From Abditibacteriota bacterium (GTDB lineage: Bacteria > Armatimonadota > UBA5829): DNA of 64,000 bases. The stretch lies in NCBI GenBank assembly GCA_017445025.1, contig JAFSVJ010000083.1:1-64000 (forward strand), written 5' to 3'. Positions 1 to 64,000 of the stretch are shown piece after piece. How positions within the stretch are numbered: the stretch's first letter is position 1; each line of letters opens with the position of its first letter. The notes beneath the pieces are model-generated. The model was not told the origin of the DNA. It was given only the letters and a program-made list of their open reading frames with translations, and did no database searches. The position numbers and the translations under genes are program-made.

Positions 1-671
1 AATTGATCTGAACCTAACAAAGTTCCGTTTTTAAGATCAAATATCCACAATCCGCTTCCCGTTATTTCAGCATGTCCGGACAGAGTATCAATTTTGAAAT
101 AAAAAGTTGATCCGTCATGAAGCTTTTCTCTCATAAGCTCTCTTTCAGTCACCATATGATTTGGCCTAAAAGGACTTTTGACGCTGAAATATACTGTTGC
201 AATATTATCAGCAACTCGAAAAAGCCTGCACTCTAAGGTTATATCCTTATCCTGCAAAGGATTTTTCACCTTTATATACCACAAATCCCCTACTCCCACT
301 TCTTTTTCCGGAAGTGAAAACTGTGCAGAGAGAATTGACTCAGGTAAGTCTATACCTTGATGAAGCTTTTCCGTCAAGCCGGAAACTTTTAAAGATTTGA
401 TATCATTATCAAATTTAAAATCACAAGCTTTTTCAAATATCTTGTTCTCAATATCACTTTTTAAAACCCCTTTGTAAATATCATTTTCCAAAGTAGCTTG
501 ATATGTCACAAGGTTATATCTAAACAAAATATTATCATTCTTTTGACTTCGAATATCATAATCAAAAGTGCAATCTACCTTTTGTGGAATAGATTTATAT
601 TCAAAATTATATTTTTCTCCATAAACCCCAATAGAAAGGATTAAAAGAATTATAATCAAATATTTTTTCAT
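1..671 (-). CDS. Exported protein of unknown function, C-terminus beyond the window
   Basis: On the minus strand an ATG at 671-669 opens a frame that stays open to the window edge (223 codons). The protein starts MKKYLIIILLILSIGVYG, a basic start followed by a hydrophobic stretch, so it is probably secreted or a lipoprotein-like envelope protein. The rest is polar and beta-rich, with a segment reading GVGDLWYIKV near residue 130. I do not recognise a family. The gene lies 48 bases downstream of the prenyl synthase and in the same direction, so the two may be cotranscribed. The missing C-terminus lies to the left of base 1. Confidence 0.72.
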   Translation of the reverse strand, partial: MKKYLIIILLILSIGVYGEKYNFEYKSIPQKVDCTFDYDIRSQKNDNILFRYNLVTYQATLENDIYKGVLKSDIENKIFEKACDFKFDNDIKSLKVSGLTEKLHQGIDLPESILSAQFSLPEKEVGVGDLWYIKVKNPLQDKDITLECRLFRVADNIATVYFSVKSPFRPNHMVTERELMREKLHDGSTFYFKIDTLSGHAEITGSGLWIFDLKNGTLLGSDQ

Positions 672-719
672 AATTTGAGCTTTATTTCGGTTTATGCTTT
701 CAATAATGTGAAACTTTTT

Positions 720-1790
720 TTATTTTTCTCGCATAAGCATATATTCTGCTAAACCTGAAAGATAAGACTTATACTCATTATCGGGAAAAACAGATAGTTT
801 TTCTATGGCTTCATGGGTTAAATTCTCTGCTTTTTGAGAAGTCTTTTCTATAGCACCGGTCTGTTTTATAAGCTCCACGGCTCGACCCGTGTAACCTGCT
901 TTTTGAGGATTTCCGAATATGGATAAAAACTCTTCCTTTTCGCTCTCACTAAAAGTTTCTAAGGCATAAAAAGCTGTTAAAGTCTTCTTTCCTTCAACTA
1001 TATCACTGCCCACAGGCTTCCCTAATTTCTTCTCATCGGCTATAAGACCCAAAACATCATCACGGAGCTGGAAAGCCAAACCTATATTAATAGCAAAATC
1101 ACCTAAAGCCTTAACCTTTTCATTATTCATATCTATAGTATTAAGACCTATCATGGCTCCCATAACAGCCGCATATTTGATTAAAACTCCCGTCTTACCC
1201 CAAATCATTTTATATATCAAATCCGGGTTAATACTTTTAATATCCATATATTCAAATTGGACATCCAAAAGCTCACCTTCTATCAAATTAAGGGCAGTAT
1301 CGGATTCAAGGAGTTTACAGATTTCTATAGCAACCTTAGGATCCACTCCCGCTTTTACACTATCTAAAATCATAGAAACAGAAATACCCTGGAGCATATC
1401 ACCTATTAGAATTGAATAGGTTTCCCCATACTTTTCACTGTCTTTTTTACCCCAAGATTTTTCTGCTTGGGTTTTTCCTATAACATGAACACTGGGGCCC
1501 CCACGACGGGTATCATCATTATCTATTATATCATCATGAATTAAAGTCCAAGTATGACAAGCTTCAAGGCCTGAGGCTGCCGGAATTACTTTTTTAGGAT
1601 CTCCTCCACAGATACCGCAAGACCACATAGCTATGGCAGGGCGAATTCTCTTCCCCCCTCTTGAAAAATAAGCTCGCAAGCCTTGGGATATTTCTTTTAT
1701 ACTATACTTATCAAAATATTCGCAATTATCAATATAAGAATTTATATCATTAACAACCGACATTAAAGCTGATTGTAAACCCTTATCCAT
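720..1790 (-). CDS. Polyprenyl (farnesyl/geranylgeranyl-type) diphosphate synthase
   Basis: This is a trans-isoprenyl diphosphate synthase (356 residues) that condenses IPP with allylic diphosphates, supplying the prenyl precursor for UppS (14736) or quinones. The family signatures are visible: GGKRIRP near residues 45-51, the first Asp-rich motif HDDIIDNDDTRRG near 85-97, a WGKTG segment, and the second Asp-rich motif FQLRDDVLG. Product chain length cannot be read from the sequence with confidence. It is somewhat longer than the usual 290-330 residues. A near-consensus promoter lies 44-72 bases upstream. Family assignment is firm, the specific product is not. Confidence 0.92.
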   Translation of the reverse strand: MDKGLQSALMSVVNDINSYIDNCEYFDKYSIKEISQGLRAYFSRGGKRIRPAIAMWSCGICGGDPKKVIPAASGLEACHTWTLIHDDIIDNDDTRRGGPSVHVIGKTQAEKSWGKKDSEKYGETYSILIGDMLQGISVSMILDSVKAGVDPKVAIEICKLLESDTALNLIEGELLDVQFEYMDIKSINPDLIYKMIWGKTGVLIKYAAVMGAMIGLNTIDMNNEKVKALGDFAINIGLAFQLRDDVLGLIADEKKLGKPVGSDIVEGKKTLTAFYALETFSESEKEEFLSIFGNPQKAGYTGRAVELIKQTGAIEKTSQKAENLTHEAIEKLSVFPDNEYKSYLSGLAEYMLMREK

Positions 1791-1833
1791 TAATCAAACC
1801 TAATATATTTAAATTTTTACACACCTAATATAT

Positions 1834-1862
1834 ATTATACCACAAAATACATTATTTTTCAA
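1834..1862 (-). promoter_or_regulatory. Sigma-70-type promoter for the prenyl synthase
   Basis: On the minus strand TTGAAA (1862-1857) is followed after 17 bases by TATAAT (1839-1834), about 44 bases ahead of the start codon at 1790. The -10 hexamer is perfect and preceded by TGG. The same GGTATAAT form recurs at other promoters in the window. Confidence 0.7.
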
Positions 1863-1890
1863 AATCAATAGATATAGTATTTACCAAACA

Positions 1891-1920
1891 ATAAAAAAAA
1901 TCTTGCATAAAGCAAGATTT
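1891..1920 (-). terminator. Rho-independent terminator after the RING-like/LRR gene
   Basis: A 9-base-pair hairpin (AAATCTTGC, 5-base loop, GCAAGATTT) ends 15 bases past the stop codon at 1935. It runs into a T-rich tract on the minus strand, so it terminates minus-strand transcripts. Confidence 0.8.
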
Positions 1921-1934
1921 ATAATATTTATTTC

Positions 1935-2348
1935 TTAATCCGTATATACTTTTCTTACACCTAAAGGAAAACTGTCCCTTTCACATTTTGTGGAGCGAGA
2001 TAATTCCACTCTTTCTAAATTATCACAACCGGCAAAAACATTTCCCCCCAAATATTCTACACAATTGCCTAATTTTACGGTCCTTAAATTTTTATTATTC
2101 AAAAACGCCCTATCTTCTATCTCTATTTCCACAGTTTCTCTTGGACCATTCTGTTCATAATTAAAATTGACTTCAAAAACAGTATGGCAATTTTCACAGT
2201 TGCAACCGTAAATAGAGCAAACATCTATCTCTTCCCAATACTCTTTATGATAAGGAGCACCACAGGAATTGCATATTACCATATCGTTTTTTACATCAAC
2301 AATACTTGTATGACAATATATGCATATTATATTGGAATTATTTGCCAT
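1935..2348 (-). CDS. RING-like zinc-finger protein fused to a BspA-type leucine-rich repeat
   Basis: The 137-residue protein has two parts. Residues 9-54 carry a cysteine/histidine array, CxxC (9, 12), CxxC (26, 29), His34 and Cys44/49/51/54, with the layout CNSCGAPYHKEYW. This matches the prokaryotic RING-like binuclear treble-clef pattern (CxxC...CxxC...HxxCW), although Tyr-Trp replaces Cys-Trp at the end of that motif. Residues of roughly 73-135 resemble one or two BspA/LRR_5 repeats (AFLNNKNLRTVKLG, VFAGCDNLERVELS). There is no signal peptide, so it should be cytosolic. It probably acts in protein-protein binding; catalytic E3-like activity is not implied. It sits last in a minus-strand run with the cyclophilin and a small zinc protein. 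Confidence 0.7.
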   Translation of the reverse strand: MANNSNIICIYCHTSIVDVKNDMVICNSCGAPYHKEYWEEIDVCSIYGCNCENCHTVFEVNFNYEQNGPRETVEIEIEDRAFLNNKNLRTVKLGNCVEYLGGNVFAGCDNLERVELSRSTKCERDSFPLGVRKVYTD

Positions 2349-2371
2349 TGTATAATCCTATAGATAGAATC

Positions 2372-2581
2372 TTAATTGTAAAATTCACTTGTTAAATGAT
2401 ATTTACCGCAAGATTTGCACTTGTAATAGGTCAAGTCAACTCCTTGATAATATCCCTTCTCTTTGGCAGCTCTGTCTGCTTCACCGGCTGTATTGTAAGT
2501 ATCTTTTCCATTACAACCATTAAAAATAAACATTGCAGCTTTTTTGTCAGAAGTTCTTCGTTTTTTATGTTTAAAGCCCAT
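2372..2581 (-). CDS. Small probable zinc-binding protein
   Basis: A 69-residue basic protein. Its N-terminus is Lys/Arg-rich ([11 protein letters not shown]) and its C-terminus carries [13 protein letters not shown], a CxxC plus His cluster that looks like a half zinc ribbon. Short proteins ending in a CxxCGxxHLTS-like motif occur in bacteria and phages without assigned function. The start overlaps the 3' end of the cyclophilin gene by 11 bases, which suggests translational coupling. The next gene starts 23 bases downstream. Confidence 0.65.
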
Positions 2582-3023
2582 TATCGTCTACATCTTCCAC
2601 TGTAACTGTATTCATAAAATCACCTTGACGGAGGTTCATAACTACATCAATTCCTTCAATTACTCTTCCAAAAACTGCATATTGCATATCTAAACCTCTA
2701 CAGTCTCCAAGAGTAATATAAAATTGTGAAGAAGCACTATTAGGCATCATACTTCTTGCCATTGCTACAGCTCCTGCCTCTTTTCCATGGCTTAATTTTG
2801 GTGTAACTTCAAGAGGAATGGTCTTATCACTTCCACCCATTCCGGTTCCTTCCGGATCTCCCCCTTGAATAACAAAACCGGGAACGTATCTGTGAAAAGT
2901 TAAACCATTATAGAATCCCTTTTCTGCCAATTCTATAAAATTACCTGTGGTAATTGGAGCTTCCTCTGTAAAGAGTTTAAATTTTACATAACCTTTAGTG
3001 GTTTCAAGTGTTACAACTTTCAT
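2571..3023 (-). CDS. Cyclophilin-type peptidyl-prolyl cis-trans isomerase
   Basis: A compact 150-residue cyclophilin without signal peptide, so cytosolic. It catalyses cis-trans isomerisation of X-Pro bonds. Diagnostic segments are [15 protein letters not shown] (catalytic-site FHR..P.F..QGGDP), GTGMGG, and [11 protein letters not shown] for the substrate groove. The C-terminal part reads [13 protein letters not shown], also typical. The start is four bases after the ruvC stop, so the two form one transcription unit with the downstream small zinc protein. It is close to the minimal length of bacterial single-domain cyclophilins. Confidence 0.95.
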
Positions 3024-3027
3024 TTTA

Positions 3028-3522
3028 TTATCCTTTATTTTTCAAATTATTTATTTTATAATTATGACTGTGGGTAATGGCAACAGCCAAAGCATCAGCA
3101 GCATCATCAGGCTTTGGAGTTTCTTTCATATTTAAAATCTTTGGCACCATATATTGAATCTGCTTTTTTTCCGCATTGCCATAACCCACCACTGTCTGTT
3201 TAACTTGAATTGGAGTATATTCAATAATAGGCAAATTTTTCTGAACTAAAGCAAGACTTAAAACTCCGCAAGCTTTAGCTACTCCGATTCCGGTTGTTGT
3301 ATTTGTGTTAAAGAAAAGTTTTTCCATGGCTGCTTCATCAGGCCCATATTCATTTAAAAGCCCCATTAACTCAGTATACAAATCTAACAAACGTTTCTCA
3401 GCACTTTTCTTTGGACTGGTTGTTATAACTCCATAGTCTACCAAAATATTATTTGAATTTACAACATCAATTATACCGTAGCCCACAATGGCATATCCGG
3501 GATCTATTCCTATAATTCTCAT
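3028..3522 (-). CDS. ruvC: Holliday junction resolvase RuvC
   Basis: RuvC (164 residues) cleaves Holliday junctions symmetrically with RuvAB during recombination repair. The four acidic catalytic residues sit where expected: Asp7 in IGIDPG, Glu67 in AAMEKLFF, and Asp140 and Asp143 in [11 protein letters not shown]. The [14 protein letters not shown] segment is also typical. No ruvA or ruvB is present in this window. The gene follows the DUF4838 gene by 20 bases and precedes the cyclophilin by four. Confidence 0.96.
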
Positions 3523-3542
3523 AACAATATTCTCTGATAAAA

Positions 3543-5792
3543 CTACCTTGGTATTACAAAAAATCTATCTACATAAACTCCATCACAGGAATCTTCTTCT
3601 GTGCCACCTATCCAAAAATACTCTGTAATGTCATAATCATCCCTATTTATTGTATATATATAAGCATCTTTATATTCATTATCTAAAGTATCGTCAGCAT
3701 ACAATACTTTTTCAAATATAAACTTCTTTCTTGTAGGTGAATAAAATCCACATTTTAATGCAGGTCTATGGTCTTTTCCGTTGACAACTCTATATGTTAA
3801 ATATACATCAGCAGTAGTCCAATTTCTATGAGCAAGGTCGTATAGGGCCTTTTCGGAATACCACCATTTTGTATTTGGATTATAGGAAATAACAATACCG
3901 TCAGATGCTTTAGAGTCTTCCGAGAAGTGCAATTTATCTCCTTCGGGATAATAATTTTTAAAAGCCTTTGCCTCATATTCAAACCACATATCTTCATCTA
4001 AATCTTTACAAATATCCGGTATTTTTTCTGATTTAATGTTAGTAGATATAAAATAAGGTCCGTCTTCATAAGGATCTCTCTCTGCCCAAGAAACAACACC
4101 TTCAGCTTTTCTGTATTCATCTAAAAGAGGTAAAAAATCCTTCATATCTATTCGCAAACAGCCGGATTTTATTATTTCATCTTGCATTTTAATATCAGAC
4201 ACAAAGACTCCTGCCTGCAAACATAAAAGGTCAAATAAAACCCTATCATAATACTTCTTTTGATCCTTTACTTTATCAAGAGCTTTATTAAATTGTTCAA
4301 AAGCAAAAACCCAGTCCTCAAGAGTATAATAATAGTTATTTCCCATATAAATAGGAAGCAATATAAAATCATTATCCCTAAAAGGCCTATCCAACTCTTT
4401 CATACATAAATATAAATCTTTCCATGCATCACCATAATATGCTTTAAAGAAATCTATTGATTCTTCATCAAAATCTAAATAAGGATCCCACAAAAGTTTT
4501 GAAATAATATATCTTTTATAATGACCAAAGAAAGAATTTTTATTTTCATAATCTCCTTCATTAAATACGGCTACAACATTATTTTTATGAAAAATTTGCA
4601 TATTTCTTTGCTGAACTTGAAAATCAGGATGAGGAATAAGATAATTTGAATAATTATTGGAATAATCCCAAATAAATAAATTCTTTGCAATAGAACTCCA
4701 ACCTTTTAAATCGTCATAAAAAGATTTGTTTGTAATAGCATCAAAAGGACGAGCAAAATCACATTCAATAGAACACAAACGAATAATCACATTATCATCA
4801 GGTTTCACTCCGCCAAGAGGTAAAGATCTGGTGTATTGGTAGGCAAATGTTTCAACATATCTATCGGGATATACTTTCTTAACCTCTTTGGCTACTTTAT
4901 TAATAAAATTAATTAAAACTCCGCTTTGACCATACTTTTCAGCTGCAACTTTGCACTTTTCACAAGTGCAATACTCTTGATTATCGTTTTGAGTGCAAGA
5001 GATTATTTTATCTTCCGGATTATTCTTCATGGTCTCCAAAACATTTTTAATAAACTCTTTTGTCATATCCTCATTTGTTAAACAAGGTTGAGCATAACTT
5101 AATACTCTTTTTCCATCCCTTTCAGCGAACCATTCCGGATGCTCCGGTCCGTATATTTCAGGATTCATAAGATTATTAAATGTATGACAAAAACCTGTTA
5201 AAACCACATGACCGCCCAATTCCTTTGGAACAGGGTTGTTTTGACCGTTTAATTTTAGTTTTAAATTATACTCCCAAACATAATTATTTGATGCCCAATT
5301 GGTTTCACGAGAAAAAAATGGAGGAACAAACTTAATATTCAAATTCTGACAAGAAATATTTTGACTTTTTGGTATATGATCCTCAGTAGGAATTATATAT
5401 TTAACACCACATTGATCCTCTAAAAAAGTATAAACAGCGTATAGAGTTCCGCTATTATGACCTGCCAAGATTAGATTCTTATTGCTTGCTTTTATCAAAA
5501 TACCGTCACTTTTTAAGGATTGCCAATCAAACTTTCCTTTTAACACTAAATCAGCTGATTTTTGACCTATAAAAACATTCTGACCTTTAGTAATTTTATC
5601 AGAAACAGGTAGTGTAGCACCGGAAATTTCTTTTACATATTTAATTAATTCATCTTTAGCATAAATATCAATGTATTCGGCATCTTTAGGAATTATAACA
5701 GTAGCTTTTGGCTCACCATTAATAACCAAATCAAAGGCGAATATACCTGTTGACAGGACAATCAAAAACAAAATAACAAAAATCTTTTTCAT
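3543..5792 (-). CDS. Secreted DUF4838-family protein, probable glycoside-hydrolase-like
   Basis: A 749-residue exported protein. Residues 1-19 form a signal peptide (MKKIFVILFLIVLSTGIFA). Next comes a GH20 N-terminal-like alpha/beta domain (AKDELIKYVKEISGATLPV). The region around residues 190-430 resembles DUF4838, with PEWFAERDGKR, QPCLTNEDM, and a cysteine motif CTCEKCK after SCTQND. The C-terminal 150 residues are beta-rich and may bind carbohydrate. DUF4838 proteins recur in polysaccharide-utilisation loci but their reaction is not established. A clean Shine-Dalgarno (TAGGAG) precedes the ATG. A 322-base repeat-filled gap upstream separates it from lon, so it probably has its own promoter. 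Confidence 0.85.
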   Translation of the reverse strand: MKKIFVILFLIVLSTGIFAFDLVINGEPKATVIIPKDAEYIDIYAKDELIKYVKEISGATLPVSDKITKGQNVFIGQKSADLVLKGKFDWQSLKSDGILIKASNKNLILAGHNSGTLYAVYTFLEDQCGVKYIIPTEDHIPKSQNISCQNLNIKFVPPFFSRETNWASNNYVWEYNLKLKLNGQNNPVPKELGGHVVLTGFCHTFNNLMNPEIYGPEHPEWFAERDGKRVLSYAQPCLTNEDMTKEFIKNVLETMKNNPEDKIISCTQNDNQEYCTCEKCKVAAEKYGQSGVLINFINKVAKEVKKVYPDRYVETFAYQYTRSLPLGGVKPDDNVIIRLCSIECDFARPFDAITNKSFYDDLKGWSSIAKNLFIWDYSNNYSNYLIPHPDFQVQQRNMQIFHKNNVVAVFNEGDYENKNSFFGHYKRYIISKLLWDPYLDFDEESIDFFKAYYGDAWKDLYLCMKELDRPFRDNDFILLPIYMGNNYYYTLEDWVFAFEQFNKALDKVKDQKKYYDRVLFDLLCLQAGVFVSDIKMQDEIIKSGCLRIDMKDFLPLLDEYRKAEGVVSWAERDPYEDGPYFISTNIKSEKIPDICKDLDEDMWFEYEAKAFKNYYPEGDKLHFSEDSKASDGIVISYNPNTKWWYSEKALYDLAHRNWTTADVYLTYRVVNGKDHRPALKCGFYSPTRKKFIFEKVLYADDTLDNEYKDAYIYTINRDDYDITEYFWIGGTEEDSCDGVYVDRFFVIPR

Positions 5793-6114
5793 AACAACTC
5801 CTAAAAAAATGAATAATTAATAATTAATAATGAATAATGAATAATGAATAATTTAATGATGAATGCACAATATTTTTGCGGGCAACATAATTTTAAGGGA
5901 CATCTACAAAATATAGAATTCCATCCCCCCGTCAGTCCGTCGGACTGCCACCCCCCAACCTTACGGTTAGGGGGACAGAATGTATACAATAGCCAGCCTT
6001 AATTATAGACCCAGCCAACCAATGTGGTGCAAAGCACCACGATCATTATGCATTATGCATTAATTATGCATTGTGCATTATGCATTATTCATTAAATTTG
6101 CATCGCAAATTTAA
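5793..6114. repeat. Composite intergenic repeat block between lon and the DUF4838 gene
   Basis: No gene is supported here. From left to right: AATAATGA-type short tandem repeats (about 5811-5855); a C/G-run hairpin repeat at 5916-5978 (CCATCCCCCCGTCAG ... GGGGGACAG with an internal GTCCGTCGGAC-type stem); a GTGGTGC...GCACCAC hairpin at about 6022-6039 inside a module seen at several other sites; ATGCATTA-type repeats at about 6045-6095; and an AAATTTGC...GCAAATTT palindrome just before the lon stop. Each component recurs elsewhere in the window, in both orientations. Confidence 0.8.
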
Positions 6115-8526
6115 CTACTTACTTATCGCCAAATCAAAAGCTTCATGAACATCATCAACATAGTGGACATTTAACTTTTCAAGAATTTGAGGAGGAACAT
6201 CTTCATTAACATCTTTCATATTAGCCTTAGGCACTATTACATCCTTAATACCAACTCTTGAAGCAGCAAGAAGTTTCTCCTTAACTCCACCAATAGGAAG
6301 AACTTTTCCTCTTAAAGTAAGCTCACCTGTCATAGACAATCTGTTTGTGGCTTTTTTGTTTGTCAAAAGAGATAAAATAGCACATGCAAGGGTTATTCCG
6401 GCACTGGGACCATCCTTTGGAGTTGCTCCGGCGGGGACATGAATATGAATATCTATATTATCATAGAAATTAGGTGATAGTCCCAAAGATTCCGCATTAG
6501 CTTTTATGTAGGAGTAAGCTATTTGAGCAGATTCCTTCATAACATCTCCCAATTGACCTGTCACCTGAAGGTTTCCTTTTCCTGCCATTTTTGTAGCTTC
6601 AATATACAAAATATCTCCGCCTGCCATAGTCCAAGCCATACCTACCATTACACCCGGTATCTTTACTCTGTCATCAAGTTCTTCCGTCACAAATCTGGGA
6701 GCACCTAAATATTCCTGAACCTTTTTCTTATTAATCTTAACAACACTATCTACTTCACCTTCTGCCCAAAGACGAGCTGTTTTTCGACAAACTGAAGCTA
6801 TTTTTCGCTCTAAAGTTCTGACACCGGCTTCCCTTGTAAAGGACCTTATTATCTCCAAAATACCTTCTTTTACAAAAGAAATGTGCTGTTTTGTAAGACC
6901 GTGTTCTTCAAGTTGCTTGGGAATAAGGTGTCTTTTGGCTATTTCATACTTTTCTTCTTCAGTATAACCGGAAAGCTCCAATATTTCCATTCTGTCTCTC
7001 AAAGGACCGCTTATGGTTTCAAGAGTGTTTGCTGTAGTGACAAAGAATACCTTACTTAAATCATAAGTGACTTCAATATAATGATCCCTGAAAGATGAGT
7101 TTTGTTCAGGATCTAAAACTTCCAACAAAGCACTTGCCGGATCTCCTCTCATATCACTGTTAAGTTTATCAATCTCATCTAACATAAACAGAGGATTACA
7201 GGTTTCGGCTCTCTTCATCCCCTGAATAATTTGTCCGGGTAATGCCCCTATATAAGTTCTTCTATGACCTCTTATTTCCGCTTCATCACGAACACCACCC
7301 AAAGATATTCTCACAAATTTTCTGCCTATAGCATTGGCAATAGACTTTCCAAGTGATGTTTTACCAACTCCGGGAGGTCCCACAAGACATAATATGGGGT
7401 GTCTGGCACCTTTATCTTTCTTAAACTTAACCACAGAAAGATATTCTAAAATTCTATCCTTAATATCTTCCAAACCATAGTGGTCTCTGTCAAGAGATTT
7501 TTTAACTTCCTTGATATCTATATTTTCTTCTGTATATTTATTCCAAGGTAAACTTAAAAGCCAATCTATATAGGTCATAGCCACTGTATACTCAGGAGAT
7601 GCAGGATTAATTCGCTCAAGTCTTGACAATTCTTTTCTTGCTTGCTTGTCCGCTTCCGGAGGCATGTGAGCGTCTTCTATTTTCTTTTCAATGGCTTCCA
7701 ACTCATTTTCCGGGTCAACAAAATCTCCCAACTCTCTCTTAATGGCTTTTATTTGCTCTCTTAAAAAGTATTCCTTTTGAGATTTGCTTATTTCACCGTG
7801 GGCATCATGTTGAATCTTTGCACCCAACTCGAACAATTCAACTTCCCGTAAAATACAAGATAAAACCTTGCTCATTCTCTTTCTGATACCCCGAGTTTCA
7901 AGTATATCTTGTTTTACAGAAATATCAAGAGGCAAATGAAGAGCTATGGTATCGGTCAAAACATCAAATTCAGTAAAATTCAAAGGAATCCCTGCCAGTT
8001 CCTCAGGCATATTATTATTGGCCTTAACATAGGTCTGCCATGCAGAACTTAATTGTCTCTTTAAAGCTTCCATCTCTATATCTTGACGAGAAGTATAATC
8101 TATTTCATCGTCAATAACTTCAACTTTGGCTGTTATGTAAGGAGAAACGGTCAAAATTTCCTTTATTCTAACTCTTCTCAAACCTTGAACAATAACTCTC
8201 TGCTCACGGGGTAATCTCATTAGTGAATGAATAATGGAAACTACTCCCACTGGTTCAACTTCTTTATTATTATCATCACCTTTCTTTAAATGAAGACCTA
8301 TAATTTTATCATCAATTACAGCATCATCAATTACTTGCATGGAGCTTTTTCTGTCAACCAAAAGAGGCATAAGAACTTTAGGATACATACAAGTATCTCT
8401 CATAGGGATAATTTTTATTATTTTATCGTTAAGATCTATATTAAAGATATTGTTATTATCTTGAACATTATCAGTTTTTTCATTTTCAAAAAATATTGGG
8501 ATACCATTTCCGTTTTTTTCGTTCAT
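6115..8526 (-). CDS. lon: ATP-dependent protease La (Lon)
   Basis: Full-length Lon (803 residues) degrades misfolded and regulatory proteins in the cytosol. Domain order is an N-terminal LON substrate-binding domain (about 35-230), a coiled-coil region, an AAA+ domain with Walker A GPPGVGKT at 383-390 and Walker B LFMLDEIDKL, then the C-terminal protease domain. The catalytic dyad is Ser708 (DGPSAG) and Lys751 (GGVKEK). It starts 10 bases after hsp20, so the two probably form a heat-shock operon. I saw no CIRCE-type inverted repeat upstream. Confidence 0.98.
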   Translation of the reverse strand: MNEKNGNGIPIFFENEKTDNVQDNNNIFNIDLNDKIIKIIPMRDTCMYPKVLMPLLVDRKSSMQVIDDAVIDDKIIGLHLKKGDDNNKEVEPVGVVSIIHSLMRLPREQRVIVQGLRRVRIKEILTVSPYITAKVEVIDDEIDYTSRQDIEMEALKRQLSSAWQTYVKANNNMPEELAGIPLNFTEFDVLTDTIALHLPLDISVKQDILETRGIRKRMSKVLSCILREVELFELGAKIQHDAHGEISKSQKEYFLREQIKAIKRELGDFVDPENELEAIEKKIEDAHMPPEADKQARKELSRLERINPASPEYTVAMTYIDWLLSLPWNKYTEENIDIKEVKKSLDRDHYGLEDIKDRILEYLSVVKFKKDKGARHPILCLVGPPGVGKTSLGKSIANAIGRKFVRISLGGVRDEAEIRGHRRTYIGALPGQIIQGMKRAETCNPLFMLDEIDKLNSDMRGDPASALLEVLDPEQNSSFRDHYIEVTYDLSKVFFVTTANTLETISGPLRDRMEILELSGYTEEEKYEIAKRHLIPKQLEEHGLTKQHISFVKEGILEIIRSFTREAGVRTLERKIASVCRKTARLWAEGEVDSVVKINKKKVQEYLGAPRFVTEELDDRVKIPGVMVGMAWTMAGGDILYIEATKMAGKGNLQVTGQLGDVMKESAQIAYSYIKANAESLGLSPNFYDNIDIHIHVPAGATPKDGPSAGITLACAILSLLTNKKATNRLSMTGELTLRGKVLPIGGVKEKLLAASRVGIKDVIVPKANMKDVNEDVPPQILEKLNVHYVDDVHEAFDLAISK

Positions 8527-8536
8527 TTAACCCTCC

Positions 8537-8935
8537 TTAGTCCTCTATTTTAATACTCATGGGTTTATTCTTTATACTTTTTGCCAATTTCACTATAAGC
8601 ATACCATCTTTATACTTTGCATTAATCTCATTTCTGTCTATAATCACATTATTGGGAAGATCTATATCCGTATCAAACATTCCATATACTATTTGCATTT
8701 GATGATAGTGTATTTTTTCTTCTTCTGTATCATCGTCATTTCGGACACCCTTCACATTCAGGCTTCTGTTATCATTAGAGAGAGTTATCTCCACATTATT
8801 TGGATTTAGCCCACTAACCTCAAGTTTTATTACAACATATTTCTCTGTTTCATATATATCACATTTAGGGTCCCAAGCCCTATCACTGTTTATATTAAAC
8901 ATATCAAAAAATAAATCATCGGGAAATTTTCTCAT
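8537..8935 (-). CDS. Small heat-shock protein, Hsp20/alpha-crystallin family
   Basis: A 132-residue holdase-type chaperone that binds unfolding proteins. The alpha-crystallin domain spans about residues 20-120: KCDIYETEKYVVIKLEVSG, the ITLSNDNRSLNVKG strands, and the closing AKYKDGMLIVKLAK (the GxLxIxxPK-like motif with Ala for Pro). The C-terminal IxI-like anchor is MSIKIED. A strong Shine-Dalgarno (AGGAGGGG) precedes the ATG. It is followed after 10 bases by lon, so chaperone and protease are made together. Confidence 0.92.
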   Translation of the reverse strand: MRKFPDDLFFDMFNINSDRAWDPKCDIYETEKYVVIKLEVSGLNPNNVEITLSNDNRSLNVKGVRNDDDTEEEKIHYHQMQIVYGMFDTDIDLPNNVIIDRNEINAKYKDGMLIVKLAKSIKNKPMSIKIED

Positions 8936-9133
8936 AATCCCCTCCTAAATATAAAAACCACAATAAAATATACGCAAAAATAAAAAATAAGTTTCCTAAA
9001 CCATCAAATCCGGCTCGTAAAATTAGAGCCCCCAAACCTTTATGGAGCAATAGCTTCAAGATAATTGTGCATTAAGCATTAATTATATGATTAGTAATTT
9101 GAATAAATTAAATATACCGCCGGCAAATTTAAA
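8936..9133. other. Intergenic region with no gene, probable hsp20 promoter region
   Basis: AT-rich gap between the hsp20 start and the end of the epimerase gene. It contains a short AAGCATTAATTA-type repeat and a CCGCCGGCAAATTT fragment that resembles the palindromic ends of other intergenic repeats here. No convincing ORF, strong hairpin or CIRCE element was seen. Confidence 0.5.
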
Positions 9134-10072
9134 TTAAAGATATTTTTGTTTAAAATATTCAAAAGTTTCTTTTATTCCTTCGTCAAAGGATACTAAAGGT
9201 TTCCAACCCAATATATCTCTTGCCTTTGAAGCATCACTCTTGGAGTATTTAATATCTCCCACAACAGCATCTCTGTGGGTCACTTTTATATCATTCCCGG
9301 AAAGAGCTATAAGCTTGTCTGCCAAAGCATTTACAGAAATGTTTTCCTCAGTTGCAATATTAAATACATTTCCTGAGATTCCGGGCTTTGTGGCAGCAAG
9401 ATAGTTTGCCCTTGCCACATCCTTCACAAAGACAAAATCTCTGGTCTGTTCACCGTCTCCGTTTATAAATATCTCTTGATTATGTATAACTCTATCGGTA
9501 AAAATAGGAATAACGGCAGCATATTGTGATTTTGGATTCTGTCTCGGACCATATACATTGAAATATCTTAAAACCACTGCTTCTATTCCATAAATTTGGC
9601 TGAATACAAAATAATAATGTTCATCACAAATTTTACTTGCACCATAAGGAGATAGAGGATTCGGAAGGAAATCTTCTCTTTGAGCTCTGTCACCTGTGTC
9701 ACCATAAACGGCAGCAGAAGAAGCAAGGGTCACTCTCTTAACTCCCGCTTCCTTAGCGGCAAAGAGAACCTTAAGGGTTCCCATAACATTTACTTCTGCG
9801 GCACCTATGGGGTCTTTTAATGAATCAAAAACACTTATTTCTGCAGCGTGGTGAATAACATAATCCACCCCTACCATAGCTCTGTTTAAGTCATCAATAT
9901 TACAAATATCACCCTTAAAAAACTCTATCTTATCTTTAACCTTTGCCAGATTGTCAAGATTTCCGGTTTTAAGATTATCGAAAACAATTACATCCTCACC
10001 TTTTTCCACCAAAAGTTCGGTTATATGTCCTGCAATGAATCCGGCGCCACCGGTAACCAAAAATTTACTCAT
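9134..10072 (-). CDS. NAD-dependent nucleotide-sugar epimerase/dehydratase (GalE-like SDR)
   Basis: An extended short-chain dehydrogenase (312 residues), most like UDP-glucose/UDP-N-acetylglucosamine 4-epimerases. It shows the NAD-binding GGAGFIAGH (residues 8-16) with Asp32 binding the ribose (VIVFDNL), the catalytic Ser-Tyr-Lys set (LASSAAVYGD and the YGASK motif), and the RYFNVYGPRQ segment typical of nucleotide-sugar epimerases. The exact substrate cannot be told from sequence alone. It stands as a single gene, since a terminator at 10087-10120 separates it from rpmB upstream. Confidence 0.88.
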   Translation of the reverse strand: MSKFLVTGGAGFIAGHITELLVEKGEDVIVFDNLKTGNLDNLAKVKDKIEFFKGDICNIDDLNRAMVGVDYVIHHAAEISVFDSLKDPIGAAEVNVMGTLKVLFAAKEAGVKRVTLASSAAVYGDTGDRAQREDFLPNPLSPYGASKICDEHYYFVFSQIYGIEAVVLRYFNVYGPRQNPKSQYAAVIPIFTDRVIHNQEIFINGDGEQTRDFVFVKDVARANYLAATKPGISGNVFNIATEENISVNALADKLIALSGNDIKVTHRDAVVGDIKYSKSDASKARDILGWKPLVSFDEGIKETFEYFKQKYL

Positions 10073-10086
10073 ATTACACCTCTGTT

Positions 10087-10120
10087 AAAAAAACGAAAAG
10101 CCCCATAAAATGGGACTTTT
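10087..10120 (-). terminator. Rho-independent terminator after rpmB
   Basis: On the minus strand AAAAGTCCCA pairs across a 5-base loop with TGGGGCTTTT, followed by CGTTTTTTT. It lies between the rpmB stop and the epimerase start and ends the rpmB transcript. About 110 bases separate it from the rpmB stop; that gap holds a degenerate inverted repeat. Confidence 0.8.
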
Positions 10121-10232
10121 GATTTTGACCGGTCAATTTATTCCATGAATTCCCAAAAAGTCATAAGACTCTTTGGAATTTGGAATTAACCCATAGTTTC
10201 TCTAAAAGCCTATTGACTTTTGGGAATGGGTA

Positions 10233-10448
10233 TTAAATAGCTTTTACTACTTTTCCTGCTTTTAAGCAGCCTGTACAAACCTTAATTCTCTTGTGCTCGC
10301 CATCAACAACAGCCATAACGCTTTGAATGTTAGGACGCCACATTTTATTGGTTTTGGGAGCTCTTCTTGCCCACTGACCGGAGTGGACATGTCTTATATT
10401 ATGACCAAACTGAGGACCCTTTCCACAGATTGCACATACTTTTGACAT
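10233..10448 (-). CDS. rpmB: 50S ribosomal protein L28
   Basis: L28 (71 residues) is a large-subunit ribosomal protein. Both zinc-knuckle halves are present: CAICGKGPQFG at residues 5-15 and CTGCLKAGKV near the C-terminus, so this is the four-cysteine, zinc-binding form. Conserved WRPNIQSV lies between them. The stretch SGQWARRAPKTNKM before it is longer than in many L28 proteins. The ATG is preceded by AGGAGGT, and a consensus promoter lies 50 bases upstream. Confidence 0.96.
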   Translation of the reverse strand: MSKVCAICGKGPQFGHNIRHVHSGQWARRAPKTNKMWRPNIQSVMAVVDGEHKRIKVCTGCLKAGKVVKAI

Positions 10449-10497
10449 ATCTTACCTCCTATAAAATAACACTAAATAATTTTTACACGCAAAATAT

Positions 10498-10526
10498 ATT
10501 ATACCACATTTTGAGATAAATGTCAA
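10498..10526 (-). promoter_or_regulatory. Consensus sigma-70-type promoter for rpmB
   Basis: On the minus strand a perfect TTGACA (10526-10521) and a perfect TATAAT (10503-10498) are separated by 17 bases, 50 bases before the rpmB start. This is the strongest promoter match seen in the window, as expected for a ribosomal protein. Confidence 0.85.
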
Positions 10527-10672
10527 GTATTAAAGATATTTATTGTAAAAAAATTACCTGTTATCTCTTTTCTGCTAAAATGCCAAGTTAAAAATATAAA
10601 GCCCACTAACCAAAGCAGAGCAAAACATCAAGATTGTTCTGCCTTCTGCTTTCTAAATTTACCAAAAGCAAT

Positions 10673-10945
10673 TTAACTTCCGGCTGTAACTTCGGGCATT
10701 AATCTCAAAACATCCCCATCTTGAACACTTGCTTCTGCAAGAGTTTGTTCGTCAACAAGTTGCATACCACTTGCCTTATGTTGGAACTTGTAGCTCATCT
10801 GTCCTCCACCGGGATCTGTTGTGGGAAGATTCATCATTTGAACCAATTTACCTATAATTCTTCCAACAGGAGCGTCATCGGGAAGAGTTGCGTTTTGGGA
10901 CTTGTTTCCCGTAGCATCAATAACAGTCACATTAATTTTACCCAT
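10673..10945 (-). CDS. Ubiquitin-fold small protein, YukD/EsaB-like
   Basis: A 90-residue protein that reads as a beta-grasp ubiquitin fold: KINVTVIDATG as the first strand, LPDDAPVGRIIGKLVQMM as strand plus helix, SYKFQHKASGMQL, then the ubiquitin-like end TLAEASVQDGDVLRLMPE. This matches the YukD/EsaB family linked to type VIIb secretion and to FHA proteins. The C-terminus is VTAGS and has no Gly-Gly tail, so it is unlikely to be a ThiS/MoaD-type sulfur carrier or a classical conjugated modifier. It follows the FHA membrane protein by 10 bases, so the two are coexpressed. No EssC-like ATPase or WXG100 substrate is in the window. Confidence 0.75.
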   Translation of the reverse strand: MGKINVTVIDATGNKSQNATLPDDAPVGRIIGKLVQMMNLPTTDPGGGQMSYKFQHKASGMQLVDEQTLAEASVQDGDVLRLMPEVTAGS

Positions 10946-10955
10946 TATAAATACC

Positions 10956-12170
10956 TCACTTTACTTTGTTTTCCAAATCATTTTCTTCATATCTAAAACT
11001 TGTTTGTCCACAAGTTATAATATCCCCATCACGAAGATTTTTGTTATTTACTTGGCCACCGTTTAATAGAGTGGGAGCCTGTGCTATAATAGTGTAATAA
11101 GTCTGATGATTTTCTATTGCAAAATGGTTAGGAGCAATAGCTGTATCCTTTACAACAGTAATGTTACACTTTGGAGAAGAACCTACACTGGTCACTAATT
11201 CATACAAAACAAACTGTTTTCCTTTCAAAGGTCCGTCCACAATATAAAGCCATGCTTCTTTCAAACTCTCTGAAATAAAACCTATAAAGCAACCTATAGC
11301 CGCACCCATAACACTTATAGCCACACATCTGCTAAGCCAACCACCATGAGAACCACCGGAGCCTAATGAACCTAAAATAGCTGAAATTGGGTCAAACAAT
11401 ATTCCTCCTATAGCTCCACCTATAACTCCACCTATAAGTCCGTTTTTAAGTCTTTTTTGGTTAAATTTAAAATCAACCAAGCTTTGGGATAATCCCACAA
11501 AAGTTCCCGCTATTGCCCAACCTATAGTCCTTGCTATCCACAAAACCAAAACATTTTCTCCGGTCATAAGCATAAGACCAAATATAATTTGTGCAATAAC
11601 ACCACCTATGAAACCTGTAACGAATCCTGCCAAAGCACCGGATATAAAGTGCTTAAAAGCCTTTTCAAACACAAATGATTTCACATCATCCACACAAGAC
11701 AATGTCCCGGAAACCAAAGCACCTATGATACCTAAGAACAGTCCCATTTCCGCTATTCCGTTTCCACCTATACTGTTATCATTTGTAAAAGGTTCGTTTA
11801 CCAAGAAAGCTAAAAATCCGCCAACCAGACCCACAAGTAAAGGATAAACAACCCCTTGGGCTTCTATTTTTTTTCCTTTTTTCTCATAGCCTGCCACATT
11901 GTTATAATTAGGAACAGAGCCATAGGACTGTTTACCGCTTGCACCTGTATAATTGGGAACAGACCCGTAGGAAGTAGGAGTGGGATCCGGAGTATTTAAG
12001 TCATCCCAAGTTATCTCTAATGTGTCTTCAGATTGAACAGTTCCGTAAACTCTCTGTGGCTCCGGCTCGTTTTCTAAATCTTCAAGAGTTATTTCAATAG
12101 TATCTTCACTGTTAACTGAACCATAATCGTTTTTATCTAAATCTACCATATCAGAACTTTGCTTCTTCAT
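10956..12170 (-). CDS. Glycine-zipper membrane protein with C-terminal FHA domain
   Basis: A 404-residue protein in three parts. Residues 1-95 are polar and repetitive: two copies of an acidic motif (YGSVNSEDTIEITLEDL at 16-32, YGTVQSEDTLEITWDDL at 42-58), then YGSVPNY twice. Residues of about 106-300 hold five or six hydrophobic, glycine-rich segments such as GLIGGVIGGAIGGILF, so this part is membrane-embedded. Residues 308-395 form an FHA domain (VTSVGSSPKCNITV, APNHFAI, LLNGGQVNNKNLRDGD). The usual phosphothreonine-binding Gly-Arg and SxxH are replaced by Gly-Ser and APNH, so phosphopeptide binding is doubtful. The start overlaps the small gene upstream by 20 bases; the ATG has a close AAAGG, and Met8 is an alternative start. 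Confidence 0.8.
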   Translation of the reverse strand: MKKQSSDMVDLDKNDYGSVNSEDTIEITLEDLENEPEPQRVYGTVQSEDTLEITWDDLNTPDPTPTSYGSVPNYTGASGKQSYGSVPNYNNVAGYEKKGKKIEAQGVVYPLLVGLVGGFLAFLVNEPFTNDNSIGGNGIAEMGLFLGIIGALVSGTLSCVDDVKSFVFEKAFKHFISGALAGFVTGFIGGVIAQIIFGLMLMTGENVLVLWIARTIGWAIAGTFVGLSQSLVDFKFNQKRLKNGLIGGVIGGAIGGILFDPISAILGSLGSGGSHGGWLSRCVAISVMGAAIGCFIGFISESLKEAWLYIVDGPLKGKQFVLYELVTSVGSSPKCNITVVKDTAIAPNHFAIENHQTYYTIIAQAPTLLNGGQVNNKNLRDGDIITCGQTSFRYEENDLENKVK

Positions 12171-12339
12171 CCTTTGGAAGTGTTTTTTTTCGTGAGCGAG
12201 ATTGTGTACTGCTTTTCTTAGATTTTGTGGGTTTACCTTCCATCTTTTTTACAGCATTTCTCACTTCGTGTCGCACAATTGTATTAATTGCAGAGCAAAT
12301 TGCGTTTGTAATCGCTCTTGTCCACACACTATCTGCCAT
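12151..12339 (-). CDS. Small basic protein of unknown function
   Basis: A 62-residue protein: an N-terminal amphipathic helix (VWTRAITNAICSAINTIVRH) followed by a very basic, Ser/Lys-rich tail (KSKKSSTQSRSRKKTLP). I chose the ATG at 12339-12337 because AAAGGAG lies just ahead of it; the longer frame starting at 12372 has no comparable site. The gene overlaps the FHA gene by 20 bases and follows the protease gene by 54 bases, so it belongs to the same unit. I recognise no family. The N-terminal helix could associate with a membrane or with a partner in this unit. Confidence 0.65.
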   Translation of the reverse strand: MADSVWTRAITNAICSAINTIVRHEVRNAVKKMEGKPTKSKKSSTQSRSRKKTLPKDEEAKF

Positions 12340-12393
12340 AAAAACTCCTTTAATCTCTAACCTATTAATCAAACTTTTATTCTGCTTTAATGT

Positions 12394-13353
12394 TTAATGT
12401 AGTTCTATATCAATATCATCATAATTATCTTGTGGTTTTGAAGCTTGGGTAGTTGGTGCATCCCCTAAAGATATATTTATATCACTGTAATCATCTACCT
12501 TTGCAGGAGATTTAACATTTTTACCCTTTGCAAGTTTCTTTTTATTCTTAACAATAAAGAAAATTATAATTGCCACAACAAGCAGAATAATAACAATAGA
12601 TCCTATCAAAATATAAGGATTGTTTAATTCTATACGATTGTTATTGTCGTTGCTTTCGTCACCTTCACTTCCCGGTGTGGCGGGATTATCTTCACTTACC
12701 TTTATTTTTGTGGCATCTTTAATGTTTTTGATATATGAAACATTATTATTGTCCAGAATTTTAATCGCATTTTTAATGGGTAAAGAATAACCGTAATCTG
12801 TGGTTTCTTGATCTATGGCTGTGTTTATACCTATAACTTCACCCTTAACATTTAAAAGAGGACCGCCACTGCTTCCCGGATTGATAACAGCATCTATTTT
12901 GAAAAACTTATCATCTTCGTTGTTATCTATAGTAACATCTTTTTGAGAAATAATACCCCTGGTTGTAGTTTTTTCTCCTGTGGGGAAACCTATGGTATAA
13001 ATCTCTTCTGTATCTGTGACAGAGTCGGAATCGCCAATTGTTAAAGGAGGTAGATTTTTCAATTCATCAACTTTAAGCAAAGCGATATCATATTTATCAT
13101 CATTTTCTTTTATAGATGCTTTATATTCATTGTCAGAAATAGCAACTTTAATATCGTGAGCACCTTTAATTACATGGTTGTTTGTTAAGATATATCCGTC
13201 TTGATTAACAAAAAAACCACTGCCTAAACCCTTATCCGTTTGGATTTTAACAACGGATTCGGAGGCCTTCTCTATTAATTTATTACCTTCGGCAAACAAA
13301 AAAGTTCCCAAAAATACTAAAAAAACAGTCAAAAATAATATTTTTAATTTCAT
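12394..13353 (-). CDS. Membrane-anchored trypsin-like (Deg/S1C) serine protease without PDZ domain
   Basis: A 319-residue protease exported by an N-terminal signal (MKLKILFLTVFLVFLGTFLFA). The chymotrypsin-fold triad is His60 (LTNNHV), Asp89 (YDIALLKV) and Ser162 (NPGSSGGPL). There is no PDZ domain, unlike most DegP/HtrA proteins. Instead a Ser/Asn/Asp-rich linker leads to a transmembrane helix at about 246-268, then a basic stretch and a short cytosolic tail with two acidic hydrophobic motifs (YSDINISL, YDDIDIELH). The protease domain would face outward and the tail inward. The start is the ATG at 13353, preceded by AGGAAA; a frame nine codons longer lacks a ribosome site. It lies upstream of the FHA/ubiquitin-fold genes. 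Confidence 0.88.
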   Translation of the reverse strand: MKLKILFLTVFLVFLGTFLFAEGNKLIEKASESVVKIQTDKGLGSGFFVNQDGYILTNNHVIKGAHDIKVAISDNEYKASIKENDDKYDIALLKVDELKNLPPLTIGDSDSVTDTEEIYTIGFPTGEKTTTRGIISQKDVTIDNNEDDKFFKIDAVINPGSSGGPLLNVKGEVIGINTAIDQETTDYGYSLPIKNAIKILDNNNVSYIKNIKDATKIKVSEDNPATPGSEGDESNDNNNRIELNNPYILIGSIVIILLVVAIIIFFIVKNKKKLAKGKNVKSPAKVDDYSDINISLGDAPTTQASKPQDNYDDIDIELH

Positions 13354-13384
13354 TTTAATTTTCCTAAAACATACTACCAACTAT

Positions 13385-13414
13385 ATTTTACTATAAATTG
13401 GCATAAAGTTGCAA
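13385..13414 (-). promoter_or_regulatory. Possible promoter for the protease-FHA-ubiquitin-fold unit
   Basis: On the minus strand TTGCAA (13414-13409) and TAAAAT (13390-13385) are 18 bases apart, about 32 bases before the protease start. Both hexamers match four or five consensus positions. It would let the unit be transcribed separately from the AI-2E-family gene. Confidence 0.4.
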
Positions 13415-13437
13415 ATTTTAAACTTTTTATAAAAGTA

Positions 13438-14484
13438 TTAATTTAGGCTTTTTTCTTTATATTTTCTTGGAATTATAACAAATTCATCGTAAATTATGGA
13501 AATTGTTGCCATAACAGGGGCTGTTATAAAGGCTCCCACCATTCCAAAAAACATAAACATAACCAAAATTGCCAAAATCAAAATCATGGGATGAATATCC
13601 AGTTGCTTCTTCATAATAAGAGGAGTCATAACATGACTTTCAATTTGGTGCATACCTATGTATATAATCAAAACATAAATAACCTGTATGGGCTTGGTTA
13701 CTAAAGTAATAAACACAGGTAAAACCGCTGCAAGGAAGGGACCAAGGGTTGGGATAATATTCAAAAATCCCGCAATTATGGCAAAAAGAAAAGCTCCTTC
13801 CATTTTTATCAAAGACAAACCAAGCCAGGTTAAAAGAAACATACACAACATACCGCAACAGAGTCCAAATGCCCAGGCAAAAAGCATTTTCTCTATTCTT
13901 AAAAGACACCGTCTTAAGGATTTCTTAACACCAAATGACCAAGGATCTAAAAAGCCTTTTATCAAGGGTTTGGGATCACACAATATATATACCATTAACA
14001 AAATAATAACAATGGTGTGAATCAAACAACCTATTACACTGGCACCTAATTTTGTGGCTCCGCTAAGAACATGAGGCAAGGCTTTCTGTATCTTATCCTT
14101 AATAAAAGCATTGTCTTCCAAATGCTTAATATCAATTCCTTCTTTTTCCGCAATAACATCAAGTTTAGCTTCGAGTTTTTGTTGAAATTCCGGGAAATTC
14201 TTTTTTATCGCTTTAGATTCTTTTGAAACTTGGGGAACAATTATGGCAGTAGCAAGAATAATAAATCCTATAAGTAAGAAAAGGCATATAAAAGTTGCTA
14301 TGGTTCTGTTACAACCTTTTTTGGCAAGAGCTGACACAGGTCTGTTTAATATGGTTGAAAAAATAAGAGCCAAACCACCCATTAAAAGAATACTGCTAAT
14401 AATTGAAATAAACTTAGCACAAACAATTACCAAAAATAATACAATACCTGCAATAATTAAATCTTTTCTTGTTAAATTTTTCAT
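13438..14484 (-). CDS. AI-2E family transporter (membrane permease)
   Basis: A 348-residue polytopic membrane protein with the layout of the AI-2E/PerM family: paired N-terminal hydrophobic helices (residues about 10-30 and 32-50), a helix near 60-85, a soluble amphipathic stretch (KAIKKNFPEFQQKLEAK), then a cluster of helices with FLNIIPTLGPFLAAVLPV and HQIESHVMTPLIM, both family hallmarks. Despite the name, most members are not proven AI-2 exporters, and some act as ion antiporters. It lies 84 bases upstream of the protease gene and divergent from uppS. Confidence 0.9.
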   Translation of the reverse strand: MKNLTRKDLIIAGIVLFLVIVCAKFISIISSILLMGGLALIFSTILNRPVSALAKKGCNRTIATFICLFLLIGFIILATAIIVPQVSKESKAIKKNFPEFQQKLEAKLDVIAEKEGIDIKHLEDNAFIKDKIQKALPHVLSGATKLGASVIGCLIHTIVIILLMVYILCDPKPLIKGFLDPWSFGVKKSLRRCLLRIEKMLFAWAFGLCCGMLCMFLLTWLGLSLIKMEGAFLFAIIAGFLNIIPTLGPFLAAVLPVFITLVTKPIQVIYVLIIYIGMHQIESHVMTPLIMKKQLDIHPMILILAILVMFMFFGMVGAFITAPVMATISIIYDEFVIIPRKYKEKSLN

Positions 14485-14517
14485 TTATACCTCTAAAAAT
14501 TATATTCTTCCACTATT

Positions 14518-14562
14518 ATTATACCATAAAATTACACAATAATAAAAGTTTTATGGTATAAT
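14518..14562. promoter_or_regulatory. Palindromic divergent promoter region (AI-2E gene / uppS)
   Basis: A perfect 14-base inverted repeat, ATTATACCATAAAA (14518-14531) and TTTTATGGTATAAT (14549-14562), separated by 17 bases. Each arm contains a TATAAT -10 hexamer pointing outward: leftward to the AI-2E-family gene (start 14484) and rightward to uppS. Clear -35 hexamers are not seen. The arms could equally bind a dimeric regulator, coupling the two transcripts. Confidence 0.55.
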
Positions 14563-14593
14563 ATTAATGGAAACTATAAAAACGGATATAAAA

Positions 14594-14647
14594 ATGGAAG
14601 AAAAAAACATACCTAAGCATATTGCCATAATCATGGATGAAAAATAA
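14594..14647 (+). pseudogene. Stranded second copy of the uppS 5' end
   Basis: A 17-codon frame that begins with the same 15 residues as uppS (MEEKNIPKHIAIIMD) and then reads into a repeat element, ending EK-stop. Over 46 bases it differs from the working uppS start (14736-14781) at five positions, all silent third-codon changes. It lies directly downstream of the palindromic promoter, so it is probably transcribed ahead of uppS and might be translated as a short leader peptide. I interpret it as the displaced original start of the gene. Confidence 0.8.
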
Positions 14648-14699
14648 AATGACAAAGGATCGAAAATTAGAGCTTTTCGAGGGATTTGGGTTTTATTTT
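14640..14699. repeat. Short gene-end element, copy A1 (60 bp, inside the uppS start duplication)
   Basis: The shortest member of a family found five times in the window. It opens AAAATAAAATGACAAAGGATC and closes GAGGGATTTGGGTTTTATTTT, which are imperfect inverted repeats. The interior is almost absent. It sits exactly between the two copies of the uppS start. Confidence 0.75.
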
Positions 14700-14735
14700 C
14701 AACAATTAATATAATAGGAATAGAAGGATAATAAT

Positions 14736-15446
14736 ATGGAAGAAAAAAACATACCTAAACATATAGCTATTATTATGGATGGAAATGGTCGTTGGGCTAA
14801 AGAAAGAGGAAAAATGCGTATATTTGGGCATGTCAACGGCTACAAAAGAATTTATCCCATTGTCAAGCACTGTAAAGATATTGGGGTGAAATATGTTTCA
14901 CTTTATGCCTTTTCTTCAGAGAACTGGTCAAGACCGGGACTTGAAGTAAGAGGCATCATGCAAATTCTTAAAAATGCCATAAAACAACAAATAAAAAAAA
15001 TGGGGGAAGAAGATTTAAGATTTGTGGTTTCCGGAAGAGTTGATGAATTGGAATCTACATACAAAAACTTAATAGATTATGCCACAGAAACCACCAAAAA
15101 CAACAAAACAATTACATTAAACCTTTGTTTCAATTACGGAGGAAGAAATGAAATTATAGATGCCACTAAAAAAATCTGTGAAAAGGTTAAATGCGGAGAA
15201 ATTAATATAGAGGATATTGATTCTGCCCTGTTTTCTAAAAATCTATACCACCCGGATATTCCGGACCCTGAGCTTATGATAAGAACTGCGGGAGAAATGA
15301 GAATATCCAATTATCTGTTATGGGAGATAGCCTACAGCGAACTCTACGTGACAGACATCTATTGGCCGGACTTCACTCCGGAAGAATTGGACAAAGCCAT
15401 AGAAAGCTATTCAAAAAGAGAGCGTAGATTTGGAGGACTGAAATAA
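14736..15446 (+). CDS. uppS: Isoprenyl transferase (undecaprenyl diphosphate synthase)
   Basis: A cis-prenyltransferase (236 residues) that extends farnesyl diphosphate with IPP to the C55 lipid carrier for cell-wall synthesis, at the inner face of the membrane. Signatures: IAIIMDGNGRWAKERG (residues 11-26, catalytic Asp and diphosphate loop), the SENWSRP motif, FNYGGRNEI, and the C-terminal RTAGEMRISNYLLWEIAYSE with the IPP-binding Arg/Ser. Length is slightly short of the usual 240-253. The true start is the second of two near-identical start regions; the upstream copy is cut off by a 60-bp element. The substrate could come from the synthase at 720-1790. Confidence 0.96.
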   Translation: MEEKNIPKHIAIIMDGNGRWAKERGKMRIFGHVNGYKRIYPIVKHCKDIGVKYVSLYAFSSENWSRPGLEVRGIMQILKNAIKQQIKKMGEEDLRFVVSGRVDELESTYKNLIDYATETTKNNKTITLNLCFNYGGRNEIIDATKKICEKVKCGEINIEDIDSALFSKNLYHPDIPDPELMIRTAGEMRISNYLLWEIAYSELYVTDIYWPDFTPEELDKAIESYSKRERRFGGLK

Positions 15447-15604
15447 AAATCAAAAATAGAAAATCAAAAATCAAAATCGTGGTGCTACGGACCACTTAGG
15501 TTAGTGGACTCTTAAATTTACAGATGCTCTGTAAAGTTTAGACACCACTATCCCCCCTCTAAGGGGGTATATTATTCATTTTTCATTCAATTTTTCATTA
15601 TTCT
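15447..15604. repeat. Intergenic repeats between uppS and the thioesterase gene
   Basis: A run of AAAATCAAAA units, a GTGGTGCTACGGACCAC hairpin followed by the GGTT.GTGGACTCTTAAA module (family C), and a CCCCCC...GGGGG hairpin at 15551-15567. The two genes converge here, and the C/G hairpin could stop transcription from either side. No gene is present. Confidence 0.7.
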
Positions 15605-16018
15605 CTAATTTCTGCTATCTAAGTGATAGCCTACAAACTTTGCCATTGCAACTTTATTGTCATTACCATCTTTAATTATTACATCATAATGACAGATATT
15701 CTTTCCGTCTTTATTTAAAACTGTTTCCGCATAAATAGTTTTTGTTTTTGGAGAGGTGAAATAATCTATGGATGCAGACACGGTAAAAGTAGTCATTTTT
15801 ACCATATTTACAGCAACCCCAAAACAATAATCAGCCAATGTAAACAACACACCACCCATTACAGCTCCCCCCAGATTCATGTGTTTTTGTTCCAAATCAA
15901 GGGAACACTTTGCATAATTATTTCTAACTTCAACAATTTCTATTCCAACTGTATTTTTAGCAAAATAATCTTTTTCAAAAACTTTTTTAGCTTTTTCTGT
16001 TAAATCTTCATCATTCAT
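15605..16018 (-). CDS. Hotdog-fold thioesterase, PaaI/YdiI-like
   Basis: A 137-residue single hotdog domain. The motif HMNLGGAVMGGVLFTLADYCFGVA contains the family's helix with the usual glycine before it and Asp/Glu catalytic region (LADY). In the PaaI family the enzyme hydrolyses acyl- or aryl-CoA thioesters in the cytosol. The substrate here cannot be told. The start lies nine bases after the MFS transporter stop, so they form an operon. Confidence 0.82.
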   Translation of the reverse strand: MNDEDLTEKAKKVFEKDYFAKNTVGIEIVEVRNNYAKCSLDLEQKHMNLGGAVMGGVLFTLADYCFGVAVNMVKMTTFTVSASIDYFTSPKTKTIYAETVLNKDGKNICHYDVIIKDGNDNKVAMAKFVGYHLDSRN

Positions 16019-16027
16019 AAGAACTCC

Positions 16028-17323
16028 TTATTTTTCCGTTGTTTTTGCCACAAATCTCATACATAAATGCAAAACAACCAAAAGCAAAACAAACAGAGAA
16101 GAAAACAACAATCCCCCACGCAAACAAATACCGTCCTTTGAAATATCGGAAATATATTCAAAGAAACCTAAATTTGCTGACATATCCGAAAAAACTCCGT
16201 TAAGCCAAGGCATCAAAGCAACACCCGTATCTCCGGCAAAAGCAAGAAGAGCATACATCAATGCTCCTGCAAAGGGAAATCTCATACCTGCCAAACTCAA
16301 AGCACCGGGCCACAACAAGCCTGTCATTCCTCCTGCCAAAATACAAACAATAAGGCATATTATATTTACGGGGCACAAAGCTGCAATTACATATATAAAA
16401 AAAGTAATCATTCCTGCCCAAATTAAAACTTTTGACAAGTCCCAACTTTCCCCTCGGGTGCCCATTAAATGTCGTCCTATACCCATTGTAATGGCATAAC
16501 CGAAAAGTCCAATCATATCCCCTATTATCTTATTATATCCCAAACCTTTTTCAGCAAAAATGGATATCCAATTGCTTAAAATGCACTCAACTCCTCCACC
16601 TACACCTATTGCCAAAGCAACAAGTATAAAATAGGGTCTTGTCACAAAATCTTTAAACTTGGTTCTTTTTTCTTCACTTATCCATTCCGGCATTTTCATT
16701 ACAGAAAAATTAAACAACAAAATCAAGGGAACAACAGAATATAGAAGAGGTAAAATATACCAACATTTAAACAAACCTGAATAAAAAACAGCTTTTATGG
16801 TTAATTCACCATGTGTTATAAAAGTATAAACCAAGCCGGAGCCTAAAAACACCAAAGTGGCAAATAAAACAGCAAAAGCCACTCCCCAAGCATAAAAAGA
16901 GTGTAAAAGGGCCATATCTTGAACTTTTGTATCGCTGGGAATTGCATTAATAAGTGGAGATAACATCATCTCATAAGTTCCGCACCCCCAGGAGATTATA
17001 ACAGTAGCTATCATTAGTCCCGTATAAGGTGTGATACATATTTTGGGCAAAAAAACAAAGGACAAATAACCCAAAAATGTAGCACCGGCACCTATTAAAA
17101 TAATTCTTCTTGCGGGAGTTTTGTTTATCAATGCTCCGTTTATCAAATCCGCTGCCATTTGAACACAAAAGTTCACCAAAATAAGTCTTCCCAACTGCTC
17201 AAAGGTGAGTCCAAACTCTGTCCTAAATACCACAAACAATATGGCACATAAGTTACAAATTATGGCTTCGTCAAGAGCTCCGAGATAAAGAGAATATCTG
17301 GTTCTTTTCCAAGATTTATCCAA
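16028..17323 (-). CDS. Major facilitator superfamily transporter
   Basis: A 431-residue membrane protein with about 12 hydrophobic helices, a short central cytosolic loop (EWISEEKRTKFKDFVTR near residue 215) and a GRHLMG-type loop in the second half. The N-terminus reads KRTRYSLYLGALDEAIICNL, and NGALINKTPARRIILIG fits the basic loop after helix 2. It resembles sugar-type MFS proteins of the FucP class in overall layout, but no substrate motif is decisive. It is followed after nine bases by the thioesterase. Given the surrounding glycosidases, uptake of a sugar or oligosaccharide is a reasonable inference. Confidence 0.82.
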   Translation of the reverse strand: MDKSWKRTRYSLYLGALDEAIICNLCAILFVVFRTEFGLTFEQLGRLILVNFCVQMAADLINGALINKTPARRIILIGAGATFLGYLSFVFLPKICITPYTGLMIATVIISWGCGTYEMMLSPLINAIPSDTKVQDMALLHSFYAWGVAFAVLFATLVFLGSGLVYTFITHGELTIKAVFYSGLFKCWYILPLLYSVVPLILLFNFSVMKMPEWISEEKRTKFKDFVTRPYFILVALAIGVGGGVECILSNWISIFAEKGLGYNKIIGDMIGLFGYAITMGIGRHLMGTRGESWDLSKVLIWAGMITFFIYVIAALCPVNIICLIVCILAGGMTGLLWPGALSLAGMRFPFAGALMYALLAFAGDTGVALMPWLNGVFSDMSANLGFFEYISDISKDGICLRGGLLFSSLFVLLLVVLHLCMRFVAKTTEK

Positions 17324-17345
17324 TTTATATTAACCTCAAATATAA

Positions 17346-17372
17346 GAAAAAAGGGCGTTAAACAACGCCCCT
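17346..17372 (-). terminator. Rho-independent terminator upstream of the MFS gene
   Basis: On the minus strand GGGCGTT, a four-base loop, and AACGCCC are followed by TTTTTT. The hairpin lies about 110 bases past the ADP-ribosylglycohydrolase gene (stop at 17484) and just before the MFS start, so it separates the two units. Confidence 0.85.
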
Positions 17373-17374
17373 TC

Positions 17375-17460
17375 ATGTTAAAATCAAAAATCAATAATCA
17401 AAAATCAAATTAACAGGCTCTTAACTTTACAATTGCTCTCTAAAGTTAGCATCATTTTTT
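17375..17460. repeat. Intergenic repeat, family C variant without its GTGG hairpin
   Basis: AAATCAAAAATCAATAATC-type units followed by CAGGCTCTTAACTTTACA and CTCTCTAAAGTTAGCATC. The second part matches modules at 15510-15543 and 47010-47055. It forms a hairpin through CTTAACTTTA / TAAAGTTAG. No gene is present. Confidence 0.6.
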
Positions 17461-17483
17461 AATATTTGATTTTTAATTCTTGC

Positions 17484-19028
17484 TTATTTTTCGTCTTCGT
17501 CAAGTCTTCTGAAACCTTGCAAAACAACCGGAACAAAGACTTGTGTGTGTCTTCCGGGTATAGTGAGCTTTATTGTTGCTTCATACTTAGGCTCAGCATA
17601 TTCTGAAGAAACCGTAAAGGTCACCTTTTCAACAGGTCTAATACCACGTGACCAGAGAGGAATGTAATACTTATCTTGAGGAGCAACATCCAAATCATCG
17701 CTTAACCATTCAACTTTTAAATTAAAGGGGTCATTCCAAGTCTTAGGAGAAATTAACAATGTAATATTTGTTTCTCCACCTACTTCAAGATAAGTCCTTT
17801 CATAATCAAGGGCAACATTAAAGAGAGGATGGTCATATCTTGGTCCGTTCATAGGTCTCAAAACTTCAAAACGACATGCAGATTCCAAATTTTCGGCATA
17901 TAGTTTTGACTTATCCACATCGGATAGATCGTCCACATCACCAAAGAGATCTATTGTCTTTAAGTTTTCTTTTCCGTCAAAATAGAGAGAAACCATTTTG
18001 GCTTGCTTTATGGTTCTGTCTGTTAATTCTTCAACTGTGGTTGGGAATACAGGACCGTGAGCTTTGTTACAACAAATTGTTTGAATGGAATGTCCAATGG
18101 GGTCAATCCATCTTTGAGGTATTTTATCTATTCCGTAAATAATACCAAATATAGCTCCTACGGTTCCGGCTGTGCAGTCTGTGTCTTCACCCATATTAAC
18201 TGTGGTGCACATTGTCTTGTCAAAATCACCTTCACCGTAAAGCATACCGGCTACAAGTATAGCAATATTTGAAGGAACATCATAACCAAGCTTACCTTCG
18301 TGGAAACCTTTCTCAATATCTCTTTCGGAACATACACTCAAACTGTGGAAAGGACAACATCCTCTGTGATTTTCCAAAATTTTATCTCTACACTCTACCC
18401 AATCCATACCACTGTCATAACATTCAATAGCAGTTTTAACTGCTGCGGCAACACCACAGTCAGCGGGGATATAGGATAAACCAATCTTAATTAATTCTCT
18501 AAAATCACTTTCAACAAATGCTGCTGCTTCCATAGCTCCTGAGAATAAAGCAGCATAAGTTCCTTCACCGTTTCCATGGTCAACTATAGCGTCTTCATAA
18601 CAGTATTGAACTGCAAGATCGGGACGACCGGGACACATACATGCCCAAATCTCTGAACGAATATAAGCACCGCAAGAATCCTTAAACTCGTTTCCCATGG
18701 TTCCTGAAAGAGGAGGCATAAAACCGGCTTTCATATTAGCTTTTCCGATACCATATTCAGAATAATTGGCAACTTGGTAATCCAACCAATATTCACCTAA
18801 TTCTCTTGCAGTAATATTAAGACCACAATCTTCAACACATTTTAACCAAATAAGTTGAAGATCAAGGTCATCGTTAGGTAAAGGTTCACCATTGAGATCG
18901 TGAGTATAAAAAGTAAAATCATTTAACTGACGTTTCCACTCAACGGGAGTTCCCAAAGTTCCCCCAATGTTCTTTCCCATCCAACAACCCAATACTTTGT
19001 TGTAAAAGGTTTTTTGACTTAGTTTCAT
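17484..19028 (-). CDS. ADP-ribosylglycohydrolase-family protein (copy 1)
   Basis: A 514-residue cytosolic protein. The N-terminal 370 residues have the all-alpha ADP-ribosylglycohydrolase (DraG-like) fold, with the acidic dimetal motifs PNDDLDLQ at 51-58 and GEDTDCTAG at 280-288. The C-terminal 120 residues form a separate beta-sandwich-like domain (YLEVGGETNITLLI ... VEWLSDDLDV). Canonical members remove ADP-ribose from proteins. Versions with such an extra domain sit in sugar-use loci and may act on glycosidic substrates, which is inference. The start is the ATG at 19028 with GGAG upstream; a TTG four codons earlier is less likely. A close paralog lies directly upstream. Confidence 0.85.
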   Translation of the reverse strand: MKLSQKTFYNKVLGCWMGKNIGGTLGTPVEWKRQLNDFTFYTHDLNGEPLPNDDLDLQLIWLKCVEDCGLNITARELGEYWLDYQVANYSEYGIGKANMKAGFMPPLSGTMGNEFKDSCGAYIRSEIWACMCPGRPDLAVQYCYEDAIVDHGNGEGTYAALFSGAMEAAAFVESDFRELIKIGLSYIPADCGVAAAVKTAIECYDSGMDWVECRDKILENHRGCCPFHSLSVCSERDIEKGFHEGKLGYDVPSNIAILVAGMLYGEGDFDKTMCTTVNMGEDTDCTAGTVGAIFGIIYGIDKIPQRWIDPIGHSIQTICCNKAHGPVFPTTVEELTDRTIKQAKMVSLYFDGKENLKTIDLFGDVDDLSDVDKSKLYAENLESACRFEVLRPMNGPRYDHPLFNVALDYERTYLEVGGETNITLLISPKTWNDPFNLKVEWLSDDLDVAPQDKYYIPLWSRGIRPVEKVTFTVSSEYAEPKYEATIKLTIPGRHTQVFVPVVLQGFRRLDEDEK

Positions 19029-19061
19029 AATATTCTCCAAAAATATAATTAAAAAATTTAT

Positions 19062-20633
19062 TTATAATTTACCAAAAAGGTCATAATGTTCATCTTCTGT
19101 CATTCTTCTGTAAGAAGCAAAGCTCAAAGGAATTGACATAAATAGAGAATACCCGGGAGCTGTTATTTCAACACGAGCTTTATATTCAAAATCCGCTCTT
19201 ACAGGTCTAACTTTAAACGTCAAATTCTTCTGTCCAGTTCCTATCCATAAATTAATCTGTTCCTTTACAGAAGGCTCAATAATCAAATCATCGCTATTCC
19301 ATTCCACATTCAAATTAATGGGTAATACCCAAGAATGAGACAAAAACTTGAGGGTCACTTCAACATCTTTATCCGGTTCCAAAACATAATCTTCATATTC
19401 CACAGAAACACTGAAAAGATTATGGTCATATCTCGGCCCCTTTGTTGAAAGCATAACATCCCTTTGTTCATAAAGAGCTGTGTTTTGACACAAAAGATCT
19501 TCGTATTTAACCTGAGATAAATCTGTTTCTTCATCGGAAATATCCATAGTGGACATTTTAAAATCCGAAATCACAAAGCCATAATACGCACTTATCATTT
19601 TTGCCATATTAACAACTCGATGAGTTAACTCATAAACAGTCTTTGACAGATAATCTTTACCGTGAGCTTCATTACAACAAAAAGTCTTTATTGTGTGACC
19701 TATGGGCTCCACCCATTTTTGTGGCAGAGCTTCATATCCCATAATAATTCCAAACAGAGCTCCCACAAATCCTGCGGTGCAATCTGTATCCTCACCCATA
19801 TTTGCGGTAGTCAAAAGAGATTTTTCAAAATCCCCTTCTCCATACAACAAGCCGGCTACAATTATAGCTATATTAGAAGGTGCATCATAACCCACTTTGC
19901 CTGTATGAAAACCTTTCTTTTTATCTTCTTCCGAACACAAAAAATCTAAATGGTCGGGGATTGAACCTCTGTGATATTTTAATATCTCATCTCTGCATTC
20001 TTGCCAAGTCAAACCTTTTTCAAAAGAACTAATTGCTGTTTGCACAGCTTTAGCCACTCCACAATGTCCGGGTATATAAGACAAGCCTATATTAATCAAG
20101 TTTCTTATATCATTTTCCACAAAAGCAGCAGATTGAACAGCAGCGGTAAAAAATTCGGCATAAGTGCCTTCACCGTCTCCGTGGTCCACTATAGCATCTT
20201 CATAAGCATATTTTACTGCCAAATCCGGGCGACCGGGACAAACACAAGCCCACAACTCCGACCTAATAAAAGCACCACAAGAATTTTTTTTTGGATTATT
20301 TAAACTACCGGAAAGAGGAGGCAAAATCCCTGATCTTAAATTGGCTTTTGCTATTCCATACTCTCCGCAATTGAAATCTTCATACATTAGCCAATAATCG
20401 GCAATTTCTCTTGCGGTCACCTTAGGTCCCGTCATTTCGAGAGCTTTTAAATTAATAAATTGCAAATCCAAATCATCATTTGGAAGGGGTTCTCCTGTTA
20501 TATCATGAGTGTAAAAAGTATAATTATTAATCTGTCTTTTCCACTCGTCAGGAGTGCCTAAAGTGCCACCTATATTCTTACCTATATAACAACCTAATAC
20601 TTTATCGTAAAAGATCTTTTTGTTAATTTTCAT
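19062..20633 (-). CDS. ADP-ribosylglycohydrolase-family protein (copy 2, tandem paralog)
   Basis: A 523-residue paralog of the preceding gene, similar along its whole length: KVLGCYIGKNIGGTLGTP at the start, PNDDLDLQ, PGRPDLAVKYAYEDAI, GEDTDCTAGFVGALFG, and the same C-terminal beta domain (VEWNSDDL). Both acidic metal-binding motifs are intact, so both copies look active. The stop lies 33 bases before the other copy's start, so the pair is cotranscribed from a promoter at 20778-20807. The pair probably arose by tandem duplication followed by divergence, perhaps splitting substrates. Confidence 0.85.
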   Translation of the reverse strand: MKINKKIFYDKVLGCYIGKNIGGTLGTPDEWKRQINNYTFYTHDITGEPLPNDDLDLQFINLKALEMTGPKVTAREIADYWLMYEDFNCGEYGIAKANLRSGILPPLSGSLNNPKKNSCGAFIRSELWACVCPGRPDLAVKYAYEDAIVDHGDGEGTYAEFFTAAVQSAAFVENDIRNLINIGLSYIPGHCGVAKAVQTAISSFEKGLTWQECRDEILKYHRGSIPDHLDFLCSEEDKKKGFHTGKVGYDAPSNIAIIVAGLLYGEGDFEKSLLTTANMGEDTDCTAGFVGALFGIIMGYEALPQKWVEPIGHTIKTFCCNEAHGKDYLSKTVYELTHRVVNMAKMISAYYGFVISDFKMSTMDISDEETDLSQVKYEDLLCQNTALYEQRDVMLSTKGPRYDHNLFSVSVEYEDYVLEPDKDVEVTLKFLSHSWVLPINLNVEWNSDDLIIEPSVKEQINLWIGTGQKNLTFKVRPVRADFEYKARVEITAPGYSLFMSIPLSFASYRRMTEDEHYDLFGKL

Positions 20634-20777
20634 TTATATTATTAATTCCCTATAACTCTGTTTTCTGCTTTAACCCCTAAATTCTTTAATTGTGGAAAAT
20701 AGCATCTGCGTTAACAGATAACGAAAAGATGGAATTTTAGATATACAACGCAAAATTATACATTATATATCTATTAT

Positions 20778-20807
20778 ATTATAACAAAAAAACAATATAA
20801 AAGTCAA
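20778..20807 (-). promoter_or_regulatory. Sigma-70-type promoter for the ADP-ribosylglycohydrolase pair
   Basis: On the minus strand TTGACT (20807-20802) and TATAAT (20783-20778) are 18 bases apart. The leader to the start at 20633 is about 140 bases long; it contains a short GCATCTGCGTTAACAGAT region but no recognised riboswitch. Confidence 0.65.
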
Positions 20808-20824
20808 TTTTTAAACATATATCA

Positions 20825-20852
20825 TAAAAAAATGCCGTCAAAGAGACGGCAT
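20825..20852 (-). terminator. Rho-independent terminator after the TIM-barrel isomerase gene
   Basis: On the minus strand ATGCCGTC, a five-base loop and GACGGCAT are followed by a T-run. It lies 13 bases past the stop at 20865. Confidence 0.88.
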
Positions 20853-20864
20853 AAGTCTTTTAAA

Positions 20865-21641
20865 TTATTTGTTGCCTTCACAACCACATACTTCAGCTAA
20901 GTATTTGTAAGATTTTTCAACAGCTTCCCACATACATCCATCATAGAAGTCAAGCTCTACTATAGCCCATTCTGATTTTGCCAAAGCAACACATTCTTTA
21001 ATCTTAGCGTCTCCCTGACCATTAGGAACTTGATGAGCTACTCTTGTAGAAACAAATGAAGCACCGGCCCAATTTTCAAACTCTGTCAGAGAACAATCTT
21101 TACAGTGCAAAAGAGCTATTTTATCATTATATGTCTTCACTCTTTCTTCAGGATCGTATCCACCAACAAGAGTCCAAGCTAAATCTAATTGTGAATATAA
21201 ATTGTCTATATTTTCCAAACCATATTCAAAAAAGGGTTTTCCAAAAGGCTTTTGAGTGTGTTCAAGCCAATGGTTGTGAATCAAACACTTAATGCCTCTT
21301 GTTGCCAAAAGTTCAGATGCAGCTTTAAATTTTTCAAAAGTATCCATAAAGTGTTCTGTTGTATCAAAATTACAATAATTTATAACCCAATTTTTGGTTC
21401 CCAAAATATCCAACTCATCGCAAACTTTGTTATAGTTTTCTTTTGTAGGCATGCCAAGATGAGAAGATGTGCAAATCAAACCCAAATCATCAATAAACTT
21501 GCGAACTTCTTTTAAATCTTTGTCGTAATATCCGGCAAATTCCACACCTTTATAACCTATTTCTGCGACTTTCTTTATGGTGCCAAAAAAGTCTTTTTCC
21601 ATATAATCTCTAACTGTATAAAGTTGTAAACCTGTTTTCAT
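20865..21641 (-). CDS. Sugar phosphate isomerase/epimerase-like TIM-barrel protein
   Basis: A 258-residue AP-endonuclease-2-type TIM barrel, the fold of many sugar isomerases and epimerases. It opens KTGLQLYTVRDYM, continues IGYKGVEFAGYY, and has metal-binding candidates in HNHWLEH, LDLAWTLVGG, LLHCKDC and VELDFYDG. There is no signal peptide. The specific sugar is unknown. It is monocistronic, with its own promoter (21671-21700) and terminator (20825-20852). Confidence 0.85.
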   Translation of the reverse strand: MKTGLQLYTVRDYMEKDFFGTIKKVAEIGYKGVEFAGYYDKDLKEVRKFIDDLGLICTSSHLGMPTKENYNKVCDELDILGTKNWVINYCNFDTTEHFMDTFEKFKAASELLATRGIKCLIHNHWLEHTQKPFGKPFFEYGLENIDNLYSQLDLAWTLVGGYDPEERVKTYNDKIALLHCKDCSLTEFENWAGASFVSTRVAHQVPNGQGDAKIKECVALAKSEWAIVELDFYDGCMWEAVEKSYKYLAEVCGCEGNK

Positions 21642-21670
21642 TTTAAACCTCTTATTATTAAACTAATATA

Positions 21671-21700
21671 ATTATAACAAATATTGATTTTAAAAGTCAA
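21671..21700 (-). promoter_or_regulatory. Sigma-70-type promoter for the TIM-barrel isomerase
   Basis: On the minus strand TTGACT (21700-21695) and TATAAT (21676-21671) are 18 bases apart and 30 bases ahead of the start codon. Confidence 0.7.
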
Positions 21701-21723
21701 ATTAATAAACAAAGCTCAATAAT

Positions 21724-24700
21724 TTATATAATTATTGGTTCATTTATAAAATCATCAAAATATACGGCTGCCCGTTTTCCCTGTTCTGCCGGGCGAACGA
21801 AAACATAAAATGCACCTGCAACTTTTTTCTCAATTCCACACTCTTCAAGCCATTTGTTTGCCGCGGTTCTGTAAAGCATATATTGCAAGTAATATTGATG
21901 GTCATTCATTATTGCCTTAATATCGGCTTCATCATATTTTTCGCTTCTGTTTGTTTTCCAGTCTAAAATATATATTTTATTGTCTGCTTCAAAAAGCATA
22001 TCTATACAACCGGCAAAAGGTGTTTCCGATTTAGAACCCAATCCCATGTCAAATTCAAGCTCTTTATACATATTAGGAATTTTATATATTTTGCCAACGT
22101 TAGGTAATTTTGTGTGTAAAGTCCACCAAACCAATTTGTAGACACTCTTTTTCTTTCCATCATCAAAGTAATCCATACCGTATTGCTTCAAAGCGGTTTC
22201 AATAACGTTGTTACCCTTGACCTTTTCATCATCATACCAAGTTTTAAAAACAGTAAATTTAGGATTAGATTTTAAATTACCAAAATCTAATTTTTCAAAG
22301 ATTTCATGAATCATATTTCCAAATTTGGTTCCACCGGGGAGAGAGGTAGTGGTTCCGGTTGTAATATCTTCTGTTTCCCCTTCATCATCAACACGCACAC
22401 TAACCCCTTCGTCTAAAGTTGAACCTGTTATAATAGTATCTGCTTCATCTAAATCTTTGTCTTCTTTAGTATCGTCATCTTTATCGGACATATCACCGAC
22501 AATTCTTTTAATATCTTCTTCTGTATATATTCCTAAATCTCTAAAACTGATGCCTTTCCTACCGGAAAAAGATTTTATCCACCTCTGTTTACCATAGTTT
22601 GTAATCTCTCCGGTTAACTCAGGGGCATCCGGTTTTTTTTCCGGAGCAATACTTGAATATTCTTCTTTTTCAGGTTTTTTGTAAAAAAATGGTTCAAAAT
22701 ATTTTAGTAATGGTGTTTTTTCATAAGAATCAGAATCTTCATCCATAGACACTTTTTCAAATTTCTCTGATGAATCCTGTAAACCTTCTAAACCCGGACA
22801 AAGAAGTTCTTCTATGATTGATTTATTCTTTATACTACTGTCTTCGTGTATAATATAAGGAATATATAATTTATCTTTTGCTCTTGTCAAAGCAACATAA
22901 TAAAGTCTTTTTTCTTCATCTATTTGGAATTCTTTTTGCTTTTCACCTATTTTTTTATCATCGGAGACTATAGCTTCTTTATCCAAAGAATATACTTTTT
23001 TATCCTTTAATGAAACTTCAAACGGAGCATTGATAGGCTTATAATTTTGCCAAGATCCATTAATAAAAACTATTGGGAAATCCAAACCTTTGGAGGCATG
23101 CATGGTCATAATTTGAACTTTATCTTCATCAGTATCAAGCTCTTCATAAGCCTCTTCGTCAGCTGAGGAACCTTCTCTTAAATCCTTAAATTTATTTACA
23201 TAATCAAGTAAAGTTGCTTGCTTGCCTGTATAACCGTTTAATTTCTTAACAATATGAATATGGTTTGTAATAGATCTTTCTCCGGGGTCTTCATTCTCTT
23301 TTTCGGCATGCTTTTCATCAAGTAAATTGAGAAAGAGTTTTCTATCATTAAAAACCTTTTCCATCATAGACCAAAAGCCCTTTTCCTTAAATACGGCACG
23401 CCATTTTTCCAAATCATTTTCAATAACCGGAAGATATTTTTCACAAACATTTAGATTTTCAAAACCATACTCTAAATAAAACCTTGTAAACATTAAATCC
23501 TTAACATATTCTCGCTTTCCCGGGTGTGCCAGTGCCAGCAATAAAGCATAGATTTCATTTGCTTCAAGAGAGTAAAAAAGGCCTTTCTTTTTATAATATG
23601 TAAAAGGAATTTTTTGGTTTTTTAAATCTCTGATAACATTTATAGCGTCTTTATTGTCTCTTACAAGAATACATATATCTTTATACGAATAATTCTTATC
23701 CTTTTCTTTTTTCTGCTTTAATAATCTGTTTATCTCGTCACATATAAATTTTGAGTATTCTTTCTTTGCTTCATAAATGTTTTTAACACCATCGTCTGTG
23801 GAAGTTGTCCCTTCAGCTTTTTTAATTGTTATGGGATATAAAACCAAAGGATTACCGGTAATAAGATTTTTATGACCGTAACCATCTATGGGAAACTCTA
23901 CATCTTCATATGTAAACCAAAATGCTAAATCGCCGGAAAGTTTATAACCAAAAATTTTATTAAAACATTTAAGTAATTGTTCGGAAGTTCTATAGTTATA
24001 TTTTAAGGGATCACTTTCTTTATAGCCATAACAATTTTCTATAACATTCTTTGCTTCTTTATATGTTTCAACATTTGCACCTTGGAAAGAATAAATAGAT
24101 TGTTTCGCATCACCAACTATTATTAAATGTCTTGTCAAATCATCTTTTTTATCACTATTAACATCTTGACCTTTAGCCAAGTCGTCTTCAAGAAATATTT
24201 TCTTTATAATACTCCATTGCTGAGGAGTTGTATCTTGAAACTCATCGACTATTCCAACCTTATAACGTTTCTTTAAAGCATCTGTCAAGATTTGATTATT
24301 TTCTACACTTTTTGCGGTTAAACCTATTAAATCATTAAAACTAAATGTTAAATTTTCTCTTTTAACAGATGAATAGGTATCTATCAAATCCTTAGTCATT
24401 TTGGTTTTAAAAGATAAGATATAATCTAAATACACAGACATTAAAAATTCAAAAAGTTCGGGTAATTTTAGTTTTTCATCATCTGATAAACTGTTAAAAT
24501 TATGATCAACATCTGTATCATACATATGATCTGTAAAATACTGCTTTAAACAGATAACAAAATTTTTACCACTTTCACCGCTAACAAAATTCGGAAATTT
24601 AACTATAAAATCAAACAATTCAACTGAATTATATTCGTTTTTTAATTGATCTATCTTATCCTTTATAGGTTTTTTTGTTTTACCATCAGCATTATTACCC

Positions 24701-25368
24701 TTAACATTGTAAAAAACTGTATTATCTATATTTTCTTTAATCTTATCTAAATTATTGCCAAAAAATGCATCTAAACATTTTTTAATCAAATCAAAATCCT
24801 TAATGAAATTTGATATTTCATAATATCCTTCTTTCGGTATCAGCTCATCTATATCATTAAACTTGTGTGCTATGTTAGTTATAACTTTTTTGTCACTAAG
24901 ATCGTTAAATAATTTTTCTACATTTTCCGGTGAAACTTTATCAAAGTTATTAATCCACTTTCTAAATGTGTTTTCGTCATAAGCCATATTTACTATATCT
25001 TTTGAGTTATCAAGGTTTATGTTATTTGGCAAACCACACTCAAAAGCATATTCTGACAAAACTTTTTTGCAAAAACCGTGAATAGTGGAAATAGTGGCAA
25101 AATCAAAGTCCTTCAAAGCATTTTTAAAAAGATCAGATTCTACGGGAGATAAAGTAATACCATCTAACTCATTATCTTTTATTACTTTATTTATTCTGCT
25201 TCTGATTCTGTCTACAAGTTCTCCGGCGGCTTTTTCGGTATATGTCATTATCAAAAAACTTTTAATGTCATAACCGGCTTTTATTCTTTCCATAACTTTC
25301 TCGGTTATGGTATATGTTTTACCGCATCCTGCAGAAGCATCTATATATGTATGTCCAAATATACTCAT
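21724..25368 (-). CDS. recB: RecB/AddA-type helicase-nuclease
   Basis: A 1214-residue UvrD-family helicase with a C-terminal RecB-type nuclease, acting on double-strand DNA ends. Helicase motifs in order: Walker A DASAGCGKT (10-18), EFQDTTPQQW (II), VGDAKQSIYSFQGAN (III), NYRTSEQL (IV), VQIMTMHASKGLDFP (V) and LYYVALTRAKDKLYI (VI). The nuclease has Asp1123 (GCIDML) and Asp1136/Lys1138 (LDWKTN). The later HQYYLQYMLYRTAANKWL resembles the QYxLYxxALxxxL helix of RecB more than AddA. It starts two bases after the RecC-like gene, so the products are made together. No recD lies nearby. A low-complexity acidic stretch near 950-1010 is unusual. Confidence 0.85.
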   Translation of the reverse strand: MSIFGHTYIDASAGCGKTYTITEKVMERIKAGYDIKSFLIMTYTEKAAGELVDRIRSRINKVIKDNELDGITLSPVESDLFKNALKDFDFATISTIHGFCKKVLSEYAFECGLPNNINLDNSKDIVNMAYDENTFRKWINNFDKVSPENVEKLFNDLSDKKVITNIAHKFNDIDELIPKEGYYEISNFIKDFDLIKKCLDAFFGNNLDKIKENIDNTVFYNVKGNNADGKTKKPIKDKIDQLKNEYNSVELFDFIVKFPNFVSGESGKNFVICLKQYFTDHMYDTDVDHNFNSLSDDEKLKLPELFEFLMSVYLDYILSFKTKMTKDLIDTYSSVKRENLTFSFNDLIGLTAKSVENNQILTDALKKRYKVGIVDEFQDTTPQQWSIIKKIFLEDDLAKGQDVNSDKKDDLTRHLIIVGDAKQSIYSFQGANVETYKEAKNVIENCYGYKESDPLKYNYRTSEQLLKCFNKIFGYKLSGDLAFWFTYEDVEFPIDGYGHKNLITGNPLVLYPITIKKAEGTTSTDDGVKNIYEAKKEYSKFICDEINRLLKQKKEKDKNYSYKDICILVRDNKDAINVIRDLKNQKIPFTYYKKKGLFYSLEANEIYALLLALAHPGKREYVKDLMFTRFYLEYGFENLNVCEKYLPVIENDLEKWRAVFKEKGFWSMMEKVFNDRKLFLNLLDEKHAEKENEDPGERSITNHIHIVKKLNGYTGKQATLLDYVNKFKDLREGSSADEEAYEELDTDEDKVQIMTMHASKGLDFPIVFINGSWQNYKPINAPFEVSLKDKKVYSLDKEAIVSDDKKIGEKQKEFQIDEEKRLYYVALTRAKDKLYIPYIIHEDSSIKNKSIIEELLCPGLEGLQDSSEKFEKVSMDEDSDSYEKTPLLKYFEPFFYKKPEKEEYSSIAPEKKPDAPELTGEITNYGKQRWIKSFSGRKGISFRDLGIYTEEDIKRIVGDMSDKDDDTKEDKDLDEADTIITGSTLDEGVSVRVDDEGETEDITTGTTTSLPGGTKFGNMIHEIFEKLDFGNLKSNPKFTVFKTWYDDEKVKGNNVIETALKQYGMDYFDDGKKKSVYKLVWWTLHTKLPNVGKIYKIPNMYKELEFDMGLGSKSETPFAGCIDMLFEADNKIYILDWKTNRSEKYDEADIKAIMNDHQYYLQYMLYRTAANKWLEECGIEKKVAGAFYVFVRPAEQGKRAAVYFDDFINEPIII

Positions 25369-25370
25369 TT

Positions 25371-28300
25371 TTACCTACTTTTTGTCTTTTTTTTAACTAA
25401 TTCATCTACACAATTGATTCTGTCTTGAATTCTGTCTCTTATAGAATGTGGATTTTTATCATCATATTTAAGTTTAAATTTATTAGAATACATTTCTATA
25501 AGATAGTGATATCGTTCGCTAAAATCATTTTTATCATTTTCAATACACTTATTCTTATATACAAGGTCAAAATAATCATGATTATAATAAAAATCTGCTT
25601 TTTTGATAAAATCCGGTTCTATATCATCTTTTATTTTTTTAATTTCATTATGCAAACAATCTTTCTTCAATTCAATATTATTAATTTCCTCTTTAGTTTT
25701 TTTAACCAAAAGTTTAAAATCCGATTTTTTGGTTTTATCAATTTTTTTCTCAATATCTTTATTACCAATTTCATCATTTGCTTTTTTCAGTTTATCTTTT
25801 AGAGAATCTTCGGCATTTAACGCTACTTTTATTTCAACATCACAACCAAAATCTTTTTTTATATTCTCAATAAAGCCTGTTATGATTTCATTAATTTTGG
25901 TATCAGCTTCTTTATTTATTGTTTTGTTTGCCTCTTCCACACAAGCATAGCAATAATCTTTTTCATTTTGTCCTTCTTTTCTTTGAACTAATATACAATA
26001 TTTCTTTTTAAATTCTTCTATTTTTTCTTCTTTCTTTTGGTTTATAATTTCATCACATCCTTGTTTTTCCACCTCTTTGTAAATGTTGTAGGGTGAAAAG
26101 TCATAAACCAATTCTTTGTTTTGAATTTGCATGCATAGATTTGTTATATTTTCTTTAATTTTATCTAAAATCAAATCTTTTTGGATTGCATCTGTATCTA
26201 TAAGTCTGTAAGAGGCAGATTGAATTATTTTATCTTTATCTTTATAGTAATAATATAATATTTCAAAATCACAAACTCCTTTTGCCAAAGAATATAGCAT
26301 TAAAAGAAGCTTTGCCTCATATTCACACATGTCTTTCTCTTTAGACCCGGTAATTAAATATAACTTTTTATTTTCCTCATCCACAAAATCAATTAAACCG
26401 GAAAGATAGACTTTTCTGATTCCATAAGGAAATATATTTGAATCTACTTTTATATTAACGTTAACACAAAAAGGATCTATAGGTATTTTCGGTTCTGTAA
26501 TTTTGGTATTAGGGGGAACAATATCTCCCAAAAGAATATTAGGCTTTATTTTATCACTTATTTCAGCTTTAACATCTTTTGCTATATCTGCATAATATTT
26601 TTCTAACTTTTTACCTATAGGGTTATTTGGTATTATACCATCTTTAACACTTTTTGTCAATACATCTTCTATTTTTTCCTTTTTTATACCGGATGAAACA
26701 AGAGATTTGATTAAAATTGACTTATCGAGACCACCCTGAACATTCACAGGTTCATATAAAAAAGTATTACTGTCTTCATATCTGTCTTTTTTACCCATTA
26801 TGTCAAGAGCATACTCGGCAGGATTTATCAAAAACTTTGATAGTTGTTTAACTGTTATATGAATCTCTTCATCGTATGGAGATAAAGCCTCATATATTTC
26901 TTGATTGGGATATTCAGGCAACGGGGCTTTATATTTATTACAATAATCCTTTTGAGCAAGATTAAAAGCTTCTTTGTCGTAAATAACCCAAGCATCGGTA
27001 ATTTCAACACTTGGTTTTTCTTTATCATAATACTTTAGGCTACGGGAGAAAAGAGGCATATTTATCTCTTCAAATTCTTTTGTTATTTTATTGGAAATAT
27101 AATTTTTTAACTCGCCTACGGCACCGCTTAGATATAGCTCCGCATCTTTTTCAAGGTCTTTATTACTATATGTCAAATAAACCTTATCTTGCGTGGAACA
27201 TATTAATTTATACAAAGCATATTTATCTTCGTCCACAAGTTTGTTTCTTTGAGGTGAATCCTTTGTTAAATCCAATGAGGACTTATCATCTTCTCGTGGG
27301 AATGTGCCTTGGTTTAACCCCATAATATAAAGTATTTTGAAATTGCATACACGCATATTCATAAACCTTCCCACCACAACACCCTTTGTAAAGGGTTGTC
27401 CCTTTGAATAGTTGGAAGATGATGCCTTCATACTAATATATGCAAAAATATCTCTTATTGACGGGTAAAAATTTCGAGAAACAACTTGGTGTAAATAATC
27501 GTCAATTGTATTATCCACCAATATTTTTACGGAATCGTTAGGAGTTTCGGGAGCCAAAAACTCATCTATAAACTCTTTGAACTTTCGGACAGCATCCTCA
27601 GCCTTAGCATCCTTAGGATCGGAGCTTTTGCTTAAATCATTATAATAATCATCATAATATTTATACTCAAAATAAATCTTCATGAGAGTATTGAAAATCT
27701 TTGAGTAATCCCCTATTTCTGTTTGGGGGGTAATTTCTTCATCACCTTCAGAATCAATAGACCAATTGTTCTCGATGTCCATTATGGAACCAAAAAGAAG
27801 GTTGGTTTGGGTTCTGCTCCAAGTGTAATAATTTGATAAGTCACTATTAAAATAATTGTTCTTTTGGTCTATATTAAAAAAAGCCAAGATTTTTTGTTTT
27901 TCCGCAAAATCTAAAAAATCGGAAACATCTTTTTCGGTTATATTTAATTTCTTTCTGACACAGGGATTATTTAAAAATTCCTTAACCGCCGCATAAGTAA
28001 AATTCTTGTCGTAAAGTTCACAAAGATTTTGGATTCCTTCAATATATGAATTTACAACATTTGGAGTGGCGCAAGTGAAATTAAAAGGTATCTTTTCACT
28101 GTTTCTGCTAAATATACCCTTTATTGCGGGATAATATGAATTGTGATCACACAAAACCACACCTATATCTTCAAGATTAAGACTTGGATCTGTTTGAAGA
28201 TTGTGAATAATAGACTCATATACACATTCTGCTTCTCGGTATATACCGGGGCATGCCAAAATTTGCAAGGTAGTATCTTGTTTTGTAGGAGTGACATTAT

Positions 28301-29249
28301 ATTTTAAAAAGTCTAAAACTGTATTGTTTAATTCTGTTTTTTCTATATCATCAATATCAATATCTTCAACACTTTCAAAAACTGTTTCTATGTTTTTTAG
28401 ATATTTCTTTTGAATGGAATTTTTCGGCTTTACCACAGGCAAATCTTCATTTAAAGTATTTACATAAATATTAATATCCAAAAACTCGGACATTCTCTTT
28501 AATGTATTAAGAGTGCCTTTTGGAATATAGGGAAAGTTAAAAATATAGAGTTTTTCGTCAGGTATATAATCAGCAGAGGAAAAATCAAATTCTTTTAGGA
28601 TTGTTAATTTAGTGAGTTCTGTATTATTTTTTCTAATATTATCAACTAATTTTTTATAGATTAAATACTCATATTTTTCAATAGGAGTTTGTTTATCTGT
28701 AAAAACAACTTTTTCTTTTATCCAACTATTCCATTTTTTAATTATATCATATTCAGGATCATCATCATCATTTTCTTCAATATATGTGATAAACAGATTA
28801 CTTAGCTTTTCCGCAAAATCTATTTTCTTTTGTCTTCGGACATTTTCAGGCTCTTTTTTATCTTCAGTTTCCCCTAAATATTCCAAAACGGGTTCCATGT
28901 CCTTTAATTCTTGACAAGTAAACTCCGGTTCTTTTATATTATTTAAAATACACAATATTTGAAAGAATAAATCTTTTTGAGTTAAAGTTTGATCGAGATG
29001 TTTAATTTTTAATTTTTTGGCAAGTCTGTAAGGGCACCATTTTAAAGTATCAAATTCTACTTTAACCAATGCTTTAAGGTGTTTCTCAAGCTCAAACTTT
29101 ATGAAATTTTGATTAACCAAAGTAGGTAGAATTATCCTGTGAGTGGGAACATCAAATAAACTTCCGGCTTTACTGTTTTTCTTTATATCTTCTGCAAGTT
29201 GTTTAATTAATGTGTTTATACTTAATGATTTGTATGCTTTAATGCTCAT
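25371..29249 (-). CDS. RecC/AddB-like exonuclease subunit with Lys-rich coiled-coil C-terminus
   Basis: The likely partner of the RecB-like protein (1292 residues). The N-terminus (RIILPTLVNQNFIKFELEKHL) resembles RecC and lacks a Walker A motif, which AddB has. The central ILYIMGLNQGTFPREDD with later YALYKLICSTQDKVYLTYSNKD matches the inactive-helicase core of RecC/AddB. A nuclease-like region starts at ITVKQLSKFLINPAEYAL but keeps only GLIDFVDEE; the DYKT motif reads ITGSKE, so it is probably inactive as in RecC. The last 250 residues or so are a Lys/Glu-rich coiled coil not usual for either family. The start is the ATG at 29249 after GGAAG; a frame 34 codons longer runs into a repeat and is rejected. 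Confidence 0.72.
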   Translation of the reverse strand: MSIKAYKSLSINTLIKQLAEDIKKNSKAGSLFDVPTHRIILPTLVNQNFIKFELEKHLKALVKVEFDTLKWCPYRLAKKLKIKHLDQTLTQKDLFFQILCILNNIKEPEFTCQELKDMEPVLEYLGETEDKKEPENVRRQKKIDFAEKLSNLFITYIEENDDDDPEYDIIKKWNSWIKEKVVFTDKQTPIEKYEYLIYKKLVDNIRKNNTELTKLTILKEFDFSSADYIPDEKLYIFNFPYIPKGTLNTLKRMSEFLDINIYVNTLNEDLPVVKPKNSIQKKYLKNIETVFESVEDIDIDDIEKTELNNTVLDFLKYNVTPTKQDTTLQILACPGIYREAECVYESIIHNLQTDPSLNLEDIGVVLCDHNSYYPAIKGIFSRNSEKIPFNFTCATPNVVNSYIEGIQNLCELYDKNFTYAAVKEFLNNPCVRKKLNITEKDVSDFLDFAEKQKILAFFNIDQKNNYFNSDLSNYYTWSRTQTNLLFGSIMDIENNWSIDSEGDEEITPQTEIGDYSKIFNTLMKIYFEYKYYDDYYNDLSKSSDPKDAKAEDAVRKFKEFIDEFLAPETPNDSVKILVDNTIDDYLHQVVSRNFYPSIRDIFAYISMKASSSNYSKGQPFTKGVVVGRFMNMRVCNFKILYIMGLNQGTFPREDDKSSLDLTKDSPQRNKLVDEDKYALYKLICSTQDKVYLTYSNKDLEKDAELYLSGAVGELKNYISNKITKEFEEINMPLFSRSLKYYDKEKPSVEITDAWVIYDKEAFNLAQKDYCNKYKAPLPEYPNQEIYEALSPYDEEIHITVKQLSKFLINPAEYALDIMGKKDRYEDSNTFLYEPVNVQGGLDKSILIKSLVSSGIKKEKIEDVLTKSVKDGIIPNNPIGKKLEKYYADIAKDVKAEISDKIKPNILLGDIVPPNTKITEPKIPIDPFCVNVNIKVDSNIFPYGIRKVYLSGLIDFVDEENKKLYLITGSKEKDMCEYEAKLLLMLYSLAKGVCDFEILYYYYKDKDKIIQSASYRLIDTDAIQKDLILDKIKENITNLCMQIQNKELVYDFSPYNIYKEVEKQGCDEIINQKKEEKIEEFKKKYCILVQRKEGQNEKDYCYACVEEANKTINKEADTKINEIITGFIENIKKDFGCDVEIKVALNAEDSLKDKLKKANDEIGNKDIEKKIDKTKKSDFKLLVKKTKEEINNIELKKDCLHNEIKKIKDDIEPDFIKKADFYYNHDYFDLVYKNKCIENDKNDFSERYHYLIEMYSNKFKLKYDDKNPHSIRDRIQDRINCVDELVKKKTKSR

Positions 29250-29309
29250 ATTTCTTCCAAATATTATTAGTGATTTATAAAATAGGTTTTGATTGTAAAA
29301 TTTAGTTTT

Positions 29310-29372
29310 CCATCCCCCCGTCAGTTGCCTTTGGCAACTACCACCCCCCAAAGCATCGCTTTAGGGGGACAG
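29310..29372. repeat. C/G-run hairpin repeat (family B), between GH29 and recC-like genes
   Basis: CCATCCCCCCGTCAG, a TTGCC...GGCAA stem, CCACCCCCCAAAGC and GCTTTAGGGGGACAG. The same frame with different internal stems occurs at 5916, 33908 and (inverted) 47062. It lies just past the GH29 stop at 29382. Confidence 0.85.
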
Positions 29373-29381
29373 GTTTTTTAT

Positions 29382-30698
29382 TTAGTCTTTCAAAAATATT
29401 TCTACTACGGGGACTTCAACATTAGGCTTTACAATAGGAACACTTAGGAATGTATCTGTGGCATCCTTTTCATCACTGCCTGCTCCAAAGAAAGCCTGCT
29501 TGTTAATCAACACTTCACTGTGGTCATGCATAAATTGTGCATATTCTATTTTTTCCGGACAACCGGATATTCTAACAGCACCGATAAGAGGATAATTAAC
29601 AAGATGAAGATATAATCTCTTCTTTTCCGGATTATATGTAAATATATTTCCGTTTGGTGTTTTAAATTCCTCGGGAGCTTGGGTGCAACCATAAATAGAT
29701 TGATTGTTATATCTCATCCAATCTCCGATAGCTTTCAGTCTGTCTACAGCTCTGTAATCAAATTCACCTCTGCCTGTAGGACCTACATTGAGAAGCAAAT
29801 TTCCGCCCTTAGATACTGTGTCAATTAACATTGTTATCAACTGTTTGGAAGACTTCCAACTTGATTCATCTCTATGATAACCCCAAGAGCCGGAGAAAGT
29901 TTGACAAGCTTCCCAAACAACCCTTTGTCCTTTATATCTAACCCATTCCTCCGGTTGATACTGTTCAGGGGTTTTTATATCCCAAGAGCCATCAAGATCC
30001 AATCTGTCGTCAAGTATAACATCCGGTTGATATTCTCTTATCATTTTATATAATTTTTCACTGCCCCAATCTTTATGTCCTTTTCCTTCAAAATAAGGAT
30101 AAAGCTTTTTGTCTCCATCGGGGTATGAAAAATCAAACCACATGATATCGATTTTACCAAAACCGGTTAAAAGCTCTTTAACTTGATTGTGTAAATATTC
30201 TCTGTATTTGGCCATATCTCTTTTGGCATTTAGTTTCATTACCTCTTCTTTAGGAAGATCCCTTAATGGGTGAATATTATCAATAGTAAAATCCTCATGA
30301 TGCCAGTCAATTAAAGAATGATAAAAACCAACCTTCATACCGTGACCTCTGAAGGCATTAACCATAGGTGTCAGAACATCTTTACCATAAGGTGTATTTG
30401 TCACCTTATAGTCTGTCCACTTTGAATCCCACAGACAAAACCCTTCATGGTGCTTGGTAGTTATAACAAAATATTTCATACCTGCGTTCCAAGCCAAGTC
30501 TGCCCAAAGTTCCGGATTATAAAGATCAGGGTCAAAATGATCAAAATACTTTTGATAATCTTCATTATTTATTTTTTCTATATTTCTAACCCATTCATGT
30601 CGTGCGGGAAGAGCATAAAGGCCCCAATGAATAAACATTCCAAAACGATCTTTTACAAACCAGCTTGTATCACCGGCAGTTTTATAAACATCATACAT
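29382..30698 (-). CDS. Alpha-L-fucosidase, GH29 family
   Basis: A 438-residue GH29 enzyme that releases alpha-linked L-fucose from oligosaccharides by retaining catalysis. Family segments: RFGMFIHWGLYALPARHEW (18-37), YFVITTKHHEGFCLWDS with the substrate-binding His-His, VGFYHSLIDWHH, IDIMWFDFSYPDGD holding the nucleophile Asp, and GGNLLLNVGPTGRGEFD. A short beta domain ends the protein. There is no signal peptide, so it acts on fucosides already inside the cell, unlike many GH29 enzymes. It may feed the fucose isomerase-family protein at 59352. Confidence 0.93.
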   Translation of the reverse strand: MYDVYKTAGDTSWFVKDRFGMFIHWGLYALPARHEWVRNIEKINNEDYQKYFDHFDPDLYNPELWADLAWNAGMKYFVITTKHHEGFCLWDSKWTDYKVTNTPYGKDVLTPMVNAFRGHGMKVGFYHSLIDWHHEDFTIDNIHPLRDLPKEEVMKLNAKRDMAKYREYLHNQVKELLTGFGKIDIMWFDFSYPDGDKKLYPYFEGKGHKDWGSEKLYKMIREYQPDVILDDRLDLDGSWDIKTPEQYQPEEWVRYKGQRVVWEACQTFSGSWGYHRDESSWKSSKQLITMLIDTVSKGGNLLLNVGPTGRGEFDYRAVDRLKAIGDWMRYNNQSIYGCTQAPEEFKTPNGNIFTYNPEKKRLYLHLVNYPLIGAVRISGCPEKIEYAQFMHDHSEVLINKQAFFGAGSDEKDATDTFLSVPIVKPNVEVPVVEIFLKD

Positions 30699-30733
30699 AA
30701 AAAATACTCCTTATTTTCTTTTTACTTAATTAT

Positions 30734-30762
30734 ATTATACCATAAATCATTATTTTTTTCCA
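30734..30762 (-). promoter_or_regulatory. Probable promoter for the GH29 gene
   Basis: On the minus strand GGTATAAT (-10, TATAAT at 30739-30734) lies about 36 bases ahead of the start codon. Its -35 is weak (TGGAAA at 17-base spacing). The 13-base TTTATGGTATAAT core matches the divergent promoter at 14550-14562. Confidence 0.5.
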
Positions 30763-31152
30763 CTTGATAAACCACTAAAATTTTAATAATTTTAAATGTC
30801 TTAATTTAATGACAAAAAAAAGTATTTACTAAAAATGCTACCAAATATTATATACTATAAATTCTAAAATATCTACTTTTAAAAATAAGAAAGCAAGCGA
30901 AAGCAATTAAGAGCAATTGCTCAGTTAACTACCGATAATGAAGATACTTTTAATAATCTTCTTTGCCAATTGGAAGAAAAATCTTTTAATAGTGCTATTC
31001 AATTAATATCTGACTTATTAAAAAACACCGATTAAATCGGTGCTATAATTAAATAAATGCCTAACTTACCTTGAATTTAAACACAAATTTTCAAGGTCAT
31101 AGCCACTTAGCGAGTTTTCTTTTTGCCAATTTTAAAATAAAAAATAAAAAAA
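30763..31152. other. AT-rich accessory spacer with an ORF remnant
   Basis: No intact gene. On the plus strand 30889-31047 is an open stretch of 52 codons between two stops and without a start codon (reading RAIAQLTTDNEDTFNNLL and onward), which looks like a gene fragment. The rest is AT-rich sequence, with a hairpin at 31025-31041. Confidence 0.4.
31017..31042 (-). terminator. Possible terminator after the 31153-31859 gene pair
   Basis: CACCGAT and ATCGGTG form a seven-base-pair stem with a three-base loop, followed on the minus strand by TTTT. It is a weak candidate about 110 bases past the stop at 31153. Confidence 0.45.
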
Positions 31153-31395
31153 TTATTTTTCAAAATTTGAGTGTTTTAAGCACTCTTCTTTTGAAATTAT
31201 GTCTATACAAATAATATCACTTATTAAGATTTCAAAACAAGCATTCGGACTGCTATCATCTATAACAATTACATCACCATCGTCGTAATCTGTTATTATA
31301 GTATAATATTTTCCATAGTAATCTTTATCTTTTGTTTTTATTCTTACATACTTGTTTAGATATTTCTTATCTATTTCTACATATTTTTTAAGCAT
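31153..31395 (-). CDS. Small beta-rich protein of unknown function
   Basis: An 80-residue protein reading like a small SH3- or Sm-like barrel: KYVRIKTKDKDYYGKYYT, then DYDDGDVIVIDD and ILISDIICIDII. I name no family. The start is the ATG at 31395, preceded by AGAGG and two bases after the stop of the upstream gene; a frame 22 codons longer would overlap that gene and is rejected. The neighbouring remnants suggest an acquired, decaying cassette. Confidence 0.6.
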   Translation of the reverse strand: MLKKYVEIDKKYLNKYVRIKTKDKDYYGKYYTIITDYDDGDVIVIDDSSPNACFEILISDIICIDIISKEECLKHSNFEK

Positions 31396-31397
31396 AC

Positions 31398-31859
31398 TTA
31401 TTTGCCTCTTATCGGAAAGATATGTGCTCCACCATTTGCCCGAGTAATAACGACAAAACAATTAGTATACATATCATTTTTACAATAAATATATTCATTA
31501 ATTTTAAAAATAAATCTGCCTTCCCATTTCTTTCCTCTCGATAATACTGTTATTTTCTTATCAGCCCTTCGTAATAATCGACGGCAAAAACTTAATCTAT
31601 CTTGTTCAGTTGCATTATCTTTAAGAATTATAGTCGTTTTTTCCTTTCCGCTTTTAACTTCGTTCTTATATTCTGTTGTTTCTGGAATATGTTTTTTCTG
31701 TTGTCCTTCCTCTAATCTTAACTCTTTTTGTATAAATGTATTATCAACTAATCTTTTCTTATCTTCTTCTGTTAACGGTTCTTTTTTATTTCTTATTATT
31801 TGATAACCTATTAATCCAAGTTCCCAACCTACAATCTTTCTTATAAATGAATTCCCCAT
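31398..31859 (-). CDS. Hypothetical protein in accessory patch
   Basis: A 153-residue, highly charged protein. A short hydrophobic start (KIVGWELGLIGYQII) is followed by a Lys/Glu-rich region, then TTIILKDNATEQDRLSFCRRLLRR and a beta-rich end (GRFIFKINEYIYCKN ... GGAHIFPIRGK). I recognise no family. The start lies 10 bases after the stop of a frameshifted HAD-like gene and the stop two bases before the next gene, so the four form one minus-strand unit. Confidence 0.6.
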   Translation of the reverse strand: MGNSFIRKIVGWELGLIGYQIIRNKKEPLTEEDKKRLVDNTFIQKELRLEEGQQKKHIPETTEYKNEVKSGKEKTTIILKDNATEQDRLSFCRRLLRRADKKITVLSRGKKWEGRFIFKINEYIYCKNDMYTNCFVVITRANGGAHIFPIRGK

Positions 31860-31869
31860 AATTATTATA

Positions 31870-32240
31870 TTATTTTTCTGTATTTTTCACAAATTTTAAA
31901 AGTATTTTCTTTTCTAACTCTAACCAATCTATACCATTACACTCAATATTTAAATCGTCTATATAGTAATCTGCTATAACTTTGCAATTAAAAAGATAAG
32001 TTTTTATCGGTAGTTTATTCTTTTTTATAAAAAATATGGCTGGCAATCTATACCAACCATACCTTGCAGTATTTAATCTAAACTCTACTTTGTTAGATAA
32101 TTCATTAATAACTTGCCTTGCATTAGGTTTTAGTTTATAACCTTTTATTTGTGGAAAAACAACTCTTGAAAAGGTTTTATTTCACTTTCTTGTTTATATA
32201 TACTACTTAATATACTTGTTCCCGCAAGATATATTTTCAT
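31870..32240 (-). pseudogene. Frameshifted HAD-like phosphatase-type gene remnant
   Basis: An ATG at 32240 starts MKIYLAGTSILSSIY and runs to a stop soon after LF. A -1 shift in the T-run near 32155-32159 restores a long frame with FPQIKGYKLKPNARQVI, FRLNTARYGWY, FFIKKNKLPIKTYLF and IADYYIDDLNIECNGIDW, ending at 31870. The TAR ... YIDD ... GxxW pattern resembles small phage-type HAD hydrolases. The start codon overlaps the stop of the queC remnant (ATGA), as in an old operon. The shift could be a sequencing error in a homopolymer, but the neighbouring gene is also broken. Confidence 0.6.
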
Positions 32241-32500
32241 AAATCTAAATACCACTCAATAACTTGCTTAATATAATCTTTATTGTAATTATGTAAATCT
32301 CTCATATAACTATCTTTTAATCTTTTGGATATCTCTATTCCTGTTTTGATACCATTACTCTCCAAAGCAACTACTCTTCTAAAACAAGCGTCACAGTCAC
32401 CACAAGGCTTTCCATCAATAGGGGTATAGCAAGAAAAAGGTTTTAATTGTTTTAAAACAGAACAAATTAAAACAAAATTATTATCACAAATAAGCCTTAA
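32237..32500 (-). pseudogene. Truncated queC-like (7-cyano-7-deazaguanine synthase) C-terminus
   Basis: An open frame of 87 codons with no start codon, following an in-frame stop at 32503-32501. It carries SCYTPIDGKPCGDCDACFRR, the zinc-binding C-terminal signature of QueC (SCY...CGxCxxC..R). The N-terminal ATP-binding P-loop part is missing. QueC makes preQ0 for queuosine or for deazapurine DNA modification, and is often carried by phages. The end overlaps the HAD-like remnant. I read this as a decayed acquired gene. Confidence 0.65.
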
Positions 32501-32504
32501 TTAC

Positions 32505-32533
32505 TTGACTTTTTTTGTAAATAATAATATAAT
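32505..32533 (+). promoter_or_regulatory. Sigma-70-type promoter for the DegT aminotransferase
   Basis: TTGACT (32505-32510) and TATAAT (32528-32533) with a 17-base spacer. A leader of roughly 100 bases follows, in which AGTAAAG (near 32545) can pair with CTTTACT (near 32592). A GGAGG precedes the ATG at 32645. The promoter lies directly against the truncated queC fragment, so the junction of the accessory patch is here. Confidence 0.75.
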
Positions 32534-32644
32534 ATAATTAGGTAGTAAAGAAAATTGTTCATCTCTATAAGAGAAAAACACTTATATTCCTTTACTTACT
32601 GTTTTAAAATGTATATAAAATAAAACATTTATTCGGAGGATAAT

Positions 32645-33805
32645 ATGTACAGAATCGGAAAAGAAGAAATAGACGCTGCCGCAAAGGTTATCTATTCAAA
32701 ACAACTTTTCAGAGTTGGCGGAGAGCTTCATGAATGTGACAACTTTGAAAAAGAATGGGCAGAAAAATTAGGTGTAAAGTATAGTTTATTGATAACCGGT
32801 GGAGGAACCGCAGCATTAACTTCCGCCATTGCCGCTTGTCAAATCGGACCCGGAGACGAAGTTTTAATCCCCGGTTACACTTGGATTGCAACCGCTTCAG
32901 CTGTTTTAACCTGTGGTGCCATTCCCGTTATATGTGAAATTGATGAAACACTTACCATTGACCCTGAAGACATCAAACGAAAAATAACTCCTCAAACAAA
33001 GGCCATTATCCCGGTTCACATGGCAGGTCACCCCTGCGAAATGGATACTATTTGCCAAATCGCCAAAGAACACGGTCTTTATGTAATTGAAGACTGTTGT
33101 CAAAACGACGGTGGAACCTACAAAGGCAAACGCGTAGGAACTTGGGGCGACATGGGCTGTTTTAGTTTTAACTATTTTAAAATAATTTCTTCCGGTGAAG
33201 GCGGATGTTTCATTACCAACAATGAAGAACTTTTCCAAAGAGCAGCTTGCTACTGCGACTGTGGTTCTTTCTTTTGGTCTGACATTGAATTCAAATTCCC
33301 TGTATTTGTGGCACAACAATTCAGAGCCAACGAAATTCAAGGTGCCATAATGAGAGAACAATTGAAAAAATTAGACTCTATTATTGCCGACCTTAAAAGA
33401 GTTAGAAAAACATTAATTGCAGAACTTTCCGACTGCTTAAAGTTTATCCCATCCAAATCTCCCGAAGAAGACACAGGTGTAAACGTAGTTATAGAATTCC
33501 CCGACGAAGCTGCAGGACGTGCTTTCTGTGAAAAGATAGGTGCCATTGCCATGATGGGAATTGATCATGGTAAACACATTTTCACAAACTGGACTCCTCT
33601 GCAAACAAAAACCGCATATCACGTTCCTGCCATGAACCCATTTAACTTCCCACAAAACAAGGGACTTCGTGCAAATTATGGTGCGGAAGTATGTCCTAAG
33701 ACTTTGGAATACCTTAAGAAATATGCTTTCGTTGCTATTGATCCGGATTGGACAGATGAAGAGCTTAAAGATATTATTGCCAAATTAAGAGCTGCAGCAA
33801 AGTAA
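32645..33805 (+). CDS. DegT/DnrJ/EryC1/StrS-family PLP-dependent aminotransferase
   Basis: A 386-residue sugar-type aminotransferase of the DegT family, which usually aminates keto-sugars on nucleotide carriers. Key segments: ITGGGTAALTSAI (PLP phosphate binding), GDEVLIPGYTWIATASAV, IEDCCQNDGGTYKGKRVG (Asp binding PLP nitrogen), and CFSFNYFKIISSGEGG with the PLP lysine in the usual place. The C-terminal third is typical. No nucleotide-sugar genes are adjacent; the nearest is the epimerase at 9134. GC is a little higher here than in neighbouring genes, hinting at strong expression or a different origin. Confidence 0.9.
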   Translation: MYRIGKEEIDAAAKVIYSKQLFRVGGELHECDNFEKEWAEKLGVKYSLLITGGGTAALTSAIAACQIGPGDEVLIPGYTWIATASAVLTCGAIPVICEIDETLTIDPEDIKRKITPQTKAIIPVHMAGHPCEMDTICQIAKEHGLYVIEDCCQNDGGTYKGKRVGTWGDMGCFSFNYFKIISSGEGGCFITNNEELFQRAACYCDCGSFFWSDIEFKFPVFVAQQFRANEIQGAIMREQLKKLDSIIADLKRVRKTLIAELSDCLKFIPSKSPEEDTGVNVVIEFPDEAAGRAFCEKIGAIAMMGIDHGKHIFTNWTPLQTKTAYHVPAMNPFNFPQNKGLRANYGAEVCPKTLEYLKKYAFVAIDPDWTDEELKDIIAKLRAAAK

Positions 33806-34064
33806 ATTATAATCAAAAATATAAAATCAATAATCAAAGTCGTGGTGCTACGCACCACTTAGGTGGGGGGGCGACTAAATTTTATAGGTGGCATATATAG
33901 GATTTAGAATTCCATCCCCCCGTCAGTTTCATTCCCAAAAAGTTTTCGCTTACGCTTCAACTTTTCGGGAGCCCTTGAAACAATTTCGGACTGCCACCCC
34001 CCAAGTTAACGCCTAGGGGGACAGATTTATAATTTGAAAACAATTTTTAATTTAAGGTAAAAAA
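33806..34064. repeat. Composite intergenic repeats between DegT and the first glycosidase gene
   Basis: AAATCAATAATCAA units, a GTGGTGCTACGCACCAC hairpin at 33841-33857 (family C), then a C/G-run repeat at 33908-34024 (family B) that is longer than the others because its central stem is expanded (AAAAAGTTTTCGC ... CTTTTCGGGAG). A short AT-rich leader with GGTAAAAAA precedes the next ATG. No gene is present. Confidence 0.8.
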
Positions 34065-36347
34065 ATGGAATATAGCCAAATAAATGATATGACTTGGGAA
34101 CAAATTTTAAGAAATAAAGACTGGACATACCCAAGAAGTGTATCAATGCCCTTGCAACCAATAGGTTCACAATACTTTATGCATGTAAACCCTGCCTTTA
34201 ACATTACGGCAAGAAGTGTTTACCCGGATACTCCTGAACTGGGAGAAAAATCAATTAATTTTTTAAAACAAAAACAAATATATGAACTGGATTTTGCTTT
34301 TGACCCATACGCCAAAACCTTTGACCCCAACAGAAGCAAATTTCACAGAATCGATAATCACTCTCCAATTATAGTGGGAGAATATTTAGGTGATGGTTTA
34401 AAATTCATATTCACATATTATACCACTCAAACAGAAAAGTATGTCCAAGATATAACAACTGTTGAAGTAAAAATCATTAATACTAACCCTAAAGTAGAAA
34501 GCACCGGCCTTATGCAAGCGGAATCTGACGGATATATTCCAAGAGCTCCTTTTTCTAAAAGAGCCACATTATATTTAAAACCTCGGATTTTTACCGATTA
34601 TTCCGGAACAAACGACAATTATCACCCATTTAGGTTTAACAATAAAAAATGGTCCTATGAAGACAACATGGAACTTGATAACAATTTTCTAAAATTCAAA
34701 GACGGAAATATCTTCGGCAAAATCATTGACACTAACATGAATTTTGAAATTGAAAACAAAGAATATGAAAACATAGAAGGTCTTATCAAAATAGAAAGAG
34801 GACATGTTCACCCTTCCGACATGAACATAGATCGTCCTTATGCCGACCAAATATTAGAAAAACTTGTCAATGTTCTCAAATTCCAAAAAGAAATTGCTCC
34901 CGGCGAAGAATGTTATTTAACTTTTAATATTATATCTAACAGACTTGATAACAGTCCCGCCACTATAAAAGCTTTAGAAAAAACATATAACAAAGATTTA
35001 ATAATTTCTGACTTTGACAAAGCAAGAGAAGGAAAAGCCACTCTCACTTGTCAAGCCATGGATCTTGAAAACATATTCAAAGCTTGTCAAAATGCTATTT
35101 TCCAAATGTGTGTTGATTTTAAAGAACACCATTACCTTCTTCCAACTCAAGGAGGTATAAACGACAGATACTATTGTTGGATTTGGGAAGCTATGCATAT
35201 GATTGTCCCATTGCTTTCCTTAGGTTATAAAGATATAGTTAAAAGAAGTATTGATTTCATGTTTACCCTACAAGACAGCGGAATCAAACCGGATGGCGAA
35301 TTTTCTGACTTTGAAGGTGCCATAGGTTCTACCGGCCCAAGATGGATTTGCACAACAGGCTCAGCCGTAAACGCAGCAGCCAAATACTTAATATTTACAA
35401 AAGACAAAGATTTTGAAGCAGAATACATGCCAAAAATGAAAAAAGCCGTTGATTGGATATTAAGACAAACGGAAAATACCAAAACTACAGAAAAGGGCAA
35501 AAAAGTGGCTTGGTATGGTCTTCTCCCAAGAGGAACCATGAACGATGGTGATTATTGTTATGGCGTTGGGTTCTCAGACCTATACTCTTTCGTGGGAGTC
35601 AGAGCCTTTGTAGAAACCCTTAAATCCATAAACAGTCCTTTATATGAAGAATATAAAGCAAAATGTGACGAATATCACAACAATATAAAAGATGCTTTCA
35701 AAAAAATAGCAGAGCCTAACGGAAAGATTATCAAATTTGTTCCTTCCGAAAAACAATCTTTTTACGCTGCTTTTGAAAAGGAAGCTGTTTATTTATTCGG
35801 AGCGGATATATTCAATCCTTTTGACGAAATTATGTCTAAATTTGCCACATTTTATGAAAATGAATGTGCAAAAGATATATTCTTACACACTGCAAACGAA
35901 GAAGAGTCTTACATGGGAACCATTGAAATGACTTTTCAACACTATTATTTATCAACTCATCAATATAAAAAAGCTTTTGTGACTTTGATGGCTAACTTAA
36001 AATACGGTATGAGTTGTGACACATATCAAGTCCAGGAAAGATACTCTAAATATGACCCATTTTGGTGTCCATGGCAACCTAACGGTTCCGGCTCAGGAAG
36101 AATGATTGAAATGATTAACAAAGCCATTTACTTTGAAACTGAAAAGGAAATCATTCTTTTTGGAGGCTTACCACCCGTATACCTTAAAGAAAACGGTATA
36201 ACAGAGCTTAAAGATTTAAGAACATCAAAAGGACTTATTACCGTTAAAGCTGAAGCTGTCAATGATAAAATCATAGTATCTCTTAAAGGTGACTATGATA
36301 AGAACAAAAAAATAGTTTTGCAAAATGAAGAATTTATATTAAGGTAG
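34065..36347 (+). CDS. Six-hairpin (alpha/alpha6) glycosidase-like protein, copy 1
   Basis: A 760-residue cytosolic protein. Residues 1-320 are beta-rich (supersandwich-like). Residues of about 330-690 look like an alpha/alpha barrel of the six-hairpin glycosidase fold: YLLPTQGGINDRYYCWIWEA, GEFSDFEGAIGSTGPRW, WYGLLPRG and PFWCPWQPNGSGSGR. A short beta end follows (IILFGGLPPVYLKENG). The layout is like rhamnosidase- or glucuronyl-hydrolase-type enzymes, but no GH family can be named. Acidic residues in the conserved loops are catalytic candidates. It shares motifs throughout with the protein at 38141. It is followed after four bases by a PHP gene. Confidence 0.75.
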   Translation: MEYSQINDMTWEQILRNKDWTYPRSVSMPLQPIGSQYFMHVNPAFNITARSVYPDTPELGEKSINFLKQKQIYELDFAFDPYAKTFDPNRSKFHRIDNHSPIIVGEYLGDGLKFIFTYYTTQTEKYVQDITTVEVKIINTNPKVESTGLMQAESDGYIPRAPFSKRATLYLKPRIFTDYSGTNDNYHPFRFNNKKWSYEDNMELDNNFLKFKDGNIFGKIIDTNMNFEIENKEYENIEGLIKIERGHVHPSDMNIDRPYADQILEKLVNVLKFQKEIAPGEECYLTFNIISNRLDNSPATIKALEKTYNKDLIISDFDKAREGKATLTCQAMDLENIFKACQNAIFQMCVDFKEHHYLLPTQGGINDRYYCWIWEAMHMIVPLLSLGYKDIVKRSIDFMFTLQDSGIKPDGEFSDFEGAIGSTGPRWICTTGSAVNAAAKYLIFTKDKDFEAEYMPKMKKAVDWILRQTENTKTTEKGKKVAWYGLLPRGTMNDGDYCYGVGFSDLYSFVGVRAFVETLKSINSPLYEEYKAKCDEYHNNIKDAFKKIAEPNGKIIKFVPSEKQSFYAAFEKEAVYLFGADIFNPFDEIMSKFATFYENECAKDIFLHTANEEESYMGTIEMTFQHYYLSTHQYKKAFVTLMANLKYGMSCDTYQVQERYSKYDPFWCPWQPNGSGSGRMIEMINKAIYFETEKEIILFGGLPPVYLKENGITELKDLRTSKGLITVKAEAVNDKIIVSLKGDYDKNKKIVLQNEEFILR

Positions 36348-36351
36348 AATT

Positions 36352-37239
36352 ATGTTAGATTATCATATACATACTAATTTTTCAGACGGAAGAGATCATT
36401 TTAACGAAATGGTCCAAGGAGCTATAGACAAAGGGCTTTCAGAATTTGGAATAAGTGACCACTTTACCATTGTTCCGAGAGACCCCATAAAATACAATAT
36501 TGACCCGTTTTGGACACATAAGCATTCAGAATGTAACACCTTAACCATGGAATTTGTCCCCGGTGGTTTTTGTGAAGGCTACTCCATGAACAAAAGCCGA
36601 TTGGGGGACTATTTCTATACAATTAATCTAAAAAAGGAAGAAGTTAAGGATAAACTAAACTTAAAGGCAAGTTTAGAGTTGGAATATTTTCCGGAGAATT
36701 GGGATGAAATGATAAAACTTGTCAATGAATATCCTCTTGACTATATTATAGGTGCTGTTCATAAAAACCCTGAGGGAGATTGGTATAAACATATCTGTGA
36801 TCCGAATTGCTATAAAGACTTTACGGAAGAAGAATATATAGATTTTGCAAAGAAAAACATTGAAATCATAATCGATATGGTTAAGACCGGCAAAAGCCAT
36901 ATAGTGGCCCACCCGGAATGTGTTTGTATGTATAGAAAGATGAAAGATTGGTCTGCAATGTATGACCATTTTTCTGTTCTTGTAAAAGCTGTCAAAGATA
37001 ATAACATGTGTATAGAAATGAACTGTTGGGAACACCCGGAAAACCAAGACTCTAACCTTTTCTTATACAAAGAATGCGGAAGACTTGATATTCCTGTTAT
37101 TATAACCAGTGACGCTCACTGGGTAAAATATATTAACTGTGGATTTGAACTTGGTATGAAATGGCTTAAAGAAGCCGGTGTTAAACACACAGCCACCTAC
37201 CATAAATGTAAAAAAACTATAAAAGAAATAAAATATTAG
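36352..37239 (+). CDS. PHP-domain phosphoesterase (HisJ-like), copy 1
   Basis: A 295-residue PHP protein, related to histidinol-phosphatase-type enzymes (metal-dependent hydrolysis of phosphate esters). Metal ligands are visible: YHIHTNFSDG (His5, His7), GISDHF, GAVHKNPEGDWYKH, VAHPECV and TSDAHW. It starts four bases after the glycosidase-like gene and is followed 12 bases later by a close paralog. There are no his genes nearby, so a role on a sugar phosphate or related metabolite is more likely than histidine synthesis; this is inference from context. Confidence 0.85.
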   Translation: MLDYHIHTNFSDGRDHFNEMVQGAIDKGLSEFGISDHFTIVPRDPIKYNIDPFWTHKHSECNTLTMEFVPGGFCEGYSMNKSRLGDYFYTINLKKEEVKDKLNLKASLELEYFPENWDEMIKLVNEYPLDYIIGAVHKNPEGDWYKHICDPNCYKDFTEEEYIDFAKKNIEIIIDMVKTGKSHIVAHPECVCMYRKMKDWSAMYDHFSVLVKAVKDNNMCIEMNCWEHPENQDSNLFLYKECGRLDIPVIITSDAHWVKYINCGFELGMKWLKEAGVKHTATYHKCKKTIKEIKY

Positions 37240-37251
37240 TTATGGGGTAAA

Positions 37252-38139
37252 ATGTTAGATTATCACACACATACTACGTTCTCTGACGGAAAGGATACAT
37301 TAGATAGTTTTATTCAAAGTGCAATAGAGAATGGAATTACAGAATTAGGTATAAGCGACCATTATGCTTGCGTGCCAAAGGATATTATCAAACTTAAAGA
37401 AGATCAAAGTTTATCGGAAAAACTTAAAAAATACGATCCCACAAAATTAGAAATAACCAAAGAAGGCTTTTGCGACGGATACTCTATAAAAAAGAGTGTA
37501 TTGAAGGATTATTTTTCTGAAATAAATTCAAAAAAAGAAGAGGTCAAAGACAAACTCGTTTTAAAAATAGGAATAGAGCTGGATTATTTTCCGGAAAACT
37601 GGGAAAATGTAATTTCCTTAATTAATAAATATCCTATTGATTATATAATCGGTTCCGTTCATAATAACCCTGAGGGGGATTGGTATAAACATATTTGTTA
37701 TCCTGATACATATATAGGTATGACAGATAATGAATATGTGGAATTTGCTCAAAAAAATATAGAACTGATTATAGATATGATAAATACAGGTAAATCTCAC
37801 ATTGTGGCTCATCCCGAATGTGTATGCGGAACAAAAAAAATGAAAGACATTTCTAAAATGTATGATCATTTTTCTGCTCTTGCGAAAGCTGTCAGTGATA
37901 ATGATATGTGCATTGAAATGAACTGTTGGGGACCTGAAGAAAACTTGGATCCTAACTTATTTTTATATAAAGAATGCGGAAGGCTTAATATACCTGTTAT
38001 AATAACCAGCGATGCTCATTTTATCACAGAACTAAGACGGGGCTATATTAAAGGTATGAAATGGCTAAAAGAAGCCGGTGTAAAATACACTGCCACATAC
38101 GATAAATGTCAAAAGAGTGTAAAGGAGATCAAATACTGA
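37252..38139 (+). CDS. PHP-domain phosphoesterase (HisJ-like), copy 2
   Basis: Same length (295 residues) as the preceding gene and closely similar throughout: YHTHTTFSDGKD, GISDHYA, GSVHNNPEGDWYKH, VAHPECVCG, NIPVIITSDAH. All metal ligands are kept, so both copies should be active. Sequence divergence is concentrated in residues 45-95, which form the substrate-side insertion in this family, so the two may differ in substrate. It abuts the second glycosidase-like gene by one base. Confidence 0.85.
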   Translation: MLDYHTHTTFSDGKDTLDSFIQSAIENGITELGISDHYACVPKDIIKLKEDQSLSEKLKKYDPTKLEITKEGFCDGYSIKKSVLKDYFSEINSKKEEVKDKLVLKIGIELDYFPENWENVISLINKYPIDYIIGSVHNNPEGDWYKHICYPDTYIGMTDNEYVEFAQKNIELIIDMINTGKSHIVAHPECVCGTKKMKDISKMYDHFSALAKAVSDNDMCIEMNCWGPEENLDPNLFLYKECGRLNIPVIITSDAHFITELRRGYIKGMKWLKEAGVKYTATYDKCQKSVKEIKY

Positions 38140-38140
38140 T

Positions 38141-40468
38141 ATGAATAATTTCTCTTTTAAAGATATTAATAATAAATCTTGGTTCAAATTATTAACCGAA
38201 GAATTTCCTTATGAAAGGCCAAAAAGCGTATATATGAGGATTCATCCTCCCCTATCACCTTACTATATGCAAGCTTATCCTTCTTTAAACTTAGCTTCAA
38301 TGTGCGTATATTCAGAACCTGCAAAAGGAAATATAATTGATGATATCTGGCACAGAAAAATATATAATATCTGTTTTGCTTTTGAAGAAGAACCGGCTAT
38401 AGCCGATATAAACAAAACAAAATTTAAAAGAATCAATAATTCTACCCCTATTTATGTTGGCGAATATGTTTTTGATGGATTAAAATACACTTTTACCTAT
38501 TACAGTGACACTTTCAAAGAAAAAGGACAGGATACAGTTTGCGTAGAGTGTAAAATAGAAAACTTAGGTTTGGTTGACTATAAGGCTGTGGTTCGTATGA
38601 AACCGGGCTATTATCCCTTTGACCATTATTATCTAAATCATTACAGAAGTTATAAATGGGATGTTACAAGATTTCCAAAAGATAATAATTGCACTTTAAA
38701 AGATAATATCGTTTATTTAGAAAACAAAGAACTTGCCAAAATATTTGACACAGACATGAATTATTTTTTGGAAGAGAAATTTATTTCCACTAATGTAGAC
38801 ATGAGAGTTGTTGATACGATTAATCCTATTATCAACTTTACTTGTGAACAAACAGTAAATCAAATACTTCCGGAGATTAATAACTGTATTAAATTTAGCA
38901 AAACCCTTAAGCCTAAGGAAACTTGCTATTTCAAATTTAATACAATCAGTAATTTTAATTATGAAAATAAAGAAATTAACCATGAAGCTCTTAATAATAT
39001 TTTATCCGTTGATAAAATTATTGAAAAATACAGTAAACTTAATGATAATAAAGCATCTCTTAAGTTTAGTGAATTTAATATTGAAGATATTTTCTATTCA
39101 AACATTTACAACATTTATCAATTATGTATAGATTTTCCTGATGTAGATTATATATATCCAACTCAAGGTGGTATAGGTGAACGTCACTTAATGTGGCTTT
39201 GGGAAGCATACTTTATGCTTGAACCTATGATGAGATTAGGTCACAAAGACCTTGTTCGAGGTGCATTGGATTACATTTTCTCTATGCAAGATTCGCCTTG
39301 TAAACCGGACGGAAGATTTACAGACCTTGACGGAGCTATAGGAACAACAGGACCTCGTTGGGTCAACACAACAGGAACTGCCATAAGCTTTGCTTGCGAA
39401 TATTATAATTTGACCAAAGACAAAGAATTTTTAAACAAATATTACAATAATATCATAAGAGCGGGAAAATGGATTTTAAGGCAAATAAATGCCACAAAAG
39501 TTAAGGATGAATCAGAACTTAAAACTATTCAATTCGGACAAGAACTTGAAATCCACGGCAATTGGGATGTATCCGTTTCCCAAGAAACAAATTTAGACAC
39601 AAGCAAATTAGATAAGGTGCCTTATTACGGACTTATGCCTTACGGAAGAAGCAATGATGATGACTTTGGCTATGGTGTTGCATTTACAGATTCATATACT
39701 TACAGAGGTCTTGCCAACTTAACAGAATTGTTAAAAAGCAATAATGATCCTTTATATGAGACTTTTTCAAAAGAACTTAATGAGTATAAAGAAAACATTG
39801 CCAAAGCTTTAGAATTGACCCAATCAAAAGAAGGAAACATTCCTCGTCTTATTCCCACTCTCGATGCTAAAGTGGGTCCTGACTTTGAGAATATATGCGG
39901 TTGCACAAACCTAATTTATAACCAAGCTGTTGATACCGATTCGAAGATAATTAAAGATTATATTAAATATTTTGAAGAAAAGAGATTTTATGATTACTTC
40001 CCGGGACGTGTAAATGATAATACCATTTATACAGGTTGCATAGAATTGTATCTCCAAACTTATTATATTCAAGCAAGGGAATATAAAAAAGCTTGGGAAT
40101 GCTTAAATATGGCTTTTAGATTTGGTATGACAAAAGAAAATATCGTTCAAGAAAGATTTTGCCTTACAGATCCCTTTTACACACCATGGCAGCCCAACGG
40201 CTCCGGCTCCGGCAGAATTCTCACAATGATAATAAATGCTATATGTTACGAAACAGATAATGAGATTATATTATTTGGCGGTGTACCTTATGAATGGCTT
40301 GCGGAAAATGGCACAACAGAATTAAATAATCTTTGGACCGAAAAAGGAAAAATATCAATTAAAGCAACTTATGAAGATAATGTGATAAAAGTTAATATTT
40401 CCGGAGATTATGACAAAAATAAGAAGATTATTGTTCAAGATGATAGATTTGTTATCACTGATTTGTAA
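38141..40468 (+). CDS. Six-hairpin glycosidase-like protein, copy 2
   Basis: A 775-residue paralog of the protein at 34065. It shares the N-terminal beta domain (PPLSPYYMQAYPSLNLA) and the barrel motifs YIYPTQGGIGERHLMWLWEA, GRFTDLDGAIGTTGPRW, YYGLMPYG and TPWQPNGSGSGRI. The extra length is an insertion around residues 455-490 (KVKDESELKTIQFGQELEI). No signal peptide, so it is cytosolic. The gene starts one base after the PHP stop. Order in this block is glycosidase, PHP, PHP, glycosidase on one strand, which a single tandem duplication does not give. Confidence 0.75.
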   Translation: MNNFSFKDINNKSWFKLLTEEFPYERPKSVYMRIHPPLSPYYMQAYPSLNLASMCVYSEPAKGNIIDDIWHRKIYNICFAFEEEPAIADINKTKFKRINNSTPIYVGEYVFDGLKYTFTYYSDTFKEKGQDTVCVECKIENLGLVDYKAVVRMKPGYYPFDHYYLNHYRSYKWDVTRFPKDNNCTLKDNIVYLENKELAKIFDTDMNYFLEEKFISTNVDMRVVDTINPIINFTCEQTVNQILPEINNCIKFSKTLKPKETCYFKFNTISNFNYENKEINHEALNNILSVDKIIEKYSKLNDNKASLKFSEFNIEDIFYSNIYNIYQLCIDFPDVDYIYPTQGGIGERHLMWLWEAYFMLEPMMRLGHKDLVRGALDYIFSMQDSPCKPDGRFTDLDGAIGTTGPRWVNTTGTAISFACEYYNLTKDKEFLNKYYNNIIRAGKWILRQINATKVKDESELKTIQFGQELEIHGNWDVSVSQETNLDTSKLDKVPYYGLMPYGRSNDDDFGYGVAFTDSYTYRGLANLTELLKSNNDPLYETFSKELNEYKENIAKALELTQSKEGNIPRLIPTLDAKVGPDFENICGCTNLIYNQAVDTDSKIIKDYIKYFEEKRFYDYFPGRVNDNTIYTGCIELYLQTYYIQAREYKKAWECLNMAFRFGMTKENIVQERFCLTDPFYTPWQPNGSGSGRILTMIINAICYETDNEIILFGGVPYEWLAENGTTELNNLWTEKGKISIKATYEDNVIKVNISGDYDKNKKIIVQDDRFVITDL

Positions 40469-40479
40469 AATAATATAAA

Positions 40480-40509
40480 TTGTGATAAAATATAATTAAG
40501 TGATATAAT
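40480..40509 (+). promoter_or_regulatory. Possible promoter for the amidohydrolase/xylose isomerase genes
   Basis: TTGTGA (40480-40485) and TATAAT (40504-40509) are 18 bases apart, 31 bases before the start at 40541. It would allow the downstream four-gene unit to be expressed separately from the glycosidase/PHP genes. Confidence 0.5.
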
Positions 40510-40540
40510 AAAAAAGCATAATATAAAAGAGGACTTATTT

Positions 40541-41287
40541 ATGAAATTTTTTGATTCCAACATTTTAGTGGGAAGAAAAACCGTTAAGGATTACACTCCC
40601 ATTGAAAATGAAGCTGAACTTTTGGCTATTATGGACGAACATGGTATTGACAAAGTTTTAATTACACATGCAGACCAAAAAAATGTTCATCCCGAATACG
40701 GAAACCAAATTGCCCTTGACTTTTCAAAAAGCGACAGAGTAGAAAAAATGTTTGCTTTGGTTCCCCCCGCAACCTGTGAATTTGACTATGATGTTTTCTC
40801 TTATATGAAAGAAAACAAAATAAAAGCTGTTACAGCTTTCCCAAAATATATGAACTTCTTTCTCAACAAAGTTGCCATGGGCAAAATGATGGACGAAATT
40901 GTTGAAAGGAAAATTCCTATCGTTCTTTCTTTATGGGGTGACGTAGAATGGCAAGATGTTTATGACTTTATGAAGGACTTCCCCGAAGCTACAGTTATTT
41001 TAAAAGACCTTTACGATTGGTCTCAAAACAGATATTTTTATCCGCTTCTCGTTGCATATAAAAATTTCTATATGGAAACCAACAAATTAAGTTTGGTTGC
41101 CGGCGGTATTGAAGACGCAACAAAACATTTCGGTTCAGAAAGATTTATATTCGGAACCGCATACCCACGTTGTTATATATCCGCTTCAAAGATGGATCTT
41201 ATGCACGCAAACATAAAAGACAAAGACAAAGAAAACATTGCATTTAACAACTTGCAAAGACTTCTTGATAATGCAGATTTAAGTTAA
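40541..41287 (+). CDS. Amidohydrolase-fold protein lacking the usual metal ligands
   Basis: A 248-residue TIM-barrel protein of the amidohydrolase-2 type, related in layout to the two genes that follow. It starts FDSNILVGRK where active relatives have a metal-binding DxHxH, and its C-terminal motif reads FGTAYPRCYIS where the relatives read FGTDYPW, so the catalytic Asp is Ala. Both the HxH pair and the Asp are therefore missing. It may be a non-catalytic partner, or bind a different metal or none. It is followed after 11 bases by an intact paralog. Confidence 0.75.
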   Translation: MKFFDSNILVGRKTVKDYTPIENEAELLAIMDEHGIDKVLITHADQKNVHPEYGNQIALDFSKSDRVEKMFALVPPATCEFDYDVFSYMKENKIKAVTAFPKYMNFFLNKVAMGKMMDEIVERKIPIVLSLWGDVEWQDVYDFMKDFPEATVILKDLYDWSQNRYFYPLLVAYKNFYMETNKLSLVAGGIEDATKHFGSERFIFGTAYPRCYISASKMDLMHANIKDKDKENIAFNNLQRLLDNADLS

Positions 41288-41298
41288 GGAGAGACACA

Positions 41299-42093
41299 AT
41301 GACTTTTAAAGAAAAAATGATTACATACGGAAAAGTTGAAGACTGTCCTATTATTGATATGCACGCCCACTGGTATAAATTTTACGGTGCAGCATTGCCT
41401 AAAACTTCTGTAGAAGATTCTCTTGTGCTTTTTGAAGATTCAAATGTTAAAAAATTTGTTTTTGCCGCTCACTCAGCTATGCACAGTCCTCATTTAGGCA
41501 ACCAAAGCTCCTTAGATATAGCAAAGCAAAGACCTGATATATTTAAAGTTCTTTATTCCATAAACCCAAACTATCCCGACGACATTGAAAAAGACTTAAA
41601 GGATTGGGACAAACACGGAGATATAGTGGTAGGTTTCAAAGCTCTTGCTGACTATCACAAAATAGCTCTTGACAGTGGTGCTTACGATGCAGCCTTTGAA
41701 TATGCCAATGAAAAAGGATGCTATTTCCTATTCCACACTTGGAAAAGCCCCTATGACGGATACAAAAACATTAAATATGTTTTGGACAAATATCCAAATA
41801 TCAAAGTTTCCACAGGTCATTCCCTCCACGGCAATTGGGATATCTCAAGACAATACTGTTTAGACTATGAAAACTATTATTTTGATGTGGTAGCTCTTCC
41901 TGACGAAAGAGAGGTTATAGAAAAATGGTTCTCCGAACCTAAAGTTGTAGATAAAATGTTCTTTGGAACAGACTATCCTTGGTTCTCATACCATTACTAT
42001 ATCGGTGCAATGCTTGACACAGGTCTTGACGAAGAAAGTTTGAGAAAAGTATTCTATGGCAATGCTCAAAGAGTATTTCCTTGGGCAAGATAA
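41299..42093 (+). CDS. Amidohydrolase-2-family metal-dependent hydrolase, copy 1
   Basis: A 264-residue TIM-barrel hydrolase of the amidohydrolase-2 family, whose members include sugar lactonases and decarboxylases. The metal ligands are intact: IIDMHAHWYKF (HxH at about residues 23-25), STGHSLHGNWD, and FFGTDYPWFSYHY with the catalytic Asp. No signal peptide. In a block with xylose isomerase and glycosidases, a sugar-lactonase role is a reasonable guess but is not proven by sequence. A nearly identical gene follows. Confidence 0.82.
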   Translation: MTFKEKMITYGKVEDCPIIDMHAHWYKFYGAALPKTSVEDSLVLFEDSNVKKFVFAAHSAMHSPHLGNQSSLDIAKQRPDIFKVLYSINPNYPDDIEKDLKDWDKHGDIVVGFKALADYHKIALDSGAYDAAFEYANEKGCYFLFHTWKSPYDGYKNIKYVLDKYPNIKVSTGHSLHGNWDISRQYCLDYENYYFDVVALPDEREVIEKWFSEPKVVDKMFFGTDYPWFSYHYYIGAMLDTGLDEESLRKVFYGNAQRVFPWAR

Positions 42094-42106
42094 TCAGAGG
42101 ACATTA

Positions 42107-42904
42107 ATGACTTTTAAAGAGAAAATGCTTAAATATGGCAAGATTAACGATTGCCCTATTATAGATATGCACGCTCATTGGTATAAATTCTATGGTGCAG
42201 CTTTACCTACAACTTCCCTTGAAGATTCCCTTAAACTTTTTGAAGATTCCAATGTTAAAAAAGTAATTATCTCTTCACATCTTGCCTGTGAAAGTCCTAT
42301 TTTTGGTAATCAAGCAAGTATAGATATTGCCAAACAAAAACCGGATATATTCAGAGTTATGTTTAATATAAACCCTAATCATCCTGATGTAATAGAAAAA
42401 GATATAGCAAATTGGGATAAGTATGGTGATATAGTTGTAGGATTTAAAGCTTTGGGAGATTATACTAAAATTCCTTTTGATTCCGGAGCCTTTGATACTG
42501 CCTTTGAATATGCAAATGAAAAAGGTTGTATGTTTTTATTACATACATGGGGGAAAAGTCCTTATAACGATTCCAAAAACGTTAAATATGTTTTAGACAA
42601 ATACCCCAATATTAAAGTTTCCGCAGGTCACTCTATTCACGGTGAATGGGAAACATCAATGCATTTTGCTCTTGATTATGAAAACTATTATTTTGATATA
42701 GTTGCTATCCCTGATGAAAGAGAAGTTATAGAAAAATGGTTCTCCGAACCTAAAGTTGTAGATAAAATGTTCTTCGGAACGGACTATCCTTGGTTCTCAT
42801 ATCACTACTATATAGGTGCAATGTTGGACACAGGTCTAAACGAAGAGAGTTTGAGAAAAGTATTCTACGGCAACGCTCAAAGAGTTTTTGAGTGGGCGAG
42901 ATAA
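42107..42904 (+). CDS. Amidohydrolase-2-family metal-dependent hydrolase, copy 2
   Basis: A 265-residue tandem paralog of the preceding protein with the same motifs (IIDMHAHWYKFYGAALP, SAGHSIHGEWE, FFGTDYPWFSYHY). The C-terminal 70 residues are almost identical to copy 1 even at DNA level (for example the stretch starting GAAAAATGGTTCTCCGAACC), while the middle has diverged, which suggests recent gene conversion at the 3' ends. I use the ATG at 42107, after AGAGG; a longer frame from 42056 lies inside copy 1. Confidence 0.82.
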   Translation: MTFKEKMLKYGKINDCPIIDMHAHWYKFYGAALPTTSLEDSLKLFEDSNVKKVIISSHLACESPIFGNQASIDIAKQKPDIFRVMFNINPNHPDVIEKDIANWDKYGDIVVGFKALGDYTKIPFDSGAFDTAFEYANEKGCMFLLHTWGKSPYNDSKNVKYVLDKYPNIKVSAGHSIHGEWETSMHFALDYENYYFDIVAIPDEREVIEKWFSEPKVVDKMFFGTDYPWFSYHYYIGAMLDTGLNEESLRKVFYGNAQRVFEWAR

Positions 42905-42951
42905 TTTTGTTATAATTTTGAAATTATAAAATATATTTTTAGGAGAAAAAA

Positions 42952-43983
42952 ATGGCAGGAACATACAGATTTTCCTTTGGTCCTTGGAATGTTCACGAAG
43001 GTGAAGATCCATTTGGACCACGAGTAAGAGAAACTATACCTTTTGAAGAAAAGGTAAAATTTGCGGTTAAAGCAGGATTTGGTGCTATTCAATTCCACGA
43101 CGATGACGCAGTAGACGTGACACTTCCTATTGCAGAGCAAAACAAAAAATTGGCAGAGCTTAAGAAAATGCTTGACGACAACGGGTTGGAAGCAGAATTT
43201 ATTGCTCCAAGACTTTGGTTTAACCCTCACACGATTGATGGTGGTTGGACAAGCAACTCTGCCGAAGACAGACAATACGCTATTGACAGATGTAAAAGAG
43301 CTGTTGATATTGCTAAAGAATTAGGCACTGACAGACTTGTTCTTTGGCCGGCAAGAGAAGGATCTTATGTTAGAGAAGCAAAAGACTCTAAATTGGCTTA
43401 CGATAGATTTGTAGAACTCTTAAACATTCTTCTTGAGCACGACAAAACTATAAGGATATTAGGTGAAATGAAGCCAAACGAACCCTGTGACAGCACTCTA
43501 TCCCCTACCACAGGTCACTTCTTAGCTCTTGCTTCAAGAACCATAGACCCTGACAGAGTAGGTATTCTCATTGAGTCAGCTCACGCTATGCTTGCAAACT
43601 TAGAGCCAAGTGACGAAATGGGTATGGCACTATCCTTTGGTAAACTTTGGGGTATTCACCTTAATGACCAAAACGGTCTTAAATTTGATGAAGATAAGAC
43701 TTTTGGAACTGCTAACCTTAACAAGGCTTTCTCACAGGTTTACATCCTTGACAAATACGGATACGGAAACAACGGAGAATATGTAGGTCTTGACATTAAA
43801 GTTTTAAGAACTCAAAAACAAGATGTTTCCTTTGCTCACCTTGCAAATTCAAAAGCCATCTTTGAAATGTTGGTAGAAAAAGTTCGTTCATGTGACCAAA
43901 AATACATTGACGAATTAATCGCCGCTCGTGACTACGAAGAATTATCATTCTACATTCTCAAAGTTATTATGGGCAAAGCATAA
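42952..43983 (+). CDS. xylA: Xylose isomerase
   Basis: A TIM-barrel aldose isomerase of the shorter (class I, actinobacterial-type) xylose isomerase group, converting D-xylose to D-xylulose. It starts with FGPWNVHEGEDPFGPRVR and has the catalytic His in FHDDD, ILGEMKPNEP (Glu and Lys), GILIESAHA (metal Glu and His), LNDQNGLKFDEDKTFG (two Asp) and GLDIKVLR (Asp). All expected metal ligands are present. At 343 residues it is about 40 shorter than typical class I enzymes. It is the last gene of the plus-strand block and is followed by a strong terminator. No xylulokinase is in the window. Confidence 0.85.
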   Translation: MAGTYRFSFGPWNVHEGEDPFGPRVRETIPFEEKVKFAVKAGFGAIQFHDDDAVDVTLPIAEQNKKLAELKKMLDDNGLEAEFIAPRLWFNPHTIDGGWTSNSAEDRQYAIDRCKRAVDIAKELGTDRLVLWPAREGSYVREAKDSKLAYDRFVELLNILLEHDKTIRILGEMKPNEPCDSTLSPTTGHFLALASRTIDPDRVGILIESAHAMLANLEPSDEMGMALSFGKLWGIHLNDQNGLKFDEDKTFGTANLNKAFSQVYILDKYGYGNNGEYVGLDIKVLRTQKQDVSFAHLANSKAIFEMLVEKVRSCDQKYIDELIAARDYEELSFYILKVIMGKA

Positions 43984-43987
43984 ATTA

Positions 43988-44022
43988 AAAAAAAATCCCC
44001 CCCAAACGGGGGGATTTTTATT
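43988..44022 (+). terminator. Rho-independent terminator after xylA
   Basis: AAAATCCCCCC and GGGGGGATTTT pair across a short loop, followed by a T-rich tail. It lies a few bases past the xylA stop and closes the plus-strand block; the A-run ahead of it may let it work in both directions. Confidence 0.9.
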
Positions 44023-44250
44023 GATTTGCATCGCAAATTTAAAATCAAAAATCAAAATCGTGGTAGTTCGCACCACAAAGGTTGGCGAGCTCTTGGGTTA
44101 TAGCGAGCTCTTATATATCGCCCTCCTTGATTTGTTCGCCTTCGCTCCAAATCAATGGATCTAGTCAAAATCTTTAGTGATAAAGATTTTTGCCATCGGT
44201 CACCGAAAAATCATAGATTTTCCGGCTCTTTGGGATTTTTATACTCAAGA
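44023..44250. repeat. Composite repeat between the convergent xylA and GH116 genes
   Basis: An ATTTGCATCGCAAAT palindrome, AAAATCAAAAATC units, a GTGGTAGTTCGCACCAC hairpin (family C, with imperfect pairing), two GCGAGCTCTT units, and at 44161-44240 a module starting CTAGTCAAAATCTTTAG and containing CACCGAAAAATCATAGATTT. The same module lies inside the larger gene-end element at 61648-61720. No gene is present. Confidence 0.75.
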
Positions 44251-44285
44251 CAAAAAAATCATTTTGCCGACACCGGCAAAATGAT
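44251..44285 (-). terminator. Rho-independent terminator after the GH116 gene
   Basis: ATCATTTTGCCG and CGGCAAAATGAT form a perfect 12-base-pair stem with a four-base loop; on the minus strand it runs into TTTTTTT. It lies 25 bases past the stop at 44310. Confidence 0.9.
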
Positions 44286-44309
44286 TAATAAATACATATT
44301 TTTTATTTG

Positions 44310-46910
44310 TTATTCAAAATCAAATTCTAAATCTATACTCTCCCCTTCTTCTAATTTAACTCCGTCAACAAATTCAATTAATTGACCCATAACAGACAGT
44401 TCATTGATTTCAATTTCACCGTATAGGACATTTAGTGTGGCTTTATTTTCTTCAAGGTTAATTTCTATATTACCCCACGCTTTTCCCACAGACCAGAAAT
44501 AATTTTTCTTTTCGGTAGTAAATTGATATAACTCTAAACCTTTATATTTCTCGTCCCAAGCCATATTTATATCCTTTAACTCTACAGGGTTAAAAGAAAT
44601 AAATTTCTTTGCCATATCATATTTAAATCCTGAAAGTGTATTAAGGGCTGAGAAACTTGCCATACTTCTGGCATAATTATTTCCGCACTCCATCTCATCC
44701 CAAGGATTTCTGTTAAAGCCTTGATACTTATCTCGAACAGCTTTAAACATCTCAAGTCCTTCACATAAAAAGCCCTCTTGCATAAGCAAAATAGCATTAG
44801 AATACTCAAAACCGTTCATACACTCTTCGCTGTAAACAATGGGAATTACGGGACGATAAACATTTTTAGGATAATTACAAATCAAAGTTCCCTTTTCATC
44901 GTTTAAAGCAAAAACTCTGTTAGGGTTGAAAACATCTCTCATAGACTTTTTAAAATTAATATTATACAAGCTCTCACAGGCACTGTGGAGTTTGTCCTCA
45001 TCAAAGATTTTTCCCAAGCCCACATTATTTGCGTGCCATTGAGCCAAACATTGATCGATTATAGAACCTTCCCCTATTTGATACTTAATCTCTTCATGCT
45101 CACTGTCCCAATATGTATCTATTATTTCTTGGTGAACTTTTTCATCATAATACTTATAAAAATCTTTATTCTTAAGGTCTATCTTTTGAATAAAATATTT
45201 TCCGTTAAAGAGAGTATTTAAACAGGTCTTTGCTTTTTCAAACATTTCTTTATACTCTTTGGCTTTATCATTATCGCCCAAATAATCTGCCATTTCAATA
45301 CAAGCCTTTAGGGCAAGAGTATAAAAGCCTTGTAGCCAAGAAGAAGGACCGAAAAGCTCCATATCAAGAGTGTGATGTTGTCTTCCCTCTAAAAGACCGT
45401 CTTTATCATAATCCCATTTATCAGCATTATTTTCACTCCAAGCATAGTCCATGGCACCTTTAATTCTGTCCCAATATTTTCTAAGCCACTCATCATCTCC
45501 GGAGATTTTCCACTCTCTGTAAGATTTTATAATCTCACCCATTTGTCCGTCCACACAGGCACGGAATTTGGTCACGCCTATTCCTAAAGGTGTTCGTACT
45601 CTAAAGCCCATTCTTCCGTTATCATAAGAATAATCAAACATAACTTCTCTGATACTTCTTTCAAGGTCAGGAAACAGGAAAGGCATGGCATAGGCATAGT
45701 TCCACACATGTTGACAAATTCCTTCACAGGCTCCATCTTGTGCAAAAGATCCTTCAAAAGCATAAAACTCACCGGTTTCCAATCTTGAAGTGGTGGGACT
45801 TCTCAAAACAGAGATGTTAGCGGAAACTCCGTCTATAATATAGGAAGGCAAGGTAGATGCAAAAAGTGTATCTTTAAAAAGTTTTGTATACTTATAAAAC
45901 TTATCCCATTTACCGTAAACATATTTTGCAACATCATTTGAACTTTCCCAAACTGTGGCATAATAATTCTTCCACCTTGGAGTGTCTTCCTCAAAATCAT
46001 AATCCGCAGGTCTTGGAGTGAAAGCCATATCATCCGGGTCAATGGGATTATACCAATATTTATAGAAAATGGGATAATACCAAGTAATTATAAACTTAAA
46101 CTCTCTTTCTTCACCCGGGTTGATTTTTATGGAAGAAGCCACAAGTGCATGGTCGTGAACTCCGTCACGAATTTCATCATATACTCTATTTTTAAGAGGT
46201 CCGAATTTATTTAAATCATCCCAATATACATTAATGGTATCAAACCATCTGCCCCTGAAAGAAAATTGTTGATATGAAAGATTATCCCCAATTGCGCTTA
46301 AAGACATATTTCCGGCTTCTATGGTTTTGTTTTTAGACTTGCCCCCTGGAAACATAGTAATGGTTGTCAAATTTTCTTTAACTGATACTTCATGTTTTGA
46401 ACTTTGAAAAGCCGGGTTGCCCAACATTCCTGTCACTTGATATGTTAAAGGTTTATCCGTATCATTTAAAACTTTGAAAATAAAACAAGCACAAGGGATT
46501 GAACTGTCTTTGGAATTTTGAGGGATTAAAGGATTAAAAGCTGTCATAGAAACCTTACCGGGGAAAGTATCATCCATAAAATTTATGGTTGCAATGGGAT
46601 ATTCCCCGATAAATTCACTGTCTTTAAAATGAGGAACACCTGCCATACTTTGGTTTGGAACACCGCTTCCGTTGGTGGTTCCCTGATAAGACTTATTATA
46701 GTCGCTGTTAAGAGCTCTGATATCCAAAACCCTGTTTTCATCTTCAACTTTTATGGAAAAATGAGAATAACCGTTTATACTGTCTTTGTTTGGTCTGTTA
46801 TAGATTTCCCAGTCCCACAATCTACCGTTTCCGGTAAAACCTATGGAACCTGTTCCTATTCCACCTAAGGGAAAAGATATTTCTTGTGTGTTTTTACCTG
46901 TATATTTCAT
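44310..46910 (-). CDS. GH116-family beta-glucosidase-like enzyme (GBA2/DUF608 type)
   Basis: An 866-residue protein of the GH116 family, which includes bacterial beta-glucosidases/xylosidases and the human glucocerebrosidase GBA2. The N-terminal beta domain opens ISFPLGGIGTGSIGFTGNG and GRLWDWEIYNRP, both typical. The alpha/alpha barrel carries GACEGICQHVWNYAYAMPF, FRVRTPLG, KDGLLEGRQHHTLDMELFG and NPWDEMECGNNYARSMA. No signal peptide, so it hydrolyses imported glycosides. It is monocistronic, with a strong terminator. Substrate within the family cannot be specified. Confidence 0.9.
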   Translation of the reverse strand: MKYTGKNTQEISFPLGGIGTGSIGFTGNGRLWDWEIYNRPNKDSINGYSHFSIKVEDENRVLDIRALNSDYNKSYQGTTNGSGVPNQSMAGVPHFKDSEFIGEYPIATINFMDDTFPGKVSMTAFNPLIPQNSKDSSIPCACFIFKVLNDTDKPLTYQVTGMLGNPAFQSSKHEVSVKENLTTITMFPGGKSKNKTIEAGNMSLSAIGDNLSYQQFSFRGRWFDTINVYWDDLNKFGPLKNRVYDEIRDGVHDHALVASSIKINPGEEREFKFIITWYYPIFYKYWYNPIDPDDMAFTPRPADYDFEEDTPRWKNYYATVWESSNDVAKYVYGKWDKFYKYTKLFKDTLFASTLPSYIIDGVSANISVLRSPTTSRLETGEFYAFEGSFAQDGACEGICQHVWNYAYAMPFLFPDLERSIREVMFDYSYDNGRMGFRVRTPLGIGVTKFRACVDGQMGEIIKSYREWKISGDDEWLRKYWDRIKGAMDYAWSENNADKWDYDKDGLLEGRQHHTLDMELFGPSSWLQGFYTLALKACIEMADYLGDNDKAKEYKEMFEKAKTCLNTLFNGKYFIQKIDLKNKDFYKYYDEKVHQEIIDTYWDSEHEEIKYQIGEGSIIDQCLAQWHANNVGLGKIFDEDKLHSACESLYNINFKKSMRDVFNPNRVFALNDEKGTLICNYPKNVYRPVIPIVYSEECMNGFEYSNAILLMQEGFLCEGLEMFKAVRDKYQGFNRNPWDEMECGNNYARSMASFSALNTLSGFKYDMAKKFISFNPVELKDINMAWDEKYKGLELYQFTTEKKNYFWSVGKAWGNIEINLEENKATLNVLYGEIEINELSVMGQLIEFVDGVKLEEGESIDLEFDFE

Positions 46911-47247
46911 AATTTTCTCCTTTATTTAATGAAAATGCAAACTATATCATAAAGCGGTTTGCTTAATGCAAAATGCAAAATAATTGTGGTGCTTCGCACC
47001 ACTAAGGTTGGCGGACTTTAAACTTTACAGTCGCTCTATAAAATTTAGACGTCGTTGAATGTGTCCCCCTATTTTGCAAAGCAAAATGGGGGGGTGGCAT
47101 TTGCGAAGCAAATGACGGGGGGATTAAGTGATTTTTTGATAAAAAAATCACATTTTGCGTAGCAAAATTAATTATTATTCATTTTTCATTAAATTTTGCA
47201 TTTTGCATTATGCATTATTCATTATAAATTTGCCACCGTCAAATTTA
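46911..47247. repeat. Composite intergenic repeats upstream of GH116
   Basis: From left: TGCAAAATGCAAAATAA units, a GTGGTGCTTCGCACCAC hairpin at about 46986-47002 with the GGTTGGCGGACTTTAAACT module (family C), a C/G-run repeat at 47062-47125 in inverted orientation (family B), then an ATTTTGC...GCAAAAT stem and TGCATTATGCATT units. The GH116 promoter must lie near 46920-46980 but no clear hexamer pair was seen. No gene is present. Confidence 0.8.
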
Positions 47248-47580
47248 ATTTCTCGGGTCAACTTTATATTTAGTTCCGTCAAATTTCATATCTTTAATAG
47301 GTCCTAAAAATAAAATTCCAAAGGACCAAAAATATCAATTTTTCACAAGAAATATGGAATGTAGTCGTCGACTGTAGCACCACAGAATAAGGTTATTTTT
47401 TAAAGGCATTAGCCATTTAAAAAATGTTCTTAGGCGAGGAGCGTCAAGAAGACACGAAATGACATATTTCGTTAAGTGAAAAATTAGAGATTTTTGAGGG
47501 ATTTGGGATTTTATTTTATATTTCTCGGGTCAACTTTATATTTAGTTCCGTCAAATTTCATATCTTTAATAGGTCCTAAA
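47248..47580. repeat. Gene-end element copy A2 with 61-bp direct repeats of the host gene's 3' end
   Basis: The element (about 47309-47519) is flanked by two identical 61-base copies of the last codons of the beta-helix gene (47248-47308 and 47520-47580). Its arms read AAAATAAAATTCCAAAGG and, inverted, AAAATAAAATCCCAAATCC. Inside it TTTTTCAC pairs with GTGAAAAA, and the core contains GTAGTCGTCGACTGTAG. The working gene takes its last two codons and its stop from the element (ending DPRNIK), while the stranded copy ends DPRN-stop. Confidence 0.85.
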
Positions 47581-49499
47581 GTTAACTCTCTTGTTGTTAG
47601 ATATCCTATAATGTCTTCAGAAAGGATCGGCTCTCTCTTTGAGAGTCTGCTATTACCTAAAAAGTCATTTTGGATAAACTCATAAGCAAAGACTTGATTA
47701 TTAACCAAACATCCGGAAAGTGGCATTACAAAACTGTTAAGATCTTTTGGACAAGTTAAAGCAATGGTTAGATTATCTTCATCAAAATCAACCTTTATAT
47801 CTTCAATTTTGGAGTTTTTATCAAAACCTTTCTCTTGCCATCCGATAAAATCATATCTTCCGTTATTCTCCGGAACAGAGGTGCTTTGCATAAGGAAAGG
47901 GGTTTTCTCTATCTCTCCTTCTTCATTTATATCCTTAGAGTCTCCTTCCCCCTTTTGAGGCATAGAGAGCAAAGGACCATATAAATTGTAATCTATTACA
48001 GAATACTTAGTTGCTGTAGTAGTGTATCGCACTCCTCCGGTTAAAATATTACCACAAATAAAATGTTCGTCTTCAAAAACCAAACCCGGAGGATTAAACC
48101 TTGCTTTATCTCCTTGGTATATATCTAACAATGTTCCGCTTTTGGCATTTGCAACTATATTTTGAACAATATATAATTTATCCGCATCGGTAGAATGAAT
48201 TCCGTTAATATCTGTATTTAAAATTATATTGTTATCAATAAGAACAGGTCCCGGGGATATTTCCATAAAGACTCCCCCAAAAGTTTTGTCAAGGCAATTA
48301 TATACAAGATTTTGAGTCACTCGTGAATTTGAAACCCAACCGTCAAACCATATACCGGGTCCATTATCTATATTTCTTATAATATTTCGTCGAACTATAG
48401 AACCCATAACTCTATGTAATTTAATTCCTGCAATTTCACAATGTTCAAAGAGGGGCAAATAACCAATATTTTCAATTAAATTATCCTCAATAAGAATGTT
48501 TTGATTACAACCTGCATGCCAACCGCAAATGCCTGTAATACCACAATCATATATGTGACAATTTCTCACAATATTATTGCCAAGGGGTTGTCCTTCAGCC
48601 ATCTCCCACCATTGACCGCCAATATCCATTCCTGTGGCGTTGCAGTGACCTATTTCACAATTTTCTATAATAAAGTGATTGCCTAAATAAGTGCTGACTG
48701 CCCCCTTTTGAGGAGTTGGGATAAAAGCACCGTTTGCACAGTGTAGAAAAGATATTCCGCTAACAATTATATATTGTGAAAACTTATTTTTGGGAGTAAA
48801 GAGTTGCTCTCTTGCTGATGCTTCAAAGGTTTGTCCTATGGGATTTATACCTTCTGAAGGAATATAAAAAACTTTTCCGGCCTCAATACAAAAAGTATTT
48901 TCCTTAAGCTCTTCTGTTTTTAAAACCTGAGGAATTCTCTTTCCCTTTAAAAACAATTGACCTCTCTTGAGATTATAACCATAATCACATTTTGGAGGAA
49001 ACCCAAAATTATATTTACCGGGATCTTGAACCATATTCACTTTATCAAACTGACTGTTTTTTAGAAAATCAGGAATAGGAGCAACAAAACAGCCTGTTTC
49101 CAAAGACCAATCCGGTTTCCACTCAAAAGACCCTTTTACTATAACCTTTTCACCCTCTGCTCCAAAAAAGCCAATCATTTTTATGGAACTTTCACCGGTA
49201 TTTATGGGATTAATGGTTTCTCTGTAAGTCCCCTTATGAATAATAACTCTTTCACCTGCTTTTAGAACCTGTGCAGCGTGATTTATGGTTTTCCAAGGTT
49301 TTTCTTTAGTGCCGGGATTTTTATCATTGGCATTTTTATTTTCACAAGCAACATGATAAGTCTTTGACCAAACAGGAGAAGATTCCCAACTGTAAAACAC
49401 ATCACCTACGGGAAGCCTATCATTTTCAGGGTGATTTGTTAAAGCAAAGCTACAAGTAGCTATAAAAGATATAAGTAATAGAAATACAATTTTTTTCAT
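47511..49499 (-). CDS. Secreted right-handed parallel beta-helix protein
   Basis: A 662-residue exported protein with a signal peptide (MKKIVFLLLISFIATCSFA). It begins with the pattern of DUF1565/pectate-lyase-like proteins (NPGTKEKPWKTINHAAQVLKAGE, VIIHKGTYRETI). Residues 240-480 consist of beta-helix coils with repeated N-x-I/V strands (NNIVRNCHIYDCG, NILIEDNLIENIG, GSIVRRNIIRNIDNG, SRVTQNLVYNC). A polysaccharide lyase or glycosidase role is likely but no active site can be assigned. The gene overlaps the first BirA-like gene by four bases (ATGA). Its stop codon lies inside element A2. Confidence 0.85.
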   Translation of the reverse strand: MKKIVFLLLISFIATCSFALTNHPENDRLPVGDVFYSWESSPVWSKTYHVACENKNANDKNPGTKEKPWKTINHAAQVLKAGERVIIHKGTYRETINPINTGESSIKMIGFFGAEGEKVIVKGSFEWKPDWSLETGCFVAPIPDFLKNSQFDKVNMVQDPGKYNFGFPPKCDYGYNLKRGQLFLKGKRIPQVLKTEELKENTFCIEAGKVFYIPSEGINPIGQTFEASAREQLFTPKNKFSQYIIVSGISFLHCANGAFIPTPQKGAVSTYLGNHFIIENCEIGHCNATGMDIGGQWWEMAEGQPLGNNIVRNCHIYDCGITGICGWHAGCNQNILIEDNLIENIGYLPLFEHCEIAGIKLHRVMGSIVRRNIIRNIDNGPGIWFDGWVSNSRVTQNLVYNCLDKTFGGVFMEISPGPVLIDNNIILNTDINGIHSTDADKLYIVQNIVANAKSGTLLDIYQGDKARFNPPGLVFEDEHFICGNILTGGVRYTTTATKYSVIDYNLYGPLLSMPQKGEGDSKDINEEGEIEKTPFLMQSTSVPENNGRYDFIGWQEKGFDKNSKIEDIKVDFDEDNLTIALTCPKDLNSFVMPLSGCLVNNQVFAYEFIQNDFLGNSRLSKREPILSEDIIGYLTTRELTLGPIKDMKFDGTKYKVDPRNIK

Positions 49500-50074
49500 T
49501 CTATTTTTTCCTTATTTATTTCTTTTAAAAATAAGTTATATTCTTTTTGGACTGTTTCAAAGTTCTCATCATATACTTTTCTGACTTCACAAGTGACATT
49601 TTCGGCAAGTTTCTCTATATCAACATTGATGGGACCAAGCTCTGTAGTCATACTTGTAGCATTAAGCCCCTCCGGAAAATCTGTAGAATAAACATTTATT
49701 CCTATTCCCACGATTATATATGGTTTTGTGTCAAAAAATTCAGCTTCGCATAAGATTCCACAGATTTTTTTACCATGAACATAAATATCATTGGGAGCTT
49801 TTATATCCCCTTTAATGCCATAGGAATTTAAAACTCTTCTGACACCGACACAAGAGATTATGGCATAAGTATATAGTTTTTCTATATCCGGACATGGTAA
49901 TGAAAAGGTAAGAAGCATATTTTTTCCCTTATCACTATACCACTTGGAATGGAGTTTCCCCCTGCCTTTGGTTTGATAGGAAGCGGTAATCATAAAATCA
50001 AGGTCACCCTGCTTTATCAATTCCTTTGCATAATCCTGAGTGCTTGTTATTTCTTCAAAATGTATTTTTTTCAT
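49496..50074 (-). CDS. Biotin-protein ligase, catalytic domain only (BirA-like), copy 1
   Basis: A 192-residue biotin-[acetyl-CoA carboxylase] ligase without the N-terminal DNA-binding domain of E. coli BirA, so it should not repress transcription. The biotin/ATP loop reads QTKGRGKLHSKW; the position of E. coli Arg118 is Lys. Later motifs are KAPNDIYVHGKKICGILCE and IIVGIGINVYSTDFP. The gene overlaps the start of the beta-helix gene by four bases and is preceded by a second BirA-like gene. A biotin-dependent enzyme is not present in the window. Confidence 0.85.
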   Translation of the reverse strand: MKKIHFEEITSTQDYAKELIKQGDLDFMITASYQTKGRGKLHSKWYSDKGKNMLLTFSLPCPDIEKLYTYAIISCVGVRRVLNSYGIKGDIKAPNDIYVHGKKICGILCEAEFFDTKPYIIVGIGINVYSTDFPEGLNATSMTTELGPINVDIEKLAENVTCEVRKVYDENFETVQKEYNLFLKEINKEKIE

Positions 50075-50098
50075 AAATCAATTTCTGCTTTATAATTT

Positions 50099-50659
50099 TT
50101 AATTTGCCAACGCAAATTTATTAAACTCTTCTATAATTTTATTTGGCTCTTCTTTATATATCTTTCTTGCCTCGAGAGTTATCTCTTCTCCAAATTCTTG
50201 AAGATTAAGGTCAAGTTTTTCAAGTTCCTTAATCATGCTTGTAGCATTAAGCCATTTTGGAAAATCTTTTGAAAACACATTAATTCCCACACCAACAATA
50301 ATATATGCTTTCTTCTCAAAGAACTCAGCTTCACATAAAACAGAGCTGATTTTCTTACCCTTTACCAAAATATCATTGGGAGCCTTTATATCTGCGGAAA
50401 TGCCATACTTTTTTAACACTCTCCTAACTGATATACAGGCTATTTTCAAATATAGGTCTATTTTATCAGCCTTAGGGCAAGGTAAAGTAAAACTTAAATG
50501 ACAATCTTTTTCTCTTTGACCATACCAATCAGCCCCGGGTTTCATTCTTCCCTGACTTTGAAAATCGGCGGTTATCATTATATCAAATTCACCAACCTTG
50601 ACCAAACTCTTTGCCATATCGTTGGTGGAAGTGACATCTTTAAAATGTAATTTTTTCAT
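50099..50659 (-). CDS. Biotin-protein ligase-like, copy 2 with altered ATP/biotin loop
   Basis: A 186-residue paralog of the preceding gene, 24 bases upstream of it. The fold motifs are kept (KAPNDILVKGKKISSVLCE, IIVGVGINVFSKDFP), but the nucleotide loop reads QSQGRMKPGADW: the second Gly of GRG is Met and the following basic residues are changed. The usual G-I-L of KKxxGIL is S-S-V-L. Activity may be altered or lost, or the substrate may differ. No DNA-binding domain. Confidence 0.8.
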   Translation of the reverse strand: MKKLHFKDVTSTNDMAKSLVKVGEFDIMITADFQSQGRMKPGADWYGQREKDCHLSFTLPCPKADKIDLYLKIACISVRRVLKKYGISADIKAPNDILVKGKKISSVLCEAEFFEKKAYIIVGVGINVFSKDFPKWLNATSMIKELEKLDLNLQEFGEEITLEARKIYKEEPNKIIEEFNKFALAN

Positions 50660-50673
50660 AATAAAACCTTTTT

Positions 50674-51489
50674 TTAAAAATCTACATTTTCAATAATAGC
50701 TTTTCTGTTTTCAAACCTTGCGGTTCGTCTAATATTATATTTTCTAAATAATGCTTTGGCATCTTCCACATAATAATCTATATAACCTGTGTTGTGGGCA
50801 TCTGTTGAAATTATAACAGGTATATCATAATCTGCTATTATTTTAATAAAATCTTCTCTAGGATAAAATTCTTCTACAATATGAGGGATATATTGGTTGA
50901 TTTTCGGCTTTTTCTTAATGGTATTAATTTCCGTCACCAAACCTCTTTCTTTACAAACCTTTAGACATTCAATTAAATATTCACTGTAATCCTTATCATT
51001 TAATGCTCCCCATCTCTCATAAGTATCAAAATGAGCAACTATATCAATGTCCCCATATTTACACATATAATATTGATTTTTCCAAAACTTTATAATATTT
51101 TTATCCTTTTCGTCCTCTGTAAACTTATCCCATACTCCGTAAATACCCACATCCCAATCATCTACAAAATGTAATCCGCCTATAATGTAATCTAAGGGAT
51201 ATTTATTGATTTCTTCCGATTCCTTATTAAGCATAGAAGGTAAATTTTCCAATTCAACCCCTATCTTAACGCTTATTTTATCAGTGTATTTTTCCTTTAG
51301 AGATAATAATTCTTTGGTATAATCTCCAAAGTCATTAATACTCCACTCCGGCACAGTCCCGTCATACCAAATGGCAAAATGATCGGAAACACCAAATTCG
51401 TCTAAATTATGATCTATTGCGGAAAGAATCATTTCCTCACAAGTATGACTACCGTCACTAAAAGTTGTATGATTATGATATGAAAACAT
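50674..51489 (-). CDS. PHP-domain phosphoesterase (HisJ-like), copy 3
   Basis: A 271-residue PHP protein related to those at 36352 and 37252. Metal ligands: YHNHTTFSDGSH, GVSDHFAIW, GGLHFVDDW, DIVAHFDTYERWG and VIISTDAHN. It is shorter and its middle differs (VELENLPSMLNKESEE), consistent with another substrate. It lies 14 bases upstream of the second BirA-like gene on the same strand. A repeat-containing gap of 170 bases separates it from uvrB. Confidence 0.85.
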   Translation of the reverse strand: MFSYHNHTTFSDGSHTCEEMILSAIDHNLDEFGVSDHFAIWYDGTVPEWSINDFGDYTKELLSLKEKYTDKISVKIGVELENLPSMLNKESEEINKYPLDYIIGGLHFVDDWDVGIYGVWDKFTEDEKDKNIIKFWKNQYYMCKYGDIDIVAHFDTYERWGALNDKDYSEYLIECLKVCKERGLVTEINTIKKKPKINQYIPHIVEEFYPREDFIKIIADYDIPVIISTDAHNTGYIDYYVEDAKALFRKYNIRRTARFENRKAIIENVDF

Positions 51490-51659
51490 AAATTTAAATT
51501 CTCCCTATAGTTAATTGACCTGACCCTCCTTAAACTCAAATTTGCCAACGCAAATTTGGTTTTCAAGGAGGGAGGACTGGCTAGTTTTGTTCGCTTAGGG
51601 GGACAGATTTTCTACTTTATATTTTTAATATAAAATTTTCTATTTTAGAAATAGGTTCA
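51490..51659. repeat. Intergenic region with partial repeats between PHP and uvrB genes
   Basis: It holds an AAATTTGCCAACGCAAATTT palindrome (about 51538-51557) and the tail of a C/G-run repeat (TTAGGGGGACAG near 51596-51607). A minus-strand terminator for uvrB is not obvious. No gene is present. Confidence 0.55.
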
Positions 51660-53627
51660 TTATACATTCTTAACTTTTTTTAAGTCTACGATTCGGTCTC
51701 TTAGCATTGCGGCAGTTTCAAAATCCAAATCCTTTGCGGCTCTTTTCATTTCCTTTTCAAGTTTTTGAATATATGTTGGGATATCATCTATCTTTATAAC
51801 ATCTACAGGCTTATGTTCATGGGTTGTGGGAATGTTAAAAGCACTTATTTGGTCACGAACAGCTTTCACAATGGTCTTAGGCACAATTCCATGTTTTTTA
51901 TTGTATGCTTCCTGAAGTTCTCTTCTTTTCTTTGTTTTCTCAATAGCTATATTCATAGAATCGGTAATTTTATCTGCATACATAATAACCTTTCCGTTAA
52001 CATGTCTTGCAGCTCTTCCGATGGTTTGAATAAGAGATGTTTCACTTCGGAGAAATCCTTCCTTATCCGCATCCAAAATAGCCACAAGGGAAACTTCAGG
52101 CAAATCCAACCCTTCTCTTAACAAATTAATACCTACCAAAACATCATAAACCCCCAGTCGCAAATCACGAAGTATTTCCGTTCGCTCTAAGGTTTTTATA
52201 TCAGAGTGAAGATAAGCAACTTTTATGTTTAAATCTTGAAGATAGGATGTTAAATCCTCCGCCATACGCTTGGTTAAAGTAGTGACCAAAACCCTTTCCT
52301 TTTTCTCCACTCTGACAGAGATTTCGTTTATAAGGTCATCGATTTGACCTTCACTTTTTCGCACCTCTATTTCAGGATCTAATAATCCTGTTGGCCTAAT
52401 TATCAATTCGGCGGTATTTTGTGTTTTTTCATTTTCGTAAGGACCGGGAGTGGCAGAAACCCACACCACTTGATTGATTAAGCTTTCCGTTTCTTCAAAT
52501 CTTAATGGTCTGTTATCAAGAGCAGAAGGAAGCCTAAATCCATATTCCACCAAGTTTTCTTTTCGGGAACGGTCCCCGGCATACATAGCCCGAAGTTGCG
52601 GAATGGTTTGGTGAGATTCGTCTATAAATAAGAGATAATCCTTAGGGAAATAATCAAGCAAACAGTGAGGTCGCTGACCGGGTTTTCTTCTGTCCATTAT
52701 TCGAGAATAGTTTTCAATACCGCTACAATAACCCAGCTCCCTAATCATTTCCATATCCATCTTTGTTCTCTGCTCAATTCTTTGAGCTTCAATAAGCTTG
52801 TTTTGGTCTTTAAAGAATTTTATTCTCTCTTCCATTTCTTCTTCAATTTCTTTAAGACAATCTTCAAGCTCATCAAATTCGGTAACAAAGTGAGTTGCGG
52901 GAAAAACATACACAGAATTTCGTTTTTCAAGTACCTTTCCCGTCACAGGGTTGATGATAGAAATGGTTTCAATTTCATCCCCAAAAGTTGATATTTTGAT
53001 AATATCTTCAGAGTCAATGGGCTGTATTTCCAAAACATCTCCCCTAACTCTGAAAGTTCCTCTGTCTAATGCATAATCATTACGGGCAAACTTCATTTGG
53101 ACCAAACTTTTAAGAATATCATCAAAATCAATAGTTCCACCTACGTTAAATTCAATAGTATTTTTAAAATATGATTCTTTTGAACCTATTCCGTAAATAC
53201 AACTGACGGATGCAACAACAATAGTGTCTCTTCTTGAAAGAACTGCCCGAGTGGCACTGTGACGAAGCCTGTCTATTTCATCATTTATGGATGAATCCTT
53301 TTCTATGTATAGGTCATTTTCAGGGATATAACTTTCAGGCAAATAGTAGTCATAGTATGAAACAAAATATTCCACTTGGTTGTTTGGGAAAAATTCTCTA
53401 AACTCAGAACAGAGCTGAGCTGCAAGGGTTTTATTGTGTGCAATAACAAGTGTAGGTTTTTGGACCTTTTGAATAATGGAAGCCATGGTATATGTCTTTC
53501 CCGATCCTGTGACCCCTAATATATTTTGATACTTGTATCCTTGTTTTATGCCTTTTGCAATGGCTTCTATTGCTTCCGGCTGACTGCCCGCCGGTTTATA
53601 TTCCGATATTAATTCAAATTCTCGCAT
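51660..53627 (-). CDS. uvrB: Excinuclease ABC subunit B
   Basis: UvrB (655 residues), the damage-verifying helicase-like subunit of nucleotide excision repair. Walker A is [10 protein letters not shown] at 39-48; the beta-hairpin that clamps DNA is [21 protein letters not shown]-like near 92-112; helicase motifs include [53 protein letters not shown] and [13 protein letters not shown]. The C-terminal UVR domain ([20 protein letters not shown]) recruits UvrC. It starts two bases after the SASA-type esterase stop, so the pair is cotranscribed, an unusual partner for uvrB. Confidence 0.98.
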
Positions 53628-53629
53628 GG

Positions 53630-54643
53630 TTAATTTATCTTACTATAAATATATGGTATCAAAACTTCTGCCCACATTTCTGCGTGTTTTTTAAGGCCTT
53701 TGGGGCTGAAATGGATCCCCTCTCCGTCAAAATCTCTGTTATCTCCAAGAAGAGTATCTGTATCCGGGCCTCTATATACCACACTATCGCTAATAAGCCG
53801 TTCTTGGTCATCTCGAACATTTTGCCAGAAGAAATTGGGAGGGCAGAAAGTAGCTTTTGCCATAAACCAAGGGATATACCAACCGGCTATTTGCCTACTT
53901 GTTTCTATAATGCAATTCATTCTTTGGTAATACATTCCCGCCTCAGAATCCCCGTCACTTTCACCTTGGTGCCAAATAACACAGCGAAAACCTTCTTTTC
54001 CTAACCACAAAACTCTTTTCATAAAATAAAAAAACAGATTTTCTTTTGGATTAACATTGGGATCGATTAAAATATCAGCATAAGGTTGCCACTGAGTTGA
54101 AGAAGTTCCGCCCCAACCTGTAGAAGCTATTCCGATGGGAACTTTAAACTCTTTATATAAAATATCACCTAAAGATGGATATATGCTTCCGAAAGGGGTT
54201 TTATCGTGAACGCCCAGTTGGGGATCGTTACCAAGTTGCCAAAAAACGCCGTCGGTGGAAGATACCATTCCGGTCTCTGTTTCCGTTCTGTATTGACCGC
54301 AATTTGTGGAATTTGATTGACCTGCAGCAACTATAATCTCCCCTACACCAACTTTAGATGCACAGTAAGTTGAATCTCCCTTATCTGTTGTATAAGTAAT
54401 GATAACTCTATACCAACCACCTGAAGGAACAGGGACTTTTTCAAGAAAAGCTCCATATACATTTCTCTTTATCTCTGTTTCAATATCTACTTTTTCACCA
54501 TTTAAATCCTTTCCGGTTATTTTAGCTTTTAGGGCTGATACATTTTTTGTGCATCCGGAAAACTCTATAAAACCTTCATCCTTAGATGTCCTCTGAAATA
54601 CCTGATAATTTACAGGTGAATAAACAACAATATTTCCTAACAT
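53630..54643 (-). CDS. SGNH-type carbohydrate esterase (sialate O-acetylesterase-like, SASA)
   Basis: A 337-residue esterase. The N-terminal 95 residues form a beta domain; then come the SGNH blocks: block [13 protein letters not shown] with the nucleophile Ser, block [12 protein letters not shown], block [11 protein letters not shown] and block [12 protein letters not shown] with the catalytic Asp/His pair. Such enzymes remove acetyl groups from sialic acid or xylan. There is no signal peptide, so it acts on imported oligosaccharides. It is translated just ahead of uvrB with a two-base gap. Confidence 0.87.
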
Positions 54644-54692
54644 TATAAACCTCTAAAAATATAACATCCCCTAATAAAGATGTCATTAAAAA

Positions 54693-55940
54693 TTATAATT
54701 CAAAAGATGTAAAAATCTCGGAAGAAGCTTGTAAACCATCCTTTGAGATGGCATTTACATAAAAGACCTTAGCTTCACCGGGTATTTCAACACTACCTTT
54801 ATTATTAGCAACTTCAATTCGAGATGCATACCATTTAGTTCCCTTTTTGGGATCTCCTGTAGGATTTCCCTTAGGATTCTCATCATCTGTCCAGAAAAAT
54901 ACAGCATAATCAGTATTTTTATTTACTGTAAAATCAAAAGTTCTGCCGTCAGCAATAGCAGAGAGCACCTTAGGCATTGTATTTTTATTTTTAATATAAG
55001 AATTGGCTATAGCTAAAGGTTCAGCTCTTTGGGCAGTTTCAAAATGACCGTGAGTCCAACCATCAAGAATTACTATATTTTTATCTTTAACAGGAACTAT
55101 ATCATAAGACTTTTTAACACCTAAAAGCCAATAACACCAATCCACGTTACTTACAAGCCATGTTATAGGAACTTTTGTATCTTTTAAATATATAGAGGGA
55201 TCAAATACAGGTATCCACTTTTCTAATGTATCTTGATCGCCAGCAACAGTGGGAGAATAATCATACAAAAAACCTGTTCCATATACAGGAATGGCAAATT
55301 TGAATCGTGAGTCAATACTTGATGCAATACAAGTTAAATAACCGCCCCAAGATACTCCCGTTATACCTATTTTATTCTTATCCACTCCATCTAATGAAGC
55401 TAAAAGAGAATGACCTAAAATCACACTTGCCACAGCTTGATAAGGCCATTGATCCTTAATTGGAACATCAAATACAAAAGTGTTATTGGGACCACCTACT
55501 CCTGAAGGAGTTCCCGTCATTTCATTTGTAGGTCCGTTACCTGTTGTATCCATGGCTATGGCAGCATATCCCATGGCGTTCCACTTTCGCACCCACGCTT
55601 CAAAGGCACTTCCACCACCACCGTGAACCAAAACCATACCGGGAACTTTTGTTCCTTTAGGGTGTTTTGGTATGCCAATATAAGCAAAAACTTTTGTTTC
55701 TTTTCCCTGATAATCCACACCTTTATAATAAATACCACGAATGCTATCATTGGTTTTATCATATTCCTTTTCTTCCGGTGTTAAATACATATCATAAGCC
55801 CATGACTTTTCCTTATATACAGGCTCTGTCCACGAATAAACCTTTGGAGCTTTTGAAAGCTCTTTCATATCCCACATATTATTCTCCGCAAAACAACAAA
55901 ATCCTATAAAAATCAATAAAACAATAAAAAGATATCTCAT
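54693..55940 (-). CDS. Secreted acetyl-xylan-esterase-like alpha/beta hydrolase
   Basis: A 415-residue exported protein: signal peptide MRYLFIVLLIFIGFCCFA, then an alpha/beta-hydrolase domain. It has the oxyanion region LVHGGGGSAFEAW, the nucleophile elbow GVSWGGYLT, and a C-terminal GWTHGHFE with the catalytic His. It resembles the acetyl-xylan esterase/dienelactone hydrolase group. The C-terminal 80 residues are beta-rich (ADGRTFDFTVNKNTDYAVFFW) and may bind carbohydrate. The ATG at 55940 follows TTGGAGATAATT; a TTG four codons earlier is rejected. With a secreted beta-helix protein and DUF4838 protein it forms the small set of exported polysaccharide-active proteins here. Confidence 0.85.
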   Translation of the reverse strand: MRYLFIVLLIFIGFCCFAENNMWDMKELSKAPKVYSWTEPVYKEKSWAYDMYLTPEEKEYDKTNDSIRGIYYKGVDYQGKETKVFAYIGIPKHPKGTKVPGMVLVHGGGGSAFEAWVRKWNAMGYAAIAMDTTGNGPTNEMTGTPSGVGGPNNTFVFDVPIKDQWPYQAVASVILGHSLLASLDGVDKNKIGITGVSWGGYLTCIASSIDSRFKFAIPVYGTGFLYDYSPTVAGDQDTLEKWIPVFDPSIYLKDTKVPITWLVSNVDWCYWLLGVKKSYDIVPVKDKNIVILDGWTHGHFETAQRAEPLAIANSYIKNKNTMPKVLSAIADGRTFDFTVNKNTDYAVFFWTDDENPKGNPTGDPKKGTKWYASRIEVANNKGSVEIPGEAKVFYVNAISKDGLQASSEIFTSFEL

Positions 55941-56285
55941 AATTATCTCCAATTTTAAAAATCAAAAATAGAAAATCAAAAATCAAAATCGTGGAGCTAA
56001 GCTCCACTTTGGTTGGGGGCGTTAAATAATGAATAATGCTTAATGCACAATGCATAATTAATGCATAATGAATAATTATCACCCCCCTAAATCCCCCCTA
56101 ACACAGTAGGGGGGACTATAAGAAGATAGCCTACGGTTTAAGAGGACAGATTTTTCGGTGCCTACAAGGACCGAGAATTGAAATCATATATTTTAAATGT
56201 TCTGTTAAAAATCTTAATATCCTTGCCAATTAATAATCATAATAAACTCCAGGGACTATCGAAACAAAACTTTATTTAAAAATAA
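55941..56285. repeat. Composite intergenic repeats between PHP and esterase genes
   Basis: AAAATCAAAAATAGAAAATC units, a GTGGAGCTAAGCTCCAC hairpin at 55991-56007 (family C; compensated GGAGC/GCTCC stem against GGTGC/GCACC elsewhere), AATAATGCTTAATGCA repeats, and a C/G-run segment at 56083-56117 (CACCCCCCTAAATCC ... GTAGGGGGGAC). From about 56160 to 56285 the sequence is AT-rich with nothing recognisable. No gene is present. Confidence 0.75.
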
Positions 56286-57290
56286 TTAAAGAGACAAAAT
56301 GATTTTATGGCCATCTTGAAATATGGGCTGAGTCATAGCACAATCATAATTTGTATTATAAGCCTTTACTCTTACGTATTCTTCATCCGGAATATGTTTA
56401 AAAATATACTCTCCTTCCAATCCGGTAAACCAGGCAAGAGGTCTTCCCATTCTACCCTTAAAGACTATATTATAAACCATATCATGATTAAATTTTGACT
56501 TACTTATCCCCTGATCTTTTATTTTTACATAAATACCTTTATCAGATACTTCGTATTTTTCAAATTCAATTCCTGTTGTGGCGTAAAAATCCCCTTTTTG
56601 AAGAGCTTCCTTTATGCAGTTTTCTGTTAATTCGGCATATACCATAACAGCACTTTGAAAAGGCACATGAAACATATCTGTTAATTTTCTGACTTCAACA
56701 GCATAGTGATGAGCATCATCATCAAAAGTGCATAAAACTTTCTTTCCCGCCGTTAATAATACATCCCAAGTGTATTCCATAGATTCTATAACAAGATTAC
56801 CCTCAGAATAATTATCTACACAACAGTTTTTAACTTCCAATATATAAGGATAATCTATTTCCATAAGGTCTCTATAATCAAAGGCGAAAGGATCAGGCAT
56901 ATTCCAATTGGGATGATTAACTGTGGGAATTGCCCCGACTCTGTATATTTCCTTTAAAAATGCGTTAATATTATCTGAAACAGAGCAATTAACGTTTTTA
57001 TATTGATTAAAATCACCTAAATAACACAAAGCGTTTAAATGAATCTGAACACCTTTTCCCAAATATTGACTATTAACCCAGTTGCCACTGTCCCATTCAG
57101 CACCCGGAATACACAAAAAATCATCTCTTTTTTCTATTAAATCATATGGATTATAATTGGTCCCATGGTCGGTTATAACTATAAAATCATAACCTTTTTC
57201 TCTGTATCCTTGGGCAACCATATTAGGTGACCCGGTCCCGTCTGATTTGGTAGTGTGAAGATGTAATTGTCCTTTTAAATATTTTTTCAT
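56286..57290 (-). CDS. PHP-domain protein (CehA/McbA-like), copy 1
   Basis: A 334-residue PHP protein of a second subgroup, different from the HisJ-like ones. It starts KGQLHLHTTKSDGTGSP (HxH plus Asp), has YDFIVITDHGTN, PGAEWDSG, IPTVNHPNW and CTFDDDAHHY, then a C-terminal beta domain (VYAELTENCIKEALQKGDFYATTG ... FKGRMGRPLAWF). No signal peptide. Such proteins hydrolyse phosphate or ester bonds with two or three metals, and the substrate is unknown. The gene upstream is a paralog; a stranded fragment of that paralog's 3' end lies 14 bases before this start. Confidence 0.82.
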   Translation of the reverse strand: MKKYLKGQLHLHTTKSDGTGSPNMVAQGYREKGYDFIVITDHGTNYNPYDLIEKRDDFLCIPGAEWDSGNWVNSQYLGKGVQIHLNALCYLGDFNQYKNVNCSVSDNINAFLKEIYRVGAIPTVNHPNWNMPDPFAFDYRDLMEIDYPYILEVKNCCVDNYSEGNLVIESMEYTWDVLLTAGKKVLCTFDDDAHHYAVEVRKLTDMFHVPFQSAVMVYAELTENCIKEALQKGDFYATTGIEFEKYEVSDKGIYVKIKDQGISKSKFNHDMVYNIVFKGRMGRPLAWFTGLEGEYIFKHIPDEEYVRVKAYNTNYDCAMTQPIFQDGHKIILSL

Positions 57291-57304
57291 AGTTTTTCTC
57301 TATA

Positions 57305-57469
57305 TTATATTTCCAATATTCTTTTTCTTCCATCAAAAAATATAGGTTGAAACAGAGCACATTTACTTGCTCCGTTTATGGCTTTTACTCTTATATATTG
57401 TTCGTCGGGCGATCCTGTAAATTCATAAACAGCTTCGTCTCCGTCAACAATCTTTAAAGGCAAACCCAT
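57305..57469 (-). pseudogene. Stranded 3' end of a PHP gene (55-codon fragment)
   Basis: An open frame encoding 54 residues and a stop, matching the C-terminus of the PHP protein at 57688. It begins MGLPLKIVDGDEAVYEFTG and ends GRKRILEI, where the working gene ends GRNKLLINK. About 45 bases nearest the element are identical; beyond that the copies differ at many positions, of which about a dozen are silent and only a few change residues (Gly to Ser, Val to Ile, Asn to Phe before the divergent tail). It looks like the original 3' end, left behind when the element and another allele's 3' end arrived. Confidence 0.8.
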
Positions 57470-57470
57470 T

Positions 57471-57682
57471 TAGTAAAATCACAAAGGACCAAAAAGATCG
57501 ATTTTTCGCAAGAAATATCGTATTGAAGTCGTCGACTGTAATGAGTGAGTAGTGGGACAAAATAGCGAGTGCAAAGCACGAAGCTAGTTTGTTTCAATAC
57601 GAAAGAATGTCAAGGAGACACGGAAATAGATATTTCGTTAAGCGAAAAAGAAGAGATTTTTGAAGGATTTGTGATTTTACTA
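57471..57682. repeat. Gene-end element copy A3 (212 bp) with perfect 15-bp inverted ends
   Basis: The ends TAGTAAAATCACAAA and TTTGTGATTTTACTA are perfect inverted repeats. Inside, TTTTTCGC pairs with GCGAAAAA, AAATATC with GATATTT and GTATTGAA with TTCAATAC, giving one long branched hairpin; the core has GTCGTCGACTGTAATGAG and a GTGC...GCAC stem. It begins a few bases past the stop of the working PHP gene and separates it from the stranded 3' fragment. Confidence 0.85.
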
Positions 57683-57687
57683 AATTC

Positions 57688-58728
57688 TTACTTGTTAATC
57701 AATAATTTATTTCTTCCGTCATTAAATACAGGTTGGAACAGAGCACATTTTCCGGCACCGTTTATGGCTTTAACCCTTATATACTGTTCATCAGGTGAGC
57801 CGGTAAACTCATAAACAGCTTCGTCTCCGTCAACAATCTTTAAAGGCAAACCCATTCTACCTTTAAAAATAATACGATTATTCTCCCCATTCTGAGGCTT
57901 TACCTTAATCTTGATATATTTATCGCGGACTTCATAAAAGTCAGCATATAAGCCATTTGAGGCATAAAAATCACCGCATCTTAGAGATGAAAGAATATTA
58001 TCCTTAAGATTATTATCAGTATCAACCTTTACCATAACAAATCCGTTTCCCGGAGTATGCCCTTTTCTTAAAATCTCTCTTGCATCATTAGCCCATTGGT
58101 CTACTATATCAGAAAAAGAGTTTTCTATCCAAGGCTTTTTCCCAAAATAAATGTGAGTATCATCTGTCATAGTGCCGTAAACGGTTTTCCCGTTAGAGAG
58201 CAAAACATCCCATATATACTCTACACTTTCAAAAGCCTCGTTTCCTTCGTTATGTCCACCGTCACTGTAATTGACAATTTCCAAAAGATAGGGATAATTC
58301 ACATTCAAAAGTTCGGTATAATTAAAGGAATAACCTCGGCGAGATCCACCCCAATTGGGATGGTTTACCTGAGGAATGGCTCCAAGTCTGTAATACTCCC
58401 TGATTATTTGGGAAATAGTTTCATATGCAAAAGAACTTTCTCTTGGGGGTATATAATCACCAACATATCCTATACCGCATAAATGAACATCGGCATTATT
58501 ATTAAAATGATTTTTAAATCTAAAACCAAATTCCGCTCCGGAGATATATGTAAAGTCTTCCATAGGCTCTTTAATATATTCTTCCACAGGGAAATTTGTA
58601 TCATGATCCGTGTATATAATAAAATCATAACCTAAGGATTTATAGATTTTGGCTGCTTCCTCCGGTGATGCCTGCCCGTCAGAGCATGTTGTATGATTAT
58701 GCAAAGAACCTTTTAAATATTTAACCAT
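57688..58728 (-). CDS. PHP-domain protein (CehA/McbA-like), copy 2
   Basis: A 346-residue paralog of the protein at 56286: KGSLHNHTTCSDGQASP, YDFIIYTDHDTN, SGAEFGFRFKNH, IPQVNHPNWGG, GTMTDDTHIY and the shared C-terminal beta domain with FKGRMGLPLK. In the first motif the HxH is intact, and CSDG keeps the Asp. An extra segment near residue 225 (EILRKGHTPGNGFV) is not in the paralog. Its last 55 codons exist twice, with the second copy beyond element A3. Confidence 0.82.
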   Translation of the reverse strand: MVKYLKGSLHNHTTCSDGQASPEEAAKIYKSLGYDFIIYTDHDTNFPVEEYIKEPMEDFTYISGAEFGFRFKNHFNNNADVHLCGIGYVGDYIPPRESSFAYETISQIIREYYRLGAIPQVNHPNWGGSRRGYSFNYTELLNVNYPYLLEIVNYSDGGHNEGNEAFESVEYIWDVLLSNGKTVYGTMTDDTHIYFGKKPWIENSFSDIVDQWANDAREILRKGHTPGNGFVMVKVDTDNNLKDNILSSLRCGDFYASNGLYADFYEVRDKYIKIKVKPQNGENNRIIFKGRMGLPLKIVDGDEAVYEFTGSPDEQYIRVKAINGAGKCALFQPVFNDGRNKLLINK

Positions 58729-58772
58729 AAAAATATTCCTTGTTTAAAAAGGGTTTAAATTAAATAAAATAA

Positions 58773-59039
58773 TTAATCTTTTAGAGAACCTAAAACTGAC
58801 TTTATGGAAGATAAAGTCTTTTCATAGTCAGAAGTAAAAGAATCAATCTGCATCTGTAATTTAAGACGAAGGGCTTTTGCTTCTTCAACTGAACCTATAT
58901 TTGTATCCTTATTTTCAGAAACTAAACTAATTCCTTTTAAAGATAATTCTTTCTCTAATTTTCCTTTCTTTTCTTTCAACTCCTCAAGAGATTTAGATAA
59001 TTCTTGAAGACGAATATCAATATTATCATTTTTCTTCAT
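58773..59039 (-). CDS. Small coiled-coil protein
   Basis: An 88-residue charged protein. Residues 8-32 (LQELSKSLEELKEKKGKLEK) form a clear heptad-type coiled coil; a Gly/Ser-rich middle is followed by a second helical stretch (SVEEAKALRLKLQMQID). No signal, no metal motif, no recognised family. It lies 44 bases upstream of the PHP gene on the same strand and directly next to element A4. The frame looks genuinely coding, but function is unknown. Confidence 0.6.
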   Translation of the reverse strand: MKKNDNIDIRLQELSKSLEELKEKKGKLEKELSLKGISLVSENKDTNIGSVEEAKALRLKLQMQIDSFTSDYEKTLSSIKSVLGSLKD

Positions 59040-59073
59040 ATAAATTCCTACTAATTCAAAATTAATATATTTT

Positions 59074-59359
59074 CATTTTAATAATTCCAAATCCCTCGAA
59101 AATCTCTAATTTTTTATTACGAAAATGCCTTCGCTCCTTAACTTAAGATTTTTTTTATAGACGCATAATTGCCTTAGCTCCCAATTTCTTCATAAATGAA
59201 ATTTTACTGTGTAAAATCCCATTTCTTTTGAAATTGGGGCTAATCCACCGTCTTCGCTATCGCTCGCCTATTATTTGCTTTATAAAATAATCTTGTTATA
59301 TTCCCTTGCCATTTTCTATAAAAAATTGATCTTTTCGGTCCTTTAGAATTATTAAAATG
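59074..59359. repeat. Gene-end element copy A4 with 14-bp inverted ends overlapping the isomerase stop codon
   Basis: CATTTTAATAATTC (59074-59087) and GAATTATTAAAATG (59346-59359) are perfect inverted repeats. Next to them are the family's CCAAATCCCTCGAAAATC and GATCTTTTCGGTCC end blocks. The interior (about 230 bases) differs from the other copies. The right arm contains the last codon and stop of the isomerase gene, so the arm sequence matches the host gene. No duplicated gene end is seen at this site. Confidence 0.75.
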
Positions 59360-60824
59360 GATTTTCACCCGGATATAGCATATTATTTGGTAATGGGGTA
59401 TATACATCCTCCACACCCAAAAGTTTCACAGCTTCAAATAATATCTTTCCTACTTTTTCAAAAGCGACAGATGTGTGATGTGGATATTGATGAGCAAGCA
59501 AAACATAACGATAAAATCTCATCATTCCCGGTATGGCAAATATACCCACTCCACCAAAGGTTTTGGGATCTTTGTCCAAAACTTCACCTTGAGCCATATA
59601 AGAAGAAAGTTTACAATCCGCAGAGCTGTGAAGTCTGAATATGGTTATGGGAGAAGCTTTAATCTGCCCTTCAAGAGTTCCTCTTGTAATATCAGGCTCA
59701 GTATTAGGTTCAAGGGAACGTTTCATAATAAGTTGATATTTTAAATCATAAACTTTAAGATTACAAATTGAAGTATTACCACAGTGGAATCCCATAAACA
59801 AATCCTTAGGAGAACAACCCTTCAAATCCCATATTTCATCTGACATATTATAAGGAACAGAGTTATTTATATCTAACAAAGTGGGAGTTTTTCCTGATGC
59901 CAACAAACAGATATATTCACTTAATGCACCATACATATCTACTTCACAAGAGACGGGGATTCCTTTAGCTGTAAGACGAGAATTTACATAACAAGGGACA
60001 AAACCAAATCCTGTTTCAAAAGCGGGCCAACACTTATTGGCAAAAACAGCATAATCCTTGGCACCCAGATTTTCTTTCCTAAATTTTAGCAAAGCATATT
60101 CGTATCGTGCTAATTTTGGTAATATACCTTTATAAGAACATGTGCCGACTTCCCCTTCCATTTCTTTTAAGATTTCCTTAACACCGGCTTCATCATCACT
60201 TGTTTTGTTATATATCTCAAGTAAGTCAAGCTCACTGTTTTCCATAACTTCACAACCAAGATCATATAAAGGCTTAATAGGAGCATTACAACATACAAAA
60301 TCATAAGGTCTCGGACCAAATCCTATAATCTTTAAACCTTTTACTCCTATATATACTTTAGCTATGGAAATAAACTCTTCTATCATATCAGCTATTTCTG
60401 AAGGAATACCAACAGGGAATTTAGGGATATATGCTCTTATTCCTCTTATACTTAAATTGTAAGAGCAGGGTAACATTCCGCAATAGGCATCTCCTCGACC
60501 GTCAAAGAGAGAATCCTTATCATCCTCTGCTGCGGCACAAAACATACAAGGACCGTCAAATTCTTTGGCAAAGTAGGTTTCCACAATTTCCGGACCATAG
60601 TTTCCAAGATATACACAAGCAGCATTACAACCCTTATCTTTAGCTTCTTTTAAAGCTTTAACACAATCTTTTTCGTTTTCAATAATCGTTTCGGATAAGA
60701 CAAAATCAACGCTCTTTGATTTTAAGCATTCCGCAACTTTCTTAATTCTTGTATCTGTAAGAGAGATAGGAAAACAATCTCTTGATACACCTACCAAAAA
60801 TAATTTAACAACAGGAATATTCAT
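59352..60824 (-). CDS. L-fucose/L-arabinose isomerase-family protein
   Basis: A 490-residue cytosolic protein of the FucI/AraA fold, interconverting aldoses and ketoses with Mn2+. The C-terminal domain is clearest: ANKCWPAFETGFGFVPCY, then SRLTAKGIPVSCEVDMYGALSEY with the metal Glu/Asp, GKTPTLLDINNS and FMGFHCGN with the metal His. Substrate cannot be fixed; L-fucose would fit with the GH29 enzyme at 29382. It is shorter than canonical FucI (about 590). I use the ATG at 60824, eight bases after GAGG; a GTG three codons earlier is possible. The stop lies in the arm of element A4. Confidence 0.83.
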   Translation of the reverse strand: MNIPVVKLFLVGVSRDCFPISLTDTRIKKVAECLKSKSVDFVLSETIIENEKDCVKALKEAKDKGCNAACVYLGNYGPEIVETYFAKEFDGPCMFCAAAEDDKDSLFDGRGDAYCGMLPCSYNLSIRGIRAYIPKFPVGIPSEIADMIEEFISIAKVYIGVKGLKIIGFGPRPYDFVCCNAPIKPLYDLGCEVMENSELDLLEIYNKTSDDEAGVKEILKEMEGEVGTCSYKGILPKLARYEYALLKFRKENLGAKDYAVFANKCWPAFETGFGFVPCYVNSRLTAKGIPVSCEVDMYGALSEYICLLASGKTPTLLDINNSVPYNMSDEIWDLKGCSPKDLFMGFHCGNTSICNLKVYDLKYQLIMKRSLEPNTEPDITRGTLEGQIKASPITIFRLHSSADCKLSSYMAQGEVLDKDPKTFGGVGIFAIPGMMRFYRYVLLAHQYPHHTSVAFEKVGKILFEAVKLLGVEDVYTPLPNNMLYPGENPF

Positions 60825-60854
60825 TATTAACACCTCTACAATTAAGTTAAAATA

Positions 60855-60887
60855 TTTAAAAAATAAGAGCTTTAAAAGCTCTTATTA
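60855..60887 (-). terminator. Rho-independent terminator overlapping the nfu stop codon
   Basis: AATAAGAGCTT and AAGCTCTTATT form an 11-base-pair stem with a three-base loop, followed on the minus strand by TTTTTTAAAT. The right arm includes the stop codon of the nfu gene, so the gene ends inside its own terminator. Confidence 0.85.
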
Positions 60888-61118
60888 AAAATCAACATTT
60901 TCAATTCCCTTAACTTCGGGAATTTCTGTCATAATAACATTTTCAACTATGCTTTGTAAAGTCATAGCTGCATGGGGACACCCGTGACAGGCACCGTGCA
61001 ATTTAACTTTCACAATACCGTCAACATAGTCCACAAATTCAATATCGCCACCATCAGCTTGAAGATGACCTCTTATTGAAGCAATTAAATCTGTCAGTTT
61101 TTGTTTTGTCTCGTCCAT
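60885..61118 (-). CDS. NifU C-terminal-type (Nfu) iron-sulfur scaffold protein
   Basis: A 77-residue Nfu domain that carries a [4Fe-4S] cluster and passes it to apoproteins. The signature is LQADGGDIEFVDY and GACHGCPHAAMTLQ, with the two cluster cysteines (CHGC). It is a stand-alone domain. It starts 15 bases after the IscU-type gene stop, so scaffold and carrier are cotranscribed. No cysteine desulfurase (iscS/nifS) lies in the window. Confidence 0.93.
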   Translation of the reverse strand: MDETKQKLTDLIASIRGHLQADGGDIEFVDYVDGIVKVKLHGACHGCPHAAMTLQSIVENVIMTEIPEVKGIENVDF

Positions 61119-61133
61119 TATATTATCCTTATT

Positions 61134-61580
61134 TTATTTACTGCATTCTTTAGCATCACAAGCACAGGTTTTGGCTTCTTTCTTAGGTAAATCCAAGCCT
61201 TTACCTGTAGTTTTGATTAAATAATCGTCAATGGCACTCTGTATAGCTTCTTCAGCCAAAACAGAGCAATGCATTTTTACCTTAGGAAGCCCACCTAAAG
61301 CTTCAGCCACAGCCTTGTTTGTCACAGCCAAAGCTTCTTCTATTGTCTTTCCTTTAATCAATTCGGTAGCCATGGAACTTGTTGCAATAGCCGCTCCGCA
61401 ACCGAAAGTTTTGAATTTAACGTCTGTGATTACATTATCCTTTACCTTAATATACATATTCATAATATCGCCACAGACAGGATTTCCAACTTTTCCTATA
61501 CCGTCAGCATCTTCAATTTCCCCCACATTTCGTGGATTTGAAAAATGCTCCATAACTTTTAATGAATATGGTTCTGCCAT
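61134..61580 (-). CDS. iscU: IscU/NifU N-terminal-type Fe-S cluster scaffold
   Basis: A 148-residue scaffold on which [2Fe-2S]/[4Fe-4S] clusters are built. The three conserved cysteines are in GNPVCGDIMN, FKTFGCGAAIATSS and MHCSVLAEEAI, with the active Asp after the first (CGD). A C-terminal extension CACDAKECSK adds three cysteines not found in classical IscU. The ATG is preceded by AGGAGG. A second, partial copy of the start lies at 61975-62005 beyond element A5. It forms an operon with nfu. Confidence 0.93.
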   Translation of the reverse strand: MAEPYSLKVMEHFSNPRNVGEIEDADGIGKVGNPVCGDIMNMYIKVKDNVITDVKFKTFGCGAAIATSSMATELIKGKTIEEALAVTNKAVAEALGGLPKVKMHCSVLAEEAIQSAIDDYLIKTTGKGLDLPKKEAKTCACDAKECSK

Positions 61581-61627
61581 AAAATATATATATAAACCTC
61601 CTGTTGAATTTCTTGACTTAACAGATT

Positions 61628-61975
61628 AAAATAAAATCTCAAATGTCTAGTCAAAAATCTTTAATGGTAAAGATTTTTGCCGTCGGTCACCGAAAAATCG
61701 TAGATTTTCCGGCTCTTGCTAAAAACGACAAGTTGTTGTCGTTTTTACAAAAAAACGATGCTTTTTTGCCGCAATTCAACTCAAAAATCCTTGATTTTTT
61801 GCTTAACGAAATATCTAATTTCGTGTCTCATTGACATTCCTTCGTATTGAAACAAAATCTATAATGGCTAACGCCTTATATCTTTTGTCCCACTACTCAC
61901 TCATTACAATCGACGACTACATTACGATATTTCTTGCTAAAAATCAGCCTTTTTGGGCCTTTGACATTTTATTTT
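61628..61975. repeat. Gene-end element copy A5 (about 348 bp), largest member, upstream of iscU
   Basis: Ends AAAATAAAATCTCAAA and, inverted, AAAATAAAATGTCAAAGG. Read on the minus strand it contains the same core as A3 (GTAGTCGTCGATTG, GAGTGAGTAGTGGGAC, TTTCAATACGAAGG, GATATTTCGTTAAGC) and an extra module with CACCGAAAAATCG that is also found alone at 44161-44240. The interior has several AAAAACGAC...GTCGTTTTT hairpins. It separates the iscU promoter region from the mdh gene. Confidence 0.82.
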
Positions 61976-62020
61976 CCATAACTTTTAATGAATATGGTTC
62001 TGCCACAATATCAATAAAAC
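61975..62020 (-). pseudogene. Stranded second copy of the iscU start and ribosome site
   Basis: The 31 bases 61975-62005 are identical to the iscU start (61549-61579), encoding AEPYSLKVM. The start codon is GTG instead of ATG, and an upstream GAGG ribosome-site region is also preserved (CGAGGTTTTATT against the working gene's AGGAGGTTTATA). After about 11 codons the frame enters element A5. It would be expressed ahead of the element as a very short leader frame. Confidence 0.75.
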
Positions 62021-62028
62021 CTCGTATA

Positions 62029-63012
62029 CTATCCTAAAATTTTCTTTACTTCTTCTGCTTCGCCTTTTAATTCTTCATAAGACTTCATCATAGCTTCTTT
62101 TACATAGTCAGCTATAGGAAGACCTTGAACTATTTCATACTTTCCGTCTTTACATACTACGGGAAAACCGTAAATAACCCCTTTGGGAATACCGTATGAA
62201 CCGTCGGAAGGAACACCCATGGTGACAAATTCACCTTTCGGTGTGCCTAAACACCAATCTCTCATGTGGCATATAGCTGCGTTGGCGGCGGAAGCTGCGG
62301 AAGAAGAACCTCTTGCTGCTATAACTGCGGCTCCTCTCTTTTGAACTATTGGCCAAAACTCATCTTTAATCCAAGCCATATCTTCCTTAAGAGGACAATT
62401 GGCGTCACCCTTAATTTCCATTTGAGAAATGTCAGGAACTTGGCTTGAAGAGTGATTACCCCAAACACAAACCTTTTTTATATCTTCTGTGGATATTCCC
62501 AACTTGTGGGCAACTTGTCCTTTGGCTCTGTTGTGATCGAGACGAAGCATAGCTGTGAAGCATTTGGGATCCAAATCCGGAGCGTTAAGAGAAGCTATTA
62601 AAGCATTAGTGTTGGCGGGGTTGCCTACAACCAAAACTTTAACATCTTTCTTGGCATAATCGTTAATGGCCTTGCCTTGAACTTTAAATATACCCGCATT
62701 TTTGGAGAGAAGATCTGCTCTTTCCATACCGGCTTTTCTTGGGAAAGCACCAACCATAAATACTATATCAGCGTCTTTAAAAGCAATAGCGGGATCATCA
62801 GTGCAAACAATGTCTTCCACATTGTCAAAAGCACAGTCATCTAATTCCATTTTAACGCCTTCAAGAGCACCCATAGCGGGAGTAATATCAAGTAATTTTA
62901 ATATGATTTTTTGGTCTTTACCTAACAAGTCACCTGCGGCAATTCTGAAAAGTAAAGAATAACCGATTTGTCCGGCAGCACCGGTTATAGTTATAATTTT
63001 AGCATTGTTCAT
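62029..63012 (-). CDS. mdh: Malate dehydrogenase
   Basis: A 327-residue malate dehydrogenase of the group without a lactate-type active loop, converting malate and oxaloacetate with NAD(P). The dinucleotide motif is [16 protein letters not shown] (residues 10-25) with Asp near the end of strand 2 (LLDIT). Active-site residues are in [23 protein letters not shown] and the catalytic His in [12 protein letters not shown]. The motif [11 protein letters not shown] supplies the substrate Arg/Asp. It is monocistronic; downstream lies element A5. Confidence 0.96.
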
Positions 63013-63065
63013 TTAAAAGCCTCTGTATATAAATAATCAGTTAAATTATCTTAAACACCATTTAT

Positions 63066-63095
63066 ATTATAACACTTTTTTATAATAAAAGTCCA
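63066..63095 (-). promoter_or_regulatory. Probable promoter for mdh
   Basis: On the minus strand TGGACT (63095-63090) and TATAAT (63071-63066) are 18 bases apart, about 54 bases before the start at 63012. The -35 has one clear mismatch. Confidence 0.5.
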
Positions 63096-63109
63096 ATTTT
63101 AAAATAAAA

Positions 63110-64000
63110 TTATTCCTTAACCATTAAAAGCAACCAATCCCTATTGCAGGGAGGTTTAGGAATTTCCCAATAATCCAAACAAGGCTCCACCTTTCCTATA
63201 TCATATTTTTCAAAAGTAGAAGGGTTTACAAAATATGCTCTATATCTATTATCTTCTATATTTTTAACCCCTTTTAATGGAATTAAAGGTGCATGGGTTA
63301 GGGAAAAGTAAAAAAGCCTTATTTCACCCTCTATTCCACAAGCCCAAGGCTCATTACCTGCAAACTCATCTTTATCCTTATTATTTTCATCACATACCAC
63401 CCATTCTTCATGAGGTTCAAACTCATTCCAAGGAAGAGTTTCCAAAAACTTTTTTGCCAAACCTAACTGGCCGGCTCCTTTAAAATTCATAGCTTCTCTC
63501 CATGGAGTATCGCCCCAATGAATTCCGATAGGATTATTTCTGAAAGGATTACCCTCTTCATTTAACTGCCATATTCCGTTAGCTCCATAAGTATACCCTA
63601 ATGCCCCACACATAACAGAAGCCCAAAAAACTTGTCTTTGAACTTCTTCTCTTGTTTGTTCCAAAATTCCTTCAAAATAAGCTTCACCAATCAAATAAGG
63701 TTTTTTAGGCTCTATAGTTCTTAAGTATCTAAGGGTTTTAACGGTATGTCTGTAATCAAAAGCTCCATGATAAGACTGTGTCATATTGAAATCTATGAGA
63801 GAATAATCCCATAATTGGTCCTTGCCTGTCCATTTATAATCTCTTGTGGGGGGATGAATTGTCCACAATCTTCCGAAGGGCTCTATGTTGCGAGCATATT
63901 TTGCAATTTCTGTCCAGCTGTCAATAGTGTGTTTATCGTTTAATTCCCATTTAAGCCAAATATCTGATGCATAATACATAAGAGTAGCTTCACCACAATA
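63110..64000 (-). CDS. GH140-like/DUF4038 apiosidase-type glycosidase, N-terminus beyond the window
   Basis: The frame is open to the right edge (297 codons visible), starting ...YCGEATLMYYASDIW, so the first ATG inside the window is not the true start. The pattern of GxE at the barrel strand, then WTEIAKYARNIEPFGRLWTIHPP, FNMTQSYHGAFDY and KPYLIGEAYFEG, with YGANGIWQLN and the C-terminal beta end (RAYFVNPSTFEKYDIG), fits the DUF4038/GH140-type TIM barrel with two acidic catalytic residues. The upstream part would show whether there is a signal peptide. The substrate is unknown; GH140 enzymes act on apiose side chains of pectin. Confidence 0.78.
   Translation of the reverse strand, partial: YCGEATLMYYASDIWLKWELNDKHTIDSWTEIAKYARNIEPFGRLWTIHPPTRDYKWTGKDQLWDYSLIDFNMTQSYHGAFDYRHTVKTLRYLRTIEPKKPYLIGEAYFEGILEQTREEVQRQVFWASVMCGALGYTYGANGIWQLNEEGNPFRNNPIGIHWGDTPWREAMNFKGAGQLGLAKKFLETLPWNEFEPHEEWVVCDENNKDKDEFAGNEPWACGIEGEIRLFYFSLTHAPLIPLKGVKNIEDNRYRAYFVNPSTFEKYDIGKVEPCLDYWEIPKPPCNRDWLLLMVKE

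Follow-up and report, generated by a model that had tools for sequence, protein, structure and literature searches.

Among insertion sequences, members of the IS1634 family (IS1549 of Mycobacterium smegmatis and IS1634 of Mycoplasma mycoides) are flanked by direct repeats of variable length (8–514 bp), for which no mechanism had been proposed as of a 2008 review (PMC2266710). The hairpin elements described here resemble this family in their long and variable direct repeats and in their AT-rich targets. However, IS1634 family elements are about 1.5–2 kb long with a DDE transposase, whereas the present elements are non-coding and measure about 59–290 nt, and they differ further in their copy-specific covarying ends and in a flank divergence that simple decay of a duplication would not give. 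REPINs, which are doublets of REP sequences, likewise form hairpins in intergenic DNA, are non-autonomous and show compensatory changes (PMC3116915). In REPINs the REP ends are conserved and there is a RAYT gene, whereas here the ends are copy-specific and Y1_Tnp is absent; the present elements are also larger and carry long flanking duplications. Bacterial MITEs are similarly short, non-coding and present in many copies with terminal inverted repeats, but they share their outermost repeats, which here are not common to copies (although the terminal helix is), and their target duplications span a few bp as opposed to a variable 70–250 nt. The strand-specific inner structure is a further difference from MITEs. 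SINE-type retroposons have in common with these elements a structured, RNA-like body, a variable target duplication and an asymmetric right junction, but they end in a poly-A tail where we find a terminal hairpin, and no reverse transcriptase was found here. The element family fits neither IS1549/IS1634 nor REPINs fully.

Results

The window (the whole stretch of 64,000 nucleotides that was analysed) contains the elements A1–A5. The original prediction dealt with their paired ends and missed the duplicated gene fragments on either side, which are the main feature of the family and more surprising than the covariation. Element A3 and its surroundings are as follows.

57471..57682, + strand: element A3, a rod-like hairpin of 212 nt, identified by its fold and by 187 bits with model R1
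57471..57485, + strand: left outer arm of A3, TAGTAAAATCACAAA, copy-specific
57668..57682, + strand: right outer arm of A3, the exact reverse complement of the left arm
57314..57470, − strand: D', the left flanking copy, a 3'-end fragment of a PHP-domain gene adjoining A3
57683..57699, unstranded: S, a segment of the right copy beside the A3 arm, no longer alignable to the left copy
57700..57856, − strand: D, the right flanking copy, the 3' end of the intact PHP-domain gene (57688–58728)

The two flanks (57314–57470 and 57700–57856) align over 157 nt with 87% identity. Fifteen of the 21 differences fall at third codon positions, and their distribution is uneven, with none in the 48 nt nearest the element and all 21 in the following 109 nt. 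Direct repeats of at least 40 nt that lie less than 600 nt apart form four pairs in the window, flanking A1, A2, A3 and A5.

47307..47517, + strand: element A2, with a variant core
47248..47309, unstranded: left flanking copy of A2 (66-nt repeat, about 97–98% identity)
47520..47581, unstranded: right flanking copy of A2, the end of the gene at 47511–49499
14641..14699, + strand: element A1, a minimal 59-nt hairpin consisting solely of the terminal helix
14548..14640, + strand: left flanking copy of A1, a fragment of the start of uppS
14700..14785, + strand: right flanking copy of A1, the start of the intact uppS gene (14736–15446)
59074..59359, − strand: element A4, with the shared terminal helix and a longer, different inner domain (subfamily III)
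61628..61975, − strand: element A5, interrupted at about 61644–61785 by a nested second hairpin element
61549..61590, − strand: D, the right flanking copy of A5, the start of the intact downstream gene
61975..62016, − strand: D', the left flanking copy of A5 (42 nt, 90% identity)

In the left flank of A1, five codons are altered before the junction and all five changes are synonymous. The arms of A5 (16 nt, 94% complementary) have 316 nt between them, the true right arm at 61628–61643 being split from the remainder by the second, unrelated hairpin element. A flanking duplication was looked for around A4 and none was found. The A4 arm holds the stop codon of the gene at 59352–60833 (L-fucose isomerase C-terminal domain), such that the element supplies the end of this gene.

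Across the genome, direct homology between the two flanks is significant in 62 of 72 testable copies. The left flank is a gene fragment that ends at the left arm, while the right flank carries the intact gene, which lies on this side in nearly all listed cases; the duplicated span is mostly 70–250 nt, and both gene starts and gene ends occur. Between the end of the left copy and the modelled core there is a median of 13 nt, which places that end at the outer arm. How far from the element the right copy begins varies; the stretch from the core end to the end of this copy is mostly 80–220 nt, and the right junction lies in AT-rich DNA. The flanks of copy C43:23874 are 100% identical; in this copy and in C46:63524, both of which look young, 8–14 nt between the right arm and the repeat match neither copy. 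At L012 (1203–1710) two successive elements are associated with a single tRNA gene, which is present there once intact and twice in part, and L030/L029 is apparently a second tRNA locus with an element. A tandem pair of elements at L027 (1161–1707) has a single flank copy between its members (131 nt, 99% identical), which is what recombination between flanking repeats would give.

The genome of this bacterium (2.85 Mb in 122 contigs, 91.6% complete) holds 41 copies of the element by BLASTN and at least 81 by covariance model, the latter being the genome-wide collection that the original prediction had proposed. The copies sit at unrelated genes and two tRNA loci, in both gene orientations and with precise left junctions, and there is no replication-strand bias (34 of 67 copies). 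In 14 other genomes of the family, two congeners among them, the covariance model gave no matches, and BLASTN against relatives returned no element match beyond the genome itself. The terminal motif is found in relatives merely as single gene-internal matches in two genomes, and the core pattern has no match in GTDB contigs or IMG/VR. Rfam gave no match for the window or for the element, either at gathering thresholds or at relaxed ones (E up to 5), in keeping with the earlier statement that the core did not resemble a familiar RNA family. The element family is so far known from one species alone.

The ends of the elements are as originally described: A3 begins with TAGTAAAATCACAAA at 57471–57485 and closes with its exact reverse complement at 57668–57682, A4 ends in CATTTTAATAATTC, and A2 and A5 end in AAAATAAAAT. 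The reported swap of inner pairs is also correct, with TTTTTCGC/GCGAAAAA in A3 and TTTTTCAC/GTGAAAAA in A2. The core GTCGTCGACTGTAATGAG, which had been called conserved, is so only in part; it is present in A3 and, with one change, in A5, but A2 has an altered form and A1 and A4 lack it.

A3 folds as one long rod (−71.4 kcal/mol, z −8.75). Covariation statistics were obtained from an alignment of 39 copies, for which the RNAalifold consensus has 58 pairs, 37 of them with double changes. Cells are paired in 95.8% of cases, as compared with 82.2 ± 0.5% after shuffling and 40–55% when the partners are slid, and it is the slid controls, not the shuffles, that control for the relatedness of the copies. 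Both sides have changed in 290 cells (88 ± 7.5 shuffled, 51–85 slid), and the covariation score is 0.411 against 0.168 for the control. The arm covariation claimed in the original prediction is therefore well above shuffled and slid controls, and stronger than had been stated. Left and right arms also match better when both come from one copy (median score 23) than when they are taken from different copies (15).

G-U/U-G cells outnumber A-C/C-A cells by 202 to 17 over the whole structure and by 167 to 6 in the inner helices. Because a G-U pair becomes A-C in the complementary strand, the inner helices are constrained as the strand shown, and the conclusion that the inner hairpin is selected as a folded single strand, either RNA or possibly single-stranded DNA, is well supported. 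In the outer 13 pairs the counts are 10 and 9; there, A-U to U-A flips dominate with few intermediates, and the pairs are Watson-Crick without strand bias. Selection on a folded RNA or single-stranded DNA, which had been proposed to underlie the paired changes, thus holds for the inner hairpin, whereas the outer arms are better read in another way.

A conserved terminal helix (~CAAAGGACCNAAAA ... TTTTYGAGGGATTTG) encloses varied inner domains or none. It is common to A3-type, A2-type and A4-type (about 250–290 nt) elements and to the 59-nt A1, and it lies farther in than the outermost 10–15 nt, which are not common to copies. Since A1 is flanked by a duplication of its own even though it lacks an inner domain, the mobile unit is probably the terminal helix, with the inner hairpin as a passenger or accessory part. 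Copies with 93–95% identical cores carry different outer, and often different middle, arms. Mantel r between both strands of a module is 0.64 for the outer, 0.80 for the middle and 0.87 for the core; between modules it is about 0 for mid-core and outer-core and 0.11–0.27 for outer-mid. Gene conversion of cores between dispersed copies, with the arms untouched, explains this unlinking economically, and templated re-creation of the arms would also account for it. Linear recombination among copies was rejected, as it misfits arms that are linked to their distant partner and not to their neighbour.

In several copies (C43:4543, C121:32664, C110 and C63:10351) the outermost portion of the right arm is itself duplicated target sequence. 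It recurs in these where the left copy ends away from the element, and the left arm itself is not target there, which suggests that the left arm may have been copied from the target or that microhomology may have been used at insertion. The outer arms look templated because their G-U and A-C counts are equal, flip intermediates are few, like cores carry unlike arms and arm sequence is found in the target; they were probably made by copying each other or the target. Template switching during replication can create and maintain hairpins and gives multi-base compensatory changes (PMC8794818). That the left arm arose in its entirety by simple fold-back copying is made less likely by the conserved asymmetric internal loops of the terminal helix.

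Comparison of left with right flanking copies over 40 loci (1148 codons) gave a dS of 0.34 and a dN of 0.049, and hence a dN/dS of 0.143 (95% CI 0.10–0.19). A near-identical tract of ~15–100 nt lies beside the element and is followed by divergence mostly at third positions, beyond which the upstream sequence is unalignable; a few loci (C110, C30:127) show the reverse mosaic. The low dN/dS together with the mosaic argues that two diverged alleles often meet at or near the element, and recombination with other strains would be the simplest cause of the allele switch. The genome contains a ComEC-like gene which scores above the cut-off for the ComEC N-terminal domain and below that of the NCBIfam ComEC/Rec2 equivalog. 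Simple decay of a target duplication was rejected as the whole story, since neutral decay predicts a dN/dS near 0.5 where 0.14 is observed. Campbell-type integration of a small circle was also set aside, as it predicts divergence along the entire repeat and the element-proximal tract is near-identical.

The original prediction had pointed to a possible full-length partner encoding a recombinase or reverse transcriptase. None was found: the reverse transcriptase domain RVT_1 (PF00078) is absent from the 92% complete genome, in which positive controls respond, as is Y1_Tnp (PF01797), and ~0.79 Mb of sequence held no convincing case of such ends enclosing more than 350 nt, the one exception being a pair of motifs 2.9 kb apart in the window. 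IS-like multicopy coding repeats were likewise not found in ~0.79 Mb from the same genome. There are five tyrosine recombinases (two of XerC/D type and three weakly Xer-like), none of which reaches the curated cut-off for an integron integrase, the enzyme expected if the elements were integron attC sites. Contigs L146, L164, L165, L177, L183, L196 and L200 (1.7–2.6 kb) consist entirely of N and could hide a mobilising element.

Several other repeats occur in the same genome. A second hairpin-rich family of about 135 nt (TCTAGTCAAAAATC to GCCGCAATTCAA) is found at 44167–44230 and 61654–61717 of the window and at L125; no long duplication was seen around the copy nested in A5. A hairpin of ~54 nt (ATTCCAAGGGTTCCC...GGGATTTGGAAT), the right end of which is similar to the terminal helix of the main family, is nested in two elements, at L007 (about 499–765) and L020 (about 1670–1725). 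A dispersed repeat unrelated to the main family (AAAATCAAAAATC... CGTGGTGCTACGCACCACTT) occupies 15441–15519, 33804–33882, 44022–44100 and 55953–56031 of the window, and L126 past position 483 holds a short tandem array, GGGATTTGGGATTTTTATACTCAAGAAAAAAATAAATCCCGAA, from the right end of an element. The window also contains tandem paralogous gene pairs with 71–84% DNA identity (41299–42904 and 36352–38139).

Discussion

The explanation that we favour, with roughly even confidence, is an orphan non-autonomous mobile hairpin that makes long, variable target duplications and later recombines with the alleles of other strains. A putative enzyme would recognise the terminal helix, insert the element and duplicate 70–250 bp of target, as for IS1549/IS1634. 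The right end would enter AT-rich intergenic DNA and the left end would usually fall inside the adjacent gene, such that the insertions to survive would be those leaving one intact gene copy. Fold-back synthesis would complete the outer left arm, with the right arm and sometimes adjoining target as template, so that arms would pair perfectly yet vary between copies, and gene conversion would swap cores between copies with the arms undisturbed. A crossover near the left end of the element with alleles of other strains would then replace the outer left flank and so produce the mosaic of near-identical and diverged sequence. This recombination step was added because the left fragment shows purifying selection, which target duplication alone leaves unaccounted for. 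Other points against the account are that the searches yielded no mobilising gene, that even the young-looking C43:23874 and C46:63524 have the 8–14 nt that match neither flank, and that the terminal helix has its asymmetric internal loops.

Several of the same observations could be read as the trace of a SINE-like RNA retroposon, in which target-primed reverse transcription at a nick in an AT-rich target would copy a transcript of the strand shown; the long duplications would come from staggered nicks and the left arm from snap-back of the cDNA. The strand-specific G-U pairing, the one-sided AT-rich right junction with its variable duplications, and the outer arms that run on into target would all follow, but the lack of an RVT_1 domain in a 92% complete genome where positive controls respond makes this unlikely, and we know of no such system in bacteria. 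The allele mosaic could instead arise together with the duplication in a single event, if an imported element with donor DNA on its right side paired with the orthologue in a new strain and was joined on its left to the host strand. This would fit the near-identical tract at the left end, the mostly synonymous divergence after it, the unalignable upstream sequence and the ComEC-like gene. It leaves arrival at new loci unaccounted for, however, and sits poorly with flanks that are near-identical throughout (100% in C43:23874, about 97–98% in A2) and with the reverse mosaic in C110 and C30:127; we consider it a little less probable than the retroposon.

It is more doubtful still that the element is real and the diverged double flanks are metagenome-assembly chimeras of strains with and without the insertion. 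The assembly is fragmented (122 contigs) and a near-identical tract followed by a switch looks like bubble merging, but local divergence of 10–24% is large for such merging, there is no sharp minimum tract length, and the near-identical long repeats at several loci need no strain mixing. A REPIN-like mode of movement, in which a Y1 (RAYT/IS200-type) transposase mobilises the element as single-stranded DNA, would account for hairpin-forming, intergenic, non-autonomous copies with compensatory changes, as reported for REPINs (PMC3116915). We regard it as very improbable given a genome with no Y1_Tnp domain; moreover, REPIN ends are conserved and target site duplications are not mentioned in PMC3116915. 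Least probable of all is that the copies are a regulatory RNA or 3'-end element that does not move and has multiplied through ordinary duplication. This would agree with the conserved single-strand structure but is contradicted by copies at unrelated genes and two tRNA loci, in both gene orientations and with precise left junctions. A bolder proposal, which we hold to be as unlikely as the retroposon, is a new type of mobile hairpin that would form its ends by fold-back copying of target and spread between strains with flanking donor DNA, each insertion joining a shortened resident allele to a complete foreign allele of the same gene.

Covariation in this family has two sources, namely structural constraint inside the element and probably templated copying outside it, and the family is thus a warning that covariation by itself does not prove an RNA to be functional. 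Judging from the allele mosaic, the elements appear to mark recombination between strains. A single genome here provides about 80 natural insertions, several of which have near-identical flanks, and so offers data for working out the mechanism of long duplications.
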